Source of the DNA: a virus
Strand: one strand, 5' to 3'
DNA length: 39,598 bases
Virus record (IMG/VR): IMGVR_UViG_3300033985_000112
Span: 1 to 39,598 of that record
In this document: in pieces, positions 1 to 39,598 of the stretch
How positions within the stretch are numbered: position 1 is the first letter of the stretch
Layout: the number at the start of each line of letters is the position of its first letter
Program-made: the position numbers and the translations under genes
The notes under the pieces: model-generated
Seen by the model: the letters and a program-made list of their open reading frames with translations, nothing else
Told to the model about the DNA's origin: nothing
Databases searched by the model: none

Positions 1-1
1 T

Positions 2-64
2 AGTAAGCCTTTCACTCTTCATGGAGCAATTGATGATGCTACAGGTAAACATCATCTTTTGTAG
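2..64 (+). pseudogene. DDE transposase fragment (partial)
   Basis: An open frame enters from the left edge and stops at TAG 62-64, 12 bp before the first CRISPR repeat. It contains the peptide LHGAIDDATGK (codons 17-49), which resembles the start of the catalytic core in integrase-fold DDE transposases of the IS481/ISNCY kind, where the first Asp pair of 'AIDDATG' contributes to the active site. In such proteins the chain continues for well over 100 residues after this motif; here it ends after four more residues, so this is a broken remnant. It abuts what is inferred to be the leader-distal end of the array. Family assignment rests on one motif. Confidence 0.5.
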
Positions 65-76
65 GCAAATAAAGAG

Positions 77-1473
77 CTTTCAGTCCCCTTGCTTTCGGGT
101 CTTTATTTGGAACGTTCCTGTAACACCGTCATTACGCTGCTGATCTGCTCATTCTTTCAGTCCCCTTGCTTTCGGGTCTTTATTTGGAACCCGGGAGACG
201 ACAGAATATATCAACGGTGTGGCCCAAACTTTCAGTCCCCTTGCTTTCGGGTCTTTATTTGGAACGTAGAATAATGAGCAGGAATAAAGCAAAAGAAATA
301 TCTTTCAGTCCCCTTGCTTTCGGGTCTTTATTTGGAACGCGGAATGGTTTCCGCGCCATGGTTCGGTTTTTGGAGACTTTCAGTCCCCTTGCTTTCGGGT
401 CTTTATTTGGAACGTATCTGGGGATGGAAGATGAAGAAGCGGAGGCATCTTTCAGTCCCCTTGCTTTCGGGTCTTTATTTGGAACGAAGATATATACCGT
501 GTAGCCTACGGCCGGCGGGTATCGCTTTCAGTCCCCTTGCTTTCGGGTCTTTATTTGGAACCGAAGCATGGAAGATGTTTAAAATGAGGCGCTCATGGCC
601 TTTCAGTCCCCTTGCTTTCGGGTCTTTATTTGGAACTTTCCGCTATGACTTTTACGGTGCCAGTTTTTGCCGCATCTTTCAGTCCCCTTGCTTTCGGGTC
701 TTTATTTGGAACTATTAAACTTCCTGATATCTTCAAAGGATCTAAATTTATCTTTCAGTCCCCTTGCTTTCGGGTCTTTATTTGGAACTGTATCTTGTGG
801 TAAGTAATGCTGATAAGGTGAGAGAACTTTCAGTCCCCTTGCTTTCGGGTCTTTATTTGGAACCACTTTTGTATGAGAGAGATAATTTGCGGAGTGCGTA
901 GGGACTTTCAGTCCCCTTGCTTTCGGGTCTTTATTTGGAACGTTGACAGGACAAGATGTATTTCCTACGATACCATTAATCTTTCAGTCCCCTTGCTTTC
1001 GGGTCTTTATTTGGAACTAGATGGATAAGGATGTAATAGTTATAAATTCTTTTAGGAACTTTCAGTCCCCTTGCTTTCGGGTCTTTATTTGGAACTTTTT
1101 GCGATTTTTCCCCTAGCTGATATATGAGGGTGCTTTCAGTCCCCTTGCTTTCGGGTCTTTATTTGGAACAAAACTCCTCCTCAAAAATTTTATTTTTGGT
1201 GATTTTTAACTTTCAGTCCCCTTGCTTTCGGGTCTTTATTTGGAACCGCACTTTTTTGTCTACGGAATCTTCGCTCGCTCCGAGACTTTCAGTCCCCTTG
1301 CTTTCGGGTCTTTATTTGGAACCCTCTGTGGCATGAAAGACTGTTCCTGTTCCGGGGCCTTCTTTCAGTCCCCTTGCTTTCGGGTCTTTATTTGGAACGA
1401 ACTTCGAGATGGCATAACATTTTTAAAGGCGGTGCGCTTTCAGTCCCCTTGCTTTCGGGTCTTTATTTGGAAC
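77..1473 (-). CRISPR. CRISPR array, left part: 19 repeats, 18 whole spacers
   Basis: Nineteen copies of a 37-bp repeat start at 77, 154, 229, 302, 377, 449, 525, 600, 676, 752, 827, 905, 981, 1059, 1133, 1210, 1286, 1362 and 1437. On the plus strand each starts CTTTCAGTCCCC and ends TTTATTTGGAAC; I saw no variation between copies. Spacers are 35-41 nt and all different. Read on the minus strand the repeat starts GTTCC and ends ACTGAAAG, like the 8-nt 5' handle of type I-B/III crRNAs (ATTGAAAS), so transcription is probably right to left and the leader lies beyond the right edge. Repeat and spacer lengths fit type I-B. No cas gene is present to confirm this. The array is cut at its last spacer by the prophage. 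Confidence 0.97.
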
Positions 1474-2947
1474 TGCGGGTTCGACTCCCGCCTTCGGCAC
1501 CATTCCAATTCGCACAATCTTTTATAATAAAACTGACTTCAATATTATCCTTGCTAACAACTATCCTGTTGATGAAAATCGGCAGGATATTTTTTATGCC
1601 TTCTCCTTTGTCAAAATTGCATTTTAGCTCCATGAGCCATTTTCTTAAAGCTTCTTTCGAGACCGACGAAGTCTGCTGCAATTCGTTAATTCGTTCTTTA
1701 ATTCCCTCAACATAGAGCTCCAGTTCCTGAAGTTTTTTCCCTAGTTGTATTGATGCTACGCCATTCGCAATCATATTTACTATATTCGATATCTGCTGTT
1801 GGTTATTTTTTAACTCATTTTTCAAATATGTAAGCTCATGTGGCCGGTTGCTTTCTTGCCGTGAAATATATTCGGATACTTTTTCAATAATGCTGTCTAT
1901 GTTAGAGAATATCTGCTCCTTGACCATTTTCGTAACTTGCTCTTCTATTACTTCAGCTCGGATGCTATTCTGGCACTTGGAGCATCTATAATAAAAATAT
2001 CTGGCACCGTCTTTAGCGTTTTTTTGTGAATATCCAGCCATTTTATAGCCACATTCGCAAAATACAAGGCCAGACAGAAGATAATCCCTTACCGATAAAG
2101 ATTTCCCCCTCATGGGCGCTCTTCTCTTTATCTCCCGCTGGACCATATCGAACACCTCTTTTGATATTATGGCCGGGACCCCGTCTTCAACAAAAATTAC
2201 CTCATCCTTGGGCTTGTATCGTTTCATGTTTCTTTTACCTTCGTGGTATTTCCTTTGCGTCTTATTAAAAGCATATATGCCGGCATATTTTTCATTCATG
2301 AGAATACCGGGTATGGAATTGAAGACAAAGGGTTTTCCGAACTTATTTCTATACCCTTTTTGATTTAATATTTCAGCTATTTTTTTATAACCATAGCCAT
2401 CGAGACAGAGTTTGAAAATTTCCCTTACAATTCGAGCCTCTTTTTCATTTACCACATAGCGCTTATCGACAATATCATATCCCAGGGGAGCATATCCTCC
2501 ATTAAACCTGGCCTTGAGAGCATTTTGTTTTAGCCCCTTCATGACTTCCTGGGCAAGGTTCCTTGAGTAATATTCGGCAAATGATTCCAGGATCCCCTCC
2601 AATAATCCACCTTCAGGGGAATCATCAATAGGCTGCATTACATAAATGACTCTTATTCCATATTTCCGCAGGGCCGATTTATATATAGCAGCATCGTAAC
2701 GGTTCCTGGCAAATCTATCCACCTTGTGAACCAGCACAACATCGAATATTTTCTTTTTAGCATCGGATATCATCTGTTGAAAGGCATCCCTCAAATCGGT
2801 TTGGCCAGATATGGCTTCGTCGATATATTCTTTAACTATAAATATATTATTTTTTTCAGCATATTTTCTTATGTCCATTAGCTGTGCCTCGATGGATTCT
2901 TCCCTTTGCATGTCTGAACTGAATCTTGCATAAGCTGCTGCCCTCAT
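1463..2947 (-). CDS. int: Large serine recombinase (phage integrase)
   Basis: This 494-residue protein would catalyse attP x attB recombination through a 5'-phosphoserine intermediate. The N-terminal resolvase domain has YARFSSD (Ser10 nucleophile) and KVDRFAR; a recombinase domain follows (FNGGYAPLGYDI, about 148-240), then a zinc ribbon (C297, C299, C322, C325) and a coiled coil (about 345-420). The start at 2947 is chosen because GGAGGG lies just upstream; an in-frame ATG at 2977 lacks a good site. It is the last gene of the leftward lysogeny block. Unusually, the frame crosses attL: the last eight codons are encoded by spacer and repeat, and its TAA is inside the CRISPR repeat. In circular phage DNA the same frame would instead end with a phage-encoded tail of about 15 residues. 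Confidence 0.95.
   Translation of the reverse strand: MRAAAYARFSSDMQREESIEAQLMDIRKYAEKNNIFIVKEYIDEAISGQTDLRDAFQQMISDAKKKIFDVVLVHKVDRFARNRYDAAIYKSALRKYGIRVIYVMQPIDDSPEGGLLEGILESFAEYYSRNLAQEVMKGLKQNALKARFNGGYAPLGYDIVDKRYVVNEKEARIVREIFKLCLDGYGYKKIAEILNQKGYRNKFGKPFVFNSIPGILMNEKYAGIYAFNKTQRKYHEGKRNMKRYKPKDEVIFVEDGVPAIISKEVFDMVQREIKRRAPMRGKSLSVRDYLLSGLVFCECGYKMAGYSQKNAKDGARYFYYRCSKCQNSIRAEVIEEQVTKMVKEQIFSNIDSIIEKVSEYISRQESNRPHELTYLKNELKNNQQQISNIVNMIANGVASIQLGKKLQELELYVEGIKERINELQQTSSVSKEALRKWLMELKCNFDKGEGIKNILPIFINRIVVSKDNIEVSFIIKDCANWNGAEGGSRTRSSK
1474..1502 (+). other. Left half of the split spacer: tRNA-Leu 3' end, with attL core
   Basis: After the repeat ending at 1473 come 17 nt plus the core CCTTCGGCACCA (1491-1502). 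Together they read as a T-stem (GCGGG), T-loop TTCGACT, T-stem (CCCGC), acceptor strand CTTCGGC, discriminator A and CCA. This matches the 3' end of bacterial tRNA-Leu genes whose acceptor starts GCCGAAG. The rest of the tRNA is absent, so this is not a tRNA gene but a spacer made from one. The core recurs at 39168-39179, and bases flanking the core differ at the two ends, so the shared segment is exactly 12 bp. This is the left attachment junction. Confidence 0.9.
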
Positions 2948-2973
2948 GGCAAACCCTCCAAAATAAATTAAAA

Positions 2974-3501
2974 TCATATGTATGTATTTTTTTTGAGCAT
3001 ATTATGCCGCTGGAGGCGAATCCTCATGACTTCATGAGAAACTTGAAAAACTTCTGCAAGTCTATCTATATCTATTATTTTGACTCTTTTAAGCAAAGTT
3101 TTCGGTACCAGAAATTCACCGGCGAATTCATCAGCCTCCCGGTCCAAAATTGCTTTTTCCGATTTAGATAGCAAGCTTAGATTATATGTATCGTAATGCC
3201 CAAGTACGACATGTCCAATTTCATGGGATAATGAAAAACGGTACCGTGCTGGGTATTGGATTTTTTTCCATGGATCAACGAAAACGGCATATCTATTGTT
3301 GTAATATGGTGTTGTTACCGCTTCTATCCTGTATGCTTCTTCGGGGAAATTAAGGTTTACAATTTTCCATTTATATTTTTTGATTATTGCGATGGGATCA
3401 ACGGGAGGGAAATCGAAATGTCTCGCCAGGTCCAGAGCCTTAAATCTTGCATACCCCCAGCGTACATGATGAGGATGCTGATTATACCAAATGTTTTGCA
3501 A
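2974..3501 (-). CDS. ImmA/IrrE family metallo-endopeptidase
   Basis: The protein has the zinc-protease motif HEIGH (residues 93-97) and a downstream acidic ligand in READEFAGEFLVP, the signature of ImmA/IrrE (Peptidase_M78) proteins. In ICEBs1-like systems ImmA cleaves the CI-like repressor to induce the element, so the likely substrate is the repressor encoded at 4894-5313. I prefer the TTG start at 3501 (175 aa) because AGAAGGGGG precedes it; an ATG at 3561 would add 20 residues without a clear ribosome site. It lies 26 bp upstream of the integrase start, so the two are probably co-transcribed. Confidence 0.85.
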   Translation of the reverse strand: MQNIWYNQHPHHVRWGYARFKALDLARHFDFPPVDPIAIIKKYKWKIVNLNFPEEAYRIEAVTTPYYNNRYAVFVDPWKKIQYPARYRFSLSHEIGHVVLGHYDTYNLSLLSKSEKAILDREADEFAGEFLVPKTLLKRVKIIDIDRLAEVFQVSHEVMRIRLQRHNMLKKNTYI

Positions 3502-3532
3502 AATAAAGACCCCCTTCTGTAGTTGTAGAAAT

Positions 3533-3562
3533 ATTTTACCATGAAAGGGGATTTTTTGCAAA
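3533..3562 (-). promoter_or_regulatory. Possible leftward promoter for immA-int
   Basis: On the minus strand TTTGCA (3562-3557) and TAAAAT (3538-3533) are separated by 18 bp, about 30 bp upstream of the preferred immA start. It is a modest match to a sigma-A promoter. If active it would drive immA and int, and nothing that looks like a terminator separates int from the left CRISPR half. Confidence 0.35.
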
Positions 3563-3626
3563 CATATGTTCTATTTGTCATTTGTAAAAATTCTTTGTGG
3601 TCTTTTATCAAAAAGAATTACAAAAT

Positions 3627-4394
3627 TTATGCAGCATCAATGAAATTGGTAATTTTATCTCTTTCACTCCAAGCCAAAATATAATCTGAATATTTTTCCA
3701 ATATTTTATAATTCTCATTAGACCAAACATTATCTTCATCATTAAAGAATGAAATGCCTATAAATTTGATATTTGCCATCCGCAGATCGTACCATTTAAA
3801 AGCAGTTCTTTGGGCCAAAATGTTAGCATAGTATGGCGATGGCGTTGAAAGCGGTTCGATCAGATTGATATATTTTTTAACTACTGCTATGCTAAAAGAA
3901 TGCTTTGTTGAATATCCTTCGATTTCATAATTTGAATCTATTCTTTAACCATGCTCTTTTAGATACTTCTCGGTTTCCTCTCTAAAAGTGAGTTTTGCTA
4001 TTTCTTTAGCAGTGTAAACAAGGCTTGATGCCTGTTGAATTGCATTAAGGATGTTATTGAACATAATATAAAAATGATCCAAATTATCTACATAACCGTA
4101 TATCTCATTACCAGAGAATTGCAAATTAAATTTCTGCACTATTGCCTCTATTTGCGACCTTCGCTTTGATGGGATATCAATATCAGCACCATTCAAAAAA
4201 AGATATTCCCATGTATGGCCATTGTCTGTAATGATAATGTTATCCTTATTGTTTACAATTTTAACCTCAATGCAATCATTATTAGGAAGCACAAAATTAG
4301 TTATTATCAGACATTCATTTGGGCCTGAAATAACATTATAAGATTTTTTTATCCAATCAGCGTATTTAGTAATAATATCCTCGCATTTTACCAT
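3627..4394 (-). pseudogene. DUF1828/DUF1829-like gene interrupted by an in-frame stop
   Basis: A 149-codon frame (4394-3945, ATG start) ends in TAA at 3947-3945, but the same frame continues open for 105 codons to a TAA at 3627. The joined product would be about 255 aa. The first part (acidic-rich beta pattern, NIIITDNGHTWEYLFLNG) resembles DUF1828; the second (from about FREETEKYLKEHG through IEGYSTKHSFSIAVVKKY) resembles DUF1829, and the two domains usually occur in one protein. The single TAA therefore looks like a nonsense mutation, or less likely a readthrough site. The function of the family is unknown. It lies 12 bp after the gene at 4407-4829 and probably shares its promoter. Confidence 0.65.
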
Positions 4395-4406
4395 TATTAA
4401 TCCCTT

Positions 4407-4829
4407 CTAAGCTATTATGGTTTGATAAGCTCCATTAAATTCAATATTGCATTCTTTTAAAAAGTCAAATAATGCTTTATTTACGTTATTTATATCAACA
4501 TCATTTACCGCATATTTTTTATCGTTGTCCACACCATCCCAAAAGTGCTTATGCGGAATTGTGATTCGTTCTCCGTTCTCTGTTTCGTAATAATGTTTAA
4601 AATCAAACTGTCTTATTACAACTGATTTTTTGTAAAGAAGAGAGAAACTATGCCTGGAACCCTTAGTTCCTCTTAATTCAAGTTCAATTCCATCGTCAGT
4701 TAACACGGTAGCTTTAATATAGGCTCTGATTTCACCATTTTGGCTGGATTCTACTTTCCAAGATAAAGAATCGTCCGCGATGTATTTTTTAGCCCTATAG
4801 ATTCTGTCAGCTTCTTCCTGGGTAACCAA
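4407..4829 (-). CDS. Unrecognised protein in lysogeny block
   Basis: 140 residues, TTG start with AAAGGGGGA upstream. I do not recognise the family with confidence. The sequence has a beta-rich middle (ELELRGTKGSRHSFSLLYKK) and a motif ITIPHKHFWDG that recalls small proteins with 'H.NPDG..i..PHiH' signatures found beside DUF1828 proteins. No signal peptide or membrane segment is seen. It is the first gene of a two-gene unit with the interrupted DUF1828-like gene and has its own strong promoter, so expression in the lysogen is likely; a role in superinfection exclusion or host modification is only a guess. Confidence 0.7.
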   Translation of the reverse strand: MVTQEEADRIYRAKKYIADDSLSWKVESSQNGEIRAYIKATVLTDDGIELELRGTKGSRHSFSLLYKKSVVIRQFDFKHYYETENGERITIPHKHFWDGVDNDKKYAVNDVDINNVNKALFDFLKECNIEFNGAYQTIIA

Positions 4830-4845
4830 AGCAAAATCCCCCTTT

Positions 4846-4873
4846 ATTATATATTATTTTATTTAATTGTAAA
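4846..4873 (-). promoter_or_regulatory. Leftward sigma-A promoter upstream of the accessory lysogeny genes
   Basis: TTTACA (4873-4868) and a perfect TATAAT (4851-4846) on the minus strand are spaced by 16 bp and lie directly upstream of the ribosome site of the gene at 4829. It contains no copy of the 17-bp operator seen at 5326-5511, so it may not be controlled by the repressor. Confidence 0.6.
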
Positions 4874-4893
4874 AGATAAGGGGAAATAATTGT

Positions 4894-5313
4894 TCATTTT
4901 CCTTTTTCTGGGTCCTTTTTGCCCTCATTCTCCAGATATTCTTTTAAAAGTGTTTTTGCAATATCAGTTATTTGATCCGCAAGAATTTCAGGTATAGGTC
5001 CTTTCGCACGGGCCAGTAATGTAAACAAATTCGGGAATTTTTCTTTGATTTCTTTTATTTGTTCATCGTCTAGGGCGGGCTCTTTGTCGGCGGGGGCGGG
5101 GGCGTCGAGCTGTTCTTTTTCATCTGCCAGGAAATAATTTACTGAAGTACCCAAAGCTTTTGCAATGGCTTCAAGGGTTGATAAGGAAGGATTACTACGT
5201 CCTGATTCTATATCAGCAATGAACGAATGTGAAATATGGGCTAATTTTCCCAATTCTCTAAGTGAAAGATTCTTTTCTACTCTAAGTTTTTTTAACTTTT
5301 CGCCTAATAACAT
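4894..5313 (-). CDS. CI-like phage repressor (XRE HTH)
   Basis: 139 residues from the ATG at 5313, which has GGGGG 9 bp upstream; an in-frame ATG at 5340 lies upstream of that site and overlaps an operator. The N-terminal domain is a classic XRE helix-turn-helix (LREKNLSLRELGKLAHISHS-like recognition region, then IESGRSNPSLSTLEAIAKAL). The C-terminal half is helical and charged, without a LexA-type Ser/Lys protease domain. A repressor without self-cleavage beside an ImmA-type protease suggests induction by proteolysis as in ICEBs1. It would bind the four 17-bp operators in 5326-5511, repress the rightward early promoter and control itself. Confidence 0.88.
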   Translation of the reverse strand: MLLGEKLKKLRVEKNLSLRELGKLAHISHSFIADIESGRSNPSLSTLEAIAKALGTSVNYFLADEKEQLDAPAPADKEPALDDEQIKEIKEKFPNLFTLLARAKGPIPEILADQITDIAKTLLKEYLENEGKKDPEKGK

Positions 5314-5325
5314 TATATATCCCCC

Positions 5326-5342
5326 GTTCGATAATACCATAC
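5326..5342 (-). promoter_or_regulatory. Operator O4, in the repressor leader
   Basis: GTTCGATAATACCATAC matches the operator at 5495 in 14 of 17 positions. It lies between the -10 box and the ribosome site of the repressor gene, placed for autoregulation. Confidence 0.6.
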
Positions 5343-5348
5343 AAGATT

Positions 5349-5377
5349 ATTATATAGTCAGGCATTGTAAATGTATA
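5349..5377 (-). promoter_or_regulatory. Leftward repressor promoter
   Basis: On the minus strand TATACA (5377-5372) and TATAAT (5354-5349) are separated by 17 bp, 36 bp upstream of the repressor start. Operator O1 lies just upstream of the -35 box and O4 just downstream of the -10 box. Confidence 0.55.
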
Positions 5378-5387
5378 TATCATAAAT

Positions 5388-5404
5388 GTATGTAAATAAC
5401 GAAC
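5388..5404. promoter_or_regulatory. Operator O1
   Basis: GTATGTAAATAACGAAC is a 17-bp imperfect palindrome of the form GKWYGT-n5-ACRWAC shared with O2 and O3. It sits next to the -35 region of the leftward promoter. Confidence 0.6.
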
Positions 5405-5461
5405 AAAATATTAAGATATAAGTAGATAATAGCCTTAAATTTGGTCTAAATAGCTCATAAC

Positions 5462-5478
5462 GGTCGTAAATAACGAAC
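5462..5478. promoter_or_regulatory. Operator O2
   Basis: GGTCGTAAATAACGAAC is the most symmetric copy (GGTCGT paired with ACGAAC). It ends 7 bp before the -35 box of the rightward promoter. Confidence 0.65.
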
Positions 5479-5485
5479 TTGTCAT

Positions 5486-5514
5486 TTTACAAATGGTCGT
5501 TAATAACATACAAT
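5486..5514 (+). promoter_or_regulatory. Rightward early promoter (PR-like)
   Basis: TTTACA (5486-5491) and TACAAT (5509-5514) are 17 bp apart, about 25 bp before the GTG start of the Cro-like gene. Operator O3 occupies the whole spacer, so bound repressor would block RNA polymerase. Confidence 0.7.
5495..5511. promoter_or_regulatory. Operator O3
   Basis: GGTCGTTAATAACATAC lies between the -35 and -10 boxes of the rightward promoter. It shares 14 of 17 bases with O4 and the same GGTCGT half-site as O2. Confidence 0.65.
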
Positions 5515-5538
5515 AGAAAATGAAGGGAGGTTAAAGAC

Positions 5539-5778
5539 GTGATAGGAGTCATACTAAGAAAACTTAGAAAACAAAAAGGGTTTTCGTTGCGAGAGTTTGC
5601 GAAGCTATCTGGACTATCGCACAGTTTTATAAGTGATATAGAAAATGGTCGCTGCAATCCATCAATCGAAAGTTTGCATAAGATAGCGGATGCTTTAGAT
5701 GTAAAACCTCATATTTTTTTAACCGAACTGGTCGCTGACAACGACCTTACAAAAAAAGAAAAAAGGCAAACCGCATAA
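5539..5778 (+). CDS. Cro-like XRE regulator
   Basis: 79 residues, GTG start with GAAGGGAGG upstream. Nearly the whole protein is an XRE helix-turn-helix domain (FSLREFAKLSGLSHSFISDI, then ENGRCNPSIESLHKIADAL). Its recognition helix (SGLSHSFISDIE) is close to that of the repressor (AHISHSFIADIE), which fits two proteins competing for the same operators. It is the first gene after the rightward promoter, the position of cro in lambdoid-type switches. Confidence 0.85.
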   Translation: MIGVILRKLRKQKGFSLREFAKLSGLSHSFISDIENGRCNPSIESLHKIADALDVKPHIFLTELVADNDLTKKEKRQTA

Positions 5779-5801
5779 ACCAAAAAGAAAGGATGATAAG
5801 C

Positions 5802-6065
5802 ATGAAAACATTTGCAGGCAAAAGATTTTTTCGGGTGTTCGTGCCGATGTCTGCACGGAAAGATGGCATCGAGAAGAACGAAATGCACGAGATTATTGCA
5901 AACGATGAGAGTGAAGCCATAATTAAAGCCTTCAATTCAAAAGATTACAAGCCAGGGTATTACAGAGATGTGGTAGTAGTAGAACAATATGTTGGTTATG
6001 GCGGGGCAAAGGTTACAGAATGGTCACACAGACATTATGCAGATGTATATGAGCAAACCGCATGA
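5802..6065 (+). CDS. Early protein of unknown function
   Basis: 87 residues from the ATG at 5802 (GAAAGG lies 9 bp upstream; an ATG at 5793 would be too close to that site). It starts with a basic patch (KTFAGKRFFRVFVPMSARKDG) and continues with a probable alpha/beta fold rich in Tyr and Val (YYRDVVVVEQYVGYGG). No known domain recognised. It follows the Cro-like gene in the first part of the early operon, where host-takeover and anti-defence proteins often sit. Confidence 0.65.
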   Translation: MKTFAGKRFFRVFVPMSARKDGIEKNEMHEIIANDESEAIIKAFNSKDYKPGYYRDVVVVEQYVGYGGAKVTEWSHRHYADVYEQTA

Positions 6066-6115
6066 CGAAGGGAAAGGAATATGTGATTTAATGAACATTA
6101 AAGAGGGTCATTATT

Positions 6116-6322
6116 ATGAAACTTACAATTGTCAAAATAACAATACCCCGAAACGGCAATGGAGAAACCAAGATGGAAATCGTGAGCCATAAAGAAGTAG
6201 ATGATAAGGAATATTGGGACCCGATATTGGATTTTATCTATAGAAATATTGAGCCCAGGCTGAAGGAGGTGACCACCGATGCCCAGGTGCGAACACTGCG
6301 GCCGAAAGCTACGGCCCGATGA
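6116..6322 (+). CDS. Small early protein, unknown
   Basis: 68 residues, ATG preceded by AGAGGG. Beta-strand-like start (KLTIVKITIPR), then an acidic middle. Its 3' end overlaps the start of the zinc-ribbon gene at 6279 in another frame, a usual translational-coupling arrangement. Function unknown. Confidence 0.5.
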   Translation: MKLTIVKITIPRNGNGETKMEIVSHKEVDDKEYWDPILDFIYRNIEPRLKEVTTDAQVRTLRPKATAR

Positions 6323-6410
6323 AGGCAAAATCTGCCGTGTGTGCGCTGGCCGCATAATGAAACAACTGAAACTATTGAGGAAGGTGAGGAAACATGAGAA
6401 AGCTGGATAA
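6279..6410 (+). CDS. Short zinc-ribbon protein
   Basis: 43 residues, ATG with a good GAAGGAGGTG site. MPRCEHCGRKLRPDEGKICRV contains CxxC followed after 12 residues by CxxC (VCAG), a compact zinc ribbon, then a basic tail. Probably nucleic-acid or protein binding; no specific role can be assigned. It overlaps both neighbours. Confidence 0.6.
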   Translation: MPRCEHCGRKLRPDEGKICRVCAGRIMKQLKLLRKVRKHEKAG

Positions 6411-6564
6411 TAAAGTGGAATTTGTCAACGTCAATTTAACAATTAATGTAAGATTATACAACAAAGAGGCGGTAAAGCGGGCTCTGGAAACATTGGCGAT
6501 CTGGGGAGCTATTGGAGAGTACGAGAAGAAAGATGCCTTTCGGCAAATCGATGAAGTGGGCTGA
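6394..6564 (+). CDS. Small early protein, unknown
   Basis: 56 residues, ATG preceded by AAGGTGAGG. Starts MRKLDNKVEFVNVNLTINVR (beta-like) and ends in a helix (AVKRALETLAIWGAIGEYEKK). Overlaps the zinc-ribbon gene by 17 bp in another frame. Not recognised. Confidence 0.5.
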   Translation: MRKLDNKVEFVNVNLTINVRLYNKEAVKRALETLAIWGAIGEYEKKDAFRQIDEVG

Positions 6565-6594
6565 TACCCATAATTTAGCGAAAGGATGGATAGC

Positions 6595-6819
6595 ATGGGC
6601 ACAATAGCAAAAATCGCCCCAAACAGGCGGGAGGGGCAAGAGAAGGACCTATACAGGCTTGAGGAGAGGATGCATTTCTTGCTTTCTCAGATAGCAGAGT
6701 GCGACCGGATACTCCGCCAGGCCTGGGAGGCTGAGAAAAGGATTATGGACCTTCGGGCGGAGCTGGCGGAAATCTCCGGCCAGTATGCAGATTTTATCTC
6801 AGGAGAGAAGGGAGCGTGA
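6595..6819 (+). CDS. Small coiled-coil early protein
   Basis: 74 residues from the ATG at 6595, with GAAAGG 9 bp upstream. From residue 17 on it is a continuous charged helix (LEERMHFLLSQIAECDRILR, then EAEKRIMDLRAELAEIS), likely a coiled coil. Not assigned to a family. The next start overlaps its stop (ATGA). Confidence 0.55.
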   Translation: MGTIAKIAPNRREGQEKDLYRLEERMHFLLSQIAECDRILRQAWEAEKRIMDLRAELAEISGQYADFISGEKGA

Positions 6820-7004
6820 TGAGGTTATTTTCATACGCTTGCAAGGCTAAAGAAGTCAAAAAGTTTTTGGCGACACACAAAATTCTGTTCCAATTCCTAC
6901 TCAAAGAATACAGCAAAAACCATCCAACTACAATGAACAACGATGCAGAGAGGAGGTGTAGAAAGTGTATGCCGGAGCAAGAAAAGGCGCTGGCCTTAGC
7001 ATAG
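6819..7004 (+). CDS. Doubtful small ORF
   Basis: 61 residues, ATG overlapping the previous TGA. Basic N-terminal half (KAKEVKKFLATHKILFQFLL). The strong ribosome site of the next gene and its start at 6965 lie inside its last 40 bases. No family recognised; it may be a real coupled gene or only an open frame. Confidence 0.35.
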   Translation: MRLFSYACKAKEVKKFLATHKILFQFLLKEYSKNHPTTMNNDAERRCRKCMPEQEKALALA

Positions 7005-7498
7005 AAGAAGCGGCATTTCAAATCCATATCGCTCCAAGGACCTTAGTCAAATATGAACATGGCGAAAGCACTCCGGGGCCGGATGTAGTGCTGGCAATGA
7101 GCAGGGTATACAAAAAGCCCTGGATGACGCAAATATACTGCAAAGAGTGTTGCGCTATAGGGCAGGCATACAGCTATGAAGTCCTGAACAATGTCAACCT
7201 GGATCCACCAAGCATCATGCTTAAACTTATCGGAGAAATGAAAGAAGCACAGGCCGTGCTCCACAGGATGCTGGGCCTGACGGTAAATAAAAATTCCCGC
7301 TCTGATTTTAATGAGCAGGAATGGACCGAGTTTACAAAGTGTCTTCAAGAGTTTTTAGATGTAGAACATAACATAGAAACATTAAAAATAGCTCTGAATA
7401 ACTGGTGCGACATATCGGAGGAAATACAAAAACACAACAAAAAATGCCTCGAAAGAGGCTATGTGAAAAAAGAAAGAGCCCTTTGCGGGGCTATCTAA
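6965..7498 (+). CDS. HTH (XRE-type) phage regulator
   Basis: 177 residues, GTG start with AGAGGAGGTG upstream. The N-terminus begins directly in the HTH (SIEEAAFQIHIAPRTLVKYE, then HGESTPGPDVVLAMSRVYKK), so the domain is slightly short. Next come a Cys cluster (YCKECCAIG) and a helical C-terminal half (about 85-165). It resembles second-tier XRE regulators in the early operons of Firmicute phages. The target is unknown; it does not share the recognition helix of the repressor. Confidence 0.7.
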   Translation: MYAGARKGAGLSIEEAAFQIHIAPRTLVKYEHGESTPGPDVVLAMSRVYKKPWMTQIYCKECCAIGQAYSYEVLNNVNLDPPSIMLKLIGEMKEAQAVLHRMLGLTVNKNSRSDFNEQEWTEFTKCLQEFLDVEHNIETLKIALNNWCDISEEIQKHNKKCLERGYVKKERALCGAI

Positions 7499-7513
7499 CA
7501 CCAACTCCAGTAT

Positions 7514-7527
7514 AGCATAGCTATGCT
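7514..7527. promoter_or_regulatory. 14-bp perfect palindrome upstream of gam-like gene
   Basis: AGCATAGCTATGCT, extended to an imperfect CCAG...CTGG palindrome over 7507-7529. It lies between the HTH gene stop and the ribosome site of the next gene. It could be a binding site for the HTH protein encoded just upstream or an mRNA hairpin. Confidence 0.4.
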
Positions 7528-7549
7528 GGAAATGCAAGGAGGAATAGCA

Positions 7550-8116
7550 ATGAATGAACTTCAGGAACTTGAAATACAAGAAGCGGAAGAGTTCATTATG
7601 GATGAAGAAGAAGGCTGTCTAGGATCGGAACACAGGTTCAAAATAACAAATCTTGATCAAGTTAACTGGGCATTAAGAAAATTAGCCGCATATAAAGCCA
7701 AGGCTGGGGAAATAAATTCCCTGGCCGAGGCTGAAATAGAAAGAATCAAGTCCTGGCAAGAGCGGGAACTCAAAAAACTGGAAGATTCGAGGAAGTTTTT
7801 TGAAGGACTGCTTGAGGAATATCACCGCAGCCGGATAGCGCAGAATCCAAAAGAAAAGACGATATCAACACCTTACGGAAAGCTGCAAATAAAAAAGGTC
7901 CCGCAAAAATGGAACTATGATGACAGCAAACTTCTGGAATGGCTTAAAAAGAATAGGCCGGAACTGATCCGGATAAAGGAAGACCCCAATAAACAAGAAT
8001 TAAAGAAAGTTGTTCAAGTAAACGGCTTAAGAGTGGTAGACCTTGATACCGGAGAAGTAGTGGAAGGAATAGTTTTGGAACCGGAATCAGAAAAATTTAT
8101 CGTGGAGGTTGATTGA
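7550..8116 (+). CDS. gam: Host-nuclease inhibitor, Gam-like
   Basis: 188 residues from the ATG at 7550, with AAGGAGG upstream. It has the Gam/host-nuclease inhibitor pattern (PF07352 type): FKITNLDQVNWALRKLAAYK, a long helix with EAEIERIKSWQERELKKLED, then TPYGKLQIKKVPQKWNYDD. Mu Gam binds DNA ends and blocks exonucleases such as RecBCD/AddAB. Followed with a 1-bp gap by a probable recombination protein, so the pair likely protects and processes linear phage DNA. RecBCD-type nucleases also supply CRISPR adaptation with fragments, so inhibition could affect spacer acquisition (inference). Confidence 0.85.
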   Translation: MNELQELEIQEAEEFIMDEEEGCLGSEHRFKITNLDQVNWALRKLAAYKAKAGEINSLAEAEIERIKSWQERELKKLEDSRKFFEGLLEEYHRSRIAQNPKEKTISTPYGKLQIKKVPQKWNYDDSKLLEWLKKNRPELIRIKEDPNKQELKKVVQVNGLRVVDLDTGEVVEGIVLEPESEKFIVEVD

Positions 8117-8117
8117 T

Positions 8118-9041
8118 ATGCAAGAAAATACAGCTTTGGTTGTTCAAACTACAGAAATTCTTCCGCATAATCTCGATGCAGAAATTCAGAAGGCGGTTCA
8201 AATGAGGGCTGCATTGGATAAGCTTTTCAATACTCTGTTGAAGCAGGGCACGGATTTTGACCGGATACCTGGGACGGATAAGCCTACTCTTTTAAAGCCG
8301 GGAGCAGAATTATTATGCCAGGTATTCAGGCTTGCCACGGGAGAACTTAAAATTATCAATTCAATTGAGGATTTTGAAAAGGGCATATTTAGCTATACGG
8401 TATCAATGCAAATACTTCATAGAGATACGGGCGCATTGATATCTACAGGCATAGGTAGTGCAAACTCTCAAGAAGTCAAATACAAGTACCGTAACATAGA
8501 GCAGGACGGAGAAAAGGTTAAGGTGCTTAATCCTGAACCTGCGGATCAGCAGAACACACTTGTAAAAATGGCGGCAAAAAGAGCATACATTGATGGCGTT
8601 CTGAAAGCTACTGGTGCATCCAGAATGTTTACGCAAGACGTTGAAGATATGCCCTGGCTTGCGCCAGAAAAAGCAAGTTCAAGGCAAATTAATTACATCA
8701 AGGATTTGCTGAAAGGTGCAAAGGAAGAAGAAATGTTCGAGAGAATCGGCGGCATTTTGGACCGAGACATAGACGATTGGGACGATATAACACGAGAAGA
8801 AGCGACAAAAGTTATTGATGCCCTGAAGGGGCAGGCCGGTTCAAAAGCAGCAGACGAACATGGCAAAAAGAAGCAGGGCGCAAAAAGCAAGTGCGAAGAA
8901 TGCGGAGCAGAAATAACGGATGCTGTCGCCGAATTCAGCAAGAAGAACTTCGGCAGGCACCTTTGTATGAAGTGCCAGAAAAAGCAAAAAGAAAAAGAAA
9001 CAGAAACGTTTGATGTTCCTGGTGAAGAGCCGCCATTCTGA
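8118..9041 (+). CDS. Probable phage recombination/ssDNA-associated protein with zinc ribbon
   Basis: 307 residues from the ATG at 8118 (GGAGG 9 bp upstream; the TTG at 8109 is too close). Residues 40-190 hold motifs typical of a conserved phage family next to gam genes: DFDRIPGTDKPTLLKPGAEL, then QNTLVKMAAKRAYIDGVL. The region after 195 (ASSRQINYIKDLL) resembles a short helical module often found in recombination proteins. A zinc ribbon follows (CEECG at about 257, CMKC at about 286). The last residues are acidic and end PPF, like the tip of SSB tails. I infer a role in single-strand annealing or ssDNA handling; the exact family is not certain. Confidence 0.6.
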   Translation: MQENTALVVQTTEILPHNLDAEIQKAVQMRAALDKLFNTLLKQGTDFDRIPGTDKPTLLKPGAELLCQVFRLATGELKIINSIEDFEKGIFSYTVSMQILHRDTGALISTGIGSANSQEVKYKYRNIEQDGEKVKVLNPEPADQQNTLVKMAAKRAYIDGVLKATGASRMFTQDVEDMPWLAPEKASSRQINYIKDLLKGAKEEEMFERIGGILDRDIDDWDDITREEATKVIDALKGQAGSKAADEHGKKKQGAKSKCEECGAEITDAVAEFSKKNFGRHLCMKCQKKQKEKETETFDVPGEEPPF

Positions 9042-9054
9042 TTCTAATAACGAA

Positions 9055-9081
9055 GGCACCGGCGGCACAATAGCCGGTGCC
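9055..9081 (+). other. GC-rich hairpin
   Basis: GGCACCGGC (9055-9063) and GCCGGTGCC (9073-9081) form a perfect 9-bp stem with a 9-nt loop, directly before the GGAAGGAGG ribosome site of the next gene. There is no T-run, so it is more likely an RNA-stability or processing element than a terminator. Confidence 0.6.
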
Positions 9082-9094
9082 GGAAGGAGGGAGA

Positions 9095-9280
9095 ATGATG
9101 GATAAAAAGATTTGTCCAATGTTAAGCAGATATGTTTGGGAAGGCGCCGAATACGAAGATAGAGGGTTGCATGACGTAGAGTGTAAGGAAGAAAAGTGCG
9201 CATGGTTTAATGAAGATACTTTAGAATGTGCCATTTTGACAGTATCACATACTGGGTATTATTATCAACAACGCTTATAA
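9095..9280 (+). CDS. Small Cys-rich protein
   Basis: 61 residues, ATG at 9095 (a second ATG follows at once) with GGAAGGAGGGAG upstream. Five cysteines: KICPML, DVECKEEKCAWF and TLECAIL. The pattern 'CP...C...C.W/L....C.i' occurs in small phage and host proteins of unknown role, probably metal-binding. Confidence 0.6.
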   Translation: MMDKKICPMLSRYVWEGAEYEDRGLHDVECKEEKCAWFNEDTLECAILTVSHTGYYYQQRL

Positions 9281-9286
9281 ATCGCT

Positions 9287-9328
9287 GCTGCCCCTCCCGC
9301 AAGTCAGCAATGCACGGGCGGGGCAGCG
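9287..9328 (+). other. Second GC-rich hairpin
   Basis: CTGCCCCTCCCG (9288-9299) pairs with CGGGCGGGGCAG (9315-9326) with one mismatch. It lies in the 94-bp gap between two small Cys-rich genes. No T-run follows. Confidence 0.5.
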
Positions 9329-9374
9329 GATATGATGTGCATTATGTAAATTATGTGTAATAGAGGAGAGTAAA

Positions 9375-9635
9375 ATGTACGAACATCAAGAAAAAAACGA
9401 TGAATTGCGGCGACATATCAAGGATGAGTTAGGTATATTAATGCAAAATACACTTGATAAAAAATGTTTTGGTTGTGTGTGGTTTAACCACTACCCCGTA
9501 ACTGGATACGGCGCACCGGAGAGAGTTGCTCATGCGAGTTGCAATCAATACGGTATAAGTTGGGAATGTAGTCAAACTGCAAAATTGGTTAATAGACTTA
9601 TAGTTTGTTTGTTAGATAATGGAAAGGAAATGTAA
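9375..9635 (+). CDS. Small Cys-rich protein, unknown
   Basis: 86 residues, ATG preceded by AGAGGAGAG. CFGCVWFN, ASCNQYG and SWECSQT give a four-Cys pattern that may bind zinc. Helical ends. No family recognised. Confidence 0.55.
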   Translation: MYEHQEKNDELRRHIKDELGILMQNTLDKKCFGCVWFNHYPVTGYGAPERVAHASCNQYGISWECSQTAKLVNRLIVCLLDNGKEM

Positions 9636-9664
9636 TTTTATATGTAGTAAAGAAGGTGATAACC

Positions 9665-10120
9665 GTGGGGAAGCGGATTCTCGATGCCACTTGCGGCAGT
9701 AGGATGATGTGGTTTGATAAACAACACCCAGATGCAATCTACATGGACAATCGAGAATTGACAACAATCTTATGTGATGGGCGAATACTCAACATAAAAC
9801 CAGATGTTGTTGCTGATTTTCGGGATATGCCTTTCCCAGATAATACATTTTACCTTGTAGTTTTTGACCCTCCACACTTGAAAATGGCTGGGCAGAATTC
9901 ATGGCTTGCTAAAAAGTATGGTGTGCTATCAGATACTTGGTGGGAAGATATTTCGCAAGGATTCAAAGAATGTATGAGGGTGCTAAAGCCTAATGGCACA
10001 TTGATTTTTAAGTGGAATGAGGAACAGATAAAACTATCAGAAGTGTTAAAAGCTATTAGACAAAAACCGCTTTTTGGAAACCGTAGAAGCAAAACACACT
10101 GGTTGGTTTTTATGAAATAA
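9665..10120 (+). CDS. SAM-dependent methyltransferase-like protein
   Basis: 151 residues. I prefer the GTG at 9665 (AAGGTGAT upstream) over the GTG at 9656 inside that site. It starts with the class I methyltransferase strand RILDATCGS, continues with an acidic residue in YMDNRE, DFRDMPFPDNTFYLVVFDPP (motif IV as DPPH rather than DPPY/NPPY), and VLKPNGTLIFKWNEE. This fits a short amino-methyltransferase without a target-recognition domain. Possible roles are DNA modification against restriction or nucleotide modification. GTG and stop overlap by 1 bp with the next long frame. Confidence 0.75.
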   Translation: MGKRILDATCGSRMMWFDKQHPDAIYMDNRELTTILCDGRILNIKPDVVADFRDMPFPDNTFYLVVFDPPHLKMAGQNSWLAKKYGVLSDTWWEDISQGFKECMRVLKPNGTLIFKWNEEQIKLSEVLKAIRQKPLFGNRRSKTHWLVFMK

Positions 10121-10191
10121 TGTTACGCATTCCAAGGACAATATGTAATAGCAAATTCAGGGGTCGAAAGGCCCCGAAAGGAGGGACCGAT

Positions 10192-10650
10192 ATGGGTATC
10201 AAATATGAAATTGCCAAAGATGTTCAAAACCTTGCCGAAACACTTATAGCAAAATATCATCCGCATTTAGTTGATGCCAATATAGCTTACATATTCAAAA
10301 CGGATACCTGGAAGAAAAACGGTAAAACAATCCTGGGAAGTGCTCATAGATGCAGTGAGAAAGAGAAGCTACTGCATGGATACGATTTTATAATTACACT
10401 TAACCATTTTGTCTGGGCCACAGTTGATGTAAAGACAAAGATGGCGATTCTTGACCACGAACTTTGTCACTGCGGATGGAATGATGATGAAGCTAAATTT
10501 ATTCTGGTGCCCCATGACTTAGAGGATTTTGTGGATGTAGTCCGCCGGCATGGGTTATATATGCCGGATGTAGAAGCCATGGGCAGGGCAATGCATCAGT
10601 TGAATTTGTTTGAAAAGCCAAATTTAAAGGTAGTTGGAGGGAATGAGTGA
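10192..10650 (+). CDS. Phage putative metallopeptidase
   Basis: 152 residues from the ATG at 10192, with AAAGGAGGG upstream. It contains ILDHELCHCGWN (HExxH, zinc protease) and the downstream HDLEDFVDVVRRHGLYMPD seen in phage metallopeptidase-like proteins (SprT-like family). Role in infection is unknown. The next gene overlaps its stop (TGATG). Confidence 0.8.
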   Translation: MGIKYEIAKDVQNLAETLIAKYHPHLVDANIAYIFKTDTWKKNGKTILGSAHRCSEKEKLLHGYDFIITLNHFVWATVDVKTKMAILDHELCHCGWNDDEAKFILVPHDLEDFVDVVRRHGLYMPDVEAMGRAMHQLNLFEKPNLKVVGGNE

Positions 10651-10898
10651 TGGGAGCTCAGATAATTAAGCGGAAAGCGGGTAAGATGCCTGAAATTACC
10701 ACGATTGGTGAGGGTGGAAGCCACCAAATATCCTATAACTCCGACGGTCATATTGTTATACGCTATATATATTCACAGAATGATGATACATTGATTGTTT
10801 TGGATGGTTTTACTTCGGGACTTTTAAAAAGATTTATCCATGAATCGTTAACCTACAACAATAGACCGCAAAGGGTTGATAACGGAATACCATTTTGA
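10650..10898 (+). CDS. Small protein with SSB-like C-terminal tip
   Basis: 82 residues, ATG overlapping the previous TGA, GGAGGG 10 bp upstream. Mostly beta (GHIVIRYIYSQNDDTLIVLD), helix near the end, last residues RVDNGIPF. The IPF ending is that of bacterial SSB tails that bind replication and repair partners. The protein is too short for a normal SSB OB fold, so it is not called SSB. Confidence 0.55.
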   Translation: MGAQIIKRKAGKMPEITTIGEGGSHQISYNSDGHIVIRYIYSQNDDTLIVLDGFTSGLLKRFIHESLTYNNRPQRVDNGIPF

Positions 10899-10958
10899 TG
10901 ATTCCGGCGGGTGGGCTATCCCCCCAGCCTGCCTGCCATCCCCTGAGAAGGTGATTAA

Positions 10959-11789
10959 ATGCATATACCGGAGTATAAAAGGCCGGAAGGTGAATTTGCA
11001 TATTTAGTTCGTCGTGAATTTATACCAGTTAAAGAGCCGCCTATCGAGCAGATATCACTATTTCCAACCATTGAAGATGAAATATATAAAAATATCCAGT
11101 ATTGGTTAAAGAAATTTATAAAGCATAAAGCACGTATTAGAAATATAGCAAAGAGATACAACATAGATGAGAAAGCGGCCAAGAAGTATTATGAAGCCGC
11201 TCTTCAGAAGTTCATACACAAGCTTAATTATGAGCATTATTTGCGGAATAAAAAATATCTAGAATGGATGTATACTCCCGAAGCACAAACATATTTCCGG
11301 CAGTATATTCAGGAATGCGACGAGCGGGTTCGAAGATATGAACAGGAATTTAAACAGAGAATCGCTCAGGGGAAAGAGCATGTGGTTAGCATCATAATCA
11401 ATGATCCTGAACTGAGTAAGTTATTGGACAATCCTGCTTTTTCGAAGATAAATTACCACGGGCCGTTTTCAAGTCTGCTTAATATACCCGGTATAACAGA
11501 GCATGATGCAAAAATCCTTCTAGCCCGGGGATATATACAAATCGAGCAGGGTGATCCGGACGCAATCCTTAAATATGATTTTCCAGCGAAGAAAGAAAAA
11601 AATGTCAATCGTTTTGTATGCATCGAGTGCGGCGTGGAACTTGACTACAACGACATCGGGCTAAATAAAAAGTTAGGGGCAAAGGATGAACGGTTTTATA
11701 AATGCCCCCGGTGCCTGGGGATGACAGAAGAGGAAGAAGAAAGCATGATAGGGTTTTACAGGTCAAATGGCTGTAATATGTTTATTTAA
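10959..11789 (+). CDS. Early phage protein with C-terminal zinc finger, unknown
   Basis: 276 residues, ATG preceded by AGAAGGTGAT. Long basic helical region (55-130; KHKARIRNIAKRYNIDEKAA), a possible helix-hairpin-helix-like stretch (LLNIPGITEHDAKILLARGY, about 180-200), and a zinc ribbon (CIECG ... CPRCLG, about 225-255). This combination suggests DNA binding. Family not recognised. Confidence 0.65.
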   Translation: MHIPEYKRPEGEFAYLVRREFIPVKEPPIEQISLFPTIEDEIYKNIQYWLKKFIKHKARIRNIAKRYNIDEKAAKKYYEAALQKFIHKLNYEHYLRNKKYLEWMYTPEAQTYFRQYIQECDERVRRYEQEFKQRIAQGKEHVVSIIINDPELSKLLDNPAFSKINYHGPFSSLLNIPGITEHDAKILLARGYIQIEQGDPDAILKYDFPAKKEKNVNRFVCIECGVELDYNDIGLNKKLGAKDERFYKCPRCLGMTEEEEESMIGFYRSNGCNMFI

Positions 11790-11802
11790 AAGGAGCGAGA
11801 GC

Positions 11803-12138
11803 ATGAAAGCAATTCTTGAACTGCCGAGAATGCCTGCATCATGCAATTTATGCCCGCTGCGATCCGAAAAACGAAACGTGCTTGGAATATATTATTGCTC
11901 TGTATTGATGGAGCAGTGCGAAGATGATTCACGTAGGCTGGATTGTCCGCTAAAGCATGATAAATCCGACGATGAAATTCGAAGACTGAAAGAGAAAATT
12001 GCACAACAGGAAAAGCGACTGTGCGAAGCAGCGGCAGTATTAGCCAAAGAAGCAGTATGTCCTGATGAAGATAGTAAGCACTGGTGCATTGACAGCTGCT
12101 ATGAATGCTGGTTGGAGTATTTAAATCGAGAAACATAA
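11803..12138 (+). CDS. Cys-rich coiled-coil protein
   Basis: 111 residues from the ATG at 11803, AAAAGGAGCG upstream. Starts with a small metal-binding module (MPASCNLCPLRSEKRN), common in short Firmicute phage proteins, then a charged coiled coil (DDEIRRLKEKIAQQEKRL), then a second Cys cluster (HWCIDSCYECW). Probably zinc binding; function unknown. Confidence 0.6.
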   Translation: MKAILELPRMPASCNLCPLRSEKRNVLGIYYCSVLMEQCEDDSRRLDCPLKHDKSDDEIRRLKEKIAQQEKRLCEAAAVLAKEAVCPDEDSKHWCIDSCYECWLEYLNRET

Positions 12139-12203
12139 TTTTTTTTGACCGCTAAGATTGGTAAATGTTACATCAATAAGAAAATCATGGGGCGGGGGTC
12201 AAG

Positions 12204-12983
12204 ATGGCAAGAAAAAGAAAGACTCTTTCAAAAAAAATAAGATTTGAGGTATTTAAACGCGATGGCTTTAGATGCCAATATTGTGGCAGAACAGCACCTG
12301 ATGTGATTCTTGAAATTGATCACATTAAACCAGTTAGTGAAGGCGGTACCGATGATATTACAAATTTAATAACTTCTTGCAAAGACTGTAACCTCGGGAA
12401 AGGCGCTAAGCTTCTCGATGATAAGTCAATACTAAAAAAGCAACGTAAACAGTTAGAAGAACTTAATGAACGTAGAGAACAATTAGAGATGATGATGCAA
12501 TGGCGCGAAGAATTGATGAAATTGGAAGATGAAAAAGTTAATTATATAAAAACAAAATTTGAGGAACGCGCTCAATGCACGGTTACAGAAAAAGGAGTTA
12601 CCACATTAAAAAAGCTTATCCGCAAATATCCTTTCGAAATAATCTTGGAAGCTATAGAAGATTCCACCCTTCAATATTTACAAAAAGATCAAAATGGACA
12701 ATATACCGAAGCTTCAAAAGAGAAAGCCTTTGATTACATTGAAAAAATATGTAGCGTGAAACTGGCAACACAGGAAAAACCTTATCTTAAAGACTTGTTT
12801 TATATACGAGGCATATTGAAAAATAGACTCTATTATTTTGATGCATCTAAGGCGATAGATTGGTTAGAAAAAGCTTATCTTCGAGGTGCGTCGATCGAGG
12901 ATCTTAAAGCACTTGCTAAAGAAGTCAGGAACTGGACAGATTTTAGATGTGCTATGGAAGAATATCTGGCAGGTGAAAAATAA
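12204..12983 (+). CDS. HNH nuclease-domain protein in the replication module
   Basis: 259 residues, ATG with GGGGCGGGGG upstream. Residues 10-65 are a canonical HNH domain: FKRDGFRCQYCGR, LEIDHIKPVSEGGTDDITNL, CKDCNLGKG (two CxxC zinc knuckles and the DH catalytic pair). A coiled coil (75-110) and a helical C-terminal region follow that recall replication-organizer proteins. It overlaps the next gene by 1 bp. It may act as a replication-linked nuclease or be a replication protein that has gained an HNH domain. Confidence 0.8.
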   Translation: MARKRKTLSKKIRFEVFKRDGFRCQYCGRTAPDVILEIDHIKPVSEGGTDDITNLITSCKDCNLGKGAKLLDDKSILKKQRKQLEELNERREQLEMMMQWREELMKLEDEKVNYIKTKFEERAQCTVTEKGVTTLKKLIRKYPFEIILEAIEDSTLQYLQKDQNGQYTEASKEKAFDYIEKICSVKLATQEKPYLKDLFYIRGILKNRLYYFDASKAIDWLEKAYLRGASIEDLKALAKEVRNWTDFRCAMEEYLAGEK

Positions 12984-13867
12984 TGGCAAGAGCCAGAAAT
13001 ATTAAACCAGGTTTTTTCTTAAATGACGAATTAGCAGAATGTGATCCTCTTGCAAGATTACTTTTTGCTGGTCTTTGGTGCATTGCTGACAGAGAAGGGC
13101 GGCTTGAGGATAGGCCAAAGAAGATAAAAGCCGAGGTTCTGCCTTACGATGATTGTGATGTAGACAAGTTTTTGAATGATTTGCAATCACATGGATTTAT
13201 AAAACGCTATGAAATAAATGGAGAAAGATACATACAAATCATCAATTTCAAAAAACACCAGAATCCTCATGTAAAAGAAGCACCCAGTATTATACCACCA
13301 CCTCCCGAAGATGAACCAGCACCAGAAAAGCACCATACTTGCACAGTGCAAGAACCAGAAAAGCACACTAAAAATCCTGCTGATTCCCTCGTACTGATTC
13401 CTGATTCCCTTAACCCTCGTACTGATTCCCTCATACCCGCACCTGACGGCGCGGATGATTGTATCCCCCCGGCTGAGAAATCATCGCATGATGATGGAGC
13501 GCAGGGCAAACCTGGCAAAGGGGATACATACAGCGAAGAATTTGAGCGATTCTGGTCTATCTATCCTCGGAAGGTGGATAAAAAAAGAGCTTTCAGGATG
13601 TGGAAGCGGCAAATAAAAGCGAAGGTTCCACCGGATGAATTAATTGCGGCAGCTAGTAATTATGCAATATACTGCCAGGGTAAGGAACCAAATTTTATAA
13701 AACATGCTGCAACTTTTTTAGGGCCAGACGAGCCATTTAAAGAATTTATAAAAGGCCCGCCGGAACCTATCCCAAATACATCAGCAAACCTTAAAAACGA
13801 ACCTAAAAGCTGGGGTACTTTGAGGGCGTTATACCAGAAATACCAGCAGGAGGAAGAAAAGACATGA
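12983..13867 (+). CDS. Replisome organizer (DnaD-like)
   Basis: 294 residues, start overlapping the previous stop (TAATG). The N-terminal winged-helix domain (FFLNDELAECDPLARLLFAG, LPYDDCDVDKFLNDLQSHGF, ERYIQIINFKKHQNPH) is the phage replisome-organizer type. A disordered Pro-rich linker (about 97-180) follows, then a conserved C-terminal module (FERFWSIYPRKVDKKRAFRM) found in phage replication proteins. It should bind the origin and recruit the helicase loader encoded next. The linker DNA carries direct repeats that could be the origin. Confidence 0.85.
   Translation: MARARNIKPGFFLNDELAECDPLARLLFAGLWCIADREGRLEDRPKKIKAEVLPYDDCDVDKFLNDLQSHGFIKRYEINGERYIQIINFKKHQNPHVKEAPSIIPPPPEDEPAPEKHHTCTVQEPEKHTKNPADSLVLIPDSLNPRTDSLIPAPDGADDCIPPAEKSSHDDGAQGKPGKGDTYSEEFERFWSIYPRKVDKKRAFRMWKRQIKAKVPPDELIAAASNYAIYCQGKEPNFIKHAATFLGPDEPFKEFIKGPPEPIPNTSANLKNEPKSWGTLRALYQKYQQEEEKT
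13381..13430 (+). repeat. Direct repeats inside the replisome gene, candidate origin iterons
   Basis: CCCTCGTACTGATTCC occurs at 13386-13401 and 13414-13429, and the core TGATTCC occurs at 13381, 13395, 13402 and 13423. They encode the low-complexity linker. In several Firmicute phages the replication origin lies within the initiator gene, so these may be binding sites, but repetitive codons could explain them. Confidence 0.4.
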
Positions 13868-14424
13868 AAAAGACGGAAACCGTGCAGCTTTTAGCCGTAA
13901 TAAATGCTGCATTCCCAAACATGCAAGTTACAGAGGCCATGGTAAGCCTTTGGCATGAGCTTTTAGGAGACCTTAACTTTGGTCTTGTCAAAGCCGCGGT
14001 AAAAAAACTGCTTCTGGAAAGCCCGTATCCGCCTACAATCGCCGATATACGCAGACAGGCCGTAGAAATTGCAACGCCGCCCGAAGACCGAATCGATGTT
14101 GCCGAGGCATGGGGTGAAGTCGAGAGGGCGATCCGGCTTTACGGATACTATCGGGAAGCCGAGGCCCTGGCGAGCATGTCACCACGGACGGCAAAAGTGG
14201 TGAAATACATGGGCTGGCAGGAGATATGTCTTTCAGAAGAGCCAGGAGTTATACGGGGGCAGTTTTTGAAGATGTATGCCCAGGTATCGGAACGGGAGCA
14301 GAAAGAGCGGCTATTACCGGCGAGCTTGAAAGAAGATATAAAGCGGCTGAGTGAAGACATGAGCATGAAAATGCTGGAAGGAGGCAAAAAGGAAGATGAG
14401 GAACATTGGCTTGCAATACAGTGA
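13864..14424 (+). CDS. Replicative helicase loader/inhibitor (G39P-like)
   Basis: 186 residues, ATG overlapping the previous stop, AGGAGGAAG upstream. The N-terminal part (MVSLWHELLGDLNFGLVKAA, then SPYPPTIADIRRQA) is the pattern of phage helicase loader/inhibitors like SPP1 G39P, which deliver DnaB-type helicase to the initiator complex. No phage helicase gene is seen, so host DnaB is the likely partner. Positions 14019-14056 are 31/38 identical to the CRISPR spacer at 39374-39411. Confidence 0.8.
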   Translation: MKKTETVQLLAVINAAFPNMQVTEAMVSLWHELLGDLNFGLVKAAVKKLLLESPYPPTIADIRRQAVEIATPPEDRIDVAEAWGEVERAIRLYGYYREAEALASMSPRTAKVVKYMGWQEICLSEEPGVIRGQFLKMYAQVSEREQKERLLPASLKEDIKRLSEDMSMKMLEGGKKEDEEHWLAIQ

Positions 14425-14563
14425 GCGTGACCGTCTTCTGGACCTGTATGCCAGGGCCGAGGGCGAGGAAAGAATTAAGATATTGGCCAGGCTTGTGGTG
14501 CTGGATGAGGAGGGGGAGAACAATGGACCTGAAACCAGGTGCAAAAATAAAAGTCATCGATAG
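14396..14563 (+). CDS. Small early protein
   Basis: 55 residues, ATG with GGAGGCAAAAAGG upstream, overlapping both neighbours. MRNIGLQYSERDRLLDLYAR then a helical acidic stretch. Too short for the usual ORF cut-off, but spacing and ribosome site support it. Unknown. Confidence 0.5.
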   Translation: MRNIGLQYSERDRLLDLYARAEGEERIKILARLVVLDEEGENNGPETRCKNKSHR

Positions 14564-14720
14564 AGATAAAAGAAAAAGTCAACATGAGAGCCGGAAATTT
14601 ACTGCAACAGTATTGAAAGAATATAAACACTATTGGCTTGTGCGAAACGAAAATGGTTACAAAGAATGCTTGAACAAAAGTTTGATAGACACCGGCTATA
14701 TAAAAATTCAGGAGGGATAA
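14523..14720 (+). CDS. Small SH3/KOW-like protein
   Basis: 65 residues, ATG preceded by GGAGGGGGAG. LKPGAKIKVIDRD, FTATVLKEYKHYWLVRNENG and YKECLNKSLI look like a small five-strand beta barrel, a type common in early operons of Firmicute phages. Unknown role. Confidence 0.6.
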   Translation: MDLKPGAKIKVIDRDKRKSQHESRKFTATVLKEYKHYWLVRNENGYKECLNKSLIDTGYIKIQEG

Positions 14721-14723
14721 AAA

Positions 14724-14903
14724 GTGAGCCTTGAAAAAGATATATTCACAATGCTTGTTCAAAAAGCCCTGGAGGAACTCCGGCAGGCGGAGCAGAACTT
14801 TGAGAACGCCGATCCGGAGTTCAGGGAAGCGGCAATATTAGAACTTCTGGCAAAGCAAAAGAAACTTGACGTATTGATACGGAAGGCGAAGGAGTGCGCG
14901 TGA
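14724..14903 (+). CDS. Small helical protein
   Basis: 59 residues, GTG with CAGGAGGG upstream. One long amphipathic helix region with an alternating Glu/Leu pattern (LVQKALEELRQAEQNFENAD). The TGA overlaps the next ATG. No family recognised. Confidence 0.55.
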   Translation: MSLEKDIFTMLVQKALEELRQAEQNFENADPEFREAAILELLAKQKKLDVLIRKAKECA

Positions 14904-15088
14904 TGGCAAAACTGAAAGAAAAAGAAATACAACAACGAATACAATTATATGAACAAGGATATTCGATTGACGAAATAGCAAAAAAGTGCGGCATCCAAAA
15001 GGCTTCAATTAGAAACTGGTTAAGAATAAGAGGATATAAGATAGAAGGCTGCCCCATGGAAAAAGCCTTGATGAGGTGGCAGCATTAA
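14903..15088 (+). CDS. Small HTH (resolvase/transposase-type) protein
   Basis: 61 residues, ATG overlapping the previous TGA, AAGGAG upstream. KEIQQRIQLYEQGYSIDEIA then KKCGIQKASIRNWLRIRGYK is a homeodomain-like HTH of the kind used by transposases and phage regulators. The frame ends at 15088, but the -1 frame stays open to 15165 after an A5 run at 15059-15063, so the original protein may have been about 36 residues longer (see findings). Confidence 0.6.
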   Translation: MAKLKEKEIQQRIQLYEQGYSIDEIAKKCGIQKASIRNWLRIRGYKIEGCPMEKALMRWQH

Positions 15089-15161
15089 TCATGCACTTAG
15101 CAAGACAAGGAGAAATATCAAGACGGGCGGGTGGAGTATTTGGGAAAGAGGTTGAGAAAGC

Positions 15162-15581
15162 ATGAAGATAAAGCTTTTGGATGAACACTGCCGGCCATAT
15201 AGAGCATATCCGACCGACAGCGGCCTTGACCTTCGGGCAAGGCTTGATGATAGCATATGGCTACAACCGATGGACCATGTGACAATTCCGACTGGGATTG
15301 CGATAGAGCTTGAGCCAGGATATGAAGCGCAAATAAGACCGAGAAGCAGTTTAAATAAACTCGGGATAATAATGCCTTTTGGGACTGTGGATAATTCTTA
15401 CCGGGGAGAGTTGAAAGTAGTTTTGATAAACACAAGCATGCAAAGATACGAAGTAAAACCATATGACCGCATAGCCCAATTGGTTATCGCCCCGGTGTAT
15501 ATACCGGACTTTGAATATGTTGAGGAATTGAGCCAGACAGAAAGGGGAGAAAGTGGCTTTGGCAGCACTGGGAGGTTTTAA
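15162..15581 (+). CDS. dut: dUTP diphosphatase
   Basis: 139 residues, all five trimeric dUTPase motifs present: DSGLDLRA (I), PRSSL (II), GTVDNSYRGELKVVLIN (III, with the catalytic Asp), RIAQLVIAP (IV) and RGESGFGSTG (V). Hydrolyses dUTP to dUMP and PPi, keeping uracil out of phage DNA and feeding dTMP synthesis. Length is normal for the family. Start ATG follows AGAGG; it lies between small early genes and the RusA-like gene. Confidence 0.95.
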   Translation: MKIKLLDEHCRPYRAYPTDSGLDLRARLDDSIWLQPMDHVTIPTGIAIELEPGYEAQIRPRSSLNKLGIIMPFGTVDNSYRGELKVVLINTSMQRYEVKPYDRIAQLVIAPVYIPDFEYVEELSQTERGESGFGSTGRF

Positions 15582-15678
15582 TAATAAAATGTTGTTTCCA
15601 ACAAACAGTAAAGACAATAGCAAAATTTTAAGATTAGCTGAAATTGCAGATGCGGAGATGAGGGAAAATGAAGGAAAA

Positions 15679-16038
15679 ATGAAGTACAAAATCATTATCC
15701 CCGGCAGGCCGATGCCGAAAGATAGACCAAGATTCTCCCGGAACGGAAAAAAATATCTTGTGTATACCACGGAAGCGACACGCAAATTTGAGAGGTATGT
15801 TGGGTATAAAGCCCTGGATGTGTTTCGGGGGAAGCCGTTGACCCGAGAGATAGCCATGAATATAAAACTATATTTCAAAGACAATAGATTCCCCGACATC
15901 GACAATTGTTTAAAGTCGCTTCTAGACGGCCTGCAAGGGACCGCTTTTGAAAATGACCGGCAGGTAAAAAGAGTTAGCGTCGAGAGATTCCAGGATGAAA
16001 ACGAGAGGGCAGAAATTGAGATTGAGGAGGTCGGGTAA
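15679..16038 (+). CDS. rusA: RusA-like Holliday junction resolvase
   Basis: 119 residues from the ATG at 15679 (GAAGGA upstream; an in-frame ATG at 15658 is an alternative). IIIPGRPMPKDRPRF at the start and FPDIDNCLKSLLDGLQGTAF with NDRQV later are the RusA signature, with Asp residues that bind magnesium. It would resolve branched DNA from replication and recombination before packaging. Confidence 0.9.
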   Translation: MKYKIIIPGRPMPKDRPRFSRNGKKYLVYTTEATRKFERYVGYKALDVFRGKPLTREIAMNIKLYFKDNRFPDIDNCLKSLLDGLQGTAFENDRQVKRVSVERFQDENERAEIEIEEVG

Positions 16039-16039
16039 G

Positions 16040-16282
16040 ATGACCATCGATGAAGTGAAAAACAAAATTGATAAGAGCAAAGAAAAGTATTTCAAGCTCC
16101 TTCATAAGGAAAAGCAGGACGAAAAAACTCGGCTGAAAAGGTTGCAACTTGCAACGGAAATAGGTTTCTGGATCGAGGAAAAACATCGTATCGAGGAGGC
16201 CATGTATCGTGGAGAAACTGGTCTGGCGCATGGTGATAGCAACGATGGCAGGAAAAAAGCAAACGGTATGGGACCTGTATGA
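16040..16282 (+). CDS. Small coiled-coil protein
   Basis: 80 residues from the ATG at 16040, GAGGAGG upstream. Lys/Glu-rich helix (VKNKIDKSKEKYFKLLHKEK) with a heptad-like pattern over the first 60 residues. Unknown. Overlaps the next gene. Confidence 0.55.
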   Translation: MTIDEVKNKIDKSKEKYFKLLHKEKQDEKTRLKRLQLATEIGFWIEEKHRIEEAMYRGETGLAHGDSNDGRKKANGMGPV

Positions 16283-16370
16283 GAAGTATTTGCGGAAGAC
16301 GAGGCTATACATCACAATCAAAGAATATACCGACTGGAGGCGGGAGCTTGGAAGAAAAAGAACTGCATGA
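16209..16370 (+). CDS. Small basic phage protein
   Basis: 53 residues, GTG with GAGGAGG 9 bp upstream; an internal ATG at 16230 is possible. WDLYEKYLRKTRLYITIKEY then TDWRRELGRKRTA is rich in Trp, Tyr and Arg. Similar short basic frames occur before late regulators in related phages, function unknown. Confidence 0.5.
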   Translation: MEKLVWRMVIATMAGKKQTVWDLYEKYLRKTRLYITIKEYTDWRRELGRKRTA

Positions 16371-16488
16371 AAAAGAACGCCGGCTGCTGGAATTCATCCG
16401 GCAGCTGGGGTATGGGGAATTAGTGATCAAGGTGCAGGATGGGTTGCCGGTCATGGTGGAGGAAGGAGTCAAAAAGACTAAGTTATAG
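16348..16488 (+). CDS. Small protein
   Basis: 46 residues, TTG start with GGAGGCGGGAGC just upstream. EEKELHEKERRLLEFIRQLG then YGELVIKVQDGLPVMVEEGV suggests a helix followed by a beta hairpin, as in short DNA-binding or regulatory proteins. Not recognised. Confidence 0.5.
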   Translation: MEEKELHEKERRLLEFIRQLGYGELVIKVQDGLPVMVEEGVKKTKL

Positions 16489-16525
16489 AGACGCATTCTG
16501 TAAATGTTGCGAAGGAGAGAGAATT

Positions 16526-16702
16526 ATGGTTAAATGCAAATTCTGCGATGAAAATGCTTCATACGGAAATAAATCAATTTACAGAAATAGAGAAGTAGAC
16601 ATATACATTGTAGGCAAGATGCTATATATATTAAAGATTGGTAAAGCAAATGCAGACAAGGTTAGTATTAGGTTTTGCCCCCAATGTGGGCGTAAGCTAT
16701 GA
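16526..16702 (+). CDS. Small zinc-ribbon protein
   Basis: 58 residues, ATG with GAAGGAGAG upstream. CKFCDENA near the start and FCPQCGRKL at the end form a CxxC...CxxC zinc ribbon around a beta core. Function unknown. Confidence 0.65.
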   Translation: MVKCKFCDENASYGNKSIYRNREVDIYIVGKMLYILKIGKANADKVSIRFCPQCGRKL

Positions 16703-16736
16703 CGCATCACAAAGAAAATGTGAAGGAGGGGAAGTA

Positions 16737-16907
16737 TTGAAGCCAAACGGTGTAACAGATGAGAACATAGAAAATCAGCTTATTGATGCTTTAGAGAAAG
16801 CGATACAACTCATCTTTGACATGTCTATTAGAAAAGTGGCCGTGCCATACGACACAATAACTCGGTGGCAAAATTTAATCGAATATGCGAGAAAGGGAAA
16901 TGTTTAA
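16737..16907 (+). CDS. Small helical protein
   Basis: 56 residues, TTG start with GAAGGAGGGG upstream. NQLIDALEKAIQLIFDMSIR is a likely amphipathic helix. A terminator hairpin follows 22 bp downstream, so it is probably the last gene of this transcript segment. Confidence 0.5.
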   Translation: MKPNGVTDENIENQLIDALEKAIQLIFDMSIRKVAVPYDTITRWQNLIEYARKGNV

Positions 16908-16929
16908 ATATGCTGACCGGAAATACCGG

Positions 16930-16960
16930 AGGCACTTCGAGAAATCGGGGTGCCTTTTTC
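16930..16960 (+). terminator. Intrinsic terminator
   Basis: AGGCAC (16930-16935) pairs with GTGCCT (16950-16955), followed by TTTTT. It lies between the small-gene cluster and the late-regulator pair. Confidence 0.65.
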
Positions 16961-16980
16961 TTATGCGGGAGGGGAAGGTG

Positions 16981-17139
16981 ATGCGGGAGCAGGAGTTTGA
17001 CGACTGGCTTCGGGAGCAGGAGAAACGGCGGCCAAGGACAAAGATGCCGCCAAAGGTGCTAAAGATAATTATGGAGGAACCGCCATTACCGGGGAGAGCG
17101 GGACTTTTGCCGGGGGAGGATGAGGAAGATGTTTTATGA
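16981..17139 (+). CDS. Small acidic/proline-containing protein before the late regulator
   Basis: 52 residues from the ATG at 16981, with GGAGGGGAAGG upstream; upstream in-frame ATGs at 16885 and 16900 would span the terminator. EFDDWLREQEKRRPRTKMPP then PLPGRAGLLPGEDEEDVL. Overlaps the sigma-like gene by 11 bp. Unknown. Confidence 0.45.
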   Translation: MREQEFDDWLREQEKRRPRTKMPPKVLKIIMEEPPLPGRAGLLPGEDEEDVL

Positions 17140-17593
17140 AGAATTAGCCAAAGAATATCGCAAGACATTACGAAGCATACGAAAAGCAAGAATGAAAAAG
17201 GATCCTATACTCGATAAGCACGACCGTGAGATCCTAGCTGAGATGGAATCATCCACAGAATGGACTTTACAATACCTAGAGCTGGAGCATGAACCAGGAT
17301 TAAGGCGGGGGATTCACAGGCGGAGCCGACAGCAAAGGGAAGTTCTCCTGGGGGATATGGAATATATGGCCACGGCAAAAAGCCTTTATAGCACATCTGG
17401 AAAGTTTGCAGATCCGGAGAAAGTGAAGAAATTGGAGCGGGCCCTGGCGCAATTGAGTGAGAGAGAGCGGGAAGTTTTTGAGTTGGTGGTGGGGCAATGT
17501 TTTAGTCAGTACGAGGCGGCGAGGATGCTGGGGATATCCAGGCCATCAGTGCAGGTATATTTGAAAAGGGCGAAGAAAAAAATTATTTCTTAG
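17129..17593 (+). CDS. Sigma-70 region 4-like late transcription regulator
   Basis: 154 residues from the ATG at 17129, GGAGGATGAGGAAG upstream. The last 55 residues are a sigma region 4 HTH: LAQLSEREREVFELVVGQCF, SQYEAARMLGISRPSVQVYL, KRAKKKI. The N-terminal part is charged and helical. Proteins of this layout (ArpU/RinA-like or sigma-like) activate late packaging and structural genes in Firmicute phages. It stands at the end of the early region and before the structural block, as expected. Confidence 0.8.
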   Translation: MFYEELAKEYRKTLRSIRKARMKKDPILDKHDREILAEMESSTEWTLQYLELEHEPGLRRGIHRRSRQQREVLLGDMEYMATAKSLYSTSGKFADPEKVKKLERALAQLSEREREVFELVVGQCFSQYEAARMLGISRPSVQVYLKRAKKKIIS

Positions 17594-17651
17594 GTTTGTC
17601 ATCCATTTGCCACTTATAGGTGAAGGGTGATTTTTGTATGTGATAAAATTT

Positions 17652-17687
17652 TTCGACAATGGCAGGACTTCCCTCTCGAACGTCGAA
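17652..17687. promoter_or_regulatory. TTCGAC...GTCGAA inverted repeat
   Basis: TTCGAC (17652-17657) and GTCGAA (17682-17687) flank 24 bp in the gap after the late regulator. Half-site spacing is about three helical turns. It could be the target of the late regulator, or another operator; no good sigma-A promoter is visible here. Confidence 0.35.
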
Positions 17688-17714
17688 GTAGAACGGGGAA
17701 GGGAGGGGAGAAGG

Positions 17715-17870
17715 ATGGCTGGGTTTGATAGAGATACAAATATAGAATCAATAAAGAAAATTGTATTTAATATGGGCATAAAAATTGATGAAATAAATGT
17801 AGCTATTAATGATATATCGAAGAAAATGGATATAATTATTGAAATGTTAAAAAACAATAAGAATAATTAG
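17715..17870 (+). CDS. Small coiled-coil protein
   Basis: 51 residues from the ATG at 17715, with GGGAGGGGAGAAGG upstream. FDRDTNIESIKKIVFNMGIK then an Ile/Asn/Lys-rich helix to the end. A terminator follows at once. Unknown. Confidence 0.5.
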   Translation: MAGFDRDTNIESIKKIVFNMGIKIDEINVAINDISKKMDIIIEMLKNNKNN

Positions 17871-17889
17871 AGCCTTAGGGCTCTTTTTT
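17869..17889 (+). terminator. Intrinsic terminator
   Basis: AGAGCC TTA GGGCTCT followed by TTTTTT. It ends the early transcript just before the convergent hicAB cassette. Confidence 0.8.
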
Positions 17890-17914
17890 CATGCCCCAAA
17901 ATAAAAAGAGGCCA

Positions 17915-18325
17915 TTACGGCCTGTCGTGTATACCTAAATGTTCTTTTAATGCTGATTGAAGCAATTGAGAGAAGTTAACATTCTTTTCTTCAGCTAAGG
18001 ATTTTAGCCATTGAGGCATAGTTACAGTTGTTTTAACCGTTGCAGATTCTATAGCATTGCGGTATAAAGGCATGTAAACTTCAACCAGTAATGGAATTTC
18101 ATTTGAATCTAATTTTAAATTATTGATAGATGAAGGAGAAGGGATATCAATGCCATCTTCCTCCATACCGAACAGATGAAGTGCTAAAGCTTCTTTGGCG
18201 TTTTTAACGGCCTCATCCATATTTTTAGCGTTAGACACACAACCGGGCAGATCGGGGAATGTAATGCCGATATTATCTTCATATTGAGTTAAAATAGCAG
18301 GGAAAACATAAATATCCTTTTTCAT
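17915..18325 (-). CDS. hicB: HicB-type antitoxin
   Basis: 136 residues, ATG with AAAGGAGG upstream. N-terminal HicB fold (YVFPAILTQYEDNIGITFPD, then LPGCVSNAKNMDEAVKNAKE), C-terminal ribbon-helix-helix (TVKTTVTMPQWLKSLAEEKN, then FSQLLQSALKEHL). It should neutralise HicA and, with the RHH domain, bind the operator upstream of hicA. Encoded 40 bp after hicA in the usual toxin-first order, opposite to the phage late genes. Confidence 0.9.
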   Translation of the reverse strand: MKKDIYVFPAILTQYEDNIGITFPDLPGCVSNAKNMDEAVKNAKEALALHLFGMEEDGIDIPSPSSINNLKLDSNEIPLLVEVYMPLYRNAIESATVKTTVTMPQWLKSLAEEKNVNFSQLLQSALKEHLGIHDRP

Positions 18326-18365
18326 GACGATACCTCCTTTTAGGTTTTCAGGGGAAAGTCAGGGA

Positions 18366-18557
18366 TTAGTTGAATTTAATCCCTGTTTGTTTTTCGATGC
18401 TTTTTAAGTTTTTTATTCCTAAATCCTTGACCGGATGTCTGATTGTTGTCAACCTATGGCCGTCTGTGTATTGGTAGTGGTCTCCAACTATTCTTTTTAA
18501 GTACCATCCGTTTTGTTCGAGTATTTTAATTACTTCTCTTGATGAGTAAGACTTCAT
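18366..18557 (-). CDS. hicA: HicA-type mRNA interferase toxin
   Basis: 63 residues, the normal length. ILEQNGWYLKRIVGDHYQYT then TIRHPVKDLGIKNLKSIEKQ shows the dsRBD-like HicA fold with the catalytic His in GDHYQY. It would cleave mRNA when HicB is lost. ATG with CAGGAGGG upstream. As a cassette in a prophage it may stabilise lysogeny or abort infection by other phages. Confidence 0.92.
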   Translation of the reverse strand: MKSYSSREVIKILEQNGWYLKRIVGDHYQYTDGHRLTTIRHPVKDLGIKNLKSIEKQTGIKFN

Positions 18558-18580
18558 TTACTTTCCCTCCTGACGATTAC

Positions 18581-18609
18581 ATTATAACACGTCTTATAAG
18601 ATGTGTCCA
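18581..18609 (-). promoter_or_regulatory. hicAB promoter
   Basis: TGGACA (18609-18604) and TATAAT (18586-18581) on the minus strand, 17-bp spacing, just upstream of the hicA ribosome site. Confidence 0.7.
18587..18606. promoter_or_regulatory. hicAB operator palindrome
   Basis: ACACGTCTTATAAGATGTGT is a 20-bp palindrome broken only at one pair. It fills the spacer between the -35 and -10 boxes of the hicAB promoter, the expected place for HicB autorepression. Confidence 0.7.
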
Positions 18610-18650
18610 TAGTTATATAAAAATATTTTGTAGTTTTTGGAGTTGATACA

Positions 18651-19031
18651 ATGGCGCTGAAGAAAACATGCCTTGGATGCGGGCAGATAATAGATTTCAA
18701 CCAGAAATATTGTAATAAATGCCAACAAGAATACGAAGCAAGACAGAAAGAGAAACAGAAGAAATATGATGATGAAATAAGATATAAGCGCGACAAAAAA
18801 TATCACGACTTTTATAATAGCCCTGAATGGGAGAGGATAAGACAGGCGGTTATAGCAAGAGATCATGCCTTGTGTCAGGATTGCTTAAAAGAACACAGGA
18901 TAAAGCTTTATGATACAGTGCATCATATAGAGCCTATCAAAACTAACTGGAATAAAAGATTAAATATAGATAATCTTGTATGCCTGTGTGAGAGTTGTCA
19001 TCAAGAACGACATAAAGCGATGAAGGGGTAG
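18651..19031 (+). CDS. HNH endonuclease of the packaging module
   Basis: 126 residues. N-terminal zinc ribbon (CLGCGQ ... CNKCQQ), basic helix, then HNH domain: YNSPEWERIRQAVIARDHAL, CQDC, TVHHIEPIKTNWN, LVCLCESCHQERHK. Such phage HNH proteins lie next to terminase genes and help the terminase cut concatemers in cos-type phages. Position directly before the small terminase gene agrees. Confidence 0.9.
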   Translation: MALKKTCLGCGQIIDFNQKYCNKCQQEYEARQKEKQKKYDDEIRYKRDKKYHDFYNSPEWERIRQAVIARDHALCQDCLKEHRIKLYDTVHHIEPIKTNWNKRLNIDNLVCLCESCHQERHKAMKG

Positions 19032-19135
19032 GGGCATGGAAAAAGTTTCAAGCAATTCCTGAAGACCGGCGAGCGCAGTTTCGCTTTGAAAAAAATCCCG
19101 AAATGGGCGCCTTAGTCTTAGGAGGTGAAGGCAAC

Positions 19136-19603
19136 GTGGCAAGGCCGTGTAAAAGCGTCAAAACGATGAGTAAAAATTTAACTAAAGAGGAAAAAACAGT
19201 AAGGCAAAACACAGAACACTTGCTCAGGGGCGGTGTTGACAAAATTGTCCCTCCCAAGCATCTGAATGCAAAGCAAAAGAAAATTTTTAAGTATATTGTG
19301 CAGGAATTTGAAGCTAGTCAGATTTTAGGCAATCTTGATATATACATTTTGGCTCAGGCCGCTATTGCAATCGACAGATTGCAAGAAATAGAGAAACTTA
19401 TTAACCAGGATGCGAGCAGACTGTTTGATAAAGATTTATTGAGCGCTAAAGAGAAATATACCAAAGATTTTTTCCGATGCTGCAATGAATTAAGCCTGTC
19501 GCCGCAAAGCAGGGCCAAATTAGGCAATATCAATTTGCAGATTAAACAGCAGCAGGAAGATCCGCTGCTTAAAGTATTGGCTGGTGGCAAAAATGCTGTT
19601 TGA
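19136..19603 (+). CDS. terS: Terminase small subunit, P27 family
   Basis: 155 residues, GTG at 19136 chosen because AGGAGGTGAAGG precedes it. VPPKHLNAKQKKIFKYIVQE then NLDIYILAQAAIAIDRLQEI and the C-terminal LSPQSRAKLGNINLQ are P27-family features. It recognises phage DNA and positions the large subunit. The frame is open for about 34 codons upstream without a good start. It overlaps the large terminase gene by 20 bp. Confidence 0.88.
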   Translation: MARPCKSVKTMSKNLTKEEKTVRQNTEHLLRGGVDKIVPPKHLNAKQKKIFKYIVQEFEASQILGNLDIYILAQAAIAIDRLQEIEKLINQDASRLFDKDLLSAKEKYTKDFFRCCNELSLSPQSRAKLGNINLQIKQQQEDPLLKVLAGGKNAV

Positions 19604-21293
19604 ACAAGCGCAACGTTATGCAATTGACGTTGTAAGCGGCAAAGAAATCACGACCAAAGAAGTTAAAAAGCAATGCGAGTGGTTTCTTGCCGACTTAAAA
19701 AAACAACATAATGAGGAATATCCTTATTATTTTGATGAAGACGAACTGACAAAAATAGAAGGCATATTAAGCCTTCTTAATTTTGCAACCGGTTTGGGCG
19801 TAGTTGGAACGCCTATTTTATATGGTTTGTGGGATTTCCAGGCCTTTTTTTTAGCCAATATTTTTGGATGGAGATTTAAAGAAGATAAAGAAAAATACAG
19901 ATACAGAGATGCGACGCTGTATATAGCGAGAAAGAACGCCAAAACGTTCATCTGTGCGCTTATACTGATAATCTTGATGCTGATAGAAGATAAATATAGC
20001 GAATTTTATTCGATATGTCTGGATCGTGATCTTGCGGGCGAAGTAAAAAAAGCCATGACGCAAATCATAGAGGCCAGCCCTGCAATAAGCAAGCATTTTA
20101 AGCTGTCGGCCACTTTAAGCGGAAAAATAGTATGCAAATTGACAAACAGCTTTTACCAGGCCAGAACAGCCGAGGCAAGCAGGAACAATGCTATAAGACC
20201 TTCGGCTTTTATAGCAGATGAAATCGGGGCGTTTAGAGACTATCACAATATTAACGCCATGAAGACGGGGCAGTTGTCGGTTAAAAATCCTTTGCGGTTT
20301 AAACTGACTACTGCTTATCCTGAAAAAGACAGTATTATGTTTGAGGAACTCGACTACATCAGGAAGGTTTATGATGGCGTAATTGATGATGATAGAATGT
20401 TTGCATTGCTTTATTACGCGGAAGAAGAACATTTGTGGGATGACACAGGAATTTACCAGGCTAATCCGCTTAGGATAGAAGAAAATTACAACGAAATACG
20501 GGATAACCGAAAAGTAGCATTGGAGAAACCATCAGAGCGTATAGAATACCTTACAAAGCACATGAATGTGTTTGTTGACCAAAGCTATGAAGAAAAATAT
20601 ATTGACTTTAACTATTGGAAGAAATGCGAAGTGCCTTTAATAGACCTGCAAGGCAAAGAGGTTGTTGTAGGCGTTGATTTATCAATTTCCACTGACCTTA
20701 CGGCAGTTTCAATAATGTATAAAGAAAATGACATATATTATCTAACATCGCATGGCTTTTTGCCGGAAGGCAGTTTGGATAACAGGCGTGAAAAATTTGA
20801 TTATAGGCTGGCGGAGAAACAGGGATACTGCACTATCACAAAAGGCATGATAGTGAATTATACGCTGGTTGAGCAATATATAAGAGAAATTGAGGGTAAA
20901 TATAAATGTAAAATAAAATGCGTTGTATCGGATCCATACAACGCATTGCAGATGATGGAAAGCCTGTCCAAGGATTACGAAGTTATACTCATAAGACAAA
21001 CATATGCCAATTTAAGCCCCGCAATCAAGCAGTTTAGGGATGATGTTTATACAGGCAAAATACGATATGAGAAAAATAAATTGCTTGACTGGTGTATGAG
21101 TAATGTAACGACAATCAAAGGCAAGGCGAGCGATGATATTCTTTTGGCGAAAGAAAATAAAAACAAGACAAGAATTGACTTGGTGGTGGCAAGTATTTTT
21201 TGTTATACGCAATTATACCTACAAAAGAGTAATTCTATTGATATTAACAAGTACGCAACGGATGAATTTCTGTCGAAGCTGTGGGGTGTTTAA
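19584..21293 (+). CDS. terL: Terminase large subunit
   Basis: 569 residues, GTG at 19584 (or ATG at 19593). ATPase domain with Walker A ARKNAKT (115-121) and Walker B AFIADE (208-213); C-terminal RNase H-like nuclease with GVDLS (Asp365) and later acidic residues in VVSDPYNA. It packages DNA into proheads and cuts concatemers. The P27/HNH/HK97-portal context suggests cohesive-end packaging. Confidence 0.95.
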   Translation: MAKMLFEQAQRYAIDVVSGKEITTKEVKKQCEWFLADLKKQHNEEYPYYFDEDELTKIEGILSLLNFATGLGVVGTPILYGLWDFQAFFLANIFGWRFKEDKEKYRYRDATLYIARKNAKTFICALILIILMLIEDKYSEFYSICLDRDLAGEVKKAMTQIIEASPAISKHFKLSATLSGKIVCKLTNSFYQARTAEASRNNAIRPSAFIADEIGAFRDYHNINAMKTGQLSVKNPLRFKLTTAYPEKDSIMFEELDYIRKVYDGVIDDDRMFALLYYAEEEHLWDDTGIYQANPLRIEENYNEIRDNRKVALEKPSERIEYLTKHMNVFVDQSYEEKYIDFNYWKKCEVPLIDLQGKEVVVGVDLSISTDLTAVSIMYKENDIYYLTSHGFLPEGSLDNRREKFDYRLAEKQGYCTITKGMIVNYTLVEQYIREIEGKYKCKIKCVVSDPYNALQMMESLSKDYEVILIRQTYANLSPAIKQFRDDVYTGKIRYEKNKLLDWCMSNVTTIKGKASDDILLAKENKNKTRIDLVVASIFCYTQLYLQKSNSIDINKYATDEFLSKLWGV

Positions 21294-21464
21294 ATGAGAA
21301 AATTCATGTTGAATTATATCGAGGATATATTGATATTGAGTGGTTTAACGGTAATAATCGCAGCCACTTTTTTATTGTCAGAAATTGCTGGTTTATATTG
21401 TTTAGGAGCGGTCCTGTTTGGATTAGGCGTATATTTTTCAAAAAATCCGCCTGAAAGAAGGTGA
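21294..21464 (+). CDS. Small membrane protein
   Basis: 56 residues, ATG one base after the terminase stop. Two hydrophobic stretches (ILILSGLTVIIAATFLLS and AGLYCLGAVLFGLGVYF) predict two membrane helices with a short turn. Small membrane proteins at this place occur in some HK97-type modules; role unknown. Confidence 0.65.
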   Translation: MRKFMLNYIEDILILSGLTVIIAATFLLSEIAGLYCLGAVLFGLGVYFSKNPPERR

Positions 21465-21469
21465 TATAA

Positions 21470-22717
21470 TTGCTTTTTAGGAACAGGCGCAGGAAAATTA
21501 AGAATGCAGAGATCACGCCATACTGGTCGCCGGATTTTGATGAATTAATGACGTTTCTTGGCATTGCGTCGGATGACTTAAATGTGCATGGCAAAAATGC
21601 GTTGAAAGAGATAGTCGTATACGTATGTATTAAGATTTTAAGCGATACAATGTCAAAACTGCCATGCAAGATATATCAAGACAGCGGAGGCATAAGAAAA
21701 GCAACTGACCATTATCTTTATCCGCTGCTAAAATTACGACCTAACCCGTACATGAGCGCTTCTGACTTTTGGAAATGCCTTGAGGGCCAAAGAAATATAT
21801 ACGGCAATAGTTATGCCTGGCTTGATTTCGTGCAAAACGGTAAAAATGCCGGAAAAGTCCAGGGCATATATCCGCTGGACAGCACAAGAATGAGAATTTA
21901 CGTCGATGATGTCGGCCTTTTAAGTTCAAGAAACAGTATTTGGTATGTATATACCGACAATATGGGTAATCAATATAAGCTAAAATCTACTGATTTATTA
22001 CATTTTAAAGGGCTAACAACTGACGGATTGGTTGGCATAAGCCCTATTGAAGCACTCAAAAACAGCATAGAAAATGCTGCCGCCGCCGAACAATTCTTGA
22101 ACAACAGCTTCAAAAACGGCATGCAAACGGCAGGAATAATTAATTATGTCGGCGACTTAAGCCCGCAGGCGGAACAAACATTTAGAGAAAAGTTTGAGAA
22201 AATGTCGAGTGGTTTAGCGAATGCAAACCGAATAAGCCTGCTACCGATAGGATTTACTTATCAACCGATAGCAATAAAGCTTACGGATGCGCAATTCCTT
22301 GAGAACACACAGCTTACGGAAAGACAGATAGCAGCGGCATTCGGAATAAAGCTGCATCAGATCAATGACCTTGAAAAAGCGTCTTATGCGTCTACGAGTG
22401 AAGCAAATAGAGAGTTCTATGTAGATACTTTGATGGCCATTTTAACTATGTATGAGCAAGAGCTAACATATAAGCTTTTTTTGCCGCAGGAAATTATGGC
22501 AGGATATTATATAAAGTTCAATGCTGATGTGATTTTAAGAGGAGATATAAAAACACGGTATGAAGCTTATGCGACCGCAATCCAAAATGGCATTAAGACG
22601 CCAAATGAAGTCAGAGCTTTAGAAGAGGATCCACCGCTTGAAGGCGGGGATCAATTGTTGCTCAATGGGAATATGATACCTGCTACAATGGCGGGGAATC
22701 AGTATAACAAGAATTGA
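21470..22717 (+). CDS. Phage portal protein, HK97 family
   Basis: 415 residues, TTG start with AAGAAGGTGAT upstream. SPDFDELMTFLGIA, IKILSDTMSKLPCKIY, LLKLRPNPYMSASDFWKCLE, GLVGISPIEALKNSI and LLPIGFTYQPIAIKLTDAQF are typical of HK97/SPP1-like portals. It forms the dodecameric DNA entry channel. Positions 22240-22277 align with the CRISPR spacer at 39299-39336 at the protein level. Confidence 0.93.
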   Translation: MLFRNRRRKIKNAEITPYWSPDFDELMTFLGIASDDLNVHGKNALKEIVVYVCIKILSDTMSKLPCKIYQDSGGIRKATDHYLYPLLKLRPNPYMSASDFWKCLEGQRNIYGNSYAWLDFVQNGKNAGKVQGIYPLDSTRMRIYVDDVGLLSSRNSIWYVYTDNMGNQYKLKSTDLLHFKGLTTDGLVGISPIEALKNSIENAAAAEQFLNNSFKNGMQTAGIINYVGDLSPQAEQTFREKFEKMSSGLANANRISLLPIGFTYQPIAIKLTDAQFLENTQLTERQIAAAFGIKLHQINDLEKASYASTSEANREFYVDTLMAILTMYEQELTYKLFLPQEIMAGYYIKFNADVILRGDIKTRYEAYATAIQNGIKTPNEVRALEEDPPLEGGDQLLLNGNMIPATMAGNQYNKN

Positions 22718-22734
22718 GGGGGAGGTGAAGCAGA

Positions 22735-23841
22735 TTGAAGAAGTTTTGGAAGTTTATTAAGAATGCAGCGACAGAGACAACACCAGGAAGCATTGAATTA
22801 AGGATACAAGGCGATATTGTGAGTGATGACGAAACATGGCTGTATGAGTTTCTCGGCATGAATGCCGTATCGCCCAATGTTTTCAGGGAGGAATTAAAAC
22901 AATATGCAGGCAAAGATATAACAGTGTGGATAGACAGTTATGGAGGTGATGTGTTTGCGGCAGCAGGAATATATAACGCGCTTAAAGAACATAGGGGCAA
23001 AGTAACGGTTAAAATTGACAGCAAGGCAATGTCGGCGGCTTCAGTTATTGCAATGGCCGGAGATGAGGTCCTTATGTCGCCAGTAGCTATTATGATGATA
23101 CACAATCCGCTAACAATGGCCGAAGGTGATATGCACGATTTGCGAAAAGCAGCTGATATATTAGATGCAGTTAAAGAAACGCTGATAAATGCTTATGCAT
23201 TAAAGACAGGTAGGTCAAGGAGTAAGATTTCATCCATGATGGATGATGAAACCTGGATGTCAGCTAATGTGGCAGTTAATGAAGGCTTTGCAGATGGCAT
23301 TTTATATGATAATAACAAAGCCGACGATATAATGAATTTTGCATTTGATAGGTTTGCAATTGTTAATAGTGCAAGAAATACATTTAGACAAATATTGTCA
23401 CTTGACAGATTTAAAGTTAAAAACGGCGTATCGCCAGATGATGTATCACGTGAGTTAGCACCTGAAGACCAGGAATGGCAAAAGCCAACGCTGTCAGATT
23501 TCACCGATAAGTCATGGAATGAGTTGACAGACCAGGAGAAGAAAGATATAGCGGGCCATTACGCATGGGCTGCCGAGATGCCGCCTGCTATTTTTGGGGA
23601 TTTAAAATTTCCGCATCATGACCCAAAGAGTCATAAAGTAGTATGGCAAGGCATTGTACAATGCGCAGCAAGGCTTAATCAGGCTGACGTATCAGAAGCC
23701 GACATATCCAAGATAAAAAATCACCTTGCATCACATTATAAACAATTTGGCAGGACACCGCCGTGGGAACAGGATAGCAGTAATAATAAAGGTGAAACAG
23801 AATTATTAAAAGCTAAATTAGCTTTAGAGCTTGAACTCTAA
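22735..23841 (+). CDS. ClpP-like head maturation protease with C-terminal extension
   Basis: 368 residues, TTG with GGGGGAGGTGAAG upstream. Residues 20-200 are a ClpP-type serine protease: WIDSYGGDVFAAAGIYNAL, AMSAASVIAMAG (nucleophile probably Ser103) and MMIHNP (His123). It should process scaffold and capsid N-termini. The C-terminal part (about 245-350; WAAEMPPAIFGDLKFPHHDP, then VQCAARLNQA) is a separate module seen on some phage prohead proteins and may link to the capsid or scaffold. Confidence 0.9.
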   Translation: MKKFWKFIKNAATETTPGSIELRIQGDIVSDDETWLYEFLGMNAVSPNVFREELKQYAGKDITVWIDSYGGDVFAAAGIYNALKEHRGKVTVKIDSKAMSAASVIAMAGDEVLMSPVAIMMIHNPLTMAEGDMHDLRKAADILDAVKETLINAYALKTGRSRSKISSMMDDETWMSANVAVNEGFADGILYDNNKADDIMNFAFDRFAIVNSARNTFRQILSLDRFKVKNGVSPDDVSRELAPEDQEWQKPTLSDFTDKSWNELTDQEKKDIAGHYAWAAEMPPAIFGDLKFPHHDPKSHKVVWQGIVQCAARLNQADVSEADISKIKNHLASHYKQFGRTPPWEQDSSNNKGETELLKAKLALELEL

Positions 23842-23867
23842 GGCTTTTTAATTTTCAAAAAGAAAGG
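23822..23867 (+). other. Weak hairpin before capsid gene
   Basis: TTAGAG and CTCTAA pair around a 6-nt loop and are followed shortly by TTTTT. It could partly terminate or set transcript levels ahead of the capsid gene; support is weak. Confidence 0.3.
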
Positions 23868-23878
23868 ATGGTATTAAA

Positions 23879-25048
23879 ATGAGCAAAGAATTAAGACAAC
23901 TTTTGGCCGATTTGGCCGCAAAAGAAGCAGAAGCGCAGGCTTTAATGAACAAAAAAGATGCAACCGCAGATGAAATCAAGGCAAAAATTGATGAAATCAA
24001 AGCTATAAAAGCCAAGATTGAAGCGCAGAAACTCATTGATGAGGGCAAAGAATTTGATGAGAATGGCATAGAAATTACTGGAACAGCAGCAAAAGAGAAA
24101 AAAGAGGAAAGAGAGCAATTCAAAGCACAATATCAGAAGGCATTTTTGAACGCTTTTAGACACAAAGCAACGTCCGAAGACTATAAAATATTAAATGCTT
24201 TAGATCCTAGCGTTCCTGCGGATGGTGGGTTGCTTGTACCAGAGGATATACAGACAAGGATCAATCAATACAAGAGATCATTACCACAATTGGAGACTCT
24301 CATAAATGTTATTCCAGTAACAAGGCCATCAGGCAGCAGAGTCTTTGAGAAGATCTCGACAATGACACCTTTAACGAACATAACTGACTTGACAGCAGAC
24401 CTTCCAGACATGGGTAATCCACAGTTCGAGAATATAACATACTCAATAAAAGATTATGCAGGATATATGCCGGTGCCTAATGACCTATTAAATGACAGCG
24501 ATCAGAACATAATCGATTATTTGACACAATGGATTGCAAGGAAGTCTGTTGTGACGAGAAATACACTTATAATTAACCTTTTAAATACTCTAACACCAGT
24601 AACTTTGGCAGATTGGAAAGCAATTAAGAAAGCAATCAATGTTATGCTCGATCCAATGCTTGCTACTGGTGCTACTATTGTTACTAACCAGGACGGTTAT
24701 CAATACCTCGATACTTTGACCGATAATCAAGGGAGACCATTATTACAGCCTGACGTCCAAAATCCGGGCGGAAATAAGCTATTCGGTAAACCAATCGTGA
24801 TAATTCCTAATACAGTTTTACCGACTACTGGAAGCACTACAAAATTGGCACCGTTATTTATAGGCAATTTCGTAGAAGCTATAACAATGTTTGAACGTCA
24901 AGGACACCAGGTAGCAAGTACCAATATAGGTGGTACTGCATTCCAGAAGAACAGGACAGAAATAAGAGTTATTGAGAGAGAAGATGTCAAATTAATAGAC
25001 AGTGCAGCCGTAGTATACGGACAAATTGATGTAACATCAGTAGCATAA
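23879..25048 (+). CDS. Major capsid protein, HK97 fold
   Basis: 389 residues, ATG with AAGAAAGG upstream. Residues 1-90 are a coiled-coil delta/scaffold region (ADEIKAKIDEIKAIKAKIEA) expected to be removed by the protease. The mature part starts near the ADGGLLVPEDIQTRI motif and has the HK97 pattern (LINVIPVTRPSGSRVFEKIS, IARKSVVTRNTLI, DGYQYLDTLTDNQGRPLLQP). A terminator-like hairpin follows. Confidence 0.95.
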   Translation: MSKELRQLLADLAAKEAEAQALMNKKDATADEIKAKIDEIKAIKAKIEAQKLIDEGKEFDENGIEITGTAAKEKKEEREQFKAQYQKAFLNAFRHKATSEDYKILNALDPSVPADGGLLVPEDIQTRINQYKRSLPQLETLINVIPVTRPSGSRVFEKISTMTPLTNITDLTADLPDMGNPQFENITYSIKDYAGYMPVPNDLLNDSDQNIIDYLTQWIARKSVVTRNTLIINLLNTLTPVTLADWKAIKKAINVMLDPMLATGATIVTNQDGYQYLDTLTDNQGRPLLQPDVQNPGGNKLFGKPIVIIPNTVLPTTGSTTKLAPLFIGNFVEAITMFERQGHQVASTNIGGTAFQKNRTEIRVIEREDVKLIDSAAVVYGQIDVTSVA

Positions 25049-25068
25049 TGAGGGCTTTTAAGCCCTCT
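25049..25068 (+). terminator. Hairpin after the capsid gene
   Basis: GAGGGCTTTTAAGCCCTC forms a 7-bp stem, with only a short pyrimidine run (TCCTCTTT) after it. It may be a leaky terminator reducing expression of connector genes relative to capsid. Confidence 0.5.
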
Positions 25069-25089
25069 CCTCTTTAGGAGGGGATAAAA

Positions 25090-25359
25090 TTGTTAGAAGA
25101 AGTAAAAGAATATCTTAAAGTTGACGGAACAGATGAAGATACTGAAATACTGGGCTTAATAGATGCAGCAGAAGCTTATCTGACTAATGCAGGTGTAACT
25201 AAAGACGAGACGAACGAACTTTACAAGTTGGCTGTAAAGATGCTTGTCGTAAATTGGCATGAGAACAGACAGCCAATAGGCAAAGTTGATAAGCTTGCAT
25301 TTGGGCTTGATAGCATAATAACGCAGCTCAAATATTGCTATATTACTGATGCAATTTAG
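25090..25359 (+). CDS. Head-tail connector protein (gp6-like)
   Basis: 89 residues, TTG with AGGAGGGG upstream. LEEVKEYLKVDGTDEDTEIL then GLIDAAEAYLTNAG is the usual start of the gp6/gp15-like DNA packaging-connector family. It would form the ring below the portal. Confidence 0.85.
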   Translation: MLEEVKEYLKVDGTDEDTEILGLIDAAEAYLTNAGVTKDETNELYKLAVKMLVVNWHENRQPIGKVDKLAFGLDSIITQLKYCYITDAI

Positions 25360-25370
25360 GCGGTGGTAGT

Positions 25371-25961
25371 ATGAATCCAGGAGAATTACGGCACAGGATT
25401 GATATTTTAACTCTAAAAAATGTTGAAAATGTGTATACGTGGGAAGTGTTAGATACTATATGGGCAAAGGCTGAAAATTTGGATAAAACGAATATATTTT
25501 CTAAAGTTGGTATCGGGGTTAATTCAGCAAAGTTTACAATAAGGAAGCGCACATTAACGCTACATCAGGCGGTTAAATGGCAGGGAAGGCACTATTTCTT
25601 AACTGACATCAATGAAATTGACCGTATGTATTGCGAGGTGAAGGCAGCGCAAATTGAACCAAAGACATGTATTGCAACAAGAAAAATATTTGATAGGAAC
25701 GAATTAAATAGGCCGGTTCCCGGCGATCCTCAAACGATAGCAACTTTCCCCGGATATCTGGTTGAAAAGTATCTGGGCTATCAGCAAGAAAAACCGCAGG
25801 CTGTCCAAGAACTTACTTATGTTCTTGTTACACCCAAAGTTATTGAGCTTAAGACAGCCGATCTAATTACAATCGGGGAAAAGACTTATAATGTTCGAAT
25901 TCCTCACTGCCTGGATGAATATAAAAACGAATATGAAATAACATTGGCCAAGGATGTGTAG
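25371..25961 (+). CDS. Head-tail adaptor/closure protein with extra C-terminal domain
   Basis: 196 residues. The first 95 (MNPGELRHRIDILTL, IWAKAENLDKTNIF, YFLTDINEIDR) fit the head-tail joining SPP1 gp16-like family of about 110 residues. A second segment from about 115 (TFPGYLVEKYLG, LKTADLITIGEKTYNVRIPH) again looks like a closure-type beta barrel, so the protein may be a fusion or duplication. Stop overlaps the region of the next start. Confidence 0.75.
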   Translation: MNPGELRHRIDILTLKNVENVYTWEVLDTIWAKAENLDKTNIFSKVGIGVNSAKFTIRKRTLTLHQAVKWQGRHYFLTDINEIDRMYCEVKAAQIEPKTCIATRKIFDRNELNRPVPGDPQTIATFPGYLVEKYLGYQQEKPQAVQELTYVLVTPKVIELKTADLITIGEKTYNVRIPHCLDEYKNEYEITLAKDV

Positions 25962-25965
25962 GAAT

Positions 25966-26427
25966 ATGCAAAGTATTGAATTGAGCGGCCTTGAAAAATT
26001 TACTAAAGACCTTGATAAATTGCTAAGAGAAATTCCAGGAGCGCGCAGAAAACTGCATGAAGAAATGGCGGCTCTATTGAAACAAGAAGTTGATGCACAA
26101 ATTATTGCTTCCGGAATTAACGACAGCAGCGGGAAAGTGAGAGGTTGGCAGCAAGAACATGTAGGGTCAGGAGGCGGTTACGCAGCTATCAGGCCAACCA
26201 ACAGCAGCACAGGGGGCAACAGCCCTGGGGCCATAACCAACTACCTTGAAAGCGGGCATAAAATCCGGACGCCAAGCGGCAAGGCCAGATATTACAAGCC
26301 CAAAATAAAAACATCTTTTGTAGAAGGCAGGCATTTTTATCAGAACGCAGCAAAGTCCGTTGAAGCCAAGGCTATAAGATTGGCAGAGCGCTTTGCAGAG
26401 GACTTGGCAAAGAGGATAGAGGGGTGA
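25966..26427 (+). CDS. HK97 gp10-like tail completion protein
   Basis: 153 residues from the ATG at 25966. SIELSGLEKFTKDLDKLLRE and the C-terminal KIKTSFVEGRHFYQNAAKSV match gp10-like minor tail/neck proteins, which join head and tail. The Gly/Ser-rich middle (GSGGGYAAIRPTNSSTGG) is a likely loop. Confidence 0.8.
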   Translation: MQSIELSGLEKFTKDLDKLLREIPGARRKLHEEMAALLKQEVDAQIIASGINDSSGKVRGWQQEHVGSGGGYAAIRPTNSSTGGNSPGAITNYLESGHKIRTPSGKARYYKPKIKTSFVEGRHFYQNAAKSVEAKAIRLAERFAEDLAKRIEG

Positions 26428-26882
26428 TCGGAATTTTAAGCAGTGTAAAAATTTTGGATGCAATAAATAAATTATTGGTTAAAGCGTATCTCGATTACAC
26501 GGTATATATTGATCTCTGTCCGAAGAACTTTGAAAGGCCGAGTTTCTTAATTGAAATGATAACAGCTGAAAGAAATCCCGTAAATCGTAAAACCATTCAT
26601 GAAACGGATTTTTTTACAATTACTGTTTTTGATGTCAAAGATGATTATGGAAACAGCAGCACAACTGGCCTTTTAAACCTGCAGCAAGGAGTATTGGATA
26701 TATTTAAACCAGGATATATTTGCGTTGATGGCAGAGCGGTAAAGGTAAAAGCCAGCTCCGGAGGACGGAATTTTGGCGAAGCTTATATCGACATTCAGGT
26801 TGAGTATTTCGAAGACTGTTCAGATACAGCGGATACAATACCGCTAATGAAAGAGGTTATTACGACAGTGAAGGAGGAATAA
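26424..26882 (+). CDS. Tail terminator-like protein
   Basis: 152 residues, GTG overlapping the previous TGA. ILDAINKLLVKAYLDYTVYI, FERPSFLIEMITAE, TITVFDVKDDYGN and AYIDIQVEYFE fit the Firmicute phage tail-terminator family placed between gp10-like and sheath genes. It caps the tail tube at the head end. Confidence 0.75.
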   Translation: MIGILSSVKILDAINKLLVKAYLDYTVYIDLCPKNFERPSFLIEMITAERNPVNRKTIHETDFFTITVFDVKDDYGNSSTTGLLNLQQGVLDIFKPGYICVDGRAVKVKASSGGRNFGEAYIDIQVEYFEDCSDTADTIPLMKEVITTVKEE

Positions 26883-26884
26883 AA

Positions 26885-27955
26885 ATGGGGCTTCCAAATA
26901 TTAATATTGCATTTAAAACTCAAGCCATAACATCAATAACGCGTTCCCAAAAAGGCGTTGTGGCAATTATACTTAAAGATGCGGCAACGGCTGCGCAGGG
27001 GGCTCATGTGTTAACCAATACTACTCAGATTCCCGCTGAACTGGGAGCAGTTAACCAGGCCTATATTGCCCAGGCTTTTATAGGTTATGTTAATCCGCCC
27101 CGTAAAGTTATTGTGTACGTGCTTAGTGATACTGCCACAGATTTATCTGAAGCATTAAGTTACTTGGCGACACAGACATTCGATTATTTAGTTGGGCCGC
27201 CAGATTGTTCAGCTGCAGATGCAACCGAAATCGCCACATGGATTGCTACTCAGCGTGCCAATGATTTTACCCCGAAAGCTGTTTTACCAAATAAAGCTGC
27301 AGACAATGAGGCTATCATAAACTTTACAACTGAAGGCATTAAAGTTGGAGATGCAACATATACGGCTGCGGGATATTGCGCCAGAATCGCAGGTTTGATA
27401 GCTGGCACACCCATGACTATCAGCTGCACCTATGCGCCCTTGCCTGAGGTTACAGACGTTAATCGTCTTACAAAAGCTGAGATGGATGCCGCAATTGATG
27501 CTGGCAAGTTTATCATTTTCCACGATGGTGAAAAGGTTAAAGTCGGCCGTGCCGTTAATAGTTTGCAGACTACAACCCAGGAAAAGGGAGAAATCTTTAA
27601 AAAGATAAAGATTGTTGAAGCTGTTGATATGATTAAGAATGACATTAAGATAACGGCGCAGGATAACTATATCGGCAAATATGCCAACAGCTATGATAAT
27701 AAGTGCTTGCTGATCACTGCTATTAAAGGTTATTTCACGCAGCTGGAGCAGGAAGGGATACTGCAGGCAGGAAGCAGCTCTGTAGATATAGACTTGGCTG
27801 CACAAGAGGCCTACTTGCAGTCGATAGGGATAGATACATCAACAATGACGGAAAAGGAAATCAGGGAAGCCAATACTGGCGACAAGGTTTTCCTGACGGC
27901 CAGCATTAAGATTTTGGATGCAATCGAGGATATTGACCTTGCTATTGTTATTTAA
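26885..27955 (+). CDS. Tail sheath protein (XkdK-like)
   Basis: 356 residues, ATG with AAGGAGG upstream. PNINIAFKTQAITSITRSQKG at the start, VIVYVLSDTATDL, RIAGLIAGTPMTISCTYAPL and the C-terminal GDKVFLTASIKILDAIEDID are conserved features of XkdK/PBSX-type sheaths. It forms the contractile outer tail, so this is a myovirus-type phage. Confidence 0.93.
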   Translation: MGLPNINIAFKTQAITSITRSQKGVVAIILKDAATAAQGAHVLTNTTQIPAELGAVNQAYIAQAFIGYVNPPRKVIVYVLSDTATDLSEALSYLATQTFDYLVGPPDCSAADATEIATWIATQRANDFTPKAVLPNKAADNEAIINFTTEGIKVGDATYTAAGYCARIAGLIAGTPMTISCTYAPLPEVTDVNRLTKAEMDAAIDAGKFIIFHDGEKVKVGRAVNSLQTTTQEKGEIFKKIKIVEAVDMIKNDIKITAQDNYIGKYANSYDNKCLLITAIKGYFTQLEQEGILQAGSSSVDIDLAAQEAYLQSIGIDTSTMTEKEIREANTGDKVFLTASIKILDAIEDIDLAIVI

Positions 27956-27968
27956 AGGAGGGATATAA

Positions 27969-28400
27969 ATGGACAGTGCAAAAAGGGTAATGTCGGGGAC
28001 TTTCGGAGAAGTCTGGCTGGATAATGATTATGTTGGCGAGTGCTATGGCTTGCAGGCCAAAGTAAATTTCAATAAACAAGATGTGCCTATGTGCGGGAGA
28101 ATGGCTATCGATAAAAAAATAACAAATATCAGCTGCACTGGCTCGATGCGGATGCATAAAGTATCCAGCCGCATGGCTAATAAAATTGGGGCAGATATTA
28201 AGGCTGGTAAAGACCCCCGGTTCACGGTGATATCTAAACTGGCCGACCCTGATGCCTATGGCGCAGAACGTGTAGTTTTGAAAAATGTTTCTTTCGATGA
28301 CCTGACTCTGGCTGATTGGGAAGTGGCAGTCAACGGGAAAATTGAGGCGCCGTTTACTTTTACGGATCATGAATTCCTTGACTCTGTGGAGGCGAGATGA
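27969..28400 (+). CDS. Tail tube protein (XkdM-like)
   Basis: 143 residues, ATG with AAAGGAGGG upstream. SGTFGEVWLDNDYVGECYGL, ISCTGSMRMHKVSSR and FTVISKLADPDAYGAERVVL match XkdM tube proteins. It forms the inner tube inside the sheath. Stop overlaps the next start (ATGATGG). Confidence 0.93.
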   Translation: MDSAKRVMSGTFGEVWLDNDYVGECYGLQAKVNFNKQDVPMCGRMAIDKKITNISCTGSMRMHKVSSRMANKIGADIKAGKDPRFTVISKLADPDAYGAERVVLKNVSFDDLTLADWEVAVNGKIEAPFTFTDHEFLDSVEAR

Positions 28401-28768
28401 TGGATACATTAGAGTTATTATTAAAATCCGACCGCCCGGACATGCCCGAGAAGGAAATCAAACTGAAACGTTTGAGCAGGGAATGCGGCGGCGATGTGAT
28501 ATTCAAGTTAAGGGCCCTTTCATACAATCAAGTTGCTGATATTAAAAATTGTCATTCCGATAACGATATGTCGGTTCACATTCTTCTGGCCGGTGTTGTT
28601 TCTCCGGATTTAAAATCAGAAGAACTGAAAAGGAAGTATAACGCAGTAACACCAGCAGAAATGGTTAAAAACATGTTGCTGCCCGGTGAAATAGAAGATA
28701 TTTCAAGAGAGATTGAAAAGCTGAGCGGCTACCGGCTTACGACAATAGAAGAAGTCAAAAAAAAATAG
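28397..28768 (+). CDS. Tail assembly chaperone (XkdN-like), short form
   Basis: 123 residues. MDTLELLLKSDRPDMPEKEI, KLRALSYNQVADIKN and IEKLSGYRLTTIEEVKKK fit XkdN. It ends at TAG right after nine A residues (28757-28765), the normal place for the -1 frameshift that makes the longer chaperone. It would coat the tape measure during tail assembly. Confidence 0.9.
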   Translation: MMDTLELLLKSDRPDMPEKEIKLKRLSRECGGDVIFKLRALSYNQVADIKNCHSDNDMSVHILLAGVVSPDLKSEELKRKYNAVTPAEMVKNMLLPGEIEDISREIEKLSGYRLTTIEEVKKK

Positions 28769-28920
28769 AAACTGATCCTGAAATGCAGCTTATGTATTAC
28801 CTTTTCAAGGAAAAAAATATCATGCCAGGCTCTTATTATAGCTTACCACCAGGGGAGAAGGTTATAATAAGGGCCTTTTTTGAAAAAGATATGGAAACGA
28901 GAATGAGCAATAAAAAATAG
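28765..28920 (+). CDS. Tail assembly chaperone frameshift extension
   Basis: After a -1 slip on A9 the frame continues ATA GAA ACT for 51 codons: IETDPEMQLMYYLFKEKNIM then YYSLPPGEKVIIRAFFEKDM, ending at TAG 28918. The total would be about 174 residues. The peptide matches the C-terminal half typical of G/GT-type chaperones, and there is no strong ribosome site for separate translation. Confidence 0.85.
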   Translation: METDPEMQLMYYLFKEKNIMPGSYYSLPPGEKVIIRAFFEKDMETRMSNKK

Positions 28921-28941
28921 CACCACAATGGTGCTATTTTA
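28913..28941. terminator. Bidirectional terminator
   Basis: TAGCACCA CAA TGGTGCTA is an 8-bp perfect stem, with AAAAAA before it and TTTT after it. On the minus strand it is followed by TTTTTT and would end the small membrane-protein transcript; on the plus strand it would weaken readthrough from the chaperone gene. Confidence 0.75.
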
Positions 28942-29056
28942 AGTCAACAATTTTTAAGATAATTAAACCCAATATGGAGGCGAAAAACATAACTATGAGC
29001 ATGGCTCCGGCATTCTTGCCAAAATTCTTTAACCATTCTTTTCTTTCAGGATCCAT
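28934..29056 (-). CDS. Tiny membrane protein encoded against the tail operon (candidate moron)
   Basis: 40 residues, ATG with AAGGAGGG 6 bp upstream on the minus strand. DPERKEWLKNFGKNAG is a polar N-terminus; AMLIVMFFASILGLIIL is one membrane helix; the tail is KIVDLK. It has its own near-consensus promoter (29107-29078) and its own terminator, and opposes all surrounding late genes. That is the layout of a lysogenic-expression cassette. Possible roles are superinfection exclusion or another membrane effect; no homology is recognised. Confidence 0.7.
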   Translation of the reverse strand: MDPERKEWLKNFGKNAGAMLIVMFFASILGLIILKIVDLK

Positions 29057-29077
29057 TCTGATCCCTCCTTGAAGTTA

Positions 29078-29107
29078 ATTATATACCTAAATAGTTAGAA
29101 ATGTCAA
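29078..29107 (-). promoter_or_regulatory. Promoter of the tiny membrane-protein gene
   Basis: TTGACA (29107-29102) and TATAAT (29083-29078) are perfect consensus boxes with an 18-bp spacer, 22 bp upstream of the start. Confidence 0.75.
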
Positions 29108-29125
29108 ATAGTGGAGGAATAAAAA

Positions 29126-31096
29126 ATGGCTCGTGATATAAGCATCGCTATATCAGCACGAGACAATTTTACTCAGGCAATTACCACCATAAGGAACGCC
29201 AATCAAGCATTTAATAAGGATTTGACCGGGCTTCAAAATAAACTTGATGCCTTGAATAAAAACAAGATTGTATTAAAGGTCGAAACCGAAAAAGCGAGAA
29301 TGGCTTTAAAAGAGGCAGAAAAGCAATTTATGGCTACCGGTTCTGCGGCCGACAAAATGAACCTGGAGCTTGCAAACGCAAAATATGAAACAGCCCGCAG
29401 AAATCTTGATCTGGTATCCAAAAGCGCCCGTCAGGCGGAAAAAGATATTTTAAATCTTACAAGCGCAGCAAGTAAGGCCGAAAATAAGACAGGTAACGGC
29501 ACCAAAAGTCTTCTATCTAGTTTAGCAGCCGCAGGTGCGCTTAAAGTTTTGGGTGATACGGCTGCAAACATTACCGCAGGTGTAGTTGGAAGCGCATTTG
29601 GCGAGGAAGGTAGCACTATGCTTAGTAATATATTATCTGGTGCTGCATCCGGGGCCGCTGTTGGTTCTATCATACCTGCATTGGGACCCGCAGTAGGGGC
29701 TGTTGCGGGGGCGGGTTTAGGAGTTGTGAACGGTTTGGTGGGGTTATATACCGCCCAGGATGAAGCCTTTAAAGGTGTCGTGCAGGAAAGCTATAATAAA
29801 GCAAAGCAGGAGCAGGCGGATACTTTGACATCCGGGTCTGCCATTGCCGCAAACAGAGAGCAGAAACAAATATCCTTTTCGACTCTTTTAGGCAGCGATG
29901 AAGCCGCTAAAGATTACCTTGCGCAAATGACCGAGTTTGCCAGCAAAACACCCTTTCAATATGACCAGCTGGCCGAAATGAGTAAGACCTTATTGGCTTA
30001 TGGATATAAAGTCGATGAGCTTTTGCCTCTGCTGACGAAAATAGGGGATACAGGTTCAGCCCTCGGCATGACAGCGGAAGACATGAATTTTGTGGCCACC
30101 AGTTTGGGCCGTATGCAGACTACGGGCAAAACAACTTTGGAATATTTAAACCCTCTTTTGGAGCGCGGCATACCCGTTTGGGATTATCTTGCCAAGGCTT
30201 CAGGTAAAACCAAAGCCGAAGTTCAGGAAATGGTATCCAAAGGGCTTGTTCCCGGAGCGGAAGCTGCCAAAGCAATAGCCGATTATATGGGAAGAGATTT
30301 TGCGGGCAATATGGAAAAACAGTCTCAAACCTTCCAAGGGCTAGTCAGCACTTTGCAGGATGCCCAGGATGCTATGGCCGCAGCAATGGGAGAAGGATAT
30401 AACGAAGAACGCAAGAAAGGAATCCAGGCACAGATTGATTGGCTTAGTGGCGAAAGCGGCGAAAAAATGAAGGAAGCCAATAAAATGATCGGCGAATGGA
30501 AAGCTTCACTGGAAAACGAGAGAGAAGCAGCTATCCGCAAGGCCATTAATGATATGATGGCCAGCGAGGAATATAAGCAGGCAGCTGCTGAAGGCAACCG
30601 GGTTAAGATGGGGGAACTTTTAGCGGAAGCGCAGGTTAAAGGAGAAAACGAATATAAAGCGAGCAAAGGTTACCAGTTGCAATTGCAGGAAGATTTGGAC
30701 CTGGTTCAAAGAATAAGAGAAGATACAGCTTTGAAAAATGAATACTGGAATACTGGCTATATCATGGGCCGGGAATTTTCCAAGGGCCGTATGGCTGGAA
30801 TCAACTATACGGAAGGTTTAGAGCCCTCCGATCTTGGCACGGGCATGGGTACGGGATTTGATTGGCGAGCCAGGAAACATGCTTACGGATTAAATTACGT
30901 GCCTTATGACGATTTTCCTGTATTGCTCCACCAGGGAGAACGCATCTTAACTGCAAGTGAAGCAAGGGCAATAAACAACGGCGCAAATATCACTATAACC
31001 GGAAATAGTTTTGTTGTGCGAGAAGAAGCCGATATTGAAAAGATAGCCCGCGAGATATGCAAGCAAATAAAAATGGCGGCAATATTAACCGTATAA
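29126..31096 (+). CDS. Tail tape measure protein
   Basis: 656 residues, ATG with GTGGAGG upstream. N-terminal coiled coil (residues 20-110), Gly/Ala-rich hydrophobic stretch (about 130-215; GAAVGSIIPALGPAVGAVAG), then the tape-measure domain (SFSTLLGSDEAAKDYLAQMT, FVATSLGRMQTTGKTTLEYL, LLERGIPVWDYLAKASGKTK). The end has HAYGLNYVPYDDFPVLLHQG and ERILTASEAR, common to tape measures of XkdO-type phages. It sets tail length; 656 residues predicts a short contractile tail. Confidence 0.93.
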   Translation: MARDISIAISARDNFTQAITTIRNANQAFNKDLTGLQNKLDALNKNKIVLKVETEKARMALKEAEKQFMATGSAADKMNLELANAKYETARRNLDLVSKSARQAEKDILNLTSAASKAENKTGNGTKSLLSSLAAAGALKVLGDTAANITAGVVGSAFGEEGSTMLSNILSGAASGAAVGSIIPALGPAVGAVAGAGLGVVNGLVGLYTAQDEAFKGVVQESYNKAKQEQADTLTSGSAIAANREQKQISFSTLLGSDEAAKDYLAQMTEFASKTPFQYDQLAEMSKTLLAYGYKVDELLPLLTKIGDTGSALGMTAEDMNFVATSLGRMQTTGKTTLEYLNPLLERGIPVWDYLAKASGKTKAEVQEMVSKGLVPGAEAAKAIADYMGRDFAGNMEKQSQTFQGLVSTLQDAQDAMAAAMGEGYNEERKKGIQAQIDWLSGESGEKMKEANKMIGEWKASLENEREAAIRKAINDMMASEEYKQAAAEGNRVKMGELLAEAQVKGENEYKASKGYQLQLQEDLDLVQRIREDTALKNEYWNTGYIMGREFSKGRMAGINYTEGLEPSDLGTGMGTGFDWRARKHAYGLNYVPYDDFPVLLHQGERILTASEARAINNGANITITGNSFVVREEADIEKIAREICKQIKMAAILTV

Positions 31097-31110
31097 TTAC
31101 TGGGGTTGAT

Positions 31111-31743
31111 ATGATGCAAAGAAAGTTTATTTTTAAGGACAGCAGTATGGAACTACAGCTGCCGGTAACACCTCCCTCATTTACGGTAGAACACGGGATA
31201 AACATAGAAACTATAAACATTCACACCATTGGCGATGTAAATATAGCCGGATATAGCACTCTAGCAACATTAAAGATTGAATGCCTGTTTCCGGCACAAT
31301 CTTATTCTTTTGCTTTGGCAAGCCAAGAACCTTATTCATACGTAGAAGTTTTTAAAAAATGGTGCAGCGAGCGAGTTGTTGTACGTTTTATTGTGTCAGA
31401 CACACCTGTTAATTTACCCGTTTTAGTACAATCAATCACCTATTCCGAGCAAGACGGGACAAATGATGTCTACGCTACCATCACCTTGCGTGAATACCGG
31501 GAATTAAGAGCAGTTAAGGTAGAAAAAACGGGAAGCGGCAATAAATCAAGGCCATCGGAGGGATCCAAGTCAATACCGGCCAGCTATACCATTAAAAAAG
31601 GAGATACATTAAGCTCGATATGTCGCAAATTTTACGGGGATGCTTCACTATATCCAAAGCTTGCTGCTGCCAACGGCATTAAAAATCCCAACCTGATTTA
31701 TGCAGGTCGCACCATTAAGCTGCCAAGCAAGAGCCAGCTATAG
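31111..31743 (+). CDS. LysM baseplate protein (XkdP-like)
   Basis: 210 residues, ATG at 31111 (or 31114). An N-terminal domain (FTVEHGINIETINIHTIGDV, YVEVFKKWCSERVVVRFIVS) is followed by a C-terminal LysM (SYTIKKGDTLSSICRKFYGD, NGIKNPNLIYAGRTIKLP). XkdP-type proteins join tube and baseplate hub. Confidence 0.88.
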   Translation: MMQRKFIFKDSSMELQLPVTPPSFTVEHGINIETINIHTIGDVNIAGYSTLATLKIECLFPAQSYSFALASQEPYSYVEVFKKWCSERVVVRFIVSDTPVNLPVLVQSITYSEQDGTNDVYATITLREYRELRAVKVEKTGSGNKSRPSEGSKSIPASYTIKKGDTLSSICRKFYGDASLYPKLAAANGIKNPNLIYAGRTIKLPSKSQL

Positions 31744-31756
31744 GGGAGGTGTAGGC

Positions 31757-32812
31757 TTGCTAAAGCTGTTACTAAAGAATAATGACGGGACTTTTGATAT
31801 CAGCCAGTTAGTGACACAGATAACATGGTCGGGGGACATTCAGCAGTGCGCCAGGATATTAAATTTCAGCTTGATATCTTCCCCAGTGGATAAACTGATA
31901 CCGGTTATAAAATGTGGCCTGGGGAATGCAGTAACGTTAATGCTAGATAACCGGACCTTGTTTGAGGGCTTTGTATTTGAGCGGCAAAAGAGCACAACCA
32001 GCAGCACTATAGACATTACTTGCTTTGATAGAGGGATTTATCTTAAACGTAATAAAAAATCTTATAAGTTTGTCAATCTGACACCGGAGGCAATTGTTAA
32101 AAGAGTTTGTTTGGATTTTGGAATTGAAACCGGGGAGATAGCGGCTACAGGCATTAAGCTGAGCCGGAATTTTTTAGGGTCAACGTTATATGACATTATT
32201 CAGACAGCCTATACCTTGGCGTCAACTGAAACCAAGAAGAAATATTATGTTACATTTAAAGGTTCCAAACTATATGTCTTAGAAAAGAAAGTTACCGACG
32301 AAACCCTTGTAATTGAGGGCGGTTCCAATTTGATTGATGCGACCATTTCAGAAAGCATATCAAATATGGTTAACCAGGTTGCTATTTATGATAAAAACGA
32401 TAAGCTGATTACGACAGTAAAAAATGAAGAATATATAAAGCTTTATGGTTTAATGCAGGATTACATCAAACAAACAAACGGAATCAATGCAAAATCAAAA
32501 GCGCAGGAGCTCTTGGATGATAATGGAGAACAGCAGAAAATCACTATCAATAATTTAGGAAATGTGGCTAATGTGGCCGGAGGAACCGTAGTGGTGAGGG
32601 AGCCATACACGGGACTTTACGGCTTATTTTATATCGACAGTGATGTTCATACCTGGAAGAACGGCATTTATCTCAACAAATTGGTGATTAACTTTAAGAA
32701 CATTATGGATGAAAAGGAAGTTGGAGAATTGCCAAATAAAACAGGGACAAAAACAGCAGGTTCTTCGACGAGCGGGACCTGGTCATATATCAATAAGCCC
32801 GGAGGCGGTTAG
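31757..32812 (+). CDS. Baseplate hub protein (XkdQ-like)
   Basis: 351 residues. TTG at 31757 chosen for the GGGGAGGTG site 6 bp upstream. LVTQITWSGDIQQCARILNF, TIDITCFDRGIYLKRNKKSY and TVVVREPYTGLYGLFYIDSD are XkdQ features (gp27-like hub). C-terminal Gly/Ser/Thr tail. Confidence 0.88.
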   Translation: MLKLLLKNNDGTFDISQLVTQITWSGDIQQCARILNFSLISSPVDKLIPVIKCGLGNAVTLMLDNRTLFEGFVFERQKSTTSSTIDITCFDRGIYLKRNKKSYKFVNLTPEAIVKRVCLDFGIETGEIAATGIKLSRNFLGSTLYDIIQTAYTLASTETKKKYYVTFKGSKLYVLEKKVTDETLVIEGGSNLIDATISESISNMVNQVAIYDKNDKLITTVKNEEYIKLYGLMQDYIKQTNGINAKSKAQELLDDNGEQQKITINNLGNVANVAGGTVVVREPYTGLYGLFYIDSDVHTWKNGIYLNKLVINFKNIMDEKEVGELPNKTGTKTAGSSTSGTWSYINKPGGG

Positions 32813-32814
32813 AA

Positions 32815-33072
32815 ATGGAAGGGAATCCGTATACAGACCTGATAAAAGCTATTCGTGAAGATGTTAAAGCGCAGACGCCTGTTGTGTATAGATTTGGCAC
32901 TGTGGTTAGCGAGAACCCGCTAAAAATAGAAACGAGCGGCACAGTTCAGGAAAGTTTTGATTTATTGAGGAGCAATACTGTAGTGGATTTGAAAAAAGGT
33001 GACAGCGTATTGCTACTACCTATCGAAGACCAGCAAAGGTTCATTATTCTGTGCAAGGTGGTGAGCATATGA
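32815..33072 (+). CDS. Baseplate protein, DUF2577 (XkdR-like)
   Basis: 85 residues. The start MEGNPYTDLIKAIREDVKA and the OB-like VVYRFGTVVSENPLKIETSG with VVDLKKGDSVLLLPIEDQQR fit DUF2577. Part of the central baseplate spike region. Confidence 0.8.
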   Translation: MEGNPYTDLIKAIREDVKAQTPVVYRFGTVVSENPLKIETSGTVQESFDLLRSNTVVDLKKGDSVLLLPIEDQQRFIILCKVVSI

Positions 33073-33485
33073 GTTTGTTTCCAATGATTCAACCGGAGGC
33101 AGTCGAAACAGAAACTTCTCTTCCACTTTACAAAGAGACTGACTGGGATTTTGAACGCAACATTCCGATATACAAGAACGGTTCACCATCTATAGTTACT
33201 GGATTGCGGGCCGTTTTGGTTTGGGCTTGGAAAGCTCTGCATGTGGAACGATATCGGTATGAAATCTACACCTGGGACTATGGCAATGAGATAGAGTCTT
33301 TAATAGGAAAGCCGTATACTGACGAGTTAAAAAAGGCTGAGGCAATCCGTTATGTCAAAGAATGCCTGTTGATTAATCCCTATATTACGGATGTTACAGA
33401 TATATCTGTCACCTTTACAGAAGATAAGATAAGCATTCAGTGCAAAATTATAACCGTGTATGGGGAGGCGAGTTTAAATGTTTGA
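33069..33485 (+). CDS. Baseplate protein, DUF2634 (XkdS-like, gp25-like)
   Basis: 138 residues, ATG overlapping the previous stop. LYKETDWDFERNIPIYKNGS, ALHVERYRYEIYTWDYGNEI and ITDVTDISVTF match XkdS. These gp25-like proteins link sheath and baseplate wedges. Confidence 0.88.
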   Translation: MSLFPMIQPEAVETETSLPLYKETDWDFERNIPIYKNGSPSIVTGLRAVLVWAWKALHVERYRYEIYTWDYGNEIESLIGKPYTDELKKAEAIRYVKECLLINPYITDVTDISVTFTEDKISIQCKIITVYGEASLNV

Positions 33486-34530
33486 GGATATAACACCTGA
33501 GAGTATAAAAGCAGAAATATTGAAAGAAATAAGTTTGGCCGATACCAGAGAGGGCAGCTACACTAATGATTTAGTCAGTGCTGTTGCGTTGGAGTTATGG
33601 AAATTTTACAACAGTCTGAATGCTCTAATACCTATTGTTTATGTTGATGAAACGTCTGGTGAATATATCGATAAGAGAGCGGCTTACTATGGCATAATTC
33701 GCAAGCCTGGCACCAAAGCTACAACAATACTGACTTTCACAGGCACAGACGGGACGGTCATTCCAAAAGACACGGTTTTTCTGACTGCCGACGGGCTTCA
33801 ATTCGTAACTACAGAAACGGCTACGATTGCAAATGGCACGGCCAGTGTAACGGCTAGCGCTGCAGAAGTAGGAGAGGTTTATAACGTTCCGGCAGGGACA
33901 ATTACACAACAAATTATAAGCATCTCCGGCCTTTCGACAGTAACTAATACAGCAGCTATCGGCGGTACAGATCCTGAGAGTGATGCAAGCTTGGTAGCAC
34001 GTCTTTATAACTATCTCCAAAAACCAGCCAGCAGCGGGAATATATATCATTATGAGCAATGGGCATTAGAGGTTGATGGGGTAGGTGCTGTAAAGGTTGT
34101 GCCGCTCTGGAATGGACCTGGCACGGTAAAAGTTATAATCGCTGGTCCGGATAAAGGTCCCGTAGATGCCGCGGTAGTTGCAAATTGCGCTGAACATATT
34201 GAGTCATGTCGTCCTATCGGTGCTACTGTAACTGTAGTTAGCGCCCAGAGTTTACCAATTGATGTATCCGCAACCGTAGAATTGGAAAGCACAACTACAA
34301 AGGATATTGTCCAAGAGGCTTTTACAGAACGTCTGGCTGAATACCTGCGGAATATCGCCTTTGACAAGTATGAAGTCGTATACAACAGGATCGCATATAT
34401 GCTGCTGGATATTGATGGAGTTATTGACTATAGCTCTTTAACTGTAAACGGAGGAACGGCCAATATTACAATCGGTGCTGACCAGGTGCCTGTAGCCGGA
34501 ACGGTGGTGATTAATATTGCCTCTAATTGA
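33478..34530 (+). CDS. Baseplate J-like protein (XkdT-like)
   Basis: 350 residues, overlapping the previous gene by 8 bp with a GGGGAGG site. DTREGSYTNDLVSAVALELW, YVDETSGEYIDKRAAYYGII, ATTILTFTGTDGTVIPKDTV and GGTDPESDASLVARLYNYLQ are the baseplate J/gp47 signature. It forms baseplate wedges. Confidence 0.93.
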   Translation: MFEDITPESIKAEILKEISLADTREGSYTNDLVSAVALELWKFYNSLNALIPIVYVDETSGEYIDKRAAYYGIIRKPGTKATTILTFTGTDGTVIPKDTVFLTADGLQFVTTETATIANGTASVTASAAEVGEVYNVPAGTITQQIISISGLSTVTNTAAIGGTDPESDASLVARLYNYLQKPASSGNIYHYEQWALEVDGVGAVKVVPLWNGPGTVKVIIAGPDKGPVDAAVVANCAEHIESCRPIGATVTVVSAQSLPIDVSATVELESTTTKDIVQEAFTERLAEYLRNIAFDKYEVVYNRIAYMLLDIDGVIDYSSLTVNGGTANITIGADQVPVAGTVVINIASN

Positions 34531-35053
34531 TTTATTGACTCCGAACTATAAAGAAAGCCCAGAGGTAGTAGAAATTCAGGGGGCGTTTGATACTCAAGTA
34601 GAGGCAATAAGAGCCGCAAAAGAGGACCTTTTTGCTCAGCTCGATGTTATGACGGCCACCTGGGGGCTAATCCTCTGGGAAAAAGCATATGGAATCGAAA
34701 CCGATTTGTCCAAGCCTTATGATTACCGGCGAACAAGAGTATTAAGCAAGATGCGCGGGCAGGGTTCAGTTACTAAAGCGATGATTCAGAACATAGCAGA
34801 GAGCTTTTCAAATGGCCAAGTGGATGTAATTGAATATCCGAGCGAGTATCGGTTCGAAATAAAGTTTACCGGCACCATCGGTATACCGCCAAATATGGAG
34901 GACCTAACGGCCGCCATAGAAGAGATTAAACCGGCGCATCTGGCATATTCATATGTGATTCTGTACCGCACCCATGCACAGTTGGCTCAGTATACACATG
35001 CTCAGCTGGCAGCATATACACATAAACAGCTTAGAGAGGAGGTCCTTGTATAA
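34517..35053 (+). CDS. YmfQ/XkdU-like baseplate-tail protein (DUF2313)
   Basis: 178 residues, TTG overlapping the previous gene. LLTPNYKESPEVVEIQGAFD, WEKAYGIETDLSKPYDYRRT and RVLSKMRGQGSVTKAMIQNI fit DUF2313. The C-terminus has three copies of THAQLAxYTH-like heptapeptides (THAQLAQ, THAQLAA, THKQLRE), probably the fibre attachment end. Confidence 0.85.
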   Translation: MPLIDLLTPNYKESPEVVEIQGAFDTQVEAIRAAKEDLFAQLDVMTATWGLILWEKAYGIETDLSKPYDYRRTRVLSKMRGQGSVTKAMIQNIAESFSNGQVDVIEYPSEYRFEIKFTGTIGIPPNMEDLTAAIEEIKPAHLAYSYVILYRTHAQLAQYTHAQLAAYTHKQLREEVLV

Positions 35054-36867
35054 TGCCAGACTTTACAACTAATTATAACCTGGAAAAAGCTACGGAGAAT
35101 GAGTATTATGAAGTCGCATTGCACGGTCGGAATATGGATAAGATCGATGCCGCTTTGAAAGCTAATGCTGATGCCATAGCCACAAAAGAAACCCCCGCCG
35201 GTGCCCAGGCCAAAGCAGATGCGGCGGAAGGTAATGCAAAGAATTTTGCAAGCAGTCTAATTGGAACTTTGAGCTCCCTACTCACCACTGCAAAAAATAA
35301 TATAGTGGCTGCAATCAATGAAATAAAAAATAGTCTTGATGCACATCAGGCCGATTATGTGAAGCAAATTGGTTATGCAGTAGCAACAGGTTCGGAGAAT
35401 ACTTATTCTATAACTCTCAATCCTGCCCCATCTTCATTAATTGAAGGACTTTGTGTTGCAGTAACAATAAACGTTGATAACACTGGAGCAAGTACGTTAA
35501 ATGTGAATGGACTTGGTGCAAAACCAATTAAAAAACCAAATGGTAATGACGTTAGTGCAGGTAATCTAAAAGCTGGTTCAATATATACGCTTCGTTATAA
35601 TGGCACAAATTTTATATTACAGGGTGAAGGGGGGTCGGGAACCGCTCAACCCGCAGATGTATTGAGTGGTAAGACTTTTACAAATGACATCGGAGAACAG
35701 ATTGGAACAATGACCAATAACGGTGTAAAAACCATAACTCCATCCAACGTAGACCAGGCGTTGAACGGATTCTACGCAAGTGGAAGTAAAGTTGCGGCTG
35801 TGACATTTGATGCGAGTAAAGTTTTAACGGGAACTACTATAGCAGGGACAGCGGGCACAATGCCCAACAGAGGTGCAGTTGTAATAACACCCAGTACGGC
35901 CAATCAGGCTATTGCTGCTGGTTATCATAATGGAAGTGGGTATGTAGTTGGAGACCCGGATTTAATCCCTGCTAATATTGTGTTCGGGAAAAATATCTTT
36001 GGTGTATCTGGGAGTTATGACAAAATTTTTAACAGTACTGAAGCTGGTTTACTGTGGGCATTAGGATTGCCAGTTCTTCCAACTGGGGTTACTCCTATTA
36101 CGGGCAGATATAGAATTATAACGGGTACCGGTAGTTATATGTATGCACCTGCTGGGAAAACGTGGATTGTAATGAACCCTGCTACTGGTACATATCGAGT
36201 TCAGGAGGGTAGCTCATACTATATTACGACCGCCGGTATAATTTTCCAGGTTTTTGTAGTAACAGAAAATAGAACAGATGCACGAACTGCAGGTATTTTA
36301 CTACCTGCAAATATAGAAGTATTAGTATATGAAATAGATTGTCCAAGTATAGTTTTAGGTTCGTATGGTACAACTTCTGTTTATGATTTAGGAACAAACA
36401 AAGCTTTAGGTTTATTGGCAGTAGGAACTAATTCCACGTCTGGAAGCAGTTTGATGTTAGGGGGGAATTATGGTTATAATCTAGTGTATAAGAAGAATTA
36501 CACTAATATATATGTTAATCCTGAGAAGCTCATACCATGTTTACCACTTACAGGTCAAACGCGTGGTGACCGCCTTTTTGTTATAGCACTTATAGTTCCT
36601 AGTGATTGGAATATAACGGCTAACATATATAGCATAGGTGCAAAAGCTACTATAACTTTAGGAACAGTTCCAACGGGAAAAACATGGGTGTGCGCTTTTA
36701 CGATTAGTGATGGTATACAGATTCTGTTAAATGACATAAATATGAATATCAGTATTCCTTGTAGTGGTGTATTCATATCATCAGGAGTAACCATTAAGAT
36801 ATATAATAACAATACTAATTCCACGTCGTTTGGGTTTACTAAATTAGAATTACCTGAAATTTCTTAA
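35053..36867 (+). CDS. Tail fibre protein
   Basis: 604 residues, start overlapping the previous stop with GAGAGGAGG upstream. N-terminal attachment (DFTTNYNLEKATENEYYEVA, NMDKIDAALKANADAIA), trimeric coiled coil (60-115), a beta domain (SSLIEGLCVAVTINVDNTGA), repeats around DIGEQIGTMTNNG and GTTIAGTAGTMPNRG, and an uncharacterised C-terminal receptor-binding part (330-604). From about 36000 on the DNA is AT-richer than upstream, which suggests exchange of the fibre tip. Confidence 0.88.
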   Translation: MPDFTTNYNLEKATENEYYEVALHGRNMDKIDAALKANADAIATKETPAGAQAKADAAEGNAKNFASSLIGTLSSLLTTAKNNIVAAINEIKNSLDAHQADYVKQIGYAVATGSENTYSITLNPAPSSLIEGLCVAVTINVDNTGASTLNVNGLGAKPIKKPNGNDVSAGNLKAGSIYTLRYNGTNFILQGEGGSGTAQPADVLSGKTFTNDIGEQIGTMTNNGVKTITPSNVDQALNGFYASGSKVAAVTFDASKVLTGTTIAGTAGTMPNRGAVVITPSTANQAIAAGYHNGSGYVVGDPDLIPANIVFGKNIFGVSGSYDKIFNSTEAGLLWALGLPVLPTGVTPITGRYRIITGTGSYMYAPAGKTWIVMNPATGTYRVQEGSSYYITTAGIIFQVFVVTENRTDARTAGILLPANIEVLVYEIDCPSIVLGSYGTTSVYDLGTNKALGLLAVGTNSTSGSSLMLGGNYGYNLVYKKNYTNIYVNPEKLIPCLPLTGQTRGDRLFVIALIVPSDWNITANIYSIGAKATITLGTVPTGKTWVCAFTISDGIQILLNDINMNISIPCSGVFISSGVTIKIYNNNTNSTSFGFTKLELPEIS

Positions 36868-36878
36868 GGAGGGATATT

Positions 36879-37220
36879 ATGCGTCTTTGTCGTCTAATGT
36901 TTTTAAAGGCAACAGGAAAATTAATTGTAAAAATAAGTTATAGCGATAATATAGGAATACCTTCAATAGATGAAGATATAGAGATGGTCGTAGCAAATAA
37001 TAGGCTTGCTACTGCAGATATAATAGCATTTGATGTAACAGAAAATGAAACAAATTTCAATGATGTATATAATGCAGTAGATATATTACTACGTGATGGG
37101 AATTTTATATATAAAGATGTTCAAGAAATGCCAATACCTGAAGAAACAGTTGTTAATCAGCTTAATGAGAAAATGGATTTACTTATTCAGATGCAGCTTG
37201 AAAGGGAGGACATCATATGA
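36879..37220 (+). CDS. Protein downstream of fibre, unknown
   Basis: 113 residues, ATG with AAGGAGGG upstream. Beta-like first half (LIVKISYSDNIGIPSIDEDI), C-terminal helix (VVNQLNEKMDLLIQMQLERE). It occupies the place of XkdW or a fibre chaperone. Overlaps the next start. Confidence 0.6.
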   Translation: MRLCRLMFLKATGKLIVKISYSDNIGIPSIDEDIEMVVANNRLATADIIAFDVTENETNFNDVYNAVDILLRDGNFIYKDVQEMPIPEETVVNQLNEKMDLLIQMQLEREDII

Positions 37221-37336
37221 TTTTAGAAAGCTATGTTCAAGCATTATTGAAATTGATTGAGGCAAGGAAAATAACTACAGCAGATATAAAAAATGAAGAA
37301 TATAAAGCAGAAATTGAACGAAGGTTAGCTTCATAG
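37217..37336 (+). CDS. XkdX-like small protein
   Basis: 39 residues, ATG with GGGAGG upstream. LESYVQALLKLIEARKITTA then DIKNEEYKAEIERRL fits the very short XkdX family that ends PBSX-type tail operons. Function unknown. Confidence 0.6.
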   Translation: MILESYVQALLKLIEARKITTADIKNEEYKAEIERRLAS

Positions 37337-37356
37337 TAGACTTATTCTGCGCAACA

Positions 37357-37377
37357 ACGCCGGAAGGCGTATTTTTT
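37357..37377 (+). terminator. Intrinsic terminator after tail genes
   Basis: ACGCC GGAA GGCGT followed by ATTTTTT. Confidence 0.75.
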
Positions 37378-37379
37378 AT

Positions 37380-37404
37380 GCCCGGGTGCATAGCTCGGGC
37401 TTTT
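37380..37404 (+). terminator. Second hairpin, tail-lysis boundary
   Basis: GCCCG (37380-37384) pairs with CGGGC (37396-37400), followed by TTTT. Directly after the first terminator and before the lysis genes. Confidence 0.55.
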
Positions 37405-37424
37405 ATGCAGAAAGGAGGAATACA

Positions 37425-37652
37425 ATGCCGGGAGCAGAGCTGGCGCAATACGGCCTTGCGACATTCGCCGTCGCAGGGCTTTTGTATTTCATGGATCGAT
37501 GGATGAAGGCAAAAAGTAACAATGATCTTGCGGAGGTGGTAGAAAACAACACAAAGGCCATGGAGCAGCTCACCACGCTTCTTCAGGTAACATTAGCTAG
37601 GCAAGAGCAAAAAATCGATGAGCTTTTGGAAAGAGCGAGGCGGGGGACGTGA
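37425..37652 (+). CDS. Small membrane protein of the lysis module (BhlA/XhlA-like)
   Basis: 75 residues from the ATG at 37425, with AAAGGAGG upstream. One N-terminal membrane helix (ATFAVAGLLYFM), basic patch, then a coiled coil (NNTKAMEQLTTLLQVTLARQ). This layout fits BhlA/UviB or XhlA-type holin-associated proteins. Overlaps the next start. Confidence 0.65.
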   Translation: MPGAELAQYGLATFAVAGLLYFMDRWMKAKSNNDLAEVVENNTKAMEQLTTLLQVTLARQEQKIDELLERARRGT

Positions 37653-37954
37653 AAAGGAACAAGAAGAGGAAAAAAGGTATGGAGTTTTCCAAGAAAATCT
37701 TCGCAGGTGTGGCTCTTGGAACGGTCATAATCATTGTTTTTTCAATGGTAATAGTGTGGAGGACCGGAGATACATCGCCTTTGGCCTATATTATACCTGG
37801 TATTTTTGCTGAGCTTGCTACAGCAACAGGTTTTTACTACAAAAAGGCTGAGGCTGAAAACAAAATTAAGCTCTCGAAACTTCTTGGGGCCCCGCTGGAT
37901 ACAAGCGAGACCCAGGATGAAAACTCAAATAATGGGGAGGAACACGACCTATGA
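37649..37954 (+). CDS. Holin-like membrane protein
   Basis: 101 residues, GTG at 37649 (GAGGCGGGGG upstream) or 91 from the ATG at 37679. Highly basic N-terminus, membrane helix 1 (IFAGVALGTVIIIVFSMVIV), turn, helix 2 (LAYIIPGIFAELATATGFYY), acidic C-terminus. Position just before the endolysin suggests a role in releasing it. Overlaps the endolysin start by 4 bp. Confidence 0.65.
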   Translation: MKRNKKRKKGMEFSKKIFAGVALGTVIIIVFSMVIVWRTGDTSPLAYIIPGIFAELATATGFYYKKAEAENKIKLSKLLGAPLDTSETQDENSNNGEEHDL

Positions 37955-38832
37955 GTATTAAAGTATTTATCGACCCAGGGCATGGTGGAAGCGACAGGGC
38001 GAATAAAGGCCCTACGGGATATGTAGAGGCTGACGGCGTACTGAAAATATCCTTGCTTCTCGAGAAGGAACTGCTGGCTACTGGCGCATTCACCGTCGGG
38101 ATGAGCAGGCGCATAGATGCGACAGTGGGCCTTTCGGCCCGTGGGAAGGCCGCTGTGAATTTCGGGGCTGAATTGTTTATATCCGAGCACACAAATGCCG
38201 GAAGCAGCGATGCAAGGGGCACAGAGGTATATTACAGCGTGGATATCCCCGGCGATAAGGCCCTGGCGGCCAGTATGAGCAAGGCCGTATCATCGGCACT
38301 TGGGATACCGGACAGAGGCGCCAAAGTCCGAGAGAGTCAAAACTACCATGGGGAGGATTACTACACCGTCATCGACACTGCCCAGGACGGAGGTGTGCCT
38401 CATGTGCTGCTTATCGAAAGTGCATTCCATTCCAATCCCCAGGAGGAAAAACTTCTCAAGAACGAAGTTTATCTGCAAAAGATTGCAAAAGCCCAAGCAA
38501 AGGTGATATGCGACTACTTTGGCGTTTCCAGTACCGGAGTGCTGGATGCTGCCCTGGCTAAACTGTCGCCTGAAATTATTACCACAACGGCTTACTGGAA
38601 GACCAATGCCGTTCCTGGGAAAAAGGTTGATGGAGCCTATATGCAGGCGGTTATCCGGAAATATGTTTCTATGTTCATGAAATGCAATAGTTATGCCGAC
38701 ATGGTTCAGTATCTTGTCACTGCCGGCATAATCAGCGACCCCGCTTACTGGACAACCAATGCTGTTCCAGGGAAGACAGTAGATGGTGGATTTGCACAGA
38801 CCATGCTAATACGCATGGCAAATAAAATTTAA
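37951..38832 (+). CDS. N-acetylmuramoyl-L-alanine amidase (endolysin)
   Basis: 293 residues, ATG with GGGGAGG upstream. Amidase_3 zinc domain with DPGHGG (His11), VEADG (Glu26), SEHTNAG (His80) and LIESAF (catalytic Glu156). It cuts the lactoyl-Ala bond of peptidoglycan. The C-terminal part (200-293) has two imperfect repeats marked by YWKTNAVPGKKVDGAYMQ and YWTTNAVPGKTVDGGFAQ, probably a wall-binding domain. No signal peptide, so it depends on a holin. Base composition is GC-richer than the fibre. Confidence 0.93.
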   Translation: MSIKVFIDPGHGGSDRANKGPTGYVEADGVLKISLLLEKELLATGAFTVGMSRRIDATVGLSARGKAAVNFGAELFISEHTNAGSSDARGTEVYYSVDIPGDKALAASMSKAVSSALGIPDRGAKVRESQNYHGEDYYTVIDTAQDGGVPHVLLIESAFHSNPQEEKLLKNEVYLQKIAKAQAKVICDYFGVSSTGVLDAALAKLSPEIITTTAYWKTNAVPGKKVDGAYMQAVIRKYVSMFMKCNSYADMVQYLVTAGIISDPAYWTTNAVPGKTVDGGFAQTMLIRMANKI

Positions 38833-38846
38833 GTGAGGTGATAAAG

Positions 38847-39041
38847 ATGAATTCCATCAAACAAAAGCTCACATCCCGCAAGTTCTGGGTAGCCGTGGCA
38901 AGTGCGGCTTTTATTATTCTCAGCGAAGGCTTGGGGCTGAACGTGGACAGCGACTTATATTGGAAGATTATAACCTTGGCGCTGGGCTATATCTTCGGCG
39001 AGACTGCGGTGGATATTGCCAGGGCAAATGCACAGGAGTAA
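38847..39041 (+). CDS. Small membrane protein, probable holin
   Basis: 64 residues from the ATG at 38847, with GAGGTGAT upstream. Helix 1 (FWVAVASAAFIILSEGLGL) and helix 2 (LYWKIITLALGYIFGETAV) with short polar ends, the build of small class II-type holins. Last gene of the prophage; a strong terminator follows. Confidence 0.65.
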   Translation: MNSIKQKLTSRKFWVAVASAAFIILSEGLGLNVDSDLYWKIITLALGYIFGETAVDIARANAQE

Positions 39042-39048
39042 AAGACAA

Positions 39049-39076
39049 CCCCCGGTTGAGGCCGGGGGATTTTTTT
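39049..39076 (+). terminator. Strong intrinsic terminator at the right end
   Basis: CCCCCGG TTGAGG CCGGGGG followed by A and seven T. It stops late transcription before attR and the array. In the opposite direction the stem remains but the T-run is poor, so leader-driven array transcripts entering from the right might not stop here. Confidence 0.9.
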
Positions 39077-39167
39077 GCATAAAAAAGCTACTTTATAAAA
39101 GCACAAAAAATAGTAGTATCACTTTACAAAACGGCTAGTATGGTATGCGAACAGATAAAGTGTCGCT
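39077..39167. other. Prophage right arm, non-coding
   Basis: 91 bp between the last terminator and the core. AT-rich, with an inverted CTACT...AGTAG pair near 39087-39116. On the minus strand, in circular phage DNA, its last part would encode the alternative integrase C-terminus. It should contain the attP half-site. No gene seen. Confidence 0.5.
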
Positions 39168-39188
39168 CCTTCGGCACCAGATATGATA
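39168..39188 (+). other. attR core and right half of the split spacer
   Basis: Core CCTTCGGCACCA (39168-39179) followed by GATATGATA, then the next repeat at 39189. Adding these 9 nt to the 29 nt at 1474-1502 rebuilds a 38-nt spacer, inside the 35-41 nt range of all other spacers. Confidence 0.9.
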
Positions 39189-39598
39189 CTTTCAGTCCCC
39201 TTGCTTTCGGGTCTTTATTTGGAACAGTATCAGGCTGTTGGAGGAACGGGAAGCAAGTCAGCTTTCAGTCCCCTTGCTTTCGGGTCTTTATTTGGAACTC
39301 AATGATATGGGCTGATATTGGTAACCTATTGGCAAACTTTCAGTCCCCTTGCTTTCGGGTCTTTATTTGGAACAAGCCCATATCCGCCGACAATAGCGGA
39401 TATACGAAAGCCTTTCAGTCCCCTTGCTTTCGGGTCTTTATTTGGAACGGTGACGCTGACATGAGTACCAGAGCAGACATAATGAACTTTCAGTCCCCTT
39501 GCTTTCGGGTCTTTATTTGGAACTAATTGAAAATGCAATGGGTTATGATGCCAAAGATGATCTTTCAGTCCCCTTGCTTTCGGGTCTTTATTTGGAAC
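39189..39598 (-). CRISPR. CRISPR array, right part: 6 repeats, 5 whole spacers, continues
   Basis: Repeats identical to those on the left start at 39189, 39262, 39337, 39412, 39487 and 39562; the last ends at the final base. Spacers are 36-38 nt. By the repeat orientation this is the leader-proximal, more recently acquired side. The spacer at 39374-39411 resembles the prophage helicase-loader gene and the spacer at 39299-39336 resembles its portal gene. Confidence 0.97.

Follow-up and report, generated by a model that had tools for sequence, protein, structure and literature searches.

A prophage that splits a CRISPR spacer carrying the 3' end of a tRNA-Leu gene

How does a prophage come to lie in the middle of a CRISPR array, and what did its integrase recognize there? 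The question is raised by IMGVR_UViG_3300033985_000112, a complete IMG/VR virus record of 39,598 nucleotides, which was analysed over its whole length (the window) and both ends of which lie in one CRISPR array.

A prophage within one spacer of the array

The array comprises 25 exact 37-nt repeats, of which 19 make up the left part (77-1473) and 6 the right part (39189-39598), and 23 intact spacers of 35-41 nt (18 left and 5 right). We searched for the exact repeat in an 84,980-species collection and found it in one organism, the Tepidanaerobacteraceae MAG A05DMB13, and we observed 0 matches in IMG/VR. No spacers are common to the window array and the arrays of this MAG. The MAG arrays with this repeat adjoin cas6-cas8b-cas7b and cas4-cas1-cas5d-cas7d, and I-B genes are present. 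The identical repeats and regular spacers of the window are those of a CRISPR array, putatively of type I from an I-B/I-D neighbourhood, and the record itself consists of this array and a prophage. Array orientation was taken from the degenerate trailer repeats and the gene order at the homologous MAG array, in which, viewed in the window orientation, the degenerate repeats are at the left and cas4-cas1 at the right. Because of this layout, the leader should lie to the right and the crRNAs should be read from the minus strand. The features of the window are as follows.

77-1473, minus strand: left part of the array, putatively leader-distal and older, with 19 repeats and 18 intact spacers (exact 37-nt repeats)
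1463-2977, minus strand: large serine integrase (int), best start probably 2947 (Pfam Resolvase, Recombinase and Zn_ribbon_recom; frames)
1474-1502, plus strand: left piece of the invaded spacer, a 29-nt tRNA-Leu 3' end including CCA, and left side of attL (29/29 to tRNA-Leu(CAA) of MAG A05DMB13)
1491-1502, plus strand: att core CCTTCGGCACCA, attL copy (identical 12-mer at 39168-39179; the core recurs in relatives)
1503-1528, plus strand: attP arm adjoining int, TTCCAATTCGCACAATC... (homologous to arms of the relatives G024, G025 and G027)
1503-39167, no strand: prophage, 37,665 bp between cores (~37.7 kb), with a tailed-phage gene set (PHROGs)
14019-14056, plus strand: protospacer-like stretch of prophage DNA with AGG after it (5'-CCT PAM when read on the crRNA strand); the gene at 13864-14424 matches a helicase-loader PHROG
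39133-39167, plus strand: second attP arm, ...GCGAACAGATAAAGTGTCGCT (homologous to GCGAAYAGTT..AAGTGTCGTA and related arms of G024, G025 and G027)
39168-39179, plus strand: att core CCTTCGGCACCA, attR copy (identical to the attL 12-mer)
39180-39188, plus strand: right piece of the invaded spacer, GATATGATA, putatively PAM-proximal and the crRNA seed end (8/9 identical downstream of tRNA-Leu(CAA) in G310, G011 and G012)
39189-39598, minus strand: right part of the array, putatively leader-proximal and younger, with 6 repeats and 5 spacers, ended by the record end (exact repeats)
39374-39411, minus strand: younger-side spacer resembling the phage's own helicase-loader-like gene, 31/38 (sequence match)

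The PHROG matches of the prophage include terminase, portal, head protease, major head, tape measure, baseplate and endolysin. The 9.5-kb contig IMGVR_UViG_3300034683_000280 (L218) also carries a terminase with 100% identity to that of the window phage. Positions 1-76 of the window are not repeat-spacer sequence, and one frame there resembles a transposase fragment (LHGAIDDATGKHHLL*).

When the prophage is removed on paper, positions 1474-1502 and 39180-39188 join into a 38-nt spacer, TGCGGGTTCGACTCCCGCCTTCGGCACCA-GATATGATA, that starts directly after the 19th left repeat (1437-1473) and falls within the length range of the other 23. Its first 29 nt read T-GCGGG-TTCGACT-CCCGC-CTTCGGC-A-CCA, corresponding to T-stem, T-loop, T-stem, acceptor strand, discriminator and CCA of a tRNA-Leu, and 9 nt follow. 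Since ARAGORN found no tRNA within the window, this stretch is only a 3' tRNA fragment. The 29-mer is present once in MAG A05DMB13, as the exact 3' end of tRNA-Leu(CAA), and the same 29 nt, or a version with 1-2 differences, occur in most tRNA-Leu(CAA) genes of the order. The chance of an exact 29-nt match in 3.2 Mb is ~2e-11, which excludes a chance match. A reading of the sequence made beforehand (the sequence-only reading) had taken these 29 nt for a tRNA-Leu 3' end and had proposed that the phage arms outside the core do not continue the tRNA. The former is borne out by the 29/29 match in a MAG with an identical repeat, and the latter agrees with our comparison of the arms. This confirms that the prophage splits one spacer carrying a tRNA-Leu 3' end.

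The integrase and its native attachment site

The integrase matches PF00239, PF07508 and PF13408, all above cut-off, and has the resolvase, recombinase and zinc-ribbon domains and the size (about 450-700 aa) of a large serine integrase. Its frame crosses attL and its stop codon lies inside repeat 19. Because the frame crosses the att core, the C-terminus changes on integration, the last residues being GAEGGSRTRSSK in the prophage and GAEGATLYLFAYHTSRFVK in the joined phage form; the two C-terminal versions have 504 and 511 aa when the count starts at 2977. Relatives in IMG/VR were obtained with an alignment query, a single-sequence query having given none, and the closest are 69% identical (3 records) and 57-58% identical (3 records). 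All six carry CCTTCGGCACCA or the two-base variant CCACCGGCACCA beside int. The 57-58% relatives have tRNA-Leu-type cores, and their records end before the tRNA side. In G023, a 69% relative, the core beside int adjoins a LexA/repressor-like reading frame and no tRNA (L076 about 4440-4640), an exception suggesting that the integrase family may use other sites too. More distant relatives (about 40-46%) are found at other stable-RNA 3' ends, chiefly tmRNA; those at tmRNA include G021, G018 and Moorella phage MCACPph1, and their int frame likewise runs through the att site.

The sequence-only reading had asked whether this integrase family normally sits at tRNA-Leu, and G024 (IMGVR_UViG_3300026776_000003; integrase 69% identical) provides such a case. 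This complete prophage occupies tRNA-Leu(CAA) and shares the 12-nt core with the window, so that integration specific to tRNA-Leu(CAA) was found through this record. One of its ends consists of tRNA-Leu(CAA) (called by ARAGORN, at attL), core and phage arm, and the other of the second arm, core and host flank; G025 carries both arms joined, in the attP form. Comparison with relatives shows both the 12-nt core and the conserved arms, and the arms of the window phage, G024, G025 and G027 are homologous (GCGAAYAG....AAGTGTCGYW on one side and TTnCWATTCGCAMAA on the other). Because G024 is a complete prophage there with homologous attP arms, the native attB is predicted to be the tRNA-Leu(CAA) 3' end, which the spacer would mimic. 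Behind the G024 prophage lie arm repeats, TTTGCAAACATTTTGCAAAC (L174 about 1570-1600), that are the same as those beside tyrosine-integrase elements at other tRNAs, and two elements possibly stand in tandem at this one tRNA.

The attP of the window phage is turned round relative to int. In the window int lies beside the TTCCAATTCGC arm, whereas in G024, G025 and G027 it lies beside the GCGAAYAG arm (window 1503-1528 and 39133-39167 compared with L077/L174, L078/L167 and L080/L161). Thus, relative to these, the window prophage is inserted the other way round at the same tRNA end. Its excised attP would contain GTCGCT-CCTTCGGCACCA-TTCCAATTCGC. Only 14/25 pairs of the attP show inverted symmetry.

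The best explanation of the locus, and one that we consider very probable as a whole, is that a tRNA-Leu(CAA) attB was captured as a spacer and then used as attB by the phage; this scheme is read from the sequence of one record. The large serine integrase would belong to a phage whose normal attB is the tRNA-Leu(CAA) 3' end. Earlier, the host CRISPR system would have acquired a spacer composed of the terminal 29 nt of a tRNA gene of this kind and 9 nt downstream. This spacer, which supplies the core CCTTCGGCACCA and the full tRNA-side half of attB, would act as a second attB, and the phage would integrate by recombination between attP and spacer, a reaction probably carried out by this integrase. 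Because the spacer differs from native loci beyond the core, the integrase would have to tolerate changes in that half of attB.

The source of the invaded spacer

Capture as a spacer would have taken place at a tRNA-Leu attachment site of the cell itself or of a related cell, or at one joined to another integrative element. In MAG A05DMB13, the 9 nt after the CCA of tRNA-Leu(CAA) are TTTTTATTT, not GATATGATA. In G011 and G012, which are of the same family, tRNA-Leu(CAA) is followed by GATATGACA and then by a terminator-like hairpin, and ATG, not AGG, stands at the PAM place. The best match is one further locus from a 398-genome phylum sample, G310, in which tRNA-Leu(CAA) is followed by GATATGACAAGG. 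A Phage_integrase-family (tyrosine integrase) gene lies 140 bp from this tRNA, and after it come arm repeats, TGCAAACATTTTGCAAAC, that recur beside relatives of the G310 integrase at other tRNA genes. By its sequence, then, the G310 match is probably the junction of a tRNA with another element. We checked relatives of the G310 tyrosine integrase for the same tRNA-Leu flank and found none.

These loci bear on several expectations of the sequence-only reading. It had asked for a tRNA-Leu followed by the 9-nt flank of the spacer, and tRNA-Leu(CAA) followed by GATATGAYA was found, with 37/38 identities in G310 and 36/38 in G011 and G012. It had also anticipated AGG after the flank, which is 5'-CCT on the crRNA strand, and the best match has it (40/41 including AGG). 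That reading would have taken an unrelated phage or plasmid gene matching all 38 nt perfectly as evidence to the contrary, and such a gene was searched for and not found; indeed, no exact 38-nt match occurs in the genomes, phages and plasmids searched. The near-full-length matches listed for the 38-mer in phages and plasmids are about 82-91% identical, and the top phage matches among those listed are mostly annotated tRNA-Leu, tRNA-Thr and tmRNA. In IMG/VR, we observed 0 copies of the exact tRNA-flank junction (related 18-mer) and 0 of the exact phage attP/attL junction. The earlier account, that CRISPR copied an integration site and the phage followed, is supported.

The AGG/CCT PAM is a weak estimate from two cases. 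Besides G310, it is drawn from the match of 39374-39411 to 14019-14056, which is the only other protospacer-like match of the array and is also followed by AGG. In C. difficile, CCT is a proven PAM for the I-B system (PMC8406132). The younger spacer at 39374-39411 may itself reflect past immunity against a relative of the phage now settled in the array.

There is about an even chance that the source of the spacer was the attP or attL of an integrative element docked at tRNA-Leu(CAA). It would then represent ordinary anti-element immunity in which the attachment site was copied by chance, and, with the crRNA seed end in the flank, a host tRNA whose flank differs would escape targeting. If the host flank resembles that of the MAG, for instance, the crRNA seed TATCATATC would not match the cell's own tRNA gene and the spacer would be harmless. 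The neighbouring integrase gene, TGCAAACATTTTGCAAAC repeats and CCT PAM of the G310 match agree with an element as the source, as do the use of CCT as a proven I-B PAM in C. difficile and the I-B genes of the related MAG. At least five younger spacers followed the tRNA spacer, which suggests that it was tolerated or already broken. However, GATATGACA is native after tRNA-Leu(CAA) in G011 and G012, with no integrase near it in G011, so the G310 flank could be native too and G310 leaves the 9 nt as either element or chromosome; in addition, the junction is absent from IMG/VR. An element source would not hold if tRNA-Leu(CAA) of the host strain were followed by exactly GATATGATAAGG.

A chromosomal tRNA-Leu(CAA) locus, the host's own or that of a related cell, has a somewhat less than even chance of being the source, and self-acquisition of the spacer is thus possible. 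In two genomes of the same family, native loci reach 36/38 with a terminator-like hairpin right behind, and spacers that target the chromosome of their own cell are generally common (PMC6990116, PMC8616872). Those native loci nevertheless carry ATG rather than AGG, the flank differs in the MAG that shares the repeat, and no exact match was found anywhere searched. A self spacer with a good PAM would be autoimmune, and insertion of the prophage would have disarmed it; a functional one would be expected to have disappeared ahead of the five later acquisitions, except in the case of an inactive system or of a prophage that was already in place. The two sources are nearly equal, with a slight edge to an element because of the PAM and the at least five younger spacers.

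It is very unlikely that the record is an assembly chimera in which a prophage contig was wrongly joined to a CRISPR contig. Repeats could mislead an assembler, and the leftmost 76 nt are not repeat-spacer sequence, but both junctions share the 12-nt core that relatives use, and the two halves sum to one spacer of normal length, which is not expected from a chimera at two ends. Serine integrases are known to use pseudo-sites, but insertion at a chance 12-bp match in the array, with the tRNA likeness irrelevant, is extremely improbable given that the 29-nt match is exact and starts at the spacer border and that a close integrase relative sits in tRNA-Leu(CAA). A coincidental tRNA resemblance was rejected on the numbers (~2e-11) and by the position of G024.

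Consequences for the array and relation to known systems

Returning to capture of a tRNA-Leu attB as a spacer and its use by the phage, we considered the fate of the array. The crRNA of the invaded spacer would be lost, and the prophage would have cut the 18 older spacers from the leader. The int gene, reading leftward, would be the only transcription unit that enters these older spacers in the crRNA sense. Because the int stop codon lies inside the first repeat, there is no room for a terminator between int and the array; likewise, a terminator scan of the int strand found none between int and the older array and only a weak site inside the gene.

Attachment sites in tRNA and tmRNA genes and spacers that match the chromosome are both well known. 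The prophage phi315.1 lies in the CRISPR1 terminal repeat of Streptococcus pyogenes MGAS315/SSI-1 (PMC3089615). As in that case, the window prophage is site-specifically integrated in a CRISPR locus and separates its parts, but whereas the phi315.1 core matched the repeat, the window core matches a spacer that apparently copies a tRNA attB, and the enzyme is a serine integrase. The G024 prophage shares with the window a 69% identical integrase, the 12-nt core and homologous attP arms; unlike the window prophage, in which int adjoins the tRNA piece, it sits in the tRNA gene itself with int at the tRNA-distal end. Serine-integrase elements at tmRNA 3' ends (Moorella phage MCACPph1, G021 and IMG/VR relatives) are similar in having related integrases (about 40-46%), a stable-RNA 3' end and an int frame through att, but they occupy a tmRNA site with no CRISPR involved, whereas the window site copies tRNA-Leu. 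Finally, self-targeting or chromosome-derived spacers (PMC6990116) likewise match a chromosomal gene; in contrast to them, the window spacer would later have acted as an integration site, and self-origin is only a candidate for it.

The locus points to a cost of CRISPR memory, in that a spacer is live DNA, usable as an attachment site if it copies one; here an immune record would have given a virus its place to land. In the literature searched, a set that most subscription journals fell outside, we found no description of insertion into an attB-copying spacer or of a spacer serving as attB. The 3' ends of tRNA genes are targets common to many elements, and for this reason spacers from them can be spare landing pads. 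We suggest, tentatively, that CRISPR adaptation sometimes generates new attB sites in the array by copying attachment sites, either those of a competitor (attP or attL) or the attB of the cell itself. Integration of phages with the same target would then silence the older spacers, bring these under the integrase promoter and, in the self version, also disarm a lethal anti-tRNA spacer. With one integrase, one tRNA site and one spacer mimic, the locus offers a clean test system for how much of attB a serine integrase needs, and for the fate of an array cut in two. In MAG A05DMB13, we also observed a spacer (L003 about 2956-2994; L017) that holds 20-22 nt of the repeat of another of its arrays, so that here a CRISPR array itself was the source of a spacer.
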